From: Halichondria panicea
Taxonomy: Eukaryota > Porifera > Demospongiae > Suberitida > Halichondriidae
Length of the DNA stretch: 64,000 nucleotides
Reading direction: 5' to 3'
Assembly: GCF_963675165.1 (NCBI RefSeq)
Contig: NC_087382.1
Location: 1,488,001-1,552,000 of the forward strand
This document shows, one piece after another, positions 1 to 64,000 of this stretch. The notes beneath the pieces are model-generated. The model did not search any database. It had not been told where the DNA came from and worked only from the letters and a program-made list of their open reading frames with translations. How positions within the stretch are numbered: the first letter of the stretch is position 1; every line of letters begins with the position of its first letter. A program made the position numbers and the translations under genes.

Positions 1-664
1 TTATCAAAGTCCATTAGCAGATATCAATAATCGAATTTATCAAAGATCGTTCACGTGTAAATCGAATATCAACTGCCAAAAATCGATTATTAGAAATCGA
101 TCTTCAAAAATCGATTTTATTTTGGATGCACACGCCAATTAATTCTGTCTGAATTTTGTCGCAAACGGCGTTCCATACAAGAGTCTATTATTATTCCTAG
201 GAATTTACCCATTCTTGTCAACTGATACTTGCCATTTAATGGCTGGTAAAAGCGATGTTTGCAATGTCTCCTTGAGTTGTTGTGTGGTTGGTCTTTGTGA
301 GGGAGAGGAGACACAGTGCACGAACTCAACATTACTTTACCAACTTATCTGAATTTGAACAAGGGAAATAGTTTGCCAAAGACAGTGGAGCAGAAGCTCT
401 CATACACTATATATATACACAAAGGGTGCCGCTAGGAGCAGGCCGCCAGGCTAGAGCACATAAGCAGTACAAAAGAATAACAGGACTTGTACAATTAAAC
501 AGTACAACACAGGAGTACATGAGGAAATGACTAATTAAAGGATTTTCTAGCTGGCAAAAAGAAACTAGCTGAATATAGTCTACAAAAGTCAGTGTGCATG
601 CATGCAATGAGGAGGGCTCAAAAAACGAAACCAAGCTTAAGTATTAGGAGATAATTATACAATG
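1..664. other. Window edge and 3' flank of the beta-helix gene; no gene seen
   Basis: AT-rich sequence. The first 120 bases hold several near-copies of the word AATCGAT. Positions about 197-310 contain, on the minus strand, a short exon-like stretch that recurs at 7.35-7.67 kb and is listed separately. The remainder should include the 3' untranslated region of the minus-strand gene that ends at 665; I see no clear AATAAA signal that I would commit to. Confidence 0.4.
197..310 (-). other. Exon-like fragment, uninterrupted relative of 7346-7675
   Basis: Read on the minus strand, one frame gives a protein-like peptide beginning RPTTQQLKET and ending PAIKWQVSVDKNG, followed by a GTAAAT that would serve as a splice donor. 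The same peptide pattern appears on the plus strand at 7.35-7.67 kb, where it is split by a 201-base insertion. Similarity between the two at both DNA and peptide level suggests a duplicated coding exon. The family is not recognised. It matters mainly as the empty-site reference for that insertion. Confidence 0.45.
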
Positions 665-3600
665 TTACTCTTTCACGACATCGATGACAGTGTGCGTAAC
701 TTTGGGTGCATTGTCTTGAGGAGGGGGAGGGGCTGGTCTGTAGTCCTCCGTAGTGAGAGGGGCTAGCACGTCCAGGGCAGGCTCTCTCAGCTGTTCCGGC
801 CTTGTGGCTGGTCGGATGATGGGAGGAGTGATGTAACGATCAGGATCAGCTTCTTCCATGACTCCATTAGTGTACGGATCATATCTGTCCACGTTTGTCC
901 AGGTTTCTTTGTGGTTTTTCTTCTCCAGTTCCAGTTTGCGAACTCGTGGAATCATTTTTCTTAGTCTGAGTGCATTTTGCTGCCTCTGCAGAACAGGAAC
1001 TTTCTTCAGTATGTACTCGTAAAAGTGGTAGCAAACTATCACCACAAACAAAATAAAAGTCACTGCCATTGAAATGTTGGATATTATGTCTTGATTCCCA
1101 TTGATGTTTCCTATGTAGAGGGTGCCATATGCTAGAATTGCAAGATTGAGGAAAAAGAGTGTTTCCAGTAAATCATTGAATCGTATTTTGTACACTGCAT
1201 AATTCTGCAATTTGAAAATATTAAGCCCAACACTTATAGATCCAGCTGATAGTACGGGGAGAGAAGTGTCTAAAGCCAAAGCAGTTATTAGATTATGAGC
1301 GATCAAAGAAAATAGGAGCAGTCCCACCCAGTAGCGATGCTTGGGAGTGAATGGAGCATGGTATGCATCCATGAAACCATTGTAGTATGTGTTCTTAGTC
1401 CATATCATGAGTTTCCGTTTTGAACAGCGAGGAAACCATTGTCCAAAGAAGAGCAGTACAGTGAACAATATACCAGAGATGAGGATTATGGCGGCAAAAA
1501 CAAACCGAGGGATGTGACCGAGAGTGAAATATTGCACATTGCCGTCATACAACCAAACTATATCACTTGAATTGTTGGGAAAATCCAACACCTCGGTTGC
1601 ACCATCAAGATAATCCAAGACCCTGTATTGCAGTGCAGCAATGATAAACTGCAAGAGTTTGGAATAAGAGAGTAGGACGAGTGTGCCTAGGGCAGCAACT
1701 GGGTTCCTGTTGGAGAGGAGCTTTGCAAATGAGTCAAAGTACTTGCTCAAAATGATTATTAAGAACATCAAAAGAAACAGGTAAGCAGGAAAGACAATCT
1801 GAAGGAGCACTTTTGCATGAGAGTTCATTCCATCATAAAAGCATGTCTCAATACCCAAGTCAAGATTCACCCACGATATGAAAACTGTCAAAGGGTTATG
1901 AAAAGGTATGAAAATCGACTGATTTGCAGCTAATATATTAGTGTAGAAGATCAGCCCATGGATAGTGCCTGTTGCTATGGTAATGCTGAAAAGGAGAATG
2001 AATACAACTAGTACTATGCCTGCCAGGGCAAATGGGAGTAGCAGGAGAAGGTAAGAGTTTGAACAGAGTTCACATCTTGAAGTACCTAACACAAGACTGA
2101 GCCCTGGTTCACATTCTCCACACAAGACCACCACTTCGATTGTAGGCACATTGTTCGTCAGGGTTGCTTAGACTGATGTTGACTGGCTTTAGTACACAAT
2201 AGTCAAATGTACAGTTACTAACAATATACCCACTTCCGTTAGTAGTATTAGTCACTCCTATCCATATGTTGTTATTGCTTTCCAGCTTTATGGTCCCATT
2301 TTCTTCAGAACAGTTTGTTATCTGCTGCAACAAGACTGGATCACAGTCACACTTGCACTCAATTGAGGACATAATTGGTTGGAGTCCAATAGGGCAATCA
2401 CACTTTTGAAAAGATATGTTTAGAATTTGTTTTGAAATTCCCAAATTGTTGCATGGACCCTCAGCATAGAGTTCCACTTGAGCAGAGCTGTCTTGTGAGA
2501 ATACATTGTACTCTAATTCTGTGCACTGATTGCCAACTTCCTGTTGTGCTTGTCCTTCTTTGAGACGATCAACTCTACGGCTCTCAGTGATAACAAAACT
2601 GTGAATTATGGCATTATTCATTGGATTTCCAGCTTGGATTACAGCCATAACACTGATTGTGAATGCTTGTCCTTTTCTAACAGAAATGGTCTGTTTGGTG
2701 GTGTTACACAACTTCACTCTGACAGCCTTCGAAGCTATCGATGAATAATGCACAGTATTGTTCAAGTACTCAAATCCGTTGTCTGATGAAGAGAGTTCGG
2801 CTGATACATCCACCGTACACCTGTCAAACAGACCTCCGTAAATATCTGCTCCTGACTTGGAAGCTGTGTTGTTAGTCAAAAAAGTGTTGCGATGATTAAT
2901 TGATGTATTGTTCAAACACTTAAGTACTTCTTCATATGAAGACTGGGAAGTTTGCACTAAAGGTATCAAAGTCTTAACAAAATTGATATCAAAACCGTAG
3001 AGATCTTGAGTTTGAATGAAGCATTCTGTTCGTGTCAGATCTCCTGCAGTAGTTACATCCTCTCCTCTACACACACCACTCATCTCAGTACTGTCTGCCA
3101 CAAATATCCCCCCTCCATATTGAGCCTTGTTATTGTGGATTTCCAGTATGACCAGCGTTTTACCAAGCTCTAGCTCCAAGTCCTGTTCAAAATATATATC
3201 TTGGAACTTTGTTGTAGATACACTCCACCTCCGCTATTGTTTGCCGAGTTTATTTTGATTTGGACGTAAGCGTGAGAAAAAGCCTTAATGTTTGAAGCGA
3301 CTGCATAAATACCTCCTCCATTTTGAGCATCATTTCGTTCTATAATACTCACAAACAGTACAGTCTCCATGTCACTACATGTACACGGGACAAAGTTATC
3401 ATTAAATAAACAACCAGTAGTGACCTTCGAATCAAATTCAATTTCGCTTGAGTATGCATAAATCCCACCACCATTGTGTGCTGTGTTGTGAGAAATCTCT
3501 ATTGGATAGTGAACAAAGAGTGTACTCTCTCTCAGAAACACACCTCCTCCAACAGTAGCAGTATTGTTAGAAATGACCACTCCTTCTGCATTGATATAGA

Positions 3601-5457
3601 TTTGACTCTGGACTGCTCTGATGGCTCCACCCTGCACACCACGATTGTTACTGAGAGTTGTGGGTCCATTGAACTCCACTCGACTGCTTAGAGCATACAC
3701 AGGGTTTACATTATTGCTAACATTGTTAACTCCCGTAAATGACAAGTTAGAATGCACTACGTAAATGATATTTCACCCTCTAAATTGTCAAATATGCTTG
3801 TATTAGTAATTATCAAAGTTGAGATAACAACCGCAATCACTCCATCTTGCTGAGTAGCTCTGTTGTTTGTGACCACAGAGTCGGAAATGATCACAGTGCC
3901 ATCAGCAACAAAAAACACTCCACCAAAGTCAGCACTGTTATTTTTAAACATGATTTTGGAGACGGATATAGTTCCAGTATATACCAAAATCGTTCCACCA
4001 AGACTAGTTTCTCCATTATCAACTACAGCTTCATTATCTGTTATATTACAGCTCAAGATAGATGCATCACCCGCGAAAAGTCCAATCGCTCCACCTGAGG
4101 TAGCCTTGTTGTTTGTTAGCTTGCTATCAGATATCAGTAACTCTCCAGTAAAAACCGAAATCGCTCCATCTGATCTACCAGCACTGTTGTACGCTAGCTC
4201 ACTGTCGGAGATTGAGACACTCCCTCCCTGGATATTAATTGCTCCACCGTCAAGAATAGCACTATTGTTTAGTAGGGCACAGTTGGAAATGAACAAACTA
4301 CTTTCGGAGGTGGAAATTGCTCCAGCACTTTCAGCAATATTATTTGTAAAGTTGCATAAACTGATAGTCACACTTGCAGAGTCCACTTCCACTGCTCCAC
4401 CAAATCCAAATATAGCAGTGTTGGAATTAAACCTTGAATTGTTAATAACAGTTTGATTTGATATAATATTATGAATTGCTCCACCACCATCATGAATAGC
4501 ACTATTGCTCAGTAGTGTACAGTTGGAAATGAACAAACCACTTCCAAAGGTGAAAATTGCTCCACCTGCTTTTTCAGCACTGTTGTACGCTAGCTCACTG
4601 TCGGAGATTGAGACACTCCCTCCCCGGCTATAAATTGCTCCACCGTCAAGAATAGCACTATTGTTTAGTAGCGCACAGTTGGAAATAAACAAACTACTTC
4701 CAAAGGTGATAATTGCTCCACCAAAATTTAATTGAGCAATATTATTTGTAAACTTGCACCAACTGATAGTCACACTTGCAGAGGCCACCTCCACTGCTCC
4801 ACCATATGCAGCAGTATTGGAATCGAATCTTGAATCATTAATAACAGTTTGATTTGATTCAATGTTCGCTGCACCACCACTGTTACTGAAGAAATCGCTC
4901 TTTTCAATGTACACATTATCAGCTTCAACAATCAATGCTCTGTCAGTGCTAGTGTTGTTCACAAAGAGAACTTGTTCAATCGTTACAGTTACCGTACGAG
5001 TGATCTCGAGTGTACAAGCTTCCAACTTTAGCAATTTCAAGCCTACCAAATAGCAGTTAGTGATATCAAAAAGTATTTGAGAAATTATGTACATGTAGCC
5101 TGAACTACTTTCATCACCTGCTCCAGTGAAATGCAAACCTTCAATACTCAATGCACTGATATTAGATAACAGCACTCTACCAGTTTTGATAGTGGCATTT
5201 TGGCCAGCAATAATCACCTCTCTGAAATTACGAATGTAAAGCATTTCACTTAATAAATGATCTCCAGGTAGAAAGCTCAAGGTGAGATTGTCTCCACCAG
5301 ACAACAGGGCTGTTTGAACAAGCTGCTCGAGAGTGAAATAAGTTCCATTTTTGTAGTCATGACACGAGTCAGCTGAATCCACTGGCACAATGTGATAGTG
5401 CTCACTCCTGGTAACAGTAGCTAGGGTCAGTAGCAGCACCAACCAGCTGGTGTGCAT
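665..5457 (-). CDS. Beta-helix (Pmp-repeat) ectodomain fused to a polytopic membrane domain; three frameshifts
   Basis: A single uninterrupted coding tract of about 1,600 residues, read from 5457 down to 665. It opens with a signal peptide (MHTSWLVLLLTLATVTRS). It continues with a long right-handed beta-helix region made of repeats of the GGAI...SNC/SNS...NNSA type, as in chlamydial polymorphic membrane proteins. Next comes a cysteine-rich neck (KCDC, CGEC, CELC), about eight hydrophobic segments, and a charged, proline-rich cytosolic tail ending in VIDVVKE. The many N-x-S/T sites fit an extracellular, glycosylated ectodomain. Three one-base frame changes interrupt it: near 3772 (an A missing in GAAA, so the frame passes to NIIYVVHSNL), near 3190 (a T missing, or AT gained, in TATATTTT), and near 2125 (an extra G in AGTGGTGG). 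Comparison with the relative at 57.7 kb fixes each of these. They could be sequence errors or early decay. The role is unknown; surface receptor or adhesion is inference. Confidence 0.75.
4181..4858 (-). repeat. Internal tandem duplication inside the beta-helix region
   Basis: Two blocks, about 4181-4462 and 4577-4858, are nearly identical at a spacing of 396 bases (132 codons). Both encode the same run of beta-helix coils, with the signatures LFISNCALLNNSAILDGG, SVSISDSELAYNSA and ASVTIS. A period divisible by three keeps the frame. The high identity points to a recent in-gene duplication that lengthened the ectodomain. Confidence 0.8.
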
Positions 5458-7345
5458 GTTCTCTCCGATACTATAAAATTACAAGTATATTTAAATACAA
5501 TTAATGCAGTATCAGTATACTAGCTGCTATTGCTACTTCTACTTTGTACTTAAAGTGTATACTGTAAAGCATCTACAGAGGTAGAACATGTGGAATAAGC
5601 TAATTAATGGTCACCAGAGCAGGGCCGTAAGAAAAATTTTTAGGTGGGGGGGCAGAAAAAAGAAATGGACCCTCCCGCCAGAGGCGAACTTTTTACATGT
5701 GTATGTTCTCAGAGATAAACAGGAGAAACATATCGAGCTTCGTAAGAAAAAGGTCTTAGTTAGTCCTACCTTCTTCAATTCTGTTCGTTTATCTATGATT
5801 ATATCCAGCTGTGTTGCACCATGTAGCACAGCTAGTCTGTCAGCCAGCCTTTGTCACAAACATTACTTTGTTTTTATATCACAATTACGTTACAGGCTGT
5901 AAAGTCATAATAATAATATAATAATTATTATCACGAAATCGTAGATCTACTGTTACTATTATAAACGGGTACTAATTTTAGCGAATTTTAGCAAAAATGA
6001 AGATGCTAAGCAAGCTAGCCCTTTTTTTCATCTGTATCTGGCTCCAAACTTTCCATTCAACCTTAAAACTCATACTTGTACTCTTTTGAATAATTGAGGC
6101 GAGCGAAGCGAGTCCCTTCCTAGTGATGAACGTTGCAATTTGTCTGTGTGTGTGTGTGTTTGTCATGGAAGCTGCGCATGGGCACAAGAGCTAGCTACAC
6201 TCAGGAACAAAGGCTCAGACAAGACACAGAGATGCTTGAGGCTACAAGCACGCCTACAGCAGGTCAGAGCAGCTCAAATGGGGACTTTCTGAGCCTAAGA
6301 TCACATAGGCACGCCTGCAGGAGGTCACAACAGCTTACTTGCCATGTTTTACTTCCAAGTCTTGTGTTTTTGTGATAATAAACCTGCTAGCTCAACAGGA
6401 CAAAACAGAGATCGAAGCCAGTCACTAGGACAGGTCAGAGCAGCTCAGATGGAGACTTCTGAAGTTGCACAGGCACCTTTAGACAATACAGCTCTGCATG
6501 CTCCTAGTTATTGTGGTAATGAATTTGCTACAAATCCGCCAAAATTAGTACGTACCCTAAAAACAGAAAAAAATCTGAAAACTCTAAAATTCCTACCCGT
6601 CTATAATAGTAACATTAAGGTAGCATACCTATTACTGTATATACCTTTTAATTCCAGACCAACAGACACAAGGACACAGTGCACAGATTGATACAGCAGT
6701 ATAGCCAGAGACTGAGTATATAGCTATAGATCTATAAAAAAGCTGTATATTATAGTGTTATGTACTGCATGGTCAGATAATTGTGAACAGAGTTGTCCCT
6801 GTACATGTATTATAGAAAATGTTGGATATTACCAAAAATTCCTAACTACTATATATAGGAAAATCACAATGTCGTAATAATGTTTCTTATACTGAAACAC
6901 TTGTATATAGTACACATGCACCAGCAAATCAAACAGAAGAGCTATGAATACAGTATCTATTAGCCCACAACCATGGCATTGTATACACCTTCAAAGGATG
7001 GGCAGACCAGATGGTGGGATTCTATTATAAGTGTGAAACCATACCCGTGTGCACGAGGGTAGCTATATAGGAGTATGGCCATGAGGTTGTTGGAATAAAA
7101 CTCTGCAATATTTCATGAAAATGGGAGAGATGGATATCCTAATTATATACTCTGGTCAGTAAGACAGCTCTCACAATTTTCATTATTTTGTTTCAATCCC
7201 AGCCTTCCCCCTCCACCCACACCTCACACTCACAGTCACACTCACACTCACACCCATGCACACTCACACTCACACACACACACACCACACACACACCACA
7301 GAACACACGACTGGTTCTGGTCACCATTGACTAGTGCTAGAGCTC
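5458..7345. other. Intergenic region upstream of the beta-helix gene
   Basis: No gene that I can support. Should contain the promoter of the minus-strand gene starting at 5457. A GGGGGG-rich stretch follows CAGGGCCGTAAG near 5620, which resembles a hAT-like terminus without a partner. A GT run lies at about 6136-6162. The sequence around 6167-6205 (AGCTGCGCATGGGCACAAGA) recurs inverted near 32.81-32.85 kb, so this is dispersed repeat. Open frames here are short and have no recognisable domain. Confidence 0.4.
7222..7297. repeat. CA-rich microsatellite
   Basis: Imperfect runs of CACACT and CACACA with interruptions. Simple sequence only. Confidence 0.85.
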
Positions 7346-7675
7346 CTTTCCCTCACAGAGACCAACTACACAACAACTCAAGGAGACACTTGCAAACATC
7401 GCTATTATACCAGCCATTTTTATTTTTTTTATTTTTTATCAACAAATTTGTGCAGAGGTCAACAAAAATAGCTATGAAATGTAAGCTAATACTAATCTGA
7501 GACCTGATACTACAATACTTTATACAGACAGAGAACAGTACAGTTAATACACGAAAGACTACGTTAGAGAGATTATAATTTAGATTTAAAAGTTTGTAGC
7601 GAAATCCCATCCACATTAAAGCCATTAAATGGCAAGTATCAGTTGACAAGAATGGACAAACAGTTTATTAAGAAT
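7346..7675 (+). other. Exon-like fragment interrupted by a retroposon-like insertion
   Basis: The two sides (7346-7418 and 7620-7675), joined at the target duplication, resemble the uninterrupted stretch at 197-310. One frame gives a peptide with RPTTQQLKET and IKWQVSVDKNGQTVY followed by a stop codon. This looks like coding sequence, but the protein family is not recognised and no other exons are visible around it. It is probably a fragment of a duplicated gene. Confidence 0.4.
7419..7619 (-). mobile_element. SINE-like insertion with 7-base target duplication
   Basis: The 201-base insert is flanked by AGCCATT on both sides (7412-7418 and 7620-7626), and the related locus at 197-310 has only one copy of the duplicated GCCATT. 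The left edge is T-rich (TTTATTTTTTTTATTTTTTATC), that is, an A-rich tail read on the minus strand. A-tail plus target duplication plus empty site is the pattern of a target-primed retroposon. I see no clear tRNA-type A or B box, so the source of the insert is open. Confidence 0.65.
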
Positions 7676-8180
7676 GCAGTAACATAATAACACAAGAGGT
7701 GCTGCAAACTCTTGTTGTGTCAGAATCATTCATTGTCCTTGCATCAACATTATATTATTTCACTCACATTTCACTGAACTATAATTATACAAGTGCAAAA
7801 ACATTTTGTGAGGGAAGTAGGGTTGGCTGAGCTGAGCTGCTCAAACATCAAAAAGGACGTAAACAAGATGGGTTGGTGTTATAATTAATATTAATTTTAG
7901 GTTCTCTTTGAAGTTACCAGTAACTTGGTCAACAGTAGTACTGTACGATGCTGTTCCAATGGGCAAACTATTACCCTGTTCAAATTCAAATGGTAATTTA
8001 AGGTTCGTGCACTGAGCAGCGTGCGACAGTTCATTTCAAGATAATGATTAATAAATTAATTTTGATTATACTCAACCATAGATCAACTTACAGTATGCAC
8101 AAAACAGACACTGTAAAGATTTGGACTCAAGAGTCTAGTGACTAGACACAAAAATAGCGCTGACTCAGCACATTTATAGC
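7676..8180. other. Intergenic; no gene seen
   Basis: AT-rich sequence without a supported coding region. It leads into a copy of the upstream block shared by the small membrane-protein genes. Confidence 0.4.
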
Positions 8181-8250
8181 TAAAGACGACGACCTTTCCC
8201 ATATTTCAATTGCAATGCTGAAACAGGTGTTGCGCGGCGGTACATGTTGG
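8181..8250 (-). promoter_or_regulatory. Partial copy of the shared upstream block (one motif)
   Basis: Contains ACGACCTTTCCC, then a CTGAAACAG word and TTGCGCGGCGGTAC, the same order as upstream of the array copies. Only one of the two ACGAYCTTTCCC motifs is present. No array gene follows on the minus strand, so it is probably a relic of a lost copy. Confidence 0.4.
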
Positions 8251-8387
8251 TTATTTTAAGCATTTATTTTACTTGCTGCATGTGGGGCTTGTTTTAAATA
8301 TGTCATTATAAACTAGGCCTGTCTGTGTTGCATACATGTATCATGCAATGTTTGTCCTAATTCTGAAACCAGAAGCCATGATCTATC

Positions 8388-9093
8388 TAGCCTCGAGACC
8401 AGGCCGGGTCTCTATTGCATGGGTGATAGTGCACATGCACGAACTGAGTCTGGGTAACTCGTATACTTTATAGTAAACCTTTGTAAAATTATACCGTAAA
8501 CTAGTTTGTTTACTAGTTTCTTTCCTATTAATTTTCAAATACTTGTCTCCTGTGAAGTTGTGGCTTATGCTCTCTATTGCGTTGTCGAGAAGGCTTGCTA
8601 GCTAGCTGTGGCCCTCTATGGTGTTGTCGAGAAGGCTTGCACACTAGTCTGAAGCCAGAAGAAGCTCTCATTTGTACAGAAACCAAGTTCAAAACATCAC
8701 ACGACCATCCAACCATTCTGGTTTCAGACTAGTGTGCAAGCCTTCTCGATAGAGGGCCACAGCTAGCTAGCTAGGCTACAAAGCTTCATATAGTACATGG
8801 GCGTGTATGGACCACGCCTATGATTAATTACACATGCAATATAATTACCGTATAGCTGGTAATTTTCGTGGGGCAAAATATTCGTGGTTTTCGTGGTTGG
8901 AGGTCTAACCACGAATATTTTACCCACGAATGAAGCGACCTTGCCTACCTTTGCCTACAATCTAAGCAGCAACCACGAAAATATTATCCACGAAATGTCT
9001 CAATATTGCTGAACCACGAATATTTTGTCCCCCGAAAATTACCCGCTATACGGTATACCAGGTCGTATTTTAATCGGCCTGGTCTCGAGGCTA
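8388..9093. mobile_element. TAGCCTCG-ended foldback element, 9-base target duplication
   Basis: Ends are inverted copies of TAGCCTCGAGACCAGGCCG. The perfect 9-base direct repeat TGATCTATC flanks it (8379-8387 and 9094-9102), which is the length expected of Mutator-like elements. The interior holds a second long inverted repeat (GTCGAGAAGGCTTGC... and its complement, 8.59-8.77 kb). A complete CCGTATAG element has inserted into it at 8848-9053. Two relatives lie at 61125-61657 and 62980-63520. The open frames inside are a by-product of the palindrome; no transposase is present. Confidence 0.88.
8848..9053. mobile_element. CCGTATAG-type MITE nested in the foldback element
   Basis: Inverted ends CCGTATAG...CTATACGG are flanked by TA on both sides. 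The interior is full of inverted CACGAA/TTCGTGG words. The same family appears at about 20834-20988, 24333-24535 and 42712-42886. No coding capacity. A TA target and short inverted ends fit the Tc1/mariner type, but the superfamily is inference. Confidence 0.85.
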
Positions 9094-9099
9094 TGATCT

Positions 9100-9375
9100 A
9101 TCAGACCCATTCACATTATACAAATTCCAATGCATTTGCATGGAGAATCTACCATGGTGAGAATATCAGAGACAAGTATGCATGGTAACACAACAGGTAT
9201 AATCACTATAGGTAGAAAGGGTCATGATACTCTTAAAGATAAGTTGCTTTGCAATGTAGATCAAATCCCTCTTTTTATATTATGGACACTCAATATAATT
9301 ATAACACAATGGCCATCCATGCATGCCCTCTCTCAAGCTCGCCTGACAGCATGTAGCCTCAAATCCAGGCTGACT
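9100..9375. repeat. 3'-flank repeat of the array unit (copy A)
   Basis: Carries the words GAATCTACC, AGACAAGT, ATGATACTCTTAAAGAT, GCAATGTAGATCAAATC, TGGACACTCAATAT and CTCGCCTGACAGCAT in the same order as near 27.4, 33.2, 40.5, 40.8, 41.7 and 48.0 kb. In most cases it lies just downstream of a copy of the small membrane-protein gene, so it was probably duplicated with the gene. Confidence 0.6.
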
Positions 9376-9991
9376 TAATTGGCCTGAATTCAGCATGCAA
9401 TAATTATACCGTATTACTAGAATGTTTTGCGAGCATCCAACATGCGATGGTTGATCAATTCGTAACAATAAAATCCGCAAAACCTAAATTACACACGAGA
9501 TCCTTGCCAGAACGCAATAGTTAGATCGCAGAGGGTCAAATTTTCTGCTGATTTCGCTCATTCGCAAAGGTTTTTCAGCAAAATATTCGATTCCGTAGTG
9601 GTTTTCAACTATAACTACAGAAGCTCCCAAAATAACATACTTATTATGAGGTTCAATTCACTAAAGAAAACAAATGTTCATTGTGACAGTAGATCTAGTA
9701 GTATATACAAACAATGAAAATGGTTCTCACTAATAAAGTAATCTGCTAGCACTAATGTAGTAATAATACAGGCATGTTCTATTTACAACGAGTCACACTG
9801 TTATTAACTAGTACTATTGGTTGTTGATGATAGCTTCCTCGGGCATTTCATAGAAGGTCCATGCCACCATCTGACCAGTCTGAGAAAGAGAGAGAGAATA
9901 TCGTTTTTTTCGTGTACTGTGCACTTCAAGTAATTGTATATGTTTTAAGCTGTGAACAGAGAGAGAGAAGCTGTTTCATGTGCTGTGCAAG

Positions 9992-10078
9992 TAATTGTAG
10001 TGCACTGATAACAGCATGAACAGCTTCCAGCACGATGATTGGAATACCCAGCAGGGAGATGAACCAAAGGGGAAGCAC
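9992..10078 (-). pseudogene. Extra exon-3 fragment inside intron 4 of copy A
   Basis: This stretch matches the central part of exon 3 (the GIPIIVLEAVHAVISA-coding region) at DNA level and lies in the same orientation, between exons 4 and 5 of copy A. It lacks the full exon ends. It is a leftover of another unit, probably from unequal exchange. Confidence 0.7.
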
Positions 10079-10094
10079 GCAGAAAGTTGTTAAC

Positions 10095-10347
10095 CAGTGG
10101 CGGACCCAGGAATTTGAGAAGGAGGTTTCAAATTATTTAACAGTAAACCTATAAGCAATGAGCATGCACATTAGAGAGTTAGAAAGCCTAGCCCACATAT
10201 CAATTGCATGACATCAGCCAGAGTAACTATACAGATACAGTAACTATACAGATCACAATCATTCAAGCTGAGTTGCTAGCTAGTAAGTTGATCCTTGTGT
10301 GAAAGGCGGATTCCGAGTCCATGGAACCCTGTCTGGATCCGTCACTG
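10095..10347. mobile_element. hAT-like nonautonomous element in intron 4 of copy A
   Basis: Inverted ends CAGTGGCGGACCCAGG and CCTG.CTGGATCCGTCACTG, flanked on both sides by TTAAC (10090-10094 and 10348-10352). At 253 bases it has no coding capacity. The CAG(T/G)GGCGGATCC terminus is typical of hAT elements, and the element at 59454-59816 has closely similar ends. The short target repeat (5 bases) is unusual for hAT, so the superfamily is tentative. Confidence 0.75.
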
Positions 10348-11352
10348 TTAACAGTATCAGCAATCAGATTTTTCTTTTGATGCGTTGTATTTTGTTGTGT
10401 CAAGGTTATATACATTACTACATGCATTCACTCACCCAGGACAGAGTGGCAATTATAGTGTTCCTGCAAACATTAAGTTTACAGGATTAGAAAGGTAGCC
10501 ATTTGATAAGGAGATAATAATGCCCCTTCCTGCATCAAAGAAGACCATCCCCAGACAGAGAAGGAGCAGGACACTGAAAACTGTCATCTGATAAATTGCT
10601 AAGGAACTGTAAATGTACACACATAGCACTGATTAGACGTTGACTTTGTGTTTTGACACATTCATCAAACAGTTTCACAGTTTCACTGTTTGTATATAGG
10701 CAGAAAATACAACAGTAATACAATTACTATTGCATTTATGGGAGGATACAATGGTCCTGAGGATCCTAATCGCAGATCGTGCACTGATAACAGCATGAAC
10801 AGCTCCCAGCACAATGATTGGAATACCCAGCAGGGAGATGAACCAATAGGGGAACCACGCAGAACCTACTGCTGCTCTACCGACGCCCTAGAAATAGGGG
10901 AGGGGGCTAGAGTGAACACATGCATGCAGACTATGGCAATAATAATTTATATAATATTATGGCCCCACAATACGCTTGCACTCGATTGAATAGGTGTACA
11001 CGCATGCATGCACTTACAACAGTGAACAATCCAAATCCAATCACAATGAGCAACCATGGTAGAATAGTGAAGCCAGCCAAGCCCAATCCAATCTGCAAGG
11101 TGTCAGAGATAAAGCAACAATTCATGCAAAATAGGGAAAATAGCTATATGAATAATAAGAATGCAACAACACCTTTCTTGCTAGTCCTTCCAACATTTTT
11201 AATATAATAGCAGAGTCTTTAAAGGCAGCAGGAAATCTCCAGTGTAGCACATAAATTGTGAGACACTCTCCCAAATTATGTGTTTTTATAGAAGCTAGTA
11301 TCATCTCCCCTGATGTCATAACTTTACTGACTCCACCGTGGACATTAAGAAA

Positions 11353-11471
11353 AGGGAGTTTATTTTAAAGACGACCTTTCCCTTATTTCAAAAACGCTGA
11401 AACAGCTTTCTCAAAGGATGATCTTTCCCACTTGTACATACCCTCCTACCATGTTGCGCGGCGGTACCTGT
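11353..11471 (-). promoter_or_regulatory. Shared upstream block of copy A with two ACGAYCTTTCCC motifs
   Basis: About 35-150 bases upstream of the exon-1 ATG. It contains AGACGACCTTTCCCTTATTTC, then GAAACAGCTTTCTCAAAGG, then ATGATCTTTCCCAC, then GTTGCGCGGCGGTACC. The same order recurs upstream of copies B, D and E, beyond piggyBac (32.3 kb) and in part near 8.2 and 63.5 kb. Conservation next to diverging flanks suggests promoter or enhancer function. No binding protein can be named from sequence alone. Confidence 0.45.
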
Positions 11472-11594
11472 TGGTATTTTGAGCATAAATTTTAAGAGTT
11501 GCTAGGCAGTGTAGATCTAATCCCCCTTTTTTAATATGTGGACACTCAATATTTAACCAGCCAGTAAATTATGTATATGCATATATGTATGTAT

Positions 11595-11648
11595 TAGACT
11601 CGCAAGCCGTCACTGTTGCAAGGCGAACAGTGACGGCATGCGAGTCTA
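11595..11648. repeat. 54-base perfect-arm hairpin
   Basis: TAGACTCGCAAGCCGTCACTG and its inverted partner CAGTGACGGCATGCGAGTCTA surround a 12-base loop. Either a minimal foldback element or a remnant of one. No gene. Confidence 0.8.
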
Positions 11649-11699
11649 TGCATGCATGGCTATTCAACTCTATATACTTATAGCAGCACTCTGAAAATA

Positions 11700-12335
11700 A
11701 TAATTGGCAGGGTTGTTAGCCAGCTAGAAGCACCTCTCTCTTGTGCCAGCTCCTTGACAGGCGACGGTGTTGCTTCCTCTTTGAGGCTGTCAGCATTTCG
11801 ATTGGCTTGCTCTCTTCTTTTGCGTCTGATATCGGCCTTGGCAGTTATTTGGTTGGCGAGAGCTTCATAAGAAGTCTTGGTCTCTAGATTCGATTAGCAT
11901 TCTAAGTGGGCTTGTAACCATGATCGATGCACTGAAATCATGATCTGAGTGGAGAGAGGGGTTGGCAATGCCTAGACCACCAAGTCTTGCTGGTAAGGCC
12001 AGCAGTTTCCTGTCCGTATCGTTAGGTGGTGGGTGTCCTGTGACACGTGGTATGAAAACCGATGCCGATTAGTCTGACTTATTCTGGGCACTTGTCCAAA
12101 GCTATCAATCTGCAAGCCAAAAAGGGAGAAATCGGGCATGGGTCGACAAAGTTGGAGCAAAAGGCGTTTTGCTACATCTGCAAGTGATTGGCATAGAGAA
12201 TTGGAGGAGGATTTGAAGGCAGTGCACAATCTGCGCCAAGCATGTGCATGCAGCCCCGAGGGCCCCGCAGCCCCCTTTGTCCTTAGGGCAGTGAATCGAA
12301 TCAGACAGGCATCAATGCTTTGGCCTTAAGTTATT
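11700..12335 (-). pseudogene. LINE-type retrotransposon fragment (start of reverse transcriptase joined to a post-RT part)
   Basis: Minus-strand reading, with frame changes, gives RTKGAAGPSGLHAHAWRRLC, then CRLIALDKCP, then LPARLGGLGIANPSLHSDHD followed by a basic coiled stretch (ADIRRKR...). These are landmark segments of a reverse-transcriptase polyprotein that I know from invertebrate LINE-like elements. The catalytic centre between them is missing, so there was an internal deletion. It is inactive. The clade is uncertain. Confidence 0.55.
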
Positions 12336-12439
12336 TATTTATTTATTTTTCATGGGGGGAGGAAGCCCCTTAAATAATTATACATGTAAAGCGTTAGAGA
12401 TATAAAAAACAAATACAGAATGAAATTATGGTGTTAACA

Positions 12440-12830
12440 GTTCAGTTTATGTCCATCTCGGCTGTAACCAGGTCGATAGAAGGCGGAGCTTTGGAAGCGT
12501 GTCCGATACTTGAACGAGCACCTCTAATGCATTGAATAGCTGATTGGAGAAGAGAGAAAGTAAGGCGGCAGCGGAGCCAGGCCAGGGTGGTTGAGTATGA
12601 TTGCTCCCATTTGTCGGCAAGACACGCGGATAACCTTGTGGCTTCCGTGGCCAAGCCTCCAGTGGCAGACAATACAAGTGGAGTGAATGACGAGTGTTCT
12701 CACTCTCTGTTCATATGCCCTCTTTTTGATGGCTTCATGTTTGCGATAGCAAGCAGCTAGGCTCGTCTGTCAGTTGGAGCCTGCATGGGGATTGAAACTC
12801 TGACATCAAAGAAAGAAACCGTTAGCAGCA
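12440..12830 (-). pseudogene. LINE-type retrotransposon C-terminal fragment
   Basis: Minus-strand reading gives AACYRKHEAIKKRAYEQRV, then (after a frame change) SATGGLATEATRLSACLAD and YSTTLAWLRCRLTFSLLQSA...CIRGARSS. This is the usual C-terminus of the same kind of element as the neighbouring fragment. On the minus strand the C-terminal piece precedes the N-terminal piece, so the two are separate insertions or rearranged parts. A TTTATTTATTTATTT tract at about 12331 lies between them. Confidence 0.6.
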
Positions 12831-13104
12831 ATGTCCAGTCTTGCCCCATGCATCCTGGGAGTTAGAGGTGGCAAATGAGAGAGTTTCACCAGTTAGGGTT
12901 GCAGATTTGGTTCTATTTACGTTTATGTTTATTTAATCTGTTCCCAAAGACATGCCTGGCTACATGTATACTGAATCAGTTCATCATATCTTGTGTATTT
13001 AAAGTCATTATTGTCTCAATAAACACATTTGGGGTAATGTAACCTTATATGGTATAACCTCCCAATAAAGAAAACCTCCGAATAGCAGACAAAACACCTG
13101 CACC

Positions 13105-13359
13105 AACTTATCCGTTATTCCGTATACTGGCCAGTACTGGCTACCCCAAACTAGGTTTTCAATATAATTTATGGCCGGATATATGACGTTCTGGATGTGG
13201 TTTGGCTGAATTCATTAACCTTGAGACACAACCACAAAATTAGTTATTAGATTTGAGATAAGGTCCGTTTTTAGCCGCGGCTATTTTCTGAAAACAGCCA
13301 CCTCGCTATTCCGGCCAAGCTGCACTGTCCCAGGTGACTAGATTAACGAGAGTCTACTG
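13105..13359. mobile_element. Truncated CAGTAGACTCTC-type element
   Basis: The right end reads GAGAGTCTACTG-like (CGAGAGTCTACTGTA), and the inside holds GCTATTCCGGCC and CTGAAAACAGCCACCTCGC, as in the complete element at 61909-62318. No matching left end is visible. Confidence 0.6.
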
Positions 13360-13381
13360 TAGTGCTTTTTTATTAATAGTC

Positions 13382-13462
13382 TTGCACCATGCAGCCCTGA
13401 TTAAAAATATTTTCGATTGAGCGTTCCAATAGGAAAAAATTGGGGCTGGCTGCATGGTGCAA
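13382..13462. repeat. Hairpin with TTGCACCATGCAGCC arms
   Basis: CTTGCACCATGCAGCC on the left and GGCTGCATGGTGCAA on the right, about 80 bases in all. A short foldback with no coding content. Confidence 0.75.
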
Positions 13463-13953
13463 CACTACTTTATTAATGCATCCCATGCATGTGAATATAT
13501 AATATAATGTGAGCTGGTGTTGGGTTGCAGGTGTGTGCATTGTTGTCATTCTTAGATGCGTGTGATTGGTTCAATTGTTTCCCCGTTGTAGCATTATCCT
13601 TTCCTGTGTGAGGTGACCATGTTTGGTGGTGTGATTTGACCAGTGATGTCAGATTTGAACCAATCATAATTATTGTTACTACAAATATCTGTCTGGATGA
13701 GTTTCAGAGCTGTCAATCTGAGTATGGAGTTGTAGAGTTGGTGAGAAACTACTCTATATACCATGGATACTAACAGATAAGAGAAATTGCTCAGCACTAA
13801 TCTATTTCCTGAAACTTTTAAATAGTGATACACTAACAAAAGGATTGTAAGTGTTGCTGTAACAGTTGATTGTTTGATGCATAGGATTTTGACACACTCA
13901 ATTATACTAACTAATCAATATGGCAGTTTTAATCTATCTGATTCTCTCCATAG

Positions 13954-16900
13954 TGACAACTTTGCTAAACAACTCTACTTGGCTAGTGAGAATGGCCGTG
14001 ACCAAGAAGTGCTTGAGCTGCTACAGAGAGGAGCTCCACCCAACAACAGTGACTACTACACTAGAGAGCATGATGGGTACACTCCACTACACATTAGCAT
14101 CCATATCCTAAGTGCAGAACTACTGATTAAGTTTGGAGCCGTTGTAGCTGCTGCAGCTACGTTTGGTTCGACCCCCTTACACAAGGCATGTGTCCACAAC
14201 AGGAAGGCCACTGCTAAGCTGTTACTGGAGCACCACTCTCCCATACGTACAGGTTAACCTGAGTTATATAATACAGCTGTGTGTGCATAGTCACTTTACC
14301 CCTTCACTATACTGGTGATCTGCATCAATGTGCTGTATAACGCAATCACGATGTAATAATGTGAACTACTGAATAGCAGTAATTTTTGTAGGGTGAAAAA
14401 TTGGTTGCTTTCATGGGAGATTAAAGCTGGCCTCGACGAAACATTTCCTTACGGAAAACCTAGTGCGTGGTTTACCAAAACGCATGTACAGTGCACGTAA
14501 TAAAGCGAAAAAAAAGCGTATTGAACCTGTTAGTTTTGGACGCTTATAAGTGCAGTCAAAGTAAATGGACCGAGAGTTAAAGCGTGAGGCTGATGCATGG
14601 GATACTGATCATGTCAGCGAAGCAGCGGGTTGCATAAAGCCGGTCAGAGTTTCATGCAGTAGTTTGAGAGTTAAGTAATTATTATAGGAAAGCATGCATG
14701 CATGTTTGTAAACTGCTACACTGAGTGATCTTGTACCTTGTTAATTGTATACTGTCTGTGTTAGTTACCATGACAGCTAACCTCTGATACATATATATAC
14801 TTACTGTTATGTAGTAGCTAGGTTTACTGTTACACTATTGCTGTGCACACGGCTATCTTTATTGTCTTGGTTAAAAGATCATATATTATCGAGACTCAGG
14901 TGATTACTAAACATTGCATAATAAGTTGAACAATACAGCCGGCTGCGCAGAGCGCAATGCCCAACCGGATATGACTACAAAGATCAATAAGGTAAATACC
15001 AGGTTAGGAATAAGTCCAAAACATTACACTTACGCTGTACATATAGATTGCTTTATAATAGTTAGACACTGTTTAGGAAGTTTCTACATGATTTAGAAGC
15101 CCAAAGGGCTGGTTGTAGTATCCCGAACGCAGTGAGGGTTCTACTAGCCCTGAGGAATTCTAAATCATGTGGAAACTTCCTAAACAGTGTCTAAGCATTT
15201 TAGATCATAGCAACCATGAGTATTTAGCCAATCAGATTGAATGTTCTTATCTAATCTTGGCTACATGATTTTCTAAGTGAAGTACATGATTTTCTAAGTA
15301 AGTACATGATTTTCTAAATAAGTACATGATTTTCTAAGTTGGATAGAACACTTCCTTTAGCCAATCAAATTGCAGTATTTATGGCAAACATGATTTAAAC
15401 ACTTATATATAGTCATCATTTTGTTGTAACGTTTTGTGCAAATTTGCTCTCTTCTTAAACCGAAGCAAAACGTAATAAGCGCCGGGGTGCTTGTGGGATT
15501 TTCATGGTGGCCACGCGTAATGTACTTACAAACACTGTTAACGTATATGTTTCATTATCCGGTAGGATAATCCAATTTTTGAAATAAATCTGGATGATTT
15601 AGGCATGCTGAAGAATAATTTATTTTAAACTGTCGATTTTACTGCATACATTATTATTTGCAGTTATTCCCGGTATAATACTATCCGACTAGAAAAACAT
15701 TTGCAATGTGAAAAATTGCTAGGATTGGCCAGGGGAACCACAAAAAAGCATGGAAACAAGAAATCAGACGAGAGCATAACTCCAATCCGTTACAACGTCA
15801 ATCACATGTACTTGTAGTTTTCCATGTTTTCCCGGCCAATATACCACGCAATTTTTACTGGTGGGGTGATGACCAATCCCTATATATTTATTATACATCC
15901 ATTTTGTGCGGGCATTATTATAATCATGATGATTTGTGATGAATTGATGTTCCTAATACATGCAGTGTTGAGCACACTCAGGTAGACACAGTCCATCCAT
16001 GCGTAGTAACATGTACGGACCGTACTGGTGACCTGCATGGAATGATGTGGTGGATGGAAGCTGGTAGATGGATCTGGAACACAGTCTATATACTATGTAT
16101 TGTACATGTTCATGACGTTGTAACAGATTGGAGTTATGCTCTCGTCTGATTTCTCGTGGAAGCAATCGCAGATCTGAAGAAGCGCTTTGTAATCCAGGTT
16201 GTAGTCGTTTGGAAAGCCTGTGCAGAATGTCCTGGAGATGGCTGTACTTGGAGCAAATGCTGGGCAAGAAACTTACTTACTTAATTACTTACTTACTTAG
16301 TCAGTCAGACAAAGAGCGGTGAAACGTCGAAATAGTACAATTTTTAAAATGACAATATTCATTCATTAAAATGTTCATGGATTATGAAATGAGAGATACA
16401 AAGAGAGAAAAGGCTAAATAAACTATCTGTCTAGCCAGTTTCTTGATGTGGCCTTTCCCTGCAGAGATAGAACAGTTTGAACATGAGTCAAAATAATTGA
16501 AATATTGCTAAACACGGGCAAACCCACTGCCAATCCTATGTAAAACCTACTGGTTTTACTAATACCTATAATTATAGGCAAGCCATAAACATGCACATGC
16601 ATGTGTAGTCTACGGTGGCCCTGAGCGTTACTATTAGTTCACCTTAGCTACTTGATAGTTCGCCTACCTTGATTGATACGTAAAATTTCCCTTCTTTCCT
16701 CAAGTTGATCTTCTGTTTTCTGTATAGGTGTGTTCTTACTATCAGTAAAACATAATCAAATATCAGGAGTGAAATGTCCTAAAAGAATGCCACAGTGATC
16801 AAAATGTGACCGACAAAGAAGGCAAGACACCTCACAATATGACCAACGACTCTGAAATCATAAAGCTCCTCTTGAAACACAGAGAGCCAAGGCTGCCAAT

Positions 16901-19900
16901 GTCTACAAGGAACACAGCAAGCTCATCGGAAAGCTCTCCTCCGAGCGACCCTCACACCTTCCTCTGTTTGTGCTCATTATTGGTGATGGTGGCGTGGGGA
17001 AAAGCACTCTGTTGAAGTCCATTCTGAGCTCAAAAGGGTTTTGGTCTAAACTACGGAAGGCAAAACCTGTAGATGGTATCGATGCAAGAACAGTTGGGAT
17101 CATACCGTACGAAATATACACCAAAGAGTTTGGGAAAATCATCTACTTTGATTTTGCTGGTCAGAAAGAGTTTTACACGAGCCACTGTGCCATTCTGGAG
17201 AATGCTGTTCAAACATCACCACTCATCATTAATATCCTTTGTGCTAAGCTTATAGATGATGAGCAGGCGATTATTGATTCCACATATCGTTGGTTGACCC
17301 TCGTCCAAAACCAGTGCACCAATCTGAAAGGTAAAGCACACATGATAGTAGTTGGTAGCCATGGCTGACCAGGTGAAGGAAATGGGAGAAGATCTACAAG
17401 CAAAAGAGAGCATCTTTGCCCCCATTATCAAGCAATTCCCAAAGTTTGAGTTCACAGAGTTCATTCCAATGGATTGTCGCTTTGCTGATTCGAATGATAT
17501 GACAAAAGCAAGACAACAGATTCAGAAAAGCTCCGCTATTCTCCGCTCTCCAGAAACTATCAGCCTAAATGCTCACACCTTTTACATCTATCTTGCCGAA
17601 AGCTTCAAAGACGAACTTGCTTTGTCTTTGAGAAATGTCTACGAAAGAATTAAGAGCGATCTTAACGAGGGTCTGTCAAAACGCACCCAAGATATTCTTT
17701 CTTTCATACCCAGCACCTTGTAGAGATCTGTGATCAGCTGCATAAAAGAGGTCTCCTCTTGTTTCTCCGCAATGACAGCTCTCCAGAGAAGTCTTTCTTA
17801 GGGATTGACCAAGCAATGCTTCTGTCCAGAGTCACTGGGACCGTGTTTGCTCCTGAAAGTTTCCGCCAGCACTGCAAGCTAGCTTCAAGCACTGGAGTAG
17901 TGCCTTTGTCGAAATTCAAGAAAGCATTCAATGGCTACGACATAGAGATGCTGATCGCCTACATGTCTCATTTAGAGTTGTGTTTCGAAATTATTGACAA
18001 GCAAGTGTTGCATTTCATTTCGAAGGAGATTGCTTCTTCCACTGACAGAGATACTTCTGTTCCTGAGTCTGACACTCGATACCTCTTCTTTCCACGGCTG
18101 ATTCGAATCAACACTCCAGAGCAAGTTTGGAAAGAAGCTCAAAGCATCAAGTACCTCTTTGGTTGGGTACTCGAAACTTCTCAAAACACAGAGTTTTTTG
18201 ATTCACGCTGCCTTCAGGTCCTCATTCTGAGGATAGTGTTCATGTTCCGACTTTCCTCTGCCAGCATAGTACTAGATGATGTTCCTTCCCTGCAGAGATT
18301 CTGCTCTGTGTGGAAGAGTGGGATCTGCTGGTGCAACGATGATGGGATCACCGCACACCTCGAGCTTGCTGAAAATGGTCAATCTCTTGTTCTCAAATTG
18401 CGTTCTGACACAGTTCGACCTGAAGGTCTGATTCATCGATTTAAAATTTTCAGCACAATTCGTGAGACTGTTAAAAGTTTTGGCCGCAATGTGAATGTGA
18501 TTGAATCGATTATTGATCCAAATGAAGTTGTCAAGCATTGTCTGAAATATCCCTCTGACCTTCCACTGGTCAACATCAAAGATATTGCAGCAGCTGTCTC
18601 CTCCAACAGAAACACAATCAAATCGACACAACAAATTGCCTTTGGCTTCAAGCACCTCTTACAGTTTGAGCCGTACGCTGGCCTGGATCAAACCACCATG
18701 CAGTGTATCCACAGTGACAAGAATGCCAAGAAAGATGAGAAAATCTGCAGAGCTTTCATTTCCCATTTTGCCGGCCAATTTGCCAACCCCGACATTGAAG
18801 ATCGGGATCAAGTAGCTCGAAACAGTCACAAGTACAGAAGAATTCTGAGCCTTTCTAATGTCAACATTCAGTCGGTCAGTCCCAGACAGGAGGTGGTCCA
18901 GGCCCTTGAGATGTGGAGGAGTGAGACTGAGGGAACTTAAAGCTGTCTGAGGAAGACTTTCAACAAGTACAGCGTCTTCACTGGCAGAAACCCTCTGGTG
19001 AGTGAAATTTAACTTAATATATGTAGTTAATTTTTTCATGTACATATACAGGACCTAGCTGGTACGGCTCATGATGATATTGATCCCTCTGTGTTTAGTA
19101 TCAGTGGAGATGAGCAAATGGTGAGTAGCAATATCTTAAGCTGCTGTCTCTTTATAAAAGGCTCTAATTAATAACCTACATGAATGTACGTAAAACTATT
19201 ATAATGCATATTCATTGTTAACTCCTTTGAGTAAAAGAAAAATAATTTTAATATGCAAGCGAGTGTACATTTGAATATTGAAGTCTAGATCTAGCATTAA
19301 TCACAGAAGTGTGCACGAAACAATAATTACTGCATGCATGTATTACTTTCACAGGACCATGATGCATTGAGAGAAGAGCACTCAATATCTCTTACCTCTA
19401 CCTCAGGTAAGACTTCTGTAAAAAAATATCGATGTTTAATCTTCACACTTTCCTCACTGACTGACCAAAGAAATTCTTGGTTTTACTTCATCCCTCATCT
19501 AATCATGCCCCCCCTCCCTTACATGCAATTGTTAAAACTGTGTGTCTGGCTACATTGATGTTCATGGCACTAATCAATGTTTCACTTTCTCCATAGGATC
19601 ACCCGTTAATCAAGTCACGCTCCAAGAACTAATAACCCTATACGATCTGACTGACAAGCAACTCAACAGTAACATAGAGGTCACTGCATGATACTCCCAA
19701 AATCATGGCTTTATGTTTTGATAATGTGAGCATGTATTCGAGTGCCATGGGACTAGCTCCTGCTGAGCAAGCCGATGTGAATATGTGGTACCACAGAGAA
19801 GGAACTCAAACAGCCATGATGAAGTGCTTGAAAATCTGGAAACAACATTATTCTTCACAAGCAACGTACAGAGCTCTACTGGATATCGTACTTGGATTGG

Positions 19901-20482
19901 GGAAAGGAGACACAGCTAATCTAATCTGTCAGCAATTGACCCAACGTTAGTACATGTACATTCCTTAATGTGACAATCCCCTCCCCTGAGCCCTCTATAA
20001 TTATACTGAGTATATATATATAGCTATTCAAAATTGACTCATAATGCAGTATAATTATATACCACACCTATACGTATAAGAGGAGGATATGCACTCATAA
20101 TTATATCGGTTACTACGAGGCGTATGTGACCATGGTAGCAGAGGATATATATCTTCCGAGTAGGTGCATGTGGTATATTAACTTATACCACGTGACCGCG
20201 ACACTATAAAAGGACTTCCCCCTAGCAATCCACGATGCAGACTGCAAAAAGAGCAAGACAATGCCGGATTTTGCAACCAGCTAATTGAGCAACACGTCGA
20301 CTCCTACAAGATACTCGAGTCTAACCCCCCGCCATAAAACATACTCTTATCATGGCCTTCTTGTGTTTATACTGCATGTATACACCTCCCTCCTAGAATA
20401 TACTATGAGAACTTGATCTGATTGTTTTCATAATTATTGTACAGGAGGTGTGAGTGGTGTGGTCACTGGCTCGGACTCATGA
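13954..20482 (+). CDS. Ankyrin-Roc-COR-Death (Roco family) gene, several frameshifts
   Basis: Exons seen: 13954-14252 (ankyrin repeats, DGYTPLHISI and GSTPLHKACVHNRKATAKLL), about 16780-18997 (last ankyrin, Roc GTPase, COR), 19052-19120, 19355-19406, 19597-19945 (Death-like helices ending TYRALLDIVLGLGKGDTAN) and 20445-20482 (GVSGVVTGSDS, stop). Roc landmarks are P-loop GDGGVGKST, switch GIDARTVGI, DFAGQ and VGSH(A)DQ. COR landmarks are LHKRGLLLFLRN and LLSRVTGTVFAPESF. Ankyrin-Roc-COR-Death proteins are GTPase signalling scaffolds related to DAPK-type Roco proteins; a Death domain suggests a role in cell-death or immune signalling (inference). Frame breaks lie near 16893 (AG run), 17365 (extra G, CATGGCTGAC), 17705, 18939 and 19690. 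All are one or two bases and consistent with error or recent decay. The 2.5-kb gap after the first exon is full of elements. The start codon is not located. Confidence 0.7.
15062..15194. repeat. Foldback TTAGACACTGTTTAGG, in the long Roco intron
   Basis: The ends TTAGACACTGTTTAGGAAG and CTTCCTAAACAGTGTCTAA are exact inverted copies. The core holds TAGTATCCCGAACGCAGTGA. Related to the foldback at 38687-38828. Nonautonomous element or remnant. Confidence 0.8.
15265..15342. repeat. Four tandem copies of ACATGATTTTCTAAGTAAGT
   Basis: A 20-base unit repeated about four times with small changes (GTGAAGT, GTAAGT, ATAAGT). A short minisatellite in the putative intron. Confidence 0.85.
16271..16304. 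repeat. ACTT tetranucleotide repeat
   Basis: Seven or eight near-perfect ACTT units. Simple sequence. Confidence 0.85.
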
Positions 20483-22446
20483 ACTGAATACATACACAAG
20501 CAAGCAAGTGTCTGACTATATCATAATTATAGGACAGTATCTAGAATCATTTAAAAAATATAATTATGTACTTGGGTGACAAAATTATTTTTGCGAATAT
20601 TCATTTCTGCTATTCCTGCGAATGAGAGTAAAAAATCGCAAAATGTGTACACGCAGATAATTGGAAAACCACTTGTGAGTAATTATAAACGCTATTGAAA
20701 ATTAACATTAATTTCACAACTTGAGCAACATTTAGCAGAATTTAATACCAGCAAAATGAGCTGAACAGTGAAATCGCAAACAAATCTACCTATGAAAATA
20801 ATAATGTCAAAATTTAATATGGTAACTGTAATTATAGCGGGTAATTTTCGGGGGCAAAATATTATTTTCGTGATTGCTGTTTCACTGCAGGTAAAGTTAA
20901 GCAAAGTCGCTTCATTCGTGAGGAATAAAATAGATGTGGCCACGAAAACCACGAATATTTTGCTTCACGAAAAATACCCACTATACGGTATATCAAAACC
21001 GAAAATATAAGTCTCAGCGATATTAGGCGTATATTCGTCGTATATAAGCAAACGCCTGCAGCAGTGGCTGACAACAGCATTCCTCTAACTATATGAGCTG
21101 TACCCGGTACCATTTCCATACCCTCTCACCTACTCTGACGAGAGCTACTAATCTGAACACACATTTTCTGCATCCACAAAGGCAATAAAACCCAGAAAAC
21201 AAAGAAGAAGCCTATACACCATTGATATACGAAAACCAGGCGACGACCCAACTTTCCAGTGTAATAATTATGGTATTAGAAGGCTCTCCTCGAGGCCCAC
21301 ACACCATCACCACACCGCCACCAGAGTGCCACCGGATCAGTCCATGACATATCATGCACCTGCAGCTAAGAACCATGTGATTACAGCAACTAAACGAATG
21401 CATGGATAGCCTATACTTACTTATAAATTATTATGCTACATATCAGGGGAATCTTAATAGAGGGGAGCTAAAAAGTCACCAAAATATTTTATTAGATCAT
21501 CTATTTTTCAAGCCTATACCTATATAGTAGCTTTAGCAGCACGTACACAGAGTGGACGAAGTATAACCTTTAGCAGCATTCGCCAGATCTGAGTAGCCTT
21601 GATCCCAGGCCGCACTTCCTCGAAGAGTGGGCCTGGTATCGACTGCTTGCGCATGCGCTAACTATTAGCCAGATATATACCAGCTAACGCAGGATAACAA
21701 CGTGTATGCTCAGTAAAATAACGATGTCACAACGAACGGAAGTGGATTAAAGCATAGATACTGTACACTCCGTGGATATGAAACACTTCCGCCCACTACT
21801 CAAATTCCTGAAACACTCATTGCAACAAATGACACGGATGGAGTATCCGAGATTCCGCGTATACCGTGTGTAGATCTGAGTGAATAAAAGCTGCCAGTCC
21901 AAGTTCTTCCAGTGCTGACTGATCTAGATCTAGTTACATGATATTATATAGGCAGGCATATGCATGGAGATATAGACTTAGCAATGGACAACTAAAACTG
22001 ATTTAAAGTTAAAGGAGGATTCTTCTTTGTCTTTTCGCTACTTGTGCTCATACACTTGTTTGTTAGTCTTGTGTCTGGGAACGTTCGCTTCCTCTGGTGA
22101 TATGGCAGTACCTAAATGAATGTGTATGTTAAAATGTATGTTAAAAATGTAGATAGAATACACATAATAATTTACTCTGGCTCCCCCTGTATACAATCAC
22201 CATGCATGTATATGAATAATTATATCATACAGCACATTATTATCAACAAAAAGACACGCTTTCCTGAAATACCAAAATACTTACTGAAGGTTAAAAGGAC
22301 ATCTATATATATTATATAGAATGACCACATCATTTATAAGTGATGGGGCTTTTTGCTGGCAAGATCGCCTAACCACAAGATGAGCACCGTTAAACACCTA
22401 ATTTGACCTTATATCATTCAATTTGCTCCTAGCCTTATGTATTTCC
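20483..22446. other. Intergenic; elements but no supported gene
   Basis: Contains a CCGTATA-type element (about 20834-20988) and, at 21594, a lone TAGCCTTGATCCCAGGCCG terminus without a partner. No coding region that I would defend. Confidence 0.45.
20834..20988. mobile_element. CCGTATAG-type MITE, left end slightly eroded
   Basis: TATAGCGGGTAATTTTCG at the left and TACCCACTATACGG at the right, with inverted CACGAATATTTTGC words inside. Same family as 8848-9053. Confidence 0.75.
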
Positions 22447-22850
22447 TTAAGTGCTGAACACATTCTCCCGGTACTTCACTTCATAGACTAACAGGAAAGC
22501 AAAGAAAAACGTTCCAATCATCAACCCAACCAAAGACCGCCTAACCACAAAGTTAAGATCACCTAGTAAGTTATATAGGCTCTTGGTACTTGGCAAAATA
22601 ATAATGAGCAATGGCCAGAGCAACGAGAGGTATTCCTCCAAAGCTGATCACCCAGTAGGGAAGGTACTCCGATCCAAGAGGAGGCAACCCATCACCCTGT
22701 ACGGAAAGTAGCAAACTTGCATGTAAAGAGAATGATATATGACGAAGTGTTTACTTACTTCTGTCAGCAATTCAAAGCCATGCAATGGCGATGAGCAGCC
22801 ATGGGATGAGAGTCACCAAGGGCTAGGCAAAGAAAAGCCCATGCAACCTA
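22447..22850 (-). pseudogene. Divergent, decayed relative of the four-TM array gene (exons 2-4)
   Basis: On the minus strand, PLVTLIPWLLIAIAWL (22.76-22.84 kb) matches exon 2. GDGLPPLGSEYLPYWVISFG followed by GIPLVALAIAHYYFA (22.58-22.70 kb) matches exon 3. A further hydrophobic stretch (SLVGLMIGTFFFAFLLVYEV) stands where exon 4 would be. Stop codons interrupt exons 2 and 3. It is far more diverged than the other copies, so it is an old member of the family. Confidence 0.55.
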
Positions 22851-23877
22851 TATATACATGAAGTGTTGGTAAAGAGAGACAACTTAGTCTCTATAGCTTA
22901 CATTCTTTCTTGCATGCAGGAAGTGAGGGGGAGGGGGTACAACATTGTTACAAATTAATATCCATTCTAGTCTTAGCTTCTAATCATGCAGTAGTCAATG
23001 ACTGTAGCACTTACATTTATGGTGTTTTATATGGACTATGAAGTATATAATATTATGGTTCATTACACCTAGATTATTGAAGGTTGGGTTACTTGGCTCT
23101 CTTCAATAATCTATGATTACACATATATATACATGCGCACATGCAGGGTCCACGCACATGCATACTGTGCCGCATGCACGTCACTTTTTCCCCCTCATAA
23201 TTTTTTTTCTACATTTCGTTTTGTACAAAAATGAAATGCTATGTGAGAACACTAATCACACTAATCATTTCATTTGTGAGGGTCATACGTAGTTCCAGTT
23301 ATTTCAGCCAATCAGTTATTTCGAGGCCATGCACATTCAGCACTCACTATAGGTCTACTGGAGATCTGAGGAAACATCCCGGGTGCAAGCGTGCTCCCTT
23401 GATGTAGCATATTGATGATCTCAACAGGGAGAAGGTGAGATGATATCTTAGCCAGGACATAGTTGAGTTGTAGGGATCATCTCTTTTGGATGCAAGGAGA
23501 CAGGCAAGACGTTATAAAAGCGAAAACTCGGCCTGGGATTGAGGCTAATGCAAAGTATACGCGGTTGTCTGTACTGTGTAGACTGTAGAGTGCTACTAAG
23601 TAAGTTAGGCCCTGATAAATTATTCACACAAATATTCTGTTCTAAATAAATGTGTCTATTATTCTCCAAAAATGTGAAATTAAGACGTATATAGACAACA
23701 CAACACACAACGTATACTGATCTTTGACACAATACATAATTATATCTCAGTGTTATCTTGCTAAACTGATCCATCCATTTTTTGCCACAAAAACGTCAGT
23801 TATGCAAAACTTAATGTAATGATCTTTACCAAAAATGGACATTGATGTGCCAATCAAGTTATTCAATACTGGCCAGT
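22851..23877. other. Intergenic; no gene seen
   Basis: AT-rich. Contains the right terminus of a TAGCCTCG element ending at 23547 (AAAACTCGGCCTGGGATTGAGGCTA type) with no visible partner. Confidence 0.4.
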
Positions 23878-24320
23878 ATGTTGAATAATTTGATTATCAT
23901 CAATTTGAATAATAGGCTGATGAAGTTGGATAATAGGCTGATCAAGTGCGAATAAATAATTTGAACAATATAGGTGAAAAATATAGGTGAAAATATAGGT
24001 GAAAAAATTTTGAATATTTGGCACAGGCCTACCCACATGCATGTGTATGTAGTAATACAGTCATGTAGATGCATATTCTATGGTTGATATAGTCTAAGAG
24101 AGAATTCCAGTGCATATGGGAGAATCTACCACCGTGAGAAGATCAGAGATGCATGAAGTAAAAAGGGATTGTACCCTCTCAAAAGAGTTGCTAGGCAATG
24201 TAGATCTATAATCTTTCCTTTATATTAATAAGCTAATTAATGGCCTGAGGCCACCTCTGAGTCCAAGCTCACTCCCTGCAGGCAATATAGCATGGCTATA
24301 TTCAACTATATAGCACTGCA
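23878..24320. repeat. Direct duplicate 1 of a ~250-base block (second copy 26740-26975)
   Basis: The words TGTTGAATAATTTGATTA, ATCAATTTGAATAATAGGC, TGAATATTTGGCACAGGCC and GATATAGTCTAAGAGAGAAT occur in the same order in both copies. The later part is the 3'-flank repeat of the array unit (GAATCTACC...). Confidence 0.75.
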
Positions 24321-24332
24321 GTACTTTGAGTA

Positions 24333-24535
24333 CTGTATAGCGGGTATTTTCGTGGGGTAAAAGATTCGTTTATCTGGAAAACGGTGGTTTTCGTGAGTAA
24401 AAATTTCGTTTAGTCTCGTTGCCTGCACTGCATTCATATGTTCCGGTAAGCCACGCCTATGTTAACATTTCGTGAAGGTCAGCTTGCCCACGAAAGTAAC
24501 GAATTTTTACCCCACGAAAATTACCTGCTATACGG
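24333..24535. mobile_element. CCGTATAG-type MITE with TA duplication
   Basis: Ends C(T)GTATAGCGGGTATTTTCG and CGAAAATTACCTGCTATACGG, flanked by TA (24331-24332 and 24536-24537). Same family as 8848-9053. Confidence 0.85.
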
Positions 24536-24673
24536 TATAAGGTTCATTTTACCACAGAAATGATAAACTTTCATTGTGCATGCATGTGACTTAACAGTTG
24601 TTTTCATTTGAAAGTGGTTCACTAAAAGATAAAGTAATTAGAGTTTCCTACTTCAAGTACATGCATGCATGCA

Positions 24674-26466
24674 TGTTAAGCTACTGTGTTTTGCAAGTTG
24701 CTTGTCATTGTGCACAGTAAATGGGCGTTGTCTATAGTACTACTGAGTCTGTAGTAAAGTGAATGTGTCTATTCAGCAAAAAAATTTTTTGCTTTTGCTA
24801 ACTTAGTTAGCTAAGCTGTTATAGTGTATATGCACATGCAGTACTCTGTTGACTTGCTATACTTCTGTTGATTTGATCCAGTATGGCAGTTGTTTTATTA
24901 TAGAAGTGCACTACAGTGGTTTTCCTTACCTTTGCAGGCTATACTGCAAGAGCACTGCAACCAAAAAAATAAAAAAATAAAAGTAAATTATAGTATAATA
25001 ATAGTAATAATAGTAAATATAGTATTTTGGTTGGCTTCTGTTATGATTGTTAGTAACAAGCCAACAAAATTACTTGCTATGGCCTGCAAAATGGACCTAA
25101 TTGCTGTAGTAGCCTAAGACGTCAAATTAAAAATCGCCAAATTCTAATAGCTCACTCGCCAAATAATTATAATAGCCGCTAAATGTTCCAGGTGTCTCAT
25201 ATTTTGTCTGACTGAAGTGACGATAGCTCAGCTAACTTGTTGCCCCTTGAGTTGTGTGAAAAGTCTGCAATACCCAGTATTTTACCCATCATTATGCCTC
25301 GAGGGATACGGTAAAGCTGACTGTGTGTGTCTGTGTGTCTGTTCCAGCTGTAACTGCTCAACGGTTGCAATGCGACGAAAACTAACAGCTTCTATAGGCT
25401 TCTAGCCACGTTCTCTTGGATTTTGATTCATGGATTAGCAAACTAAAGCTTCTTTCTCGAGTTATGGCTAGTTTGACTCACATTGAAGGCTGTTGCAGTC
25501 TCTTCAGAATCTTTCATAGCATCATCTGTCCGCACAAACTTTCTATTCAACATATGAGTTAGCCTTGCACTAAAGCGCTAGCTTTTTGTTAGCTACAAGA
25601 CTCAGAAAATACCTGTTAAAACAGCTAGCTAGCAGTAGCCATTAATTTTTTTGTGAAATTGATCTCTTTGGACACACCCTTTAATTATTCCTATGGATGT
25701 AATGCGCATGCGCGCTCATTCCCCAGATCAGATCCTCCTGGCAGAATCATATTTTTCTTGAGGGCCTGGTAAGCCACAAAACACTACTATAGATAACAAT
25801 ATGCATGTACACAAGTCTTTTCTTCTTAAATATTATAATTATACACTGCATGAACTACAGATCCAATTTTCTTCTTTCTTGAGGTCCTGGTATTAAACCC
25901 ACATAATACAACAATAGATGCATGTAATAAGTCTTTTCTTCTCAGTGACTTTATATAGATAAGCTAACTTTATGAAATAATTATGCACTTCCGCTTATAA
26001 TTAATTGAAAACAAAATCTTCTTCTTTGTTGCTTCCTAGATCCTTGAGGTCCTGGTATAAGCAGCCACAAAACACAACAATGATACCATAATTATACAAT
26101 TGCAAGTCAGTTTTAGACAGATTATTTTATACACTTTTTCCTCTTCTATACTTTCTCTTCTATACTTTTGAGCGAAAGCAAATCATGGCGAGAGGCATTA
26201 GCACAGCGCCAGCTTGAACACTAGTTCATTTTTGTGATGTGTGGGTGGACTAAAATAACACAGACAGGTAATCACTACATTGTGGTTGCAGTGCTCTTGG
26301 AGTATAGCCTGCAAAGGTATGGAAAACCACTGTAAAAGAGCAGGTGGACAACTTTCTCTAGAAAGTTATGAGTCAGCACATTCCTGATTAAATCTAGTAA
26401 CCACAGTAGTACTATAGACAACGCCCATTTACTGTGCACAATGACAAGCAACTTGCAAAACACAGT
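24674..26466. repeat. Large inverted repeat, arms about 24674-24975 and 26275-26466
   Basis: The words CTGTGTTTTGCAAGTTGCTT, GTGCACAGTAAATGGGCGTT, CAGTGGTTTTCC and CCTTTGCAGGCTATACT occur forward in the left arm and complementary in the right. The left arm has extra sequence in the middle. The 1.3-kb spacer holds three ~130-base repeats. Possibly a foldback element, possibly a segment duplicated in inversion. Confidence 0.7.
25745..26105. repeat. Three imperfect repeats with CTTGAGGTCCTGGTA
   Basis: Units begin near 25756, 25880 and 26041. Each has TTGAGG(T/G)CCTGGTA, then CCACAAAACAC-like, then CAA(T)AGAT, and the first two continue to AAGTCTTTTCTTCT. Spacing is 125-160 bases. Origin unknown. 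Confidence 0.6.
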
Positions 26467-26739
26467 AACTCTATAATGTTATTACCCAAGGAGCACTGGG
26501 TGGCCAGGGGTATAGTATAGTTCATTGAGTTGCACATGCGCAGTAACTCAGAACACGCCTACATTTTACATGGCAGTAAAATATATAAACAAACAAAACA
26601 TAAACAATATGTACACAAAATTAATGGAATTTTTATGATTTCCAATCAATGTTGAAACCACATTTTTTGTGGTAAAGTTTGCTAAAATTAAAAATTAATG
26701 ACTTAATATTTTTGGTGCTATAATTTTTAGGTGTTTCTG

Positions 26740-26975
26740 TGTATGTTGAATAATTTGATTAAATAGGTGTCATCAATTTGAATAATAGGCTGATGAAGTT
26801 GAATAATAGGTGAAAAAATTTGAATATTTGGCACAGGCCTACCCACATGCATGTGCATATACATATATAGTGATAGATGCATATATTCCATGGTTGATAT
26901 AGTCTAAGAGAGAATTCCAGTGTATATGGGGGAATCTACCACCATGAGAAGATAAGATCGAGACAAGGATCTGTG
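26740..26975. repeat. Direct duplicate 2 of the 23878-24320 block
   Basis: Same word order as the first copy. The inverted-repeat structure of 24.67-26.47 kb lies between the two. Confidence 0.75.
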
Positions 26976-27384
26976 GCTGGGCAACAGATCAACAGATCTG
27001 GCCACTTGTAGTACCCTCGCTACGCTCGGGATACTAAATCAGTATCTTTGGGCTTCTAAATCCCATATAGGGCATTTCTCATCTGACCGGTCTGGGAAAG
27101 AATAATAAACCTATTGTTGTTTTCATGTGTTGTATAGGTTTTAAATCAGTTTTGATGCATTGTATTTTGTTGTGTCAAGGTTAGTGCTACAAGCTAACAT
27201 CAACATAGTTAGAGAAAGAAATGAGTCATACTTCAGTGCATTCCATTATTTTTTACTCATGCAAAATGTGGATACATGTACACGCCTGTCTGTGTTGCAT
27301 ATATACATGTACAGTGTTTGTCCTAGCTAATTCTGAAAACAGTAGCCATACAACATGACTGTAGTATACACAGCTGTCAATTAC

Positions 27385-27620
27385 AGACCCACATTATACT
27401 CCATGGTTGAAAGAAACTCCAGTGTGTTGGGGAATCTACTATGGTGGGAAGATCAAAGATAAGTGTGCATGGCAACAACAAATAATGGTATATACTATGT
27501 GGTACACCTGAGATAGTATACGTACCTGAGATAGAAAAGATCATGATATTGGCAAAGATAAGTTCCCTCTCAAGCTCGCCTGACAGCATATATACACAGT
27601 AATTATAGATGGCTATTCAT
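27385..27620. repeat. 3'-flank repeat of the array unit (copy B)
   Basis: TCCATGGTTGAAAGAAACTC, GGGGAATCTACTATGG, GTGTGCATGGCAACAACA and CTCAAGCTCGCCTGACAGCA in order, as downstream of copies A, E and F. Confidence 0.65.
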
Positions 27621-28251
27621 ATAATTATTATAGCAGCACCAAAATAACATGCAGTATAATTATAGCTATTATAATTTATGAGGTTCAATTCACTGAAGAA
27701 AATAAAAATGTTCATTAATGTGACAGTACAAACAAATAAGGTTCACTAATTATTAATGATGAAATGATCAGCTATACAGAGGAGGCTGGAACCACTTGTC
27801 CTTAGCTAATTAAGGTCACTAATTGCAAACTTCTCTCTTGCAGACTACTTTAAGCCTAGATTTTAGTGTCTGTAAGTTTAAAAGTCAAATTGTATTTTTG
27901 CCAATTTTGCTCATGCAAAAAGTTAGAGATACTAGTCTCAAAGCTATAGCTGTACGACAACCTCGAGAACAAGCCGCACGATATCAAGGCTAGTACAAGA
28001 GTAAAAGTTTTGATTGTATCTCTTTTGAGCAAAATTAGCGAAATATGTGCCCCCCCCCCTGCAAAATAAGGTTTTAAACTTACAGACACAAACAAAACTA
28101 GGCTTAAAGCAGTGTGCAAGAAAAGTTGGAGAAATTCAATTATAAGTGACTTTAATTAAGGTCAAATGGTTCCAGCCTCCTCTGGATCAGCTATAACACT
28201 TACAATAACGTACAGTACATACATGCATGTTCTATTTACAGGTCACTGTTA
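27621..28251. other. 3' flank of copy B; contains an inverted repeat
   Basis: About 27777-27888 and 28060-28190 are partly inverted copies (GAGGAGGCTGGAACCA... and ...TGGTTCCAGCCTCCTC; CTTTAAGCCTAGTTTT-like arms with CTGTAAGTTTAAAA). This is a foldback element of about 410 bases. No coding region seen. Confidence 0.5.
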
Positions 28252-29608
28252 TTAACTAGTATACTGTTGGTTGTTCATGATAGCTTCTTCGGGCACTTCA
28301 TAGAAGGTCCATGCCACCATCTGACCAGTCTGCATAGAGAGAGAGAGAGAGAGAGAGAGAGAATAATTATTTGTTTTCATGTGCTGTGCAAGTATAATTG
28401 TAGTTGTAAGCTGCGTGAACAGTATCAGTTTCCTTTTGCAGTTAATGCATTGTGATATTTTGTCGGTGTCATGCAGTGGAAACCTGTTTCCTCCCATATA
28501 CTCATGTATACTACAGAGCAAGGCTGGGGATTTGGTCAAATTGTTACTTAAGTTTACACAATTCAGTGCATTTGATAATTTTAACAGACCTTCCCACCAG
28601 AGGAAAACCTCTCTATATAAAGGACATTAATTATAATATGGCCCAGCCTATTAAATTATGGCACAGAATGAAATCACTATACTTAATTAGTAAAGTACAC
28701 AAAATTAAGCAACCGGGACAGCGGACACTGAAGCTTAACACTGTGCAAAGTTCCTCTTACTATATACGGACAAACAGGAAACCACACCCAAATTCGAACC
28801 TGATATACGGTGCATGCACTCACCCAGGACAGAGTTCCAATTAGTGTTCCGGCAAACAACAAGTTTACAGGATGAATCAGGAGGCCTTGGGCGGCAGCGA
28901 TAATAATACTGCCTCCTGCATCAAAGAAGATCATCCCAAGACATAGAAGGAATACGACACTCAAAACTGTCGTCTGATGAGATAAATAATTTATTGTTAA
29001 GGAACTGTAAATATTTACACATAGCAGCACTGATTAGACACTGATTGGCTCTCCAATCAGTGAGGTCTCTACACTGAGATAAAGCATAATGAGGATACAG
29101 CGGTCCTGATGATCTTAACTGCAGATCGTGCACTGATAATAGCATGAACAGCTCCCAGCACGATGATTGGAATACCCAGCAGAGAGATGAACCAATAGGG
29201 GAACCAACCAGAACCCACCGGTGCTCTATTGGAGCCCTGGAAATAGGGGGGGGATGCATAGCTATCAGTATAGAGTATAATTATATATAGAGTATAATTA
29301 TGATTATAAGGCCCCACAATACTCTTGCACTCGATCAATCATTGAATATATAGCAGCACATGCATGCTCACAGTTGTGAACCATCCGAATCCAATCACAA
29401 TGAGCAGCCATGGTAGAATAGTAAAGCCAGCCAAGCCCAATCCAAGCTGCAAGGTGTCAGAGACATTAACAACAATTCATGCAAAATACCACAATTAGAA
29501 TGCTACCTTTCTTGCTAGTCCTTCCAACATAATTATAGCAGAGTACTTTGAAGGCAGCAGGAAATCTCCAGTGTAGTACACAAATCGTGAGACACTGACT
29601 CTCCCCAT
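28252..29608 (-). CDS. Copy B of the small four-TM membrane-protein gene; the only copy open throughout
   Basis: Predicted 180 residues from five exons: 29608-29507 (102 bases), 29446-29372 (75), 29236-29099 (138), 28973-28824 (150) and 28329-28252 (78). All are phase 0 with GT-AG borders, and introns are 60, 135, 125 and 494 bases. Start MGRVSVSRFVYYTGDFLLP is chosen because the upstream MTSEEMML start, used by its relatives, is out of frame with exon 2 here. Hydrophobic segments: (weak) end of exon 1, LGLGLAGFTILPWLLIVIGF, FPYWFISLLGIPIIVLGAVH, TVLSVVFLLCLGMIFFDAG and VNLLFAGTLIGTLSW. The tail is TGQMVAWTFYEVPEEAIMNN plus a few residues. The aromatic WTFYEVPE motif is nearly invariant across copies. 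No family is recognised. Intron 4 carries a short GA run as its polypyrimidine tract on the coding strand. Confidence 0.75.
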
Positions 29609-29705
29609 GCAAAATAACGTGTTTTATAGAAGACAGCATCATCTCCTCTGATGTCATAAAACTACATTTCCTTCCTTCTCCCCTCCCACCTTGGACGGTT
29701 TATTG

Positions 29706-29829
29706 AAAGAAGTTTTTTTTTTATAGACGACCTTTCCCTTATTTTAGCAAACACTGAAACAGCTTTCTCAAAGGACGATCTTTCCCACATACCCCTCCAT
29801 GTTGCGCAGCAGAGGTTGCACGGCGGTAT
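29706..29829 (-). promoter_or_regulatory. Shared upstream block of copy B with two motifs
   Basis: GACGACCTTTCCCTTATTT, GAAACAGCTTTCTCAAAGG, ACGATCTTTCCCAC and GTTGCGCAGCAGAGGTTGCA in order. A direct relative of 32283-32424, and the two bracket the piggyBac gene. Confidence 0.5.
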
Positions 29830-30008
29830 ATATGTTCCTAATAATCTTTACAACAATGGGTACGGATCGTCGCCCACCCTCTGCCACGCCCACTGGGTTG
29901 TTTTTCATGACTGACACTTGTAACTTAGTAATATTTCATGTTTAGTTGCAGAGAAAAAACACTTGAAAACGACATGTACACAATTAATATTTATTAGCAC
30001 GTTCACAC

Positions 30009-32242
30009 CTAGTCTATTTTACTACATCGATGTCCAATAATAGCATGTTCATGGCAGATCCTGATGGTACAGTTGGGGCAAGCCATTGCTGTGTGCTTTT
30101 GCTCCTTGCTGGGTATCCTGTCTTGCACACATATTTGACATCTACCTCTGCTCAGTCCCACTCTGCTGACACTCACACGGATGTCCTGCGAGGGAGGATT
30201 ACCAAGGTTGAGACCAGACACACCTCTAGCACATGCACGTGACATACTCAACAGACTACCAATCACTTCCAAATGAAACCCTTTCAAACACTTAGGCTTT
30301 TCACCTACCCTCACACAATTGTGCTTGTACAGAATATACGCATTATTAACAGTAATATCCACAAAATCCTGAACCAATACCGGCGACACTTTCTATCATA
30401 TCCATACGTCTTCCTCATACGTCCTGTATTGTCAACCCCTCCCATGTACAAGTTATAGGCAGGGAGACAAGGGGGAACACTCTGTGCGCATAGAGTATGC
30501 AATCTGAACACAGCGCCTGGCATTGTCTCAGGAAATACATTAGTAGCAAAACAAATCACCTTACGGTCATTGAACACAAAGTAACAGATGTCATCCACAG
30601 TCTTAGATACATATTCACCTTTATGAGGTACCACACCCTTTAGATCTTAGGGGAAACCAGCGGCTGACTTTTTCATTGTACCCACTACGAATACGTCATG
30701 CTTACGTAAGTATACAATCAACGGACCAGATGTATAAAATTTGTCCATGTAGACCACATGATTCATTGTATGAAAAGGCTCAACTAATTGCTTCACTACC
30801 CTCATCAGAAGTCCCTTCTCTGACACCTTTTTCCCGGAAGAACCGGTGAGCCTACCACTATACACATCAAACGTACATAGATACCCACAACAAGAACAAG
30901 AGCAGCACCACACCTTGAAACCTAGCTTTCTGGGCATATGAATTTTACCCCCTTTTCTACCCTTGTACTTAATCATCATTTCATCTACGGAAAGCTCTTG
31001 GCTAGGATGATATTTGACCAAGTAGTTTGTACTGAGCGTTTCCAAAACTGTATGTATCTTGCTTGTTATCTTTCTGCTATCAACTATGCACGTATTGTCG
31101 TCACAATGGAGGCGCCGCGCAAGGATTTAAATCTATTGAAAGGCATGGTGTCCTTAACAGCCTGTACTCCTAAGAGCCGATTTGTGGACCAGTAGTCAGT
31201 ATACTCGGGGAGCCTATGAATACCCATCTCCAGTATTATGCCAATAAATACCCAGATCTCGTCTCTATGTGTACCCTTCCAACTTTTAGCACCACACTGT
31301 GTGGCATACAGGTTTGTTTGCTCGGCTATGTGCTCACACAAACTATCTGGCCACAATAGTTTCACAAAGTCTATGAACGCAGTGTTAGAGGGGTCAACTT
31401 TATCTGCAGCACCAACTACACCCTTGAACTCGGGATATTTCCCAGTGGACTTAGCTTTTCGTAATCCATCCTGCCTTGCCAGCTTCCTTCGTTTCGGAGT
31501 TGGAGCCATACCATCCACCAGCTTGTCTCCTCCTCCTCCTCCTCTGTCTTCTGTGTCCTCGTCGTCACTCGCGTCTACATGACAGAAAGAAATAGCAACT
31601 GTCAAGCCACCCACCCACACACACACACACGTACACACACACAGAAACGCGAAACGGGAGGAGCCTAATACACCACAGGGACTATGAATATCATTGTAGG
31701 AGCGCTGTGAACACATAATAGTGCTATGAATATCATTAAGTGCTGGGGGGGGAGTGGGGTACAGTACAGTACAGTACAGCACAGCAGAGGAAAAAAGGCA
31801 CAGGAAAAAAGGCTCGTCCACATCGAAGGCCGCTCCCACAGTGTGGGAAGAGTCTAATAAACCACAATGACTACGAATATAATTATAGGAGAGCTTAGGA
31901 GCACTATTAATATCATTAATGACTGGGGGTACAGTACGAAGCAGAGGACAAGGCTGCAATAAACCACACGAACCTTGAATATGGTACAGTGGAGGAGCCA
32001 CCAGTGTTATGAATTAAGGACTACGAATACCATTAGGCAAGTAAGCAAAAAAAGCGACCGTAGAGAACGACAGTGTGCTAGGTACACACTTCAGTAGGCA
32101 GCATGTGGTAATGACTTTTCTACAAATGGTACAATGACCCAAACCAGTTACCTGAAATATCTGTCTCAAAACAGTCATCACTGCAGTCATTCTGGTCCTC
32201 CTTGTCCTCCTCAAGCTCGCTGACATAGTTTCCCAGACCCAT
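30009..32242 (-). pseudogene. piggyBac-type transposase, two frameshifts and one stop
   Basis: Two exons: 32242-32152 (MGLGNYVSELEEDKED... acidic) and from 31574 down to 30009, with a GT-AG intron of 577 bases. Family landmarks: the acidic N-terminus (SDDEDTED), EIWVFIGIILEMGIHRLPEY, ELSVDEMMIKYKGR (first catalytic Asp), NHVVYMDKFYTSGPL (second), YFVFNDRKVICFATN, GVDNTGRM and a C-terminal Cys/His zinc module (CQICVQD...CPNCTIRICHEH...HRC). This is the DDE_Tnp_1_7 layout at about the usual length. Breaks: a base missing near 31110 (after FKSL), an in-frame TAA at 30649-30647, and a T missing near 30373 (after RRYWFRI). I did not find convincing TTAA-flanked termini. As it stands it cannot make a full transposase. 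Confidence 0.85.
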
Positions 32243-32282
32243 TAGTGTGATTCTTGAACGATTCTTGAATGCTCCATTAATA

Positions 32283-32424
32283 GAAAGAAGTTTTTTTATA
32301 GACGACCTTTCCCCTTATTTCAATATTAAATTCAGCAAACTGTGAAACAGCTTTCTTAAAGGACGATCTTTCCCACTCGCACATACTGCTCCATGTTGCG
32401 CGGCAGAGGTTGCACGACGATACG
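32283..32424 (-). promoter_or_regulatory. Shared upstream block beyond piggyBac, two motifs
   Basis: AGACGACCTTTCCCCTTATT, GAAACAGCTTTCTTAAAGG, ACGATCTTTCCCACTCGCAC and GTTGCGCGGCAGAGGTTGCA. It sits about 40 bases upstream of the piggyBac start codon, in the position the block has relative to array genes. Either piggyBac landed between the block and its gene, or a duplication placed one on each side. Confidence 0.45.
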
Positions 32425-32847
32425 TTCCACGTACGTACTGTATTCTATATAATGATGCAAATGTGAATACATAACTAGGAGCATGCAGAGCATGTTTGGG
32501 GCGAGCGAGCAATTTGTATTTTGTTGTACAGTGCATGATGTGGTAATTTAAGTTTATTTATCGAATGAAATGAATTAGTAACAGTGATTGTGGAATAGTG
32601 AATATAAACCGAGTAGTCTGATGCAGTGGATTAGATACGACTTCCCTGTGCCAGCTGTATACCCGTGATAATTATTCTGAGTGGTGTAGGGTTGTTGTGG
32701 TCTTTGACTGTGCATGTTGTAACATCAAGATTCAAGGTGAAACATATGTATCAGTGAAAGTTCAGCATGAAAGAGCTGGCTATACAAACTAACATGAGGA
32801 GCAAGGTCCTGAGTGTAGCTAGCTCTTGTGCCCATGCGCAGCTTTTG

Positions 32848-32850
<3 letters not shown>

Positions 32851-32900
<50 letters not shown>

Positions 32901-32940
32901 CACGCACACACATGCACACACACGCACACACGCACGCACG

Positions 32941-33000
<60 letters not shown>
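32851..33000. repeat. CA microsatellite, ~150 bases, with CG interruptions
   Basis: (CA)n with CACGCACA and GCACGCACGCACGC interruptions. Open frames reading through it on both strands are artefacts. Confidence 0.95.
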
Positions 33001-33002
<2 letters not shown>

Positions 33003-33132
33003 TATTGTGGGGTCTCATTAAGTATAGCCTTAGGCCTGTCTGTATTGCATATATATACATGTATCAGTGTTTGTCCTAATTCTGAAACCATGCAGTAGCC
33101 ATACTGTATATAGTACACAATTGTCTATGTAT

Positions 33133-33433
33133 TACAGACCCACATTATACTCCATGGTTGAAAGAAACTCCAGTGTATTGAATTATATACCATGTGGGAA
33201 GATGAAAGACAAGTGTATATACATGTATAATTTATGCATGCATGTCCTATGTTGTATATCTGATCGAGGTAGACTCAACTCTTAAAGATAAGTTGCTATA
33301 ATAATAGTATAATTATAGGCAATCATGTAGAGATCGAATCTCTCCTTTTATGTTATGGATACTCACAATGGCCATGCATGCATGCATGCTACCTCTTCTG
33401 GCAGCACAAAATATATTATAGCATGGCTATATT
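33133..33433. repeat. 3'-flank repeat, split by the Pack-MULE-like element
   Basis: TCCATGGTTGAAAGAAACTC, ...ACTCTTAAAGATAAG, GGATACTCACAATGGCCATG and AGCATGGCTATATT in order. The 1.58-kb element begins directly after GGCTATATT, and the flank resumes at 35013 with TCAACTATAATTATAG. Confidence 0.7.
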
Positions 33434-33842
33434 TAGCCTCGACTCCAGCCCCTTGAATAGTGGGCCTGGTATTTACTGTTGGCACGTGGGTGGACAATTA
33501 ATTTATTATTTACCGTATTTTATCTCATTGAACGTTAAAACAGTATTTTATCTTATTGTGATAAAGAACAGAAAAAAGAAAAAGGAGAGGCTACCTCTCT
33601 TAGCTGTATATACTGTAGACAGAGACAGCTAAGTAAAATATCAGCTCTGTAGATTTATTCATTAACTTGAGGCTCGGATCGGATATATACACACTCAGGC
33701 GACAAGTTAATCTCATAAGAAATTAGTTAAACCTGTGGGTAAAAAATAAATGTGGATAAGTACAGTGGCTGTGACGTAACATAATGTCAGGACTACTTAT
33801 TGATTTACACAATAGATTTACCATTGAAAGCACTATCCATTA

Positions 33843-33935
33843 ATACACACTCAAGCAACAAGTCCGGATACACACTCAAGCAACAAGTCCCTCGGATCGG
33901 ATACACACAAGTCCCTCGGATTGTAAACACATTCA
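33843..33935. repeat. Tandem ~27-base repeat ACACTCAAGCAACAAGTCC
   Basis: Three adjacent, partly shortened copies (CGGATACACACTCAAGCAAC, ACAAGTCCCTCGGAT). A related single unit lies near 33673-33710. Minisatellite inside the Pack-MULE-like element. Confidence 0.75.
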
Positions 33936-33996
33936 GGCCACACAGTTCTCGGATCAGATACCACGTACTTACTCTGTGACCAATTTTCGGCAAATG

Positions 33997-34346
33997 TCAC
34001 AACAATACTTCCTTCCAGAGAGAATGGTACTGAACGTCGAACAGACACACCAACACTTTGAAGATGGCTTCACTCAGAGAAACAAGAGGAGAAATCACTA
34101 TCACAATACTTCTTTCAGAGAGAGGTGCACTGGTCCTGTCAAGCTTCACATCAATCCAAGAAAGGGAGTGTCTGGAAAGCAGATGGACTTGCTCTGGGAC
34201 TTGCCATAGCCGATCGGTACGGTACCCACATAAACACCAGCGTACAGACACTTCAACGCCTCCAGCTGCTTGTCTTTCAAGACTAGACCTGGTTTTCCAA
34301 CACAGGATAACGCGTACGCGAGAGCAGAAGAGAAGGTAGCAGCCAT
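33997..34346 (-). pseudogene. RecQ-like helicase N-terminal fragment
   Basis: Minus strand: SSALAYALSCVGKPGLVLKD, then KQLEALKCLYAGV, then a P-loop-like GYGKS, then (after a frame change near 34160) DVKLDRTSAPLSERSIVIVI followed by SPLVSL. This is the Q-motif, Walker A and motif Ia of a RecQ-family superfamily 2 helicase. The DEAH box and everything after it is absent. The expected ...TGYGKS...YQ...PF spacing is damaged. A captured fragment, not a gene. Confidence 0.6.
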
Positions 34347-34607
34347 TACACAACTTGGACTAGATTTCTTTTTTCAATGACATCATTATAAATGAAACGG
34401 ATATCAATGTTTTACAAACTAATGCGGAATAAGAATACTGATAAATATACTGCAATTTAGGAAATTTGTAACGGGCACTTTCTACAAGTCACACATGCAC
34501 TGTTATAACTAGTACTGTACTACTAACATGCACTAGTCTTATGTATAGTAAAGTATACACACATGCATGTTCTATTTATATACAAGTCACTGTTATTATT
34601 TAGTACT

Positions 34608-34676
34608 GTTGGTTGTGTTGATGATAGCTTCCTCGGGCACTTCATAGAAGGTCCATGCCACCATCTGACCAGTCTA
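34608..34676 (-). pseudogene. Copy C: isolated exon 5 of the four-TM array gene
   Basis: TGQMVAWTFYEVPEEAIINT-coding exon preceded by a CTTTCTCTTAG acceptor, nearly identical to exon 5 of copy D including its NTTNS ending. The flanking 34.44-34.70 kb is a copy of 35.18-35.34 kb. It lies inside the Pack-MULE-like element without any other exon. Confidence 0.8.
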
Positions 34677-35157
34677 AGAGAAAGAGAGATAATTGTTTTT
34701 GTGTGCTGTGCAGGTAATTGTATAGTAAAAAATAAAAAAATAAAAAAAGATTCTGGGTAATTCTGGCGCATGCGTAAACAGTGTATAACAGGTTCCATGC
34801 TCATTCACAGGTCACCAACTCTATCACCTGTGCTTGATGGGCATACCTAAACTTACTATATGTTTGTTCTTCATATCTTTACCTTACTTAGATTTCGATT
34901 TATATCTGTCTACCCGTTTGTACTTACCTTAAAACTACTCGTTTCGCCATAAAGGCAACAACAAAAAAATGTATACCAGGCCGTCTTTCTCAGCGGCTTG
35001 GAATCGAGGCTAGGCTATATTCAACTATAATTATAGTGAGTTTCACCAATTTGAAAGATAAATCATTATGACATGCAGCACTATAACAAATAATTATATA
35101 TATAATTATAGGCTCAGTCACTAAAGTGATACAGTAATCATTGTTGAGTTTCAAACA

Positions 35158-36364
35158 TCATGCAGCTAATACTATAATTAGTAACGGGCACTTTCTACAA
35201 GTCACGCATGCACTGTTATAACTAGTACTGTTGGTTGTGTTGATGATAGCTTCCTCGGGCACTTCATAGAAGGTCCATGCCACCATCTGACCAGTCTAAG
35301 AGAAAGAGAGATAATTGTTTTTGTGTGCTGTGCAAGTAATTGTATAGTTTTAAGCTGTAATTTCGCATAATTTGCAATCGAAAGAACCGCAAAGAGTGAG
35401 CATGCGCATGCCATTTCCCATGCTTTGCATGCAATTGGCAACCAGGAATAAGTGTCATTCGTAATCGATTAATCTTGCATTCGAACCTGATATATGGTAT
35501 ACATGCACTCACCCAGGACACAGTGGCAATTAGTGCTCCAGCAAAAAATAAGTTGACAGGATGAACCAGGAGGCCTCTGGCTGAGTATACAATAATGAGG
35601 GTTCCAGCATCAAAGAAGATCATCCCCAAACAGAGAAGAAACAAAATACTGACAACTGCATGTTGTCTGATGAGACAACTTGTTAAGAAAATGTGAATGT
35701 ACACATATATATATAGTACTGATTAGACGTTAATATCATGACTTTCTGTTTTGACACAAAATCACATGTATCGTTTCACTGTTTGTATAATTATAGGCAG
35801 AAAATACAACAGTAATATATACAACCCTTTTAAATTGAAGATACAATCGTCCTGAGGATCCTAGCGGCAGATCGTGCACTGATAACAGCATGCATGAACA
35901 GTTCCCAGCACGATGATTTGAATACCCAGCAGAGAGATGAACCAATAGGGGAACAAAATAAGCCCCACTGGTGCTGTACCGGTGCCCTGCAAACAGGGGG
36001 GGGGCTAGAGTGAACACATGCAGACTATATGGTTTATATAAGTCCCCACAATAATACTCTTGCATTCTATTAATGATTGAATATGCAATTGTATATACTC
36101 ACAACAGTAAGCCATCCGAATCCAATCACAATGAGCAGCCATGGTAGAATAGTGAAGCCAGCCAAGCCCAATCCAATCTGCAGATATAATTGCAATACTA
36201 TAGAATGCATGCAACAACACCTTTCTTCCTGGTCCTAGTTCCAACATTTTTAGAATTATAGCAGTTGAAGGCAGCAGGAAATCTCCAGTGTAGCACAAAA
36301 ATTCTGAGACACTCTCCCAAATGATATGTTTTATAGAAGCTAGCATCATCTCCTCTGATGTCAT
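35158..36364 (-). pseudogene. Copy D of the four-TM gene, frameshifts in exons 3 and 4
   Basis: Exons: 36364-36221 (144 bases, MTSEEMMLASIKHIIWESVS...ELGPGRK), 36177-36103 (75), 35986-35845 (142), 35666-35513 (154) and 35295-35158. Exons 1 and 2 read cleanly. Exons 3 and 4 each have four extra bases compared with B and E, GCAT/ATGC in both cases (CATGCATGCTG in exon 3, ACATGCAGTTG in exon 4). The two do not compensate. Exon 5 has a changed ending (NTTNSTSY...). Not functional as written. Confidence 0.75.
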
Positions 36365-36381
36365 AAAAACTTTTAAAATGG

Positions 36382-36490
36382 AAGGGAAGTTTATTTTAGA
36401 GACGACCTTTCCCTTATTTCCATAGCAAAACACTGAACAGCTTTCTCAAAGGACGATCTTTCCCACTCGAACTTAAATTGCGCGGTGGTT
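36382..36490 (-). promoter_or_regulatory. Shared upstream block of copy D with two motifs
   Basis: GAGACGACCTTTCCCTTATT, ACAGCTTTCTCAAAGG, ACGATCTTTCCCACTCG and TTGCGCGGTGG in order, 20-125 bases upstream of the start codon. Confidence 0.5.
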
Positions 36491-37199
36491 TTGGAACACA
36501 ATTTAGTGGTTGCACATGATCCACTGGTTAGGGAACAAGCATTCAGACAACAGGCACAGCATTGTAGACTGCCATAGCTTTGGTAGATTTTTTGGCAATT
36601 TTTAGACTATGTATACACTTCGCGGTTTTCACTATGTATCACGAACATTTATACCTAATTGCATGCATGCAAAAAGATTGCTATTCTGCAAAAATTAAAT
36701 CAACGAAAAACCTCTTTTTAACGATCTTTCACACAGTTAAGTATTCTTACTGTTTTCTTTTGTGGGTAACATTACAAATTAACACATTGCAAACCCTGTC
36801 AGACCACAACTGTGCATCGAATGACTACAGCTAGAAGATATACTCAAGTGCATGTATAGGGATCTACCTTGACAATGCATATAGTCTATGCCTGTGTGTT
36901 GATGAGTCTTAGATATAATATAGGGTATCCATGGCATTGCATGCATAATATAGAGACAAATTGGCGTGATGTACTGTATATAGTGCTACTAAGTAAAAGT
37001 TTGTATAGTGATAATTATGCTTCATTAATTTCATAAAAAAGCACATAGACAAAATTAAGACAAGACACAGCACACTGACACAAGACACAAAACATAAATT
37101 ACAGTGTTATCTTGCTGACTTGAACTGATCCATAATGAAAGCACCGCAGGTGCTGATGCCTCGGTGGAGATGCCAAAGCTATATAGATTCTGAAGCTGG
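36491..37199. other. Intergenic; no gene seen
   Basis: Contains sequence shared with 45.91-46.02 kb (GTCTATGCCTGTGTGTTGAT, AGGGTATCCATGGCAT). No coding region supported. Confidence 0.4.
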
Positions 37200-38390
37200 C
37201 TGCTCAATTCCCTAACTTGGATACTGACATGCTAACTGGGTTTTTGATTAATCTCAGGTTTGCTGTGCCCATTGAAGACCCAGAAATCCTCTGTCTTATT
37301 AATCAGCATCGAACAGACGCTGGTGAGTCCGTATCACCTGACGAGAAATATCTCTTCTGTCCCGCGCTTATCCGATTAGAAGTTGATACAAAAGTGTTCA
37401 AGCATCGCGATGACCTTGCTTATTATTTTGGTTGGGTTATGTCCTGCTCTCACAAAGACCAGTTTCTGGACACTCGTTTTCTTCACGTTCTCCTGCTTCG
37501 AATATCTCTCTCCCTTGGGCTTGCTCCAATAATAGATTCTGACGTCCCTTTTCTACAACGTACATGCATGCTCGGTCTGAAAGACTGGTGTTGCTGGGGC
37601 ACGGCTGACAGTATCGAAGTGTTGGTTGAGGTCATTGACAAGAAGAAAGTGGTTGTTTTGATTCAAGCTGCGCTCTATACAGTGATGAAGAAAGTTGTTG
37701 ACACCTCCAACCTGAGTTATGCTCTAATACTGTAGTCACTGAGGAGGCCCTCCTTCCTCCTCACAGTCAGTGACTCACCAGGGCCGTAGCCACCAGTCAG
37801 GTTAGTCAGGTTTCAACCTGACCACTTTTTCCTAGGTGAATAGGCAATGGTCGTCACTACAGTAAACACATAATGGACAAAAAATGCAGTGAACTTCTTC
37901 TGCAGTGCAAAACATGCAAGAACTATAAGTGATCAAGGCTATTAATCTACATGCTATCATTGCTATGGCGAGAGAGAATCCCTTCCAAGTCTTCCAGACC
38001 AAGCTCACTATCCAGCTAACCATTTTTTGTTCCCCAAGCGATCATTTGGAAAGTCCAAACCAGTTCTGTGGTCTTGCCAAATACAACTTTGCTGTTTCTC
38101 CATCATGATAAGAATCAATGTTGTGTTCAATGTTGTGTTCTGTAACATTTGTGTTAGGGCTAAGCTTTAAAGCTGAACAGAATCTAGTCCAGCAGTATAG
38201 CCAGTAGAGAAGGGGCGTTTACCAACGATACAGGAAATGGGCGTGGCCTCAATTCAAAATTCGGCGCGCGTAACAACCTGACCACTCTAAAGTTGGTGGC
38301 TACGGCCCTGCACAGTGTGACCTATACCCTCTGGAAAATACACATGTCTTTGATCTCAAGTCTCTCGCTGAAAGCGTAATCAAGCAATAG
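37200..38390 (+). pseudogene. Roco COR-domain fragment interrupted by a hAT-like element
   Basis: Reads LDTDMLTGFLINLRFAVPIE, KYLFCPALIRLEV, AYYFGWVMSC, FLDTRFLHVLLLRISLSL and LKDWCCWGTADSIEVLVEVI, the same order of landmarks as the COR and following region of the gene at 16.8-18.9 kb. It ends at a stop at 37735. After the element at 37779-38310 a further piece reads PLENTHVFDLKSLAESVIKQ and stops near 38389. No Roc domain, ankyrins or Death domain is present. A truncated relative of the 14-20 kb gene. Confidence 0.65.
37779..38310. mobile_element. hAT-like element, CAGGGCCGTAGCCACC ends
   Basis: Inverted ends CAGGGCCGTAGCCACC and GGTGGCTACGGCCCTG, then GTCAGGTT / AACCTGAC subterminally. 532 bases, no coding capacity. 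The ends fit the hAT type. I cannot find a clear 8-base target duplication, only CAC on both sides. Confidence 0.8.
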
Positions 38391-38686
38391 ATGTGTGTCG
38401 TATCTACTAACAATGTACTATATACATAACATACAGCTACTAAATTTTAATAGCTTAATGGTACCGTCCGTATATTCAGGGTACAATGGACTCACGTTGT
38501 TAATTATTATATAACTATGATTAGACACTAGTTGATAAGATCTACATGGGAAGTACATGGGAGAAAAGTACCTCTGAGCAGGTATACTATAGGACTTAGT
38601 ATTATAACCTGCACTAGTATTCCATTGTCAGGTAATTGTATTGTAGTCAAGCGGTTTGCTCATGCGCACTAGTATCTAAATGAGTT

Positions 38687-38828
38687 AGACACTGTTTTAT
38701 CGGTGTCCATGCATGTGATTTAGAAGCCCTCAGCCACATTAGTACCCTCGCTACGCTCGGGATACTAAATCACTGCCTTTAATTGGGCTTCTAAATCCCA
38801 TAGACACCTCCAAAACAGTGTCTAACTA
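38687..38828. repeat. Foldback GTTAGACACTGTTTT...
   Basis: Ends TTAGACACTGTTTT / AAAACAGTGTCTAA with ATTTAGAAGCCC / GGGCTTCTAAAT inside and a core of TACCCTCGCTACGCTCGGGA. The core also occurs at 27014-27040. Related to 15062-15194. Confidence 0.8.
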
Positions 38829-38957
38829 TTATTAGATTCACACAACTTTGGCATTCCTTATCACAAAAAGACGTTATTAACCGACTGAGTTAGCTAATGC
38901 TTAACATGCTAGCAGTGCGATTCTCAGTCAGTCATGGTGTATAGTGTGATGTTTAAC

Positions 38958-39003
38958 TAGTCTCGAGGCTCAGCCGCTTTAAAATAAGCGTGACTCGAGG
39001 CTA
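38958..39003. mobile_element. 46-base mini foldback of the TAGCCTCG group
   Basis: TAGTCTCGAGGCTCAGCCGC... and ...GTGACTCGAGGCTA. No target duplication recognised. Confidence 0.55.
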
Positions 39004-40449
39004 GTGCCTTGCATGATGTTGTGTATTTGAGTCTAGTACTTAGCTTTCCTCCAATATTCTTATATTCTGTAGCTTAGCCCTAGAGGGGCAATCAAGCTAA
39101 ACCAGCATATTTAAATGGAATTTAGTGGTTTATTAAATGGGGTTAACAGTGCGGAGCAGGTCAAAGGGGCTCGCACATGCGCAGCAATGGGCAGTCAGTA
39201 TATACCTCTTGGCTTGCGCTCACATTGGAACTTAGACACAATGACATGCGCAGTAACATTCGTTACCTCGTGGCTTAAGTCAGCAGCAACCAGGACGAGT
39301 GTACGCGCTATCTCTTTCCCCAACCCATGAGCTCCCACCCATGCATTAGCGCCACAGCTTGGCCTATCTCTTATGTTTAGTTTACCTCTTATTTATTTTT
39401 TATTTATTTTTCGTTAAACATTGTACGTTAATTTTCTCCAATGCCCTTCCCTGGCGGAGGGCACTGTGACAGGGGCAGCTGGTTAGGCTTTCGCTTCGGC
39501 TCGTCTCAACTATATTTTCACCTGTAAATCAAACATTTATAGGCAGAGATCGGTTTGAACGCTAGGGCGGGCGTCTGCAGAGCCAGCTCGTGGCATTAGG
39601 TCATACTGGTTAGGACAGAACAGTATAGTGCTAGGGCTGTTGCTGAGTAAGCTGTTAACAGGATGTAGATGTAGATTAAATAACAGTATTTAATTTACCT
39701 TCAGTTATGCAAAATTAATGTAATGATCTTTACAAAAAATGGAAATTGATGCCTATAAATCTTTAGACACCTAAAGTATTATCACATTTGCTAGGGTGTC
39801 TGTGTTGAAACTTGGCACTGTAGTGTCTATTACAGACCACAGAGGGAAGATCAGAGACAAGAATATGTGGTTACAAAATGTACTTGTGTTGTATACCTGA
39901 GGTGAAATGGGATTGCACCCTCTCAAATGATTTTTAAGAGTTGCTATAGGCACTGTAGATATAGATCTGCTATACAGACATGCATATTTACGTGCAAACC
40001 AATTCATGCATGGTGTTACTGTAGTGCTACTAAGTAAAAGTGTCTATCGGTGATAAATTATGCTTGATCTATTCTCCTATTATTCTCATAAAAGACAAAA
40101 TTAATAATTAAGACAAAATTAAGACAACACACAGCACACTGACACAAGACACAAAATAATTATAATTATCATGATTCTCAGTGCTATAGTTGTTCATGCA
40201 CCTAACCGTTATAAAAGCGAAAACTCGGCCTGGGATCGAGGCTAAGTGTTATCTTGCTGACTTGATTTGATCCATATAGTCAGTATATTCACCTTCAACT
40301 ATTTGTTGCCATTATTATGACAACGTCAGTTATGCAAAACTTAATGTGTAATGATCTTTTATTACAAAAATGGAAATTGATACTTATAATTATTATAATG
40401 ATCACATTCGCTGTAGACTGTCTGCATCATGTGTTGTTGAAACTTGGCA
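39004..40449. other. Intergenic; repeat remnants, no supported gene
   Basis: TTATTTATTTTTTATTTATTT at about 39389 resembles the tract between the LINE fragments at 12.3 kb and may be a LINE 3' end. The tail ending AACTCGGCCTGGGATCGAGGCTA at about 40243 is a lone TAGCCTCG terminus. Confidence 0.35.
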
Positions 40450-41040
40450 CCCTAGTGTCTATTACAGACCCACATAGGTGGATCATTGTTGATATAGAGA
40501 AAATCCCAGTGCATGGTGGGGGAATCTACCATAGTGGGAAGATCAGAGACAACAATCTGTGGGGGCAACATTATAAGAAGGTGTGAATGTACTTCTGCCG
40601 GCTTCTGTTGTACCTGAGGTGAAAAGGGATTGCACCCTCTCAAATGAGTTGCTAGGCAATGTAGACATGCTACAGACATGCACTCAATAATAACAAGCTA
40701 ATGGCCGTATAGGCCACCTCCAAGCTCACCCCATGCATGCTATTACAGACCCACATAGATCGATCATTGTTGATATAGAGAAAATCCCAGTGCATGGTGG
40801 GGGAATCTACCATAGTGGGAAAATCAGAGACAATAATCTGTGGGGGGCAACATTATAAGAAGGTGTGAATGTACTTGTGTTGTACCTGAGGTGAAAAGGG
40901 ATTGCACCCTCTTAAACGATTTTTAAGAGTTGCTAGGCAATGTAGACATGCTACAGACATGCACTCAATAATAATAAGCTAATGGCCGTATAGGCCACCT
41001 CTCAAGCTCACCCCATGCATGCGATGGCTATATTCAGCAC
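40450..41040. repeat. Tandem duplication of the 3'-flank repeat (two ~290-base units)
   Basis: Units about 40459-40740 and 40742-41030 share ATTACAGACCCACATAG, GATATAGAGAAAATCCCAGT, GGGGGAATCTACCATAGTGG and GGCCGTATAGGCCACCTC. Very high identity, so recent. Confidence 0.8.
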
Positions 41041-41654
41041 TATTCAGCACAAAGAGTATTATGTTTATTATAGCACAGAAAATAAACTTTCATTTTAACA
41101 GTTGCTTTAATTGTATATACTTTGAAAGTGATTCACTAAAGATAGAGTTTCAACAATTAATAATTATTAGCTAATACTTTAACTCTAAAGTCACTAAGCG
41201 TAGTTGTATTGATAGCTTGCAATCTGATAGGGCGCCACTATGCTGGCAGCAGAACAACAGGGTCGTAAATGTGGTTTGTCAAGTGCAAGCACACCCACAC
41301 AAAATGTGCACAGTGCGCATGCAGGGATCAAAGAGTGTTTACTATACTACTCAGTTGTAAATGGTTGGATAACAGCTTCTAATTGCAATAGGTGCTCATA
41401 GTACAAGCTATAGTATATACCTGTCTGTGTGTGTACATATTGTTATATTGTACTACCTCGTGCATGCCGTTATAATTATGTATTCCCTCGGGGAGTACAT
41501 AGAACTGCCCTCGGTAGTAAATCCAATACACCCTTGATATATCCATGGTACAACCAAGGGCTTCATACGCCCTTGGTACAACTATTATATGTACAGTGTT
41601 TGTCCTAATTTTGAAAAAAGTAGCCATACATACAACATGACTGTAGTACACAAC

Positions 41655-41860
41655 TGTCTATTACAGACACACATTAATATACTCCATGGTTGAAAGAAAC
41701 TCTAGTGTATTGCATGGGGAATCTATCATGGTGCATGGGAATATCAAAGACAAGTGTGCCAAGCAACAACAAAGGTAAACTATAATGTATCAGGTATTAT
41801 ATACCTGCATGAGATAGAAATAACATTATGATACTCCAGTTAATTGCTTTGCAATGTAGA
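41655..41860. repeat. 3'-flank repeat of the array unit (copy E)
   Basis: TCCATGGTTGAAAGAAACTC, GGGGAATCTATCATGGTG, AGACAAGTGTGCCAAGCAAC in order. Confidence 0.65.
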
Positions 41861-42141
41861 TCAAAAGAAGCTCCCAAATACGTGGTTCAATTTACCAAAG
41901 AAAACAAATTAATGTTCATTGTGACAGTATAATTATAGTAGTATACGAAAAAATTAATGGTTCTCACTAAAAATGCATGATGGAGTAACCTACTAACATG
42001 CACTAGTCTTATGTATAGTAAAGTATACACGCATGCATGTTCTATTTATATACAAGTCACTGTTATTATCTAGTACTGTTGGTTGTTGATGATAGCTTCT
42101 TCGGGCACTTCATAGAAGGTCCATGCCACCATCTGACCAGT

Positions 42142-42512
<371 letters not shown>

Positions 42513-42711
42513 CTGGTTCGATATGTCTCAGCAAGGTTTACAGTGCATGGAACCTCTCATCAGAGGACAACCTCCGAAAATTGGACAAAACTTTGCAGCT
42601 CCGAAAGTGTCCTTTATCTTTTATCTGGACATTACACTGTATAGTGCATGGTAATTATTTGCAAGGCATTCAATTCTTATATATGCACTATCATGATACG
42701 TTGTATATGTA

Positions 42712-42886
42712 TATGCGGGTAATTTTCGGGGGACAAAATATTCGCGGTTCAGCAATATTGAGACATTAATTTTCGTGGTTACTGCTTGGATTGTAGGTAA
42801 AGGTAGGCAAGGTCGCTTCATTCGTGGGTAAAATATTCGTGGTTAGACCTCCAACCACGAAACCACGAAAATTACCCGCTATACGG
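42712..42886. mobile_element. CCGTATAG-type MITE in intron 4 of copy E
   Basis: GCGGGTAATTTTCGGGGGAC at the left and AAAATTACCCGCTATACGG at the right. The left terminal CCGTATA is eroded. The interior matches 8848-9053 (TTCAGCAATATTGAGACATT). Confidence 0.8.
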
Positions 42887-43920
42887 TATACCGATTGCAA
42901 GAGTGCATGAGCATACATGCGAATTAATTCCATTTCCAATAAATTATATATATTATACTTAACATGCAATTTGCAATAGTCAGAATGCAATCAGGCTTGT
43001 ACGTGCAGTTCATTAATTCGCAATTGATTAACCTATAAATAGCTTGCATTCAAACCTGATATACGGTCTATGCACTCACCCAGGACACAGTTCCAATTAG
43101 TGTTCCCGCAAACAACAAGTTGACAGGATGGACCAGGAGGCCTCTGGCTAAGTATACAATAATGAGGCTTCCCGCATTGAAGAAGATCATCCCCAGACAG
43201 AGAAGGAACAAAATACTGAAAACTGTCGTCTGATGAGATAAATTGTTAAGGAACTGTAAATGTACACATTATAATAACAGCGCTGATTAGACATTATCGT
43301 GAGTTTGTGTTTTGACACTTTTTATAGGCAGAAAACACAATAGTACAACATTAATGAGGATACAATTGTCCTGATGATCTTAAATGCAGATCGTGCACTG
43401 ATAACAGCATGAACAGCTCCCAGCACGATGATTGGAATACCCAGCAGAGAAATGAACCAATAGGGGAACAAACCAGCCCCCACTGGTGCTGTACCGGTGC
43501 CCTGCAAACAGTGAACACATGCAGACTATGGTATTACAAGGCCCCACAATATACTGTTGCTCTATTAATCATTGATAGCTGTATACATGCATGCATATAC
43601 ACTCACAACAGTGAGCCATCCGAATCCAATCACAATGAGAAGCCATGGTATAATAGTGAAGCCAGCCAAGCCCAATCCAATCTGCAGAGATAAATGAAAC
43701 AAATACCTATAGAATGAAACAACACCTTTCTTGCTGGTCCTAGTTTCAACATTTTTAGTAATTATAGCAGTTGAAGGCAGCAGGAAATCTCCAGTGTAGC
43801 ACACAAATTGTGAGGCACTTTCCCAAATGATGAGTTTTTATAGAAGCTAGCATCATCTCCTCTGATGTCATAACTACATTCTTTCCGGTCTCACCTTGGA
43901 GGGCTTTTTCTTTTTCTGGA

Positions 43921-43990
43921 AGGGAAGTTTATTTGAAGACGAACTTTCCCATATTTCAATGAACAAAGGACGATCTTTCCCACTCGCACC
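43921..43990 (-). promoter_or_regulatory. Shared upstream block of copy E, shortened
   Basis: GACGAACTTTCCCATATTTC and AAAGGACGATCTTTCCCACT, with the GAAACAGCTTTC spacer lost so that the two motifs lie closer together. Confidence 0.45.
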
Positions 43991-44169
43991 TTACTTATTA
44001 ACTGAGCACTTTTCCTAAGCAATGAGCATGCGCATTAGAGAGCCCTGCCCACATATCGTATGAAATCAGCCTAACTACAGATCACATCATTCAAGCTTCT
44101 TATGATAATGACATAATGAGAAAAGCCACCCACCCGCATGCAATTAGAAAAACTTCAGGACCAGAAACC

Positions 44170-45055
44170 AGAGTGTCACTTAGAGTGGCCTAATAGTGCA
44201 TCAAAACAACATTCACAGAACAGGCACAGCATTGTGTAGAACATATATATTTTATATGTGTTTGCATATGTACTCTGGAATTTGCAGTCCTCACAGGTAT
44301 TGTTGCGGGGACTTAGCTTTTATGATATCTGTATTGCATTCCAGTAGCCAACAAAGTACAACCTAACCCAACAAAAAATGCACAGAGCACTGAGGAATGA
44401 CTAATTTGTATACAGAAGATATTTAAGTGTATCTAGGGATTTACCTTGACAGTCACACAGACATGATGGCGTGATGATGAGTCTGATATATAGGGTATCT
44501 ATGGCATGGCATGTAGTGAGTGTGAGAATTAAAGTTGCGTTAGGTCTGAAAGATCATACTCTCAACAATTGAATTTTAGGAGAAATACCTTGGTGTTCAA
44601 GTGGTTGTATACAGGCACTCTCACATTCAACATTGAAACTTAAGACACATGTATAATTTCATGTGAGTGTTGAACTGCGAGTCAGGTTCTGTATCAGTAA
44701 TACATGATACAAATGGTTAACTACATGGTGCAACCCCATGTTAACAACCACTAAAGGCCAGCTGCTATATAACGGCCAGGCATCCAGGTCCCAAATGAAC
44801 AGTTTGTGTATAAAACAACCTCTCAACAAAGGCCACCTCTGTATAGGCCAAAACATTGTTCCCCAAAGGTGTCCATTATAGAGGGGTTCCACTGCATATC
44901 AGTTATTTAGCAATTTAATGTGTGCCGGCATGCACAACGATAAAGCAACTCAAGGTTACGTTCAAATGCACGAACGTATATTGCGTGAATTACTCAACCC
45001 AGAGCATCTATTATAAGTGCACCAGCATTAAACATTAAAAACACTTATTGCTATA
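44170..45055. repeat. Segmental duplicate 1 (partner 50160-51055)
   Basis: About 880 bases shared in order and orientation: AACATTCACAGAACAGGCAC-like, GGAATTTGCAG, AATGACTAATTTGTATACAG, AAATACCTTGGTGTTCAAGT, GTTGAACTGCGAGTCAGGTT and GTGTGCCGGCATGCACAA. It lies upstream of copy E as its partner does of copy F. Confidence 0.85.
44725..44894. mobile_element. CAGTGGAACCCC-type MITE inside the duplicate
   Basis: GTGCAACCCC at the left and GAGGGGTTCCACTG at the right, with AAGGCCAGCTGCTATATAAC and GGTGTCCATTATAG within. Present at the same place in the partner (50685-50876), so it was there before the duplication. Confidence 0.6.
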
Positions 45056-45173
45056 GACAACAGTGAACAAGAAAGGTTAGCAAGAAGGAGGGAGCGAGAG
45101 CGACAGGCATTGCAATTTTGTCTGTCTGTATGTATGTATGTTCTGCATCTCGAAGACACTGCAGTTGTTTCAG

Positions 45174-45744
45174 GTGGCCAATCTCTCCAGAACGTTATCA
45201 TTTCAGACTCCACTATGGCCACAAAAATTTTTCTCTGGAATAATGACATTGGAAAGTTGAACGTCAGATCGTCTTACCACCTCAAGTAAGTGATCGTCAG
45301 GTCCTATCAAGATGAAAATGTCTTCAGTTCCCAAAGCATGGAGCGACTATTGAAGAGCTTCCTGATATTGGAACTGTGTCAGCTGATGATCATGATGTAA
45401 ATACATACGACCAAATCAGTGACTCCGAAGTTGTAGGAGTACTATCATTTGACAATTTTCTGATCTGCTTGGTCTGTAACAGCAAAATCCAACCAACAGA
45501 TGACACATCTGGAACCTGCACAACTTGCTGTTTGGTTCAAAAAATCACCCTCTGCAAGAGACAAGTACGAGCTAAACTTCTCCTTACCCGCCCCGGAGGA
45601 GACTATATCACACAAAGTGTTTTCGGTGATCATCTAAAGGAAATTTGTCTACAACAACCAATAACTACAGATGCACTTCTGCAAGCCTCTCCTTTTAATT
45701 TTACATATAACCACCAGATTATCAACACTGTATCTCGGAATTAA
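45174..45744 (+). pseudogene. RPA-like single-strand DNA-binding (OB-fold) fragment
   Basis: Reads GQSLQNVIISDSTMATKIFL, WNNDIGKLNVRSSYHLK, an in-frame TAA at 45287-45289, VIVRSYQDE, a one-base loss in GAAAATG near 45315, then QFPKHGATIEELPDIGTVSA and CLVCNSKIQP...GTCTTC (a C-x2-C ... C-x2-C zinc pattern), and stops at 45744. The ISDSTMATKIFLW segment and the zinc ribbon resemble the DNA-binding parts of replication protein A-like proteins, including those carried by some mobile elements. Fragment with two breaks. The family call is moderate. Confidence 0.45.
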
Positions 45745-45992
45745 CTATTTCCCAGAATTAACTGTGCTAATTCCATACTTTACTAATTCACTGTTTCAAT
45801 TTTACCATTCATTGAAATGTTAACAGCAATTTGCTCGCTCGCCCCAAACATGCCCTGCATGCTCCTAGTCTATACTCTATAGTTGTTCGCCTAAAAGCGA
45901 AAACTCGGCCTATATAGTCTATGCCTGTGTGTTGATGAGTCTTAGGTATAATAATAGGGTATCCATGGCATGGCATGCATATAGAGACAATT

Positions 45993-46170
45993 AAGATGGT
46001 GTGATGTACTGGGTGTGAGAAAGTTGTCTACATGCATGGGGAGGTCTAAAGAGATATACCCTCAACAATCATATTATGCATGCAAGATGGCGCGATCTAT
46101 ACTGGGTGTGAGAAAGTTGTGTCTGCATGCAGCCATGCATGGGGAGGTCTAAAAGAGATACCCTCAACAA
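45993..46170. repeat. Two tandem copies of TGGGTGTGAGAAAGTTGT...
   Basis: About 45993-46075 and 46084-46170, with a third copy at 46936-47030, immediately beyond the TAGCCTCG element. Shared words: GATGGTG(T/C)GATGTA, CATGCATGGGGAGGTCTAAA and ACCCTCAACAATCATAT. Related sequence lies upstream of copies E and F (44.46-44.57, 50.45-50.53 kb). Confidence 0.75.
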
Positions 46171-46180
46171 TCATATATGC

Positions 46181-46927
46181 TAGCCTCGATTCCAGGCCGC
46201 TTGAAAAAGGCGGCCTGGTATACCTTGTATGCGCATGCGCGAAATAATTGACAACAATTTCATCATACAAATTGTAAAAAAACGGACAAAGTTACAAAAG
46301 GGTATGACAATGTGACCACAATGGCAGCTTTCAGAGACACTAATCAAAATAGAATAATTATACTGCAGCAGTGTTGCTTCTTCTAGCTCTGTTTATCAAA
46401 GAGACAGTTCAAGAAAACCTCCCAGACAGCTAGAGCTGCCAGCTAGGAAGAGTGCATGGTGGAGTTTTTAATACATCAGTAGATCTTGAGTGAATAACTT
46501 CCTGAGTGTCGAGTTAAAGCTTATTAAAAGCTTTCAGGAGTAATTATTAGCTTCTTTATCTTCAGCAATGACTTCTTGTCGAACATAAAGGCAAGATTTA
46601 GTAGCAGAACACTTGCCTGGTCTATATTACCACAGCCTCATCAGGGGACCCACAGGAACACATCATGCCGTTCCTATAACATATGTAGCCTTACAGTGTA
46701 GGGTGTCGTTAAGTAGAGACTTGGCTGGATACAATAAAGGGCGTAAGAACTCAGTCATCTTTGCACAATACTCGGACTGTAAAATCAGAATACAAATAGT
46801 ATACGGTTTATTTTACTGACAGTATCCACAAATACACGGATTACCCCCTTTTTGGGGTAATGTACACGCATGCGCATACAAGGTATATACCAGGCCGCTT
46901 TTTTCAAGCGACCTAGAATCGAGGCTA
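46181..46927. mobile_element. TAGCCTCG-ended element, 747 bases
   Basis: Inverted ends of about 60 bases starting TAGCCTCGATTCCAGGCCGC, with a GAAAAAGGCGGCCTGGTATA subterminal hairpin and a TGTATGCGCATGCG word on both sides. Flanks share only TATGC, so the target duplication is uncertain. Inside, a short open frame (MPGLYYHSLIRGPTGTHHAV) is unrecognised. Confidence 0.8.
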
Positions 46928-47103
46928 AGTGTATGCTTGCAAGATGGTGCGATGTATATTGGGTGTGAGAAAGTTGGGTCTGCATGCAGCAGCCATGCAT
47001 GGGGAGGTCTAAAAGAGATACCTTCAACAATTATTTATTTTTTGGAGAATTACTTTGCTGTGACCGAGTCTGTTTAACCTCGATCTCTCGTATACGTGTA
47101 TAC

Positions 47104-47394
47104 GGTAGAATAGTGAAACCAGCCAAGCCCAATCCAAGCTGCAAGGTGTCGGAGGTAATTATTAGCAACATGCATGCAATAGATACGAGAGCTGTAAATA
47201 GTAGCAATGTAAACGAAACAACACTTTTCTCGCAGGTCCTTCCAACATTTAGAGTGTTTGAGTATATAGGTATAAGAAATCTTCAGGCAATCATGGATCA
47301 GTAGTTTTGCAGCATGTAAAATTATGAGACACTCTCCAAAAAGATATGTTTTTATAGAGGCCAGAATCATCTCCTGAGACTTCTCTGGTGTCAT
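47104..47394 (-). pseudogene. Partial four-TM gene copy: exon 1 and part of exon 2
   Basis: MTPEKSQEMILASIKTYLFG-coding start at 47394, and LGLGLAGFTIL in exon 2 (start 47138), which is cut off near 47104. No exons 3-5 in the right place. A dead partial unit between copies E and F. Confidence 0.65.
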
Positions 47395-47954
47395 AACAAT
47401 GGTCCCCAGACACAAGAAGAATATGGCGCTATACAGAATGTTGAATCAGTACTGTTCAGAGTATATCACTACAATCATGCAGGCTTCATTTCACGCATAC
47501 GCAAAAAGTCCGCGCACATAATTATACAATACTACCTATAGTCACACCCTATTATTCGTTTGTGTTGTTGACAATCTTTACCATAATTATAATCCTTTGT
47601 AGTTTTAGCCACACCCTATAACGCGGAGAGTTTCACGTGAACATTTTTCGTTTCCAATCGCTCTTACTGTTCTATCTATGGAATCCAGTAGCTCTAAGAG
47701 AGTTATGCATGGGCCCTATAGGCCTCCACCACATAAATTTTTATTTAAACACATCTCATGCAATCTTTGAGGGATTCCTAAAGGTTACTCGAATGATTTT
47801 TTGTTTTACTTACTGTACGTAGCTTGTTCGAAAACCAAATTATTGTGTGCAGGCCTATAATAATTATATACTGTCTTGCATGTATCGCTGATTCTGAAAC
47901 TACATTTTTGGGCACTATATAGCCATGATGCGTAACAGCCGGACCTACATGCTT
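47395..47954. other. Intergenic; no gene seen
   Basis: AT-rich sequence with no recognisable domain in any frame. Confidence 0.35.
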
Positions 47955-48240
47955 GTGGTTGATATGTGAGAACTCTATGCAGTGTGTGGGGGAATCTACC
48001 ATGAATACTTATCGGAGACAAGAGTCTGCTTGGCAACAACAAGTATGATTACTAACAGTATATGCACATGCATACGTCTTCTCAATTGATTTTTAAGAGT
48101 TAATATATAGGTTACGTGTATATAGACCTAAACCCCCCTCTATGTTATGAACACTCAATATTTAATAAGATGCACATTATGGCCATGCATGCAGGTCATC
48201 ACCCTCTCAGCTTCTCAAGCTCGCCTGACATCTGTGCAGC
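47955..48240. repeat. 3'-flank repeat of the array unit (copy F)
   Basis: GTGGGGGAATCTACCATGAA, GGCAACAACAAGTA, TTTTTAAGAGT, ATGAACACTCAATATTTAAT and CTCAAGCTCGCCTGACATC in order. Confidence 0.65.
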
Positions 48241-48463
48241 ATACAATAGCCTGATCATGATAAGACATATGAGTTTATTTCACCATAGATTATAAACGTT
48301 CATTGTGACAGCTCTATATAGTATAGGCAACACACAACAATAACTCGCTAATTTGAACTGCATGTTGAGTTTCAATAATGCTAACACTAGCTCTTAGACG
48401 CTTAGCATGTTAAGCTAATAGTGTACAAAATCACGCACCATGCATGCATGCAGCTATTATCGG

Positions 48464-50049
48464 CTATATAGTGTATTGTTGGTTATTGGTGATAGCTTCC
48501 TCATAGAAGGTCCATGCCATCAACTGACCAGTCTGTATAATTATTATAATTATAAGAGAGAGAAAGACTAACATGTTTTCATTACTGTGCAGTACAAGTA
48601 ATTATAGCCAAACTTTTGCCGTTGTATTTTGTAGTTATCAGAGTTATATAATAGTACCACAATTAAGCTAACAATTAAAAGAATACACTTACCCAGGACA
48701 TAGTGGCAATTAGTGCTCCTGCAAACGCCAAGTTTACAGGATGATAGAAGGCATGACCATAGGTTGATTGGTAAATAATGAAGCTTCCTGCACCGAATAA
48801 GATCATCCCAAGACAGAGAAGGAATAAAACACTGAACACTGTCGTCTGAGGAGATGTTAAAGAACACATGCAGTCATAAGTATGTACATGTATTAATCGC
48901 ATGTTGTCCTATTATTCACTGTGATTCGTACAGTGATTAATTGCGTATCAGTAATTGCATGTCGTCATTAACGACGTGCAATTACTGCCTTGACGACCGC
49001 ACGCTCGAATAACGGCCACGGCTAATTTTTTTACTGAAACTGCAGCTAAAAATGTCCTTAAAACTGCGTCACAAACGATTAACAATCAATAGTATGGCTA
49101 TATACTCGTGCAATAAGGGATTAATAGCACTGGCAAGGTTAATAGCACTCGGCTACGCCTCGTGCAATTAGTAGCCTTGCCATTGCTTGTTACTCGTGCT
49201 ATTAATCCCATAATTATTGCACTCTTAGCTAATTATACACATAGACATTATCATGACTGTGTATGTGTGTTGACAAATCACAGTTTGTAATGGGCAGAAA
49301 ATACATTTTAACAGTATTAAACTAATCACTCTCCAACAAAATCAGTTGGAAGTTCCAATGCAGAGAAATTGATCGTCTCTCCAGTCAGTGAGGTCTCTAC
49401 AGATAAAGCATTAATGAGGATACAATGGTCCTGAGGATCCTAATTGCAGATCGTGCACTGATAACAGCATGAACAGCTCCCAGCACGATGATTGGAATAC
49501 CCAGCAGAGAGATGAACCAATGGGGAAACCACGTAGAACCCACCGGTGTATAACCGTCGGCCTGGAAACAGGGGAGTAGAGTGCATGCACACAGATTATA
49601 GTAATGCCAACTGAGTTACACATGCAATACGTTCCAATACTCTTGCAGCACTAGGTCAATGCCGGCATTGAATATACACATGGCTGATGCATATATATAT
49701 AACTGATATAGCTGTGTGTGCACACAGTCACACGCATACGTATACTTACAACAGTGGTCCATCCGAATCCGATCACAATGAGCAGCCATGGTAGAATAGT
49801 GAAACCAGCCAAGCCCAATCCAATCTGCAAGGTGTCAGAGATACATTAATAATTATTTCAATTCACAAGACTCTTGTCAAGAGCTATAAATCATAAAAAT
49901 TAATAGGAGCAATAAAATGCAACAACACCTTTCTTGCTAGTCCTTCCAACATTTTAATTACAGCTGTAGTAGAAAAGAAGAGGCAGCAGGAAATCTTCAG
50001 TCAGTATTAAAATGTTTAGCACAAAAATCAGTGTTTTTATCGATGTCAT
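48464..50049 (-). pseudogene. Copy F of the four-TM gene: exons 2-5 clean, exon 1 damaged
   Basis: Exons: 50049-49929 (121 bases), 49824-49750 (75), 49561-49424 (138), 48845-48693 (153) and 48532-48464 (69). Exon 3 gives DGYTPVGSTWFPHWFISLLG, exon 4 TVFSVLFLLCLGMILFGAG and VNLAFAGALIATMSW, and exon 5 TGQLMAWTFYEEAITNNQQY. Exon 1 begins MTSIKTL, having lost the EEMMLAS segment, and reaches a stop before the donor; its length is also out of phase. A 63-base foldback sits directly upstream of the ATG and duplicated it. Exon 5 lacks the VP of the WTFYEVPE motif (in-frame loss). Confidence 0.7.
48915..49230. repeat. Hairpins in intron 3 of copy F
   Basis: Two foldbacks: 48950-49000 (CAGTAATTGCATGTCGTC / GACGTGCAATTACTG) and about 49108-49225 (CTCGTGCAATAAGGGATTAATAGCA / inverted, with core CTCGGCTACGCCTCG). 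No coding content. Confidence 0.65.
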
Positions 50050-50052
50050 CTC

Positions 50053-50115
50053 TAGCCTCGAGACCAGGCTGATTTTAATCGGCCAGGTCTCGAGGCTAAT
50101 GTCGTCTCGAGGCTA
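50053..50115. mobile_element. Mini foldback directly upstream of the copy F start codon
   Basis: TAGCCTCGAGACCAGGCTGA...GGTCTCGAGGCTA (50053-50098) plus a partial second end (ATGTCGTCTC-GAGGCTA). The 10-base ATGTCATCTC stands on both sides (50043-50052 and 50116-50125). Read on the minus strand this duplicated target is GAGATGACAT, which contains the start codon. Confidence 0.75.
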
Positions 50116-50159
50116 ATGTCATCTCTAGACAACCTTTCCCCTTTAATACTTTCTTGTGT

Positions 50160-51055
50160 AGAATTGTAGTGCATCAAAACAGCATTCACAGGCAACATGC
50201 AGGCACAGCATTGTGTAGAACATAGACTTATGAAGTTATGTGTTTGCATCTGTATACTCTGGAATTTGCAGGTATTGTTGCGAGGACTTAGCTTTTATGA
50301 TATCTGTATTGCATTGCAGTAGCCAACAAAGTACAACCTAACCCTATACACCACAACAAAAAATGTATACAGAACACTGAGGAATGACTAATGTGTATAC
50401 AGAAGATATTTAAGTGTATCTAGGGATTTACCTTGACAGTCACACAGACATGATGGCATAATGATGAGTCTGCATATATATAGGGTATCCATAAGTTGCG
50501 TCAGGTCTGAAAGATCCTACCCTCAACAATTGAATTTTAGGAGAAATACCTTGGTGTTCAAGTGGTTGTATATAGGCACTCTCACATTCAACATTGAAAC
50601 TTAAGACACATGTATAGTTTCATGTGAGTGTTGAACTGCGAGTCAGGTTCTGTATCAGTAATACATGATACAAATGGTTAACTACAGTGCAACCCCTGTT
50701 AGCAACCACATCTGAATAAAGGCCAGCTGCTATATAACGGCCAGGAACCCAGGTCCCAAATGAACAGTTTGTGTATACAACAACCTCTCAACAAAGGCCA
50801 CCTCTGCATGACTGTATTATAAAGGCCAAAACATTGAAAGTTCCCCAAAGGTGTCCGTTATAGAGGGGTTCCACTGCATATCAGTTATTTTAGCAATTTA
50901 ATGTGTGCCGGCATGCACAAGGATGAGGCAACTCAAGGTTACGTTTAAATGCACGAAGTTCAACGTATAATTGTCAATGAGTGAATTACTCAACCCAGAG
51001 CACCTATATATAAGGACACCAGCATTAAAACATGCCCTTATTGCTATATAGGTAT
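50160..51055. repeat. Segmental duplicate 2 (partner 44170-45055)
   Basis: Same word order as the partner. Lies upstream of copy F. Differs by small indels and by a few substitutions. Confidence 0.85.
50685..50876. mobile_element. CAGTGGAACCCC-type MITE inside duplicate 2
   Basis: CAGTGCAACCCCTGTTAGCA at the left and GTCCGTTATAGAGGGGTTCC-ACTG at the right. TA precedes it. Confidence 0.65.
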
Positions 51056-52045
51056 TATAACGGTTTTATTGCTGATCATGAAAAAAGGCAGGTAGCCTCG
51101 ACCCCAGGCCGATCCGTCTCCAATTGAACGCTAGGTCGCCTACTAGGCCTGGTATTGATTGTATTTGGGTGTGATCTGGGCGTGGTTTTTTAATACATTG
51201 ACTCTGTGGTACAACAAAAAATGAATCTTCCAACAGTGGTTTTCAACAACAGCCTCTGGGGCAGTATACAGCAGGAAATACTTCCCAGAAGACACTTCTT
51301 TGGCAGTGACAACCAATCGATTCCTTTATTGCTACTGAGGATGGCAGCAGAAACACCGCTATTGTTTAGACTCCTGACCTGGTCATGAGACTAGCACTCT
51401 ATAATTGTGATGCCCATGTTTGTAGTAAAATATAAGGAACCATGCATTGATAACTTCAAAATATTAATATATTATAGAGATGTGTTACTGATGGTTGCAC
51501 CGGCTTCAGTTTCAACAACAAACTCTCACTGTCAAAGTCAATATTACAGAGCAAGTAAACACTTTTACCTCATGCAATCGTATATGATTGCATGGAACTT
51601 AATTGCATGATGTCCATGCATGCATGCATATAATTATAGCAGCGCACCATTATTATACTCACCCTAGCTCTATAACTATCACTATACTTCTGGGAGTATA
51701 TACTTTAAATTAACTCAGTCAGACAACCCATGCATGCCATGCATCTATACTTATACCATGCACTTATGATGTGCATGCTCATAATGCTAGCCTCGATCCC
51801 AGGCCGAGTTTTCGCTTTTATAACGTGTACGATTATAAAAGCAAACAACTACTGGGATCGAGGCTAGTGCTCATGCATATAATTATATGGCAGAGAAAGT
51901 TGAGTTTTGAATAAGGTTCATTGCATGTCAGTAAACATTATATGACACATTGTATTCTATTATTATAGTTCACTAACTATAAAAGTCAATAAACAAAAAA
52001 AAATAAACAGGTACACTCACAAGTCACTTTTCTGACTTTGTTTTT
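51056..52045. other. Between duplicate 2 and copy G; no supported gene
   Basis: A lone TAGCCTCGACCCCAGGCCGA terminus at about 51093 and a small foldback at 51788-51866. An open frame at 51206-51388 (NNSLWGSIQQEILPRRHFFG) is coding-like but unrecognised and isolated. Confidence 0.4.
51788..51866. mobile_element. 79-base foldback of the TAGCCTCG group
   Basis: TAGCCTCGATCCCAGGCCGA... against ...CTACTGGGATCGAGGCTA, with GCTTTTATAA / TTATAAAAGC inside. Target duplication not evident. Confidence 0.65.
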
Positions 52046-53277
52046 TTATACTGGTTTATCGCTGCTGCTGCTGCTGCCGGCTTCAGGAACTTCATAGAAC
52101 GTCCATACCATCATCTGACTAGTCTGTGTATATATATAATTATAGAGGGGGAGTACAAAATAAACAGGTGTGCAGTGATGACATGTATCCCTCTGGCTCT
52201 CAGTGCATGTATCTGCTAATCAGCATGCATGGATAATTACGGTTAAATTAATAGTCAAATTGTGTGGCACATATATACAGTATATTATAGTGCACACATT
52301 TTTATTCAGTAAAAACACTTCTATACATGCATGCATGCATAATTATTATACTGCATGCACGTATACATGTACTCACCCATGACAGTGTGGCTAGTAGCGC
52401 ACCAGCAAACTGGAGGTTCAGAGCATGGAACACAGAACTAGATCTGATGGAAACTGAAACAGAACTGGAAATTAATGCAATTCCATTGAAGTATAAGATC
52501 ATTCCCAGACAGAGAAGAAACAGAATACTGAAAAATGTTGTCTGAAATAAACTGTTAAGGACCACAGTGTATATTGAAGACTATATATAATTATTTATGC
52601 ATGCATGCATGGGTCTATAATATATATTCGGGCAAAGTAACTAATAATTATTATAGGTCTTATAGTTATAACGGATACAATGGTCCCGATAATCTTAGCC
52701 ACAGATCCTGATACACCAAGAGCATGAACCACTCCCAGCACAATGGTTGGAATGCCCAGCAGGGAGATGATAAAATGGGGGAAGAACACAGAGCCTTGTG
52801 CAGCAGGTATACCTGAGAAATTCTGCAACAGAAATAACCATGCATGCATGCAGTTAAGTTTAATATTAGTGCATGAGCCATGCCACAGTATATAGCTCAG
52901 CTGCGTCTTATTACATTACATGCACGATAATTATAGATACAGTGTAGCAAGCTATACATATAATTATTGTATATACCAGGGCGGCCAATCCAAATCCAAT
53001 CACGAAGAGCAGCCATGGGAGAGCAGTGACTCCGGCCAGAACCACTCCAATCTAGCATGGCAAATTATTTATAGCATGATAAAAGTTAGAACTTAAGAAG
53101 CTATGATATATAGCTGAGAAGCAATAGAATGCAACAAATGATACCTTTCTTGCTAATCCTGCCAACATTTTTATTGCAGAGTCCAGTAGAAAAGGTAGCA
53201 GGAAATATTCAGTCAGTAGTTTTGTAGCAATCAAATTAATAATTGTGGACCAAAAACATTGTTTTTATAGAGGCCAT
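52046..53277 (-). pseudogene. Copy G of the four-TM gene: most diverged full copy, exon 1 frameshift
   Basis: Exons: 53277-53145 (133 bases), 53051-52977 (75), 52822-52679 (144), 52541-52377 (165) and 52123-52046 (78). All are phase 0 except exon 1. Exon 2 gives GVVLAGVTALPWLLFVIGFG, exon 3 FFPHFIISLLGIPTIVLGVV, exon 4 TFFSILFLLCLGMILYFNG plus LQFAGALLATLSW, and exon 5 TSQMMVWTFYEVPEAGSSSS, where a CTG repeat encodes serines. Exon 1 begins MASIK; dropping one A from AAAAA would give an open frame through LLTEYFLLPFLLDSAIKMLA into exon 2. Being older than the others yet with four conserved exons, it suggests the protein was under selection. Confidence 0.7.
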
Positions 53278-53362
53278 CACTCCTCTGATGCAGAGTATCA
53301 GTAGAATAGAAGTTAATTTAGCGATCTCTACCAAAACTTCCTCTTAATTATCTTTGCACATG

Positions 53363-53406
53363 TAGCTTTGAATCCACACAGATTAATCTGCGTGGATTCG
53401 AGGCTA
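53363..53406. mobile_element. 44-base mini foldback with ~9-base target duplication
   Basis: TAGCTTTGAATCCACACAGA...GTGGATTCGAGGCTA, flanked by TTGCACATG and ATGCACATG (8 of 9 match). A minimal member of the TAGCCTCG group. Confidence 0.65.
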
Positions 53407-54177
53407 ATGCACATGATGCATGTGAGTCAGTCTTGGATCCAGTGGCACTATCCTAGACTCGCCAGCCAGCCCTTCCTCGGGTAGCACTATCCCTGTGTTA
53501 ACCATAGTAACCTGAGGAGATCTGATTCTCCTCATGCATTTGCTCCTGTATTTTATCTGCGTGCAACAGCCATGCATGCAAGATCAGCTAGAGGATTTTT
53601 GGCTACGTTATACATGATACAGATGGTGGTGATTGTGATGTCATTGCCCATCACTAATAGCCTATGCACACATACACTGATCATGATATCATGTGTACAC
53701 TCCAACTGTACTACTCTGAACAATTATGACGCATAACATTGGAGAGAGGATTTTCGGTAGTCCCGAATTCCAGCCGGTTCTCATTGACGCTTACAATGAG
53801 TCCCTCCCACGCTTACAATGAGAACCGGCTGGAATTCGAGACTATAGATTTTCGGCTCAGTGCATGCCGGATAAAGTAATTAAGATGGTGTATGTACTAG
53901 CTGTGATGTCAGGGTGCATGGAAAAGAAGGAAAAGGAAAACGGAAACGGAATGCGGAAAGCAGAAACGGAAGGGGATTCACTAAGTTCACCCCAGAGGAG
54001 GTACGACATCTGCGTGTCATCCGCATGTCTTTAACACACACATTCCTAAGGTCTCTGAGTTCACCCTGTTTGAAACGGTTACGTCATTATTTCATTACAT
54101 CATTCATAAAAACACATAGTAAAAATGTTGTATAGTGTAGTAAACAACAGAGACAGAGACACAACAGCTACAGAACA
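53407..54177. other. Region between copy G and the MULE gene
   Basis: Includes the foldback at 53758-53846. The 3' end of the MULE transposon should lie here, but I could not match a terminal inverted repeat to the other side. Confidence 0.35.
53758..53846. mobile_element. Mini foldback with perfect 9-base duplication GATTTTCGG
   Basis: TAGTCCCGAATTCCAGCCGG...CCGGCTGGAATTCGAGACTATA. GATTTTCGG at 53749-53757 and 53847-53855. Confidence 0.8.
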
Positions 54178-57100
54178 TCAACTATACTTATTGAAGTCTT
54201 CTGGCCATGTATTTGTTTCTACCATGTTTTGTAGTACTGGTACAGGTATAGCTGGCATGCTGACACCAGGTGGAGTGATAAATTGACCATTAAGGAGACC
54301 ACGAGTAAGGTCCAGAGGGCTGATCCTGCATGTTGATAGAAGGGTGAGCCAACACATTTATTGATGAGTTGCATTTGGTCTTTGCGAGCTGTACACCTGA
54401 AAAAGTTATATTATAATGTGTTGGCTGAAGTGTCTCAGATGTGGCAAAAATTTACATTTCTTGGTGACGCAAAACTGTTTTTTCCTCCCAGGACCTCCAA
54501 ACTTGGGCTTGTCTAGGCAAAGTGTACAGGTTCCACAGTCATTGGCCTCGTGACAGCCCTCACAGTCTCCACATCTAGACCGCTTCTTCCCAACTACATT
54601 TACCAGGTACCGTAACGTAATGATAATCTTGTTGGCAAAGAGTACCGTATAAGCTCTATTTAAGGCGCCACATAAAAATATTTTCACTGGTATAGGTGGC
54701 TGTATTCAGAGGTTGAAAATTAGTTTTGAGGCTGAGGAAAATTAGTTTAGAGGGCCGCCTTCTAATTGGAGATAAAAAAACAGCTTTTCCAACCTCTAAT
54801 ACGGTTACCTTTACCAGCGTAAATATTTTTATGTGGTGCCTTAAATAGAGCTTATACGGTACCTAACAAACATCGATTTTCTCCATCGTAACAACAGCCC
54901 CTACTTTAATTATACACAGTACATGAGTACTGTATAGTATATACATGTATATATACCTGTGCTGCTGTGGCGCTTATCATTAGAATCAGGAATCTTGCCC
55001 GCCATCGTGTCAGTGGTTGTAGGGACTTTAATTTTCTCCTGTACAAAGTACACTGATTATAATAATTATAGACTGTGTTTTTACTTACTGCTGAAGGATG
55101 CTTACCTTTCGTAGCCAATCAGCTTTCTTTCCAACCCTATTCCGAAGCTTTGAATTCTGTTTTTTTCTTGTGGTAATTGCTCTCGAAACTCTCCTAACAA
55201 TACTTGTAGCTTATCCCCAAATCAAGCAACAGCTTGCTGTCAGAACATGAATAACTTAGTGTCTCCAGGGATTTAAGTGTGATTCGAGCTCTCTCTCTCT
55301 TGCTTTTCTTGAAGACATTTCATGTTCCTGTATAAAATAATGAAGGTTACCGTACAAACTAATCTTCTTACCCTTGTAGGAATATCGTCGGGTGTAGGTC
55401 CTGTTTCACAAGAAATCTCAGTATCGTGATTTACAGATTGCACTTGAGCAGATGATTGTGAAAAATGGCTTTGCAAAGCTAGTATGTCTGTTGAAAGGTA
55501 AGCACTGTTTTGATATTCTTGCGGTAACCTTTCCCACTGCCATTGTTTAGTATGTCAAAATACTGTAAAAAAGTGCTTACAATGAAGGTAGTGTCTAATC
55601 CAATCCTTGCATGTACATGAAGGGGTTTTGTTGTCAGTATTGAGCCTGAAATTCACTGTATGCTTGCCTCCTGCAATATCAAATATCCCAAGGGCATTAT
55701 CTACAACCTTTAGGGATTGCGCTAGAAATTTTGTACTGTTGGTTCTTCTATCAAGGCAGTGCAAGACAACAGATCGAGGGCGATTATGAAGGTATGATGG
55801 TATACAGCTATTGTATGCGCGGTACTGAGATAGTTGCTGGTAGTTTTGCAATAAGTACTTGTATTTCACACTCGGCAAGTAATTTTCGACAATAATGGTC
55901 ACTGTACTCGAGAGGGTTGCCTTTTGCTTTTTTCTAGGCAAGAAAGTGTACTTAAACAGCTTATTTTGGGCCTCCGTTCCGTTGTTCGTATCAACAGCAG
56001 CGTGGTAGCAGTTGTCTCTAAAGGCTCTGGCCCAGCGCTGTAAGGAAAGATTAATACATGTATGTGTTGGCTTTATTATAGTTCTGTATAAAAAGTACAT
56101 ACCTTGGGGATGTTTAGCCATTTTGTAGAAAGCCACTGTCTTACCATGAGATGGTTTTTCCATACATCTGATTGTTTCAGGTCATTCACTGCAAGCTTAT
56201 AGAGGGCGGCAATATCCTCATCCTCACCTGGTTGAGCCCATGCACAAGCTCGAAGTAAGGTAAGTACAGTATCTGCTTCAGAAGTAGAGAGGCCGTGCTT
56301 ATGGTCCTTAACCATCGGGTCCATGCTTGCTCTCGGTGAAAATCACATAAATAGACAGTGACTCCTGAGAAAGCTGTTTCAAGGGCTGTTAGCTCTGCTT
56401 CAGAGTAGTCACACATAAAGTATTGTGGGTGCCATGTTGGGTTCCAAGCTTTTAGTATTGTTAGAGCTTCCAGAATATGCTTTGTTGTTTCACTTTGTAT
56501 GATAAATTCTGCCACTACTGAGTACCCAACATTTGTGCGAACACATGAAGAACAAAGCAAGTTCATACTTAGTTGTTTTATACGTGGCATCAATAAGGCT
56601 TATCGTGTTACCATATCGACCTAAAAGCTGCTTTTGCCAGTCTGTTTGGTGCACCCATAGAAGGGTTTGCTCATATTGCTCGTTGTCAGTTATTGACAAC
56701 TCTCCATCAATTCCATCATTTCCGCTGAAACTATCCCCCATTATTGTTTCATTCTGAGTTTCTTTTTGATCTTCGCTATTCTTTTTAGCTACATATGGAC
56801 GAAAATGGTGGCTACTCTCAGGGTACATTTTATTCCATTGTTCAACTTTGAGTTTCATATCAGGCTTTTGGTCTAGGCATGACAGTTGTAGGGCTCGCTT
56901 AGCCATGTAAATATGATTTCTTAAGTCAGTGTTCGTTGGAAAGTATCCCCTATCGTTGGGATCTGGTAGATTTCCCTTGCATATATCCCCTTGCATCACA
57001 TAGTGGCGAAGGAGTGTCCTTACCTGATGAATGTCAGTAATACCTTGGCTAACTATTTCCGCAATTTTTTGTGCTACTTTTTCATTTATTCTTTGAGTGA

Positions 57101-57511
57101 ACCCTGCAACTCCCTCACCTGTAGGATGACCTTGATGTGATTCTACAGTTGGCAAGGAGATATAGTAAAGCGTTTTAGATTTTGGAGCATCAGGGTGTTC
57201 GTTGAGTTCAGCTTTTAGTTCAGCCATTTTTTTTCTTTAAGGGTACGTAGGGTAATGGCTCGAGTTTCGTGTGCATGAATAGAAGAATACTCAGGGTACA
57301 AAATACATTTTTTTATTGTTACGTGTGCCAAGCATTCTATTTTGCGACTGCCTTGAATAAATACCCTCGAGCTCTTCTTTGTCTTCTCTTTGTAATAGTG
57401 TGGGCCAAATTGACAATCGAGAGTTCTAGTTTCAACAATACAGAATGGAGTTGGTGTACTTACTACCATTTTCCCCTTGCTCCAAAATAGAATTACCTGG
57501 TTATACAACAC
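54178..57511 (-). CDS. MULE-type transposase with CARF-like, SWIM and CXXC zinc modules, frameshifts
   Basis: Minus strand from about 57511. In order: CARF-like N-terminus (FGPHYYKEKTKKSSRVF, RKIECLAHVTIKKC), a helical region, MULE catalytic core (SLIDATYKTTKYELALFF first Asp; YFMCDYSEAELTALETAF second Asp; CDFHREQAW), WARAFRDNCYHAAVDTNNGT, and SWIM zinc finger (CTCKDW...HCKHFF). Small exons follow, then CXXC zinc finger at about 54440-54600 (RCGDCEGCHEANDCGTCTLC, KFGG, KQFC...KKC). The last exon gives ISPLDLTRGLLNGQFITPPG and ends WPEDFNKYS, stop 54180-54178. A 65-base GT-AG intron lies at 56102-56038. Frame breaks: an A missing in GAAAAAAAATGG near 57222, one near 56545 and a G missing near 56310. 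CXXC domains bind unmethylated CpG, so the transposon may target such DNA (inference). Confidence 0.75.
54645..54859. mobile_element. CCGTATAAGC-ended MITE inside the MULE gene
   Basis: Inverted ends CCGTATAAGCTCTATTTAAG (about 40 bases paired) with TA on both sides (54643-54644 and 54860-54861). It lies just upstream of the CXXC exon, in an intron of the MULE gene. Its ends begin like the CCGTATAG family, but the rest differs. Confidence 0.9.
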
Positions 57512-57729
57512 AAATTAGTTATTGTTATAATTCCCTGTTTCTGTATACATTTTTACCTTGTTCTCTTTGTTTTCACATATACAGATGTCTTACACGAACG
57601 TCGAGTTCCATAGCAAGTTAAAGTCTCTTGACTATGGATCTGTAGCACTTTGTCAATGTCACTTACCCACCCTTCATAGTATAAGCCATTTAGACTTAGG
57701 TCTATCGCCCTACGAGCAACATATATTTT
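57512..57729. other. Junction between the MULE gene and the beta-helix pseudogene
   Basis: The 5' end of the MULE element probably lies here. No coding sequence related to the N-terminal half of the beta-helix protein is present, and a stop (TAG near 57684) blocks the frame upstream. Confidence 0.4.
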
Positions 57730-60700
57730 AGGTGACTATGGTGGAGCGATTAGTGTTTTCCACTCAGGTAGTGTTGATATCTCCAACAGCGAGCTGACAA
57801 ACAACAGTGCTGACCAGAGTGGTGGAGCAATTGATGTTCACTCATGTAATATGTCCATCTCCAACAGTACGCTGACATACAACAGAGCTGACCAGTGGGG
57901 TGGAGCAATTCATGTTGGCTCAGGCCTTACTGTGTCCATCTTCAACAGTGAACTGACAAACAACAGTGCTGACTATGGCGGTGGAGTGATTAATGTTTAC
58001 TCAGGAAGTGTGTCCATCTCCAACAGTGAGCTGACATACAACAATGGTGAAGTGATTTGTGTTGGCTCAGCCAACGCGTCCATCATTAACAGTACGATAG
58101 CCAACAACAATGCTTCCTACGGTGGAGTGATTAACATTTTTCAGTCTGCCTTGATCTTGAAAGACACTAACATTACTAATAACATGGCCAGTTCTATGGA
58201 GAATGGAGGCATTATTTATGTTTTCGACAGTCGAGTCGAGTTTAATGGACCTACAACACTCAGTAACAATCGCGGTGTGTTTGGTGGAGCTATCAGCGCG
58301 CTGACCGGAGTGAAATATTCATTAACACAGAAGGAGTTATCATCACCAACAATACAGCTACCTCTGGAGGAGGGGTATTTCTGAGAGAGAGTACACTCTT
58401 CGTAAATGAGCCAATTAAGATCTATCACAACACAGCACACAAGAACGGTGGAGGGATTTATGAATATTCTAGCAGAGTTGTTTTTCAATCTTATATATAT
58501 GGACAAAGTGAGATTGCTCACAACATTGCTGGAAATGGTGGAGGTATTTATGCAGTATCTTCAACTGTCGAACTTACTCAATCATATGTCAACATTGACT
58601 CAAACGCAGCTAATACTATAGTGGAGGTGCAGTATATCTACAGCAAAATTCGAAACTTTATCTATTTAAAAAGAATCAAGAAAATCAAAATTTGCATAAT
58701 ATTTATGTCAAGTTAATGATTAACAACAACTTGGCTCAGTACGGAGGGGGAATATTTGTGGCAGATGACACAGAGAGTGGTGCCTGCAGAGTAGGGGCAA
58801 CAGAAACTGATGCAACCCAAACCATTTTTTCTGACTGCTTCATTCAAACAATTAAACTGTATAGGAACAGCTATGATCGAGACAACCGTATCAACACATT
58901 CATGACTAACAACACAGCTACCCAGTCAGGAGCAGACATCTACGGAGGTCTGTTGGACAGGTGTACAGCAAATCATAATGCTGAATATAGAACTTCAAAA
59001 GGACTAGACTATACATCCATAAAACCGTGAAATCTTCCACCAAACCAACATCAATCTCCTCTAGGCCTGTTCAGGTCATTTTGTGTAACCATTCACAATA
59101 TGGCTATGGTTCTACAAAAAAGGGACACACGTTTACAATCAGTGTTAAGGCTGTTGACCAAGTTAGAAATCCAATGAATGCAACAATTCGCAGTTTTGTT
59201 ATCAGTGAGAGTGGAGTTGCTCGCCTCAAAGAAGGACAAGCAAAACAGGAAGTTGGAAATCAGTGCACAGAATTAGAGTACAATGTATTCTCACAAGACA
59301 GCTCTGCTCAAGTGGAACTCTATGCCGAGGGTCCATGCAACAATTTAGGAATTTCAAGACAACTTGTTAATATTTCTTTTCTACCCTGCATATATGCCCT
59401 AGTGGACTCAAACCAGTCCATGGCCAGTCCAATATTGAGTGCAAGTGTGACTGCAGGGGCGGATCCAACAGGTAGCAGAGGGTGCTCAAGCACCCCCCTG
59501 ACCTTGGACAAATTAATTATCTTTGTCATTGGTTGATGAAAGTCACTCAGACTTGGTACTAGCTAGCTGAGTAGCTGTAGACCTATCTAGTACAGTAGTA
59601 TCTTTAAAAGCTGTGCACTGCAGTGCAGACTAGGCTCGACAAGAATAGAGTGCAGTACAACACTTGCAAAATTATCTGTCTTTATTATTGACACCGCACC
59701 TACCGGAAATGACGTCAAAAGGGGGCATAACACCGAATTTTCGCGCGCTACCGCGCGCATTTATTGAAGTAGACTCTTGCAGCACCTACCTATCACTTTT
59801 TCTAGATCCGCCACTGTGACTGTGATAAAGTCCTGCAACAAGACTTTCAGATAACCAACTGTTCTGAGGAAAATGGAACCTTAAAGCTGGAAAGTAACAT
59901 ATGGATAAGAGTTGCAAATACCACCAATGGAACAGGGTATGTTGTTAGCAGCTGTACATTTGATTATTGTGTAGAAAAACCAATCAACATCAGTCTAAGC
60001 AACCCTGACGAACAGTGTGCCTACAATCGAAGTGGTGTCTTGTGTGGAGAATGTATATCAAATTTCAGTCTTGTGTTGGCTACGTCAAACTGTAAAGAAT
60101 GCTCTAATCTTTACCTTCTTCTACTAATACCATTTGCGCTGGCAGGCATATCATTAGTTGCTTTAATTCTCATGCTCAACATCACTATAGCAACTGGAAA
60201 TATTCATGGCCTCATTTTTTATGCCAACATAGTAGCTGCTAATAGAGCAATTTTGTTTCCTACTTTAAACAACTTTTTAACAGTTTTCATATCATGGGTG
60301 AATCTTGACCTGGGAACCGAGACATGCTTTTATAATGGAATGAACTCTCAAGCAAAAGTTCTCCTTCAACTTGTCTTTCCCGCTTACTTGTTTCTTCTAA
60401 TGTTTCTTATTATCTTTTAAGCAAGTACTCTGACTCATTTGCAAAGCTCCTCTCCAACAGGAACCCAGTTGCTGCCTTAGGCACACTCGTCCTTCTCTCT
60501 TATTCTAAACTCTTGCGGTTTATCATTGCTGCATTACAAAACAGGGTCCTGAAATATCCTGACGGTTCAACCAAGACTGTTTGATTGTTTGATGGCAACG
60601 TACAATACTTCACTCCTAATCACATCCCTCAGTTTGTTGCTGCTGTCATAATCCTCATTGCCGGTGGATTGCTGTTGCTATGTTCAAAATGCACCATAAT
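57730..60700 (+). pseudogene. Truncated, interrupted relative of the beta-helix membrane protein
   Basis: Starts within the beta-helix repeats (GDYGGAISVF) with no signal peptide or first third. It continues through SRVEFNGPTTLSNNRGVFGG, the AQYGGGIFVADDTESGACR block, the cysteine neck (CGECISNFSLVLATSNCKEC) and the first membrane segments, and dies out after IPQFVAAVIILIAGGLL near 60690. Breaks include frame changes near 58310, 58615, 59030 and 59390 (an extra TA in GCATATATGCC), an in-frame TAA near 60417, a TGA at about 60581 where the intact copy has TGG, and a 363-base hAT-like insertion at 59454. Non-functional. Useful as a reference for the copy at 665-5457. Confidence 0.9.
59454..59816. 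mobile_element. hAT-like element inserted in the beta-helix pseudogene
   Basis: Ends CAGGGGCGGATCCA and T.GATCCGCCACTG. TGACTG stands on both sides, and the coding sequence KCDCD resumes exactly after it. 363 bases, no coding capacity. Similar ends to 10095-10347. The target repeat could be 8 bases (TGTGACTG) with one TG lost. Confidence 0.85.
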
Positions 60701-61124
60701 GCATGAATCTCATATTCTGCACTGTATCTCATATTCTGCACTGACCACAAAGCCTTGAGGGATTTAATGATATATATACATGGTATATTTTTACAATACC
60801 ACATAGCACAGGCTTACAGTTATATCTATAGGTTTGTCCAGTTCTTTAGTTCTTTACTGTCTGCTTGAACAGTCCTAGGACACAATCACTGGTTGTAGGC
60901 ATGTCAGAGTTGAGAGTGGCTTTTTTCATTGAGGTGGGCAGCTCGATTTTTTGCCTTTGGGGTGGGGCTGTTTTGCAGCAGTAGCGTAGGGAAGAGAGTG
61001 TTTTTGCAACGTTCAGGGGGTGGGGCTGCTTTACTCTTGTAGCGTCGAGCGAGGAGCCCAACGTTTTGTGACAGTAATCTTGAACGGTCAGATACTGCAT
61101 GGTGTCTTTGAACAGAGATACAAG
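60701..61124. other. Between the pseudogene and the next element; no gene seen
   Basis: No recognisable domain in any frame. Confidence 0.4.
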
Positions 61125-61657
61125 TAGCCTCGAATCCAGGCCGATTAAAATACAGCCTGGTATCTATTGCATGTGTAATTAATCATAGGTGTGGTCCATA
61201 CACGCCCACGTACTGTCTACTATGTACATGAAGCTTTATAGCCTAGCTAGCTAGCTGTGGCACTCTATGGTGTTGTCGAGAAGGCTTGCACACTAGTCTG
61301 AAACCAGAAGAGGCTCTCTATGATGGTTGGATGGTCGTGATGTTTTGAACTTGGTTTCTGTACAAATAAGAGCTTCTTCTGGCTTCAGACTAGTGTGCAA
61401 GCCTTCTCGACAACACCATAGAGGGCCACAGCTAGCCAGCAAGTCTTCTCGACAACGCAATAGAGAGCATAAGCCACAGCTTCATAGGAGACAAATATTT
61501 GTTAAAATTAATACGGAAAGAAACTAGTAAACAAACTCTAAAGTAGTATAACGAGTTACCCAGATTCTGGGTAACTCAGTTCGCGCATTTGCACTATCAT
61601 GATCACCCATGCAATATAGAGACAGGCCGTATTTTAATCGGCCTGGTCTCGAGGCTA
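61125..61657. mobile_element. TAGCCTCG-ended foldback element (relative of 8388-9093)
   Basis: TAGCCTCGAATCCAGGCCGA...GGTCTCGAGGCTA, flanked by AGATACAAG and AGATGCAAG (8 of 9). Same internal GTCGAGAAGGCTTGCACACT palindrome as 8388-9093 and 62980-63520. Confidence 0.85.
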
Positions 61658-61735
61658 AGATGCAAGCAGCTGTGACTAGTCTCTTTCAGTAATTTTTGTA
61701 GAAACTGTGGTGTATTTTGTTTTGCTATAGGGATA

Positions 61736-61850
61736 TAAACTAGTTATAACACGTGCACTCGGGATGCATGCATGGTGTATATTGCACTCAGCCCTCATGC
61801 TTCAGTGCAATATACACCATACAATCCCTCGTGCCCGTGTTATATATAAC
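61736..61850. repeat. Foldback GTTATAACACG...
   Basis: TAGTTATAACACG(T)GCACTCGGGAT / inverted at the right, with GGTGTATATTGCACT / AGTGCAATATACACC inside. Confidence 0.75.
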
Positions 61851-61908
61851 TATTACATATTCCCACTATATACATAGCTACATTATAATAGGTGAGCTAT
61901 TATGTGTA

Positions 61909-62318
61909 CAGTAGACTCTCATTAATCCGGTCACCCTTGGGACCATGCAGCTTGGTCGGAATAGCGAGGTGGCTGTTTCTCAGAAAATAGCCGTGGCCTT
62001 ACCTCGAATCTAATAACTACTTTTGCGGTTCTTGTCTCGAGGATAATGAAGGATAATGAATCATTCTGTTTCTATTTAAGTGTAATCCAATTTTATTTGC
62101 TAAACCACACCCAAAACGTCCTATCCGGCCGTATAATATACATATAAAAACCTTGTTTGGGACACAGCCAGCACTGGCCGGTAAACGGAATAGCGAGTAG
62201 CCATACTTCAGGGTGAGTTTTGTGCAGAAAACATATAGATAGTATTCCGTGCCAAGCCAAATGGCCGGTATATCGAGGTGGCCGTACTTCAGAGAGCCGG
62301 AATAGCGAGAGTCTACTG
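61909..62318. mobile_element. CAGTAGACTCTC-ended MITE with TA duplication
   Basis: CAGTAGACTCTCATTAATCC and GGAATAGCGAGAGTCTACTG with TA on both sides (61907-61908 and 62319-62320). A relative of the truncated copy near 13.1-13.4 kb. A pogo/Tigger-like type is likely. Confidence 0.85.
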
Positions 62319-62382
62319 TATACACATGCAGAATTAATCCATTTTGATAATTAGATGATTATATTAAATCAATGCACAACTT

Positions 62383-62884
62383 TTACCGGTTGGGATGATG
62401 CAAATCCGAGCACAAAGAGCAACCATGTGAGAGCATGCAGTGACTACAGCCAGGACCAATCCAATCTAACATGGTATATAGGTGCATGCTAACTTTGACG
62501 TCAAAATGATCAGCATGCATGAAAGTATATTTTAGCTGTAATAATAATAATAATTATTATAGGAGCAATAGAATTCAATGTTGCATTCTATTGCTCCTAT
62601 ACTATATCACTCCTGACTACAGTTAAAATCGCATCGAGGCATCATTACTGGTAAAACTGCTTTATACAAGCAGCTAACTTCAATGTCAGACATTTAATAG
62701 CTATGCTAGTATAGAAGCAATAGAATGCAACAACATGCACCTTTCTTGCTAGTCCTTCCAACATCTTATTGCAGAGCGCAGTAGAAGCAACAGCAGAAGT
62801 ATTCACTCAGTCAGTAGTGAACAGCATGTAAATTGTGAGACACTCTCCAAAAGGAATTGTTTTTATAGAGGCAACAGGCTTCAT
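62383..62884 (-). pseudogene. Partial four-TM gene copy: exons 1 and 2
   Basis: Exon 1 62884-62741 (MKPVASIKTIPFGECLTIYM start, stop after LFTTD) and an exon-2 relative starting at 62465. Exon 2 has four extra bases (ATGC in ACTGCATGCTCTCACATGG); without them it reads like copy G (LALVT/TWLLFVLGF). No exons 3-5. The intron has a 39-base hairpin (GGAGCAATAGAATT / inverted). Confidence 0.65.
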
Positions 62885-62979
62885 CTTCCACTAGCCTCGC
62901 ACTTTCCCCATCTTCCTTTCTTCATTATATATAAGGAGGCTACATCTCCACCTCAGATGATTATTCTCAAGTTTCCCAT

Positions 62980-63520
62980 TAGCCTCGAGACCAGGCCGAT
63001 TAAAATACGCCTCGAGACCAGGCCGAGTCTCTATTGCATGGCCAGTATCTGGGTAACTCGTTATACTTTAGTAAATCTTTGTAAAATTATACCGTAAACT
63101 AGTTGTTTACTATTTTCTTTCCGTATCAAATATTTGTCTCCTGTGAAGCTGTGGCTTATGCTCTCTATTGCGTTGTCTAGAAGACTTGCTGGCTAGCTGT
63201 GGCCCTCTATGGTGTTGTCGAGAAGGCTTGCACACTAGTCTGAAGTCAGAAGAAGCTCTCATTTGTACAGAAACCAAGTTCAAAACATCACGACCATCCA
63301 ACCATCATAGAGGTAGATGAGAGCCTCTTTTTGTTTCAGACTAGTGTGCAAGCCTTCTCGACAATACCATTGAGTGCCACAGCTAGCTAGCTAGGCTATA
63401 AAGCTTCAAGTACATAGACTATGTCATAGTGGATAGTACGTGGGCGTGTATGGACCACGCCTATGATTAATTACACATGCATGCCAAGGCCGTATTTTAA
63501 TCGGCCTGGATTCGAGGCTA
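62980..63520. mobile_element. TAGCCTCG-ended foldback element, perfect 9-base duplication
   Basis: TAGCCTCGAGACCAGGCCGA...GGCCTGGATTCGAGGCTA, flanked by GTTTCCCAT on both sides (62971-62979 and 63521-63529). A partial second left end follows the first (ACGCCTCGAGACCAGGCCGA). It lies upstream of the partial four-TM copy, splitting its upstream block (63538 onward). Confidence 0.9.
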
Positions 63521-63537
63521 GTTTCCCATAGGAACGC

Positions 63538-63590
63538 TGAAACAGTTTGTTTTAAATACGATCTTTACCTTATTGCGCGTTGTTGAACGC
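63538..63590 (-). promoter_or_regulatory. Remnant of the shared upstream block
   Basis: GCTGAAACAGTTTG, then ACGATCTTTACCTT, then TTGCGCG. Belongs to the partial copy at 62383-62884, now separated from it by the foldback element. Confidence 0.35.
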
Positions 63591-63611
63591 CATCCTACAT
63601 TGTAGCCTTTT

Positions 63612-63628
63612 GGGGGGGGGGGGGGGGG
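63612..63628. repeat. 17-base G run
   Basis: Homopolymer, directly before CCTCGAATCCCAG, which resembles a TAGCCTCG-type end. Length probably unreliable. Confidence 0.8.
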
Positions 63629-64000
63629 CCTCGAATCCCAGAACTAGCTGCTCTCTCACAAGTATATCTTGGCCGCATATTCTGCAATAAAAAAGTACTA
63701 AGCCGATATAATTATATAATAATTATGTATAGGATTATAATTCTATAACACACATAATATTGTTGTTTTTATGTCATAGGATGAGTACGCAACTCCAATA
63801 GACTGTATCAAGAGTTCATTAGGAAGAGTACGCAACTCCACTTAAAACCATAGGGGGCGTTTCTCCAACCTGCGTCACAACCACATGTTGACAACATTGT
63901 TGTTGTATAAACTGTGAAATCAAATTTGCAATGAATAACATAGTGAAGATTGTGATAATTATCACTAATGTTATTCATTTACAACTGCCAGTAGGAAGGC
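63629..64000. other. Window edge; no gene seen
   Basis: Contains GAGTACGCAACTCCA twice (63782-63796 and 63827-63841). Nothing else recognised. Confidence 0.4.

Follow-up and report, generated by a model that had tools for sequence, protein, structure and literature searches.

The question raised by the element at 33434–35012 of the window (the whole stretch of DNA analyzed, 64,000 nucleotides on contig C6) is whether it collected the gene pieces that it encloses or came by them in some other way. The original prediction was of a Pack-MULE-like element holding pieces of two unrelated genes, namely the start of a RecQ-like helicase and an exon of the gene that forms the surrounding array. The element does not look like a Mutator-type collector of this kind, but like a common defective transposon. 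The explanation that we regard as very probable as a whole is that of an AcademH-like deletion derivative, in which an exon was copied from a template at a break in a palindrome and to which a LINE-like tail was added separately.

The borders are well defined. The inverted ends lie directly inside a perfect 9-bp duplication, GGCTATATT, with identical copies at 33425–33433 and 35013–35021 that represent the target-site duplication, as had been predicted. The left terminal inverted repeat (TIR; 33434–33472, plus strand) starts with TAGCCTCGACTCCAGCCCC, the terminal TAGCCTCG occupying 33434–33441, and the right TIR (34973–35012, plus strand) terminates in CGAGGCTA (35005–35012). Beyond these terminal motifs the TIRs of the window copy are imperfect, agreeing at 78% over 23 nt and at 73% over an overlapping stretch of 26 nt. 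The left TIR comes with a subterminal hairpin, and the subterminal hairpins as a whole are modest in the window copy (DNA fold z −1.4 on the left and −2.3 on the right); folding of the ends of three longer relatives described below gave a clear hairpin in L032 (z −3.6) and L039 (z −4.3) and no clear hairpin in L029 (z −1.0).

To place the element among its copies, we searched the genome (131 Mb) with its full sequence, and the best 40 of 662 candidates scored comprised the window and 39 other places, 92–98% identical. The matches of these copies mostly span bases 10–1038, after which most copies match the right end in short blocks. The 27-base left end, allowing up to three mismatches, occurs 214 times in the genome (reversed control, 0). 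Both ends were sought in 35 loci (L001–L028 and L042–L048), several of which share one copy, or a duplicated copy with an identical 9-mer, and were counted once; this gave 22 distinct insertion sites with both ends, 20 of them with a perfect 9-bp duplication, the two imperfect ones matching at 7/9 (L022) and 3/9 (L042). Among the 35 loci, no end pair was found in L019, L046, and L048. The usual length in the family is ∼1.1 kb, and in the window copy the family core consists of a left part (33434–34459, plus strand), which is the portion 92–98% identical in the 39 other scored copies, and a resumption starting with AGATTCTGGGTAATTCTGGCGCATGCG (34748–34781, plus strand). A consensus was derived from 15 copies, each of which is 0.2–2.1% away from it in mismatches, the window copy 0.9% (10/1102 aligned bases, gaps uncounted); the MAFFT alignment puts the window copy's right end wrongly, and identities to the window taken from it were not used. 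Because the copies differ so little from their consensus, the family is, by this measure, young, and both abundance and recent activity of AcademH-like elements are indicated for the genome containing the window. The middle of the core (33512–34020) was also used as a query for a host source; the best 40 of 420 candidates were strong matches and included many known family copies, and these ∼500 bp gave no alignment with the five long relatives compared.

It had been proposed to look for an empty site at other units of the array, and one was recovered. Joining the flanks with a single GGCTATATT yields the 25-mer TATAGCATGGCTATATTCAACTATA, whose only exact occurrence in the genome is at 24286–24310 (plus strand) of the window, in the same array as the element; a second place, on C11, differs by one mismatch, and the reversed control gave no occurrence. 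Since the exact 25-mer across the joined flanks occurs once genome-wide, we take 24286–24310 to be the empty site, its homology being confined to 25 bp. The joined flanks also align across the junction, in a gapped and AT-rich alignment, to 27580–27698 (score 49 vs. at most 39 in 500 shuffles), which is the weaker support of the two.

The segment predicted to be the start of a helicase gene lies at about 34041–34346 (minus strand), with its Met at 34346, and is degenerate and frameshifted. Pfam gave no match for this segment, searched as two pieces; its identification as the start of a RecQ-like helicase comes from its homology to the starts of RecQ-type helicases at other places in the genome, and to this extent the prediction was right. 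The helicase start as a genome query gave matches at the best 150 of 281 candidates. We fetched 20 helicase-start loci, mostly more diverged ones or ones with long open frames, and paired end motifs by eye in 14 of them (L029–L042), omitting motifs without an evident partner. Eight helicase-start elements among these (L029, L031, L032, L033, L034, L038, L039, and L041) are, by eye, bounded at either side by TAGCCTCGA-type ends and flanked by a perfect 9-bp duplication; the L042 copy, already counted among the 22 family sites, shows no duplication. The elements in L029 (5,643 bp) and L039 (5,821 bp) have predicted DEAD (PF00270) and Helicase_C (PF00271) domains in separate open frames, with an additional RecQ_Zn_bind domain (PF16124) in L029, the helicase piece of which matched RecQ1, BLM, RecQ, WRN, and further RecQ helicases in the PDB. 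On the strand opposite to the helicase, both encode a predicted DUF6589 protein (PF20231; E 2.7e-31 in L029), and the DUF6589 frame of L029 has a zf-AD-like start that is under the Pfam cut-off. DEAD and DUF6589 matches are found in the L032 element (6,353 bp) also. At 5086–5811 of L032, inside this long AcademH-like element, domain matches to DUF3504 and QRICH1 were found in an open frame that may perhaps belong to a nested Crypton-like element.

The helicase piece of the ∼1.1-kb family is placed as it would be in a shortened version of these longer elements. Read from its right end, positions 1–530 of the consensus are colinear with 1–522 of the L032 element (70.8% over 565 columns), and the opposite consensus end matches the other end of L032 at 79.5% over 78 columns. 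Helicase homology begins ∼200 bp inside the right end, and its offset from the TIR is similar in L029, L031, L038, and L039. Diverged helicase starts were located within 6 kb of a DUF6589 match in 18 of 35 cases, where 0.2 would be expected; these 35 were hand-picked, with near-identical short copies and fragments omitted, and compared with 92 DUF6589 matches. Three of the 92 DUF6589 matches are in open frames of 1,617–1,732 aa (C3:3629098, C9:1650827, and C14:4797543). As judged from the colinearity with the right end of L032, the equal offset from the TIR, and the proximity to DUF6589, the helicase piece belongs to the transposon itself, having been inherited from a longer element through internal deletion, and is not a captured, unrelated gene as had been proposed. 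It had also been argued that the exon and the helicase piece, if they extended as one colinear unit beyond the borders elsewhere in the genome, would make the ends coincidental; the helicase piece of the longer relatives comes close to this, except that the colinear unit is itself bounded by TAGCCTCG ends. Longer helicase-encoding relatives were found, but none of them is an intact autonomous partner whose ends are as similar as those within the family, the best candidate being L032, which is 71–79% alike and contains the probable nested element.

The exon, on the other hand, is what it was predicted to be, a piece of the array gene with its intron border. The core of the window copy halts at AATTTA (34459) and restarts at AGATTCTGGG (34748), with 288 bp intervening (insert 1; 34460–34747, minus strand), which hold a terminal exon of the neighboring array gene together with its intron flank. 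Insert 1 is made up of 3 filler bases, a copied segment of 264 bp (34463–34726), and a 21-base A-rich filler (34727–34747). The coding part of the exon (34596–34673, minus strand; ...GQMVAWTFYEVPEEAIINTTNSTK*) retains its splice-acceptor side, from 34674 on, and ends in ...EEAIINTTNSTK*, whereas the donor now runs to a longer end. The copied segment equals 35176–35348 (minus strand), where the adjacent array unit has its terminal exon with the flanking intron sequence, at 170/173 compared bases. Only insert 1 and this unit, in comparison with three other units, share a 2-bp exon insertion and a matching intron edge, which identify the unit, on these shared characters, as the donor of a genuine insert specific to this copy. 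Insert 1 has 91 bp that are missing from 35176–35348, between two 9-bp direct repeats, TAGTACTGT; most of these 91 bp are retained in another array unit (41990–42157, minus strand; 96% identical to insert 1), and the exon copy predates their loss from the donor. In the donor exon (35176–35300), the 2-bp insertion and the 91-bp deletion alter and lengthen the predicted C-terminus relative to the other translated units.

The donor lies only ∼160 bp outside the element, in the same orientation as insert 1. Where insert 1 sits, ∼9 bp of core sequence are replaced, so that a perfect 21-bp palindrome, ATTACCCAGATTCTGGGTAAT (consensus 1019–1039), has lost most of its left arm. A genome-wide search with insert 1 returned itself and nine others (all nine candidates scored), every one on contig C6, of which eight lie within the array or close to it and the ninth (83%) is ∼1.2 Mb off; insert 1 was found in no other element copy in this search. 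Given a source so close by and its absence from other element copies, there is no sign that the exon was carried anywhere, and the simplest reading of the sequences is that it was copied at the present site, into an element already inserted there, and has stayed in place since.

Toward its right end, the window copy contains a further insert (insert 2; ∼190 bp, 34782–34969, plus strand), the 5′-truncated tail of a repeated LINE-like element, bordered by an 11-bp near-duplication, TGTATAACAGG (34782–34792) and TGTATACCAGG (34970–34980), that agrees at 10/11 positions. There are at least 40 other matches to insert 2, and 28 of those listed end at query position 188–189; we call it LINE-like on account of these shared end positions and of A-rich tails rather than of a reverse-transcriptase match. 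This same LINE-like tail is found at or near one subterminal place (∼consensus 1056–1066) in the window, L008, L051, and L052, and this end of the element may possibly be an insertion hotspot for it. More generally, 6 of the 22 sites exceed 1.2 kb (window, L008, L022, L024, L045, and L047), and four further loci, L049–L052, were fetched for displaced blocks or a LINE tail. The ten large non-exon inserts in these copies resemble nested or repeated elements: those of the window, L008, L051, and L052 are the LINE-like tail just described, that of L045 starts with poly-T and has at least 39 other matches listed, those of L024 and L047 are inverted-repeat elements with many copies, that of L049 has perfect inverted repeats of 207 bp, and that of L050 is a nested TAGCC-ended element with, by eye, its own 9-bp duplication, ATTGTGATA. 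The insert of L022 has similar stretches, among the fetched sequences, in the window and L029. A search for other elements with gene pieces had been proposed; the family copies examined, a minority of the 214, contain no host-gene piece except the exon in the window, and since the ten large inserts seem to be of the nested or repeated kind, gene capture is no evident habit of this family.

Several groups of DNA transposons come into question for such an element. Mutator-like elements duplicate 8–11 bp of their target, Kolobok elements have the target site TTAA, and AcademH, a lineage of the Academ superfamily, was reportedly first described by Kojima in 2020. The 9-bp duplications are in the Mutator range, and inverted ends around a genuine host exon are also what one would see in the Pack-MULEs of plants, in which an element with TIRs encloses a fragment of a host gene. 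Nevertheless, a Mutator-like element holding captured fragments of two host genes is a most improbable account of this locus: the helicase piece aligns colinearly with the ends of a longer element that encodes a helicase, and is thus part of the transposon, no Mutator transposase was detected among 16 pieces translated from three long relatives (7 from L029, 6 from L039, and 3 from L032), the exon copy adjoins its donor and is seen in no other element, and the remaining large inserts examined resemble nested or repeated elements. What survives of the Pack-MULE-like reading is that a transposon with TIRs and a 9-bp duplication contains a true fragment of the array gene. By contrast, the characters given for AcademH in the part of PMC10045372 that treats it, a helicase gene, TIRs, and duplications of 9 or 10 bp that are tied to its helicase, are shared by the elements described here: 9-bp duplications in 20 of 22 family sites and, by eye, in the eight helicase-bearing relatives, TIRs, and a helicase in L029 and L039, of which the window copy retains only the degenerate start. 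Passages in PMC10799480, PMC12210899, and PMC8290104 mention or cite AcademH and supply no further test. A RecQ helicase in a DNA transposon is common to these elements and to KolobokH, in which RecQ is present according to a passage in PMC9587614. The duplications here are 9-mers of varied sequence, unlike the TTAA of that group.

With RecQ helicase domains and DUF6589 in its relatives, 9-bp duplications, and no Mutator transposase in the pieces translated, the element thus fits AcademH and not Mutator, as a probable non-autonomous, internally deleted member of an AcademH-like group. It differs from the AcademH of PMC10045372 in that a deletion has reduced it to a core of 1.1 kb, to which two inserts were added. 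The DUF6589 protein is probably the transposase; one DUF6589 piece gave no match in a PDB search, and our literature search returned no naming of DUF6589. As DUF6589 is an Academ transposase by inference, the elements could be a RecQ-carrying superfamily near AcademH and yet distinct from it, but this seems unlikely when the 9-bp duplications and the helicase are stated AcademH characters in the treatment cited above (PMC10045372).

In the AcademH-like history that we favor, the ends, the ∼200-bp right leader, and the helicase start would descend from a longer element with a RecQ-like helicase and a DUF6589 protein on the opposite strand. Longer relatives presumably mobilize the short element in trans through a cut-and-paste mechanism in which the cuts are staggered by 9 bp. 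The element would have inserted beside the array unit, after which a break at the internal 21-bp palindrome was, as the junctions suggest, mended with 264 bp copied from the gene next to it, a short filler being left at each junction; the donor would afterwards have lost 91 bp between the 9-bp direct repeats, and the LINE-like tail would have inserted near the right end independently. Repair of a break within the already inserted element, with the adjacent gene as template, is on this evidence the most likely origin of the exon. A nearby copied stretch, junction filler, and a small deletion are likewise typical of templated insertions at repaired double-strand breaks, from which the present case differs in lying inside a transposon and including a terminal exon with its splice acceptor.

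Other routes can be set against this one. Synthesis during the transposon's own gap repair after excision could have switched to the adjacent gene and back, which would be the first step of Pack-type capture performed in place; a donor ∼160 bp away in the same orientation, fillers at the junctions, and intact outer ends and duplication agree with it. We hold this to be possible but doubtful, given that the break is at the internal palindrome and not at an element end, with no tie to excision, and that host-gene filler is found in no other family copy examined. No source was identified for the A-rich filler at the right junction, which leaves room for a retrotransposition-type route, whereby an antisense transcript from the array gene would have been retro-inserted by a LINE as insert 1, with the A-rich stretch, including AATAAA, as its tail. 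The LINE-like tail inserted a few dozen bases off in four copies is in keeping with such a process; on the other hand, this route requires an RNA that is both antisense and unspliced, ∼9 bp were lost and a target duplication is absent, and the donor stretch 35176–35348 is without AATAAA, all of which makes this route improbable. Whether the templated copy is at the same time the first step of transposon gene capture, before any move, we can answer only with a tentative "perhaps": it provides the gene with another terminal exon, in its state before the deletion and 622 bp farther downstream, to which splicing could occur, and, if this is true, an AcademH-type element took a terminal exon and splice acceptor from the gene beside its landing site.

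The locus corrects a tempting misreading, in that a helicase fragment in a repeated element may be an accessory gene of the transposon and not booty. In the window copy, the acquisition of a gene fragment can be dated to after the insertion, its donor can be named, which should rarely be possible, and the acquisition is linked to a palindrome inside the element. A transposase of the piggyBac type (DDE_Tnp_1_7, PF13843; best piece E 5.7e-30) is also present within the array, in three open frames at 30311–31126 and 31084–32013 of the window (minus strand).
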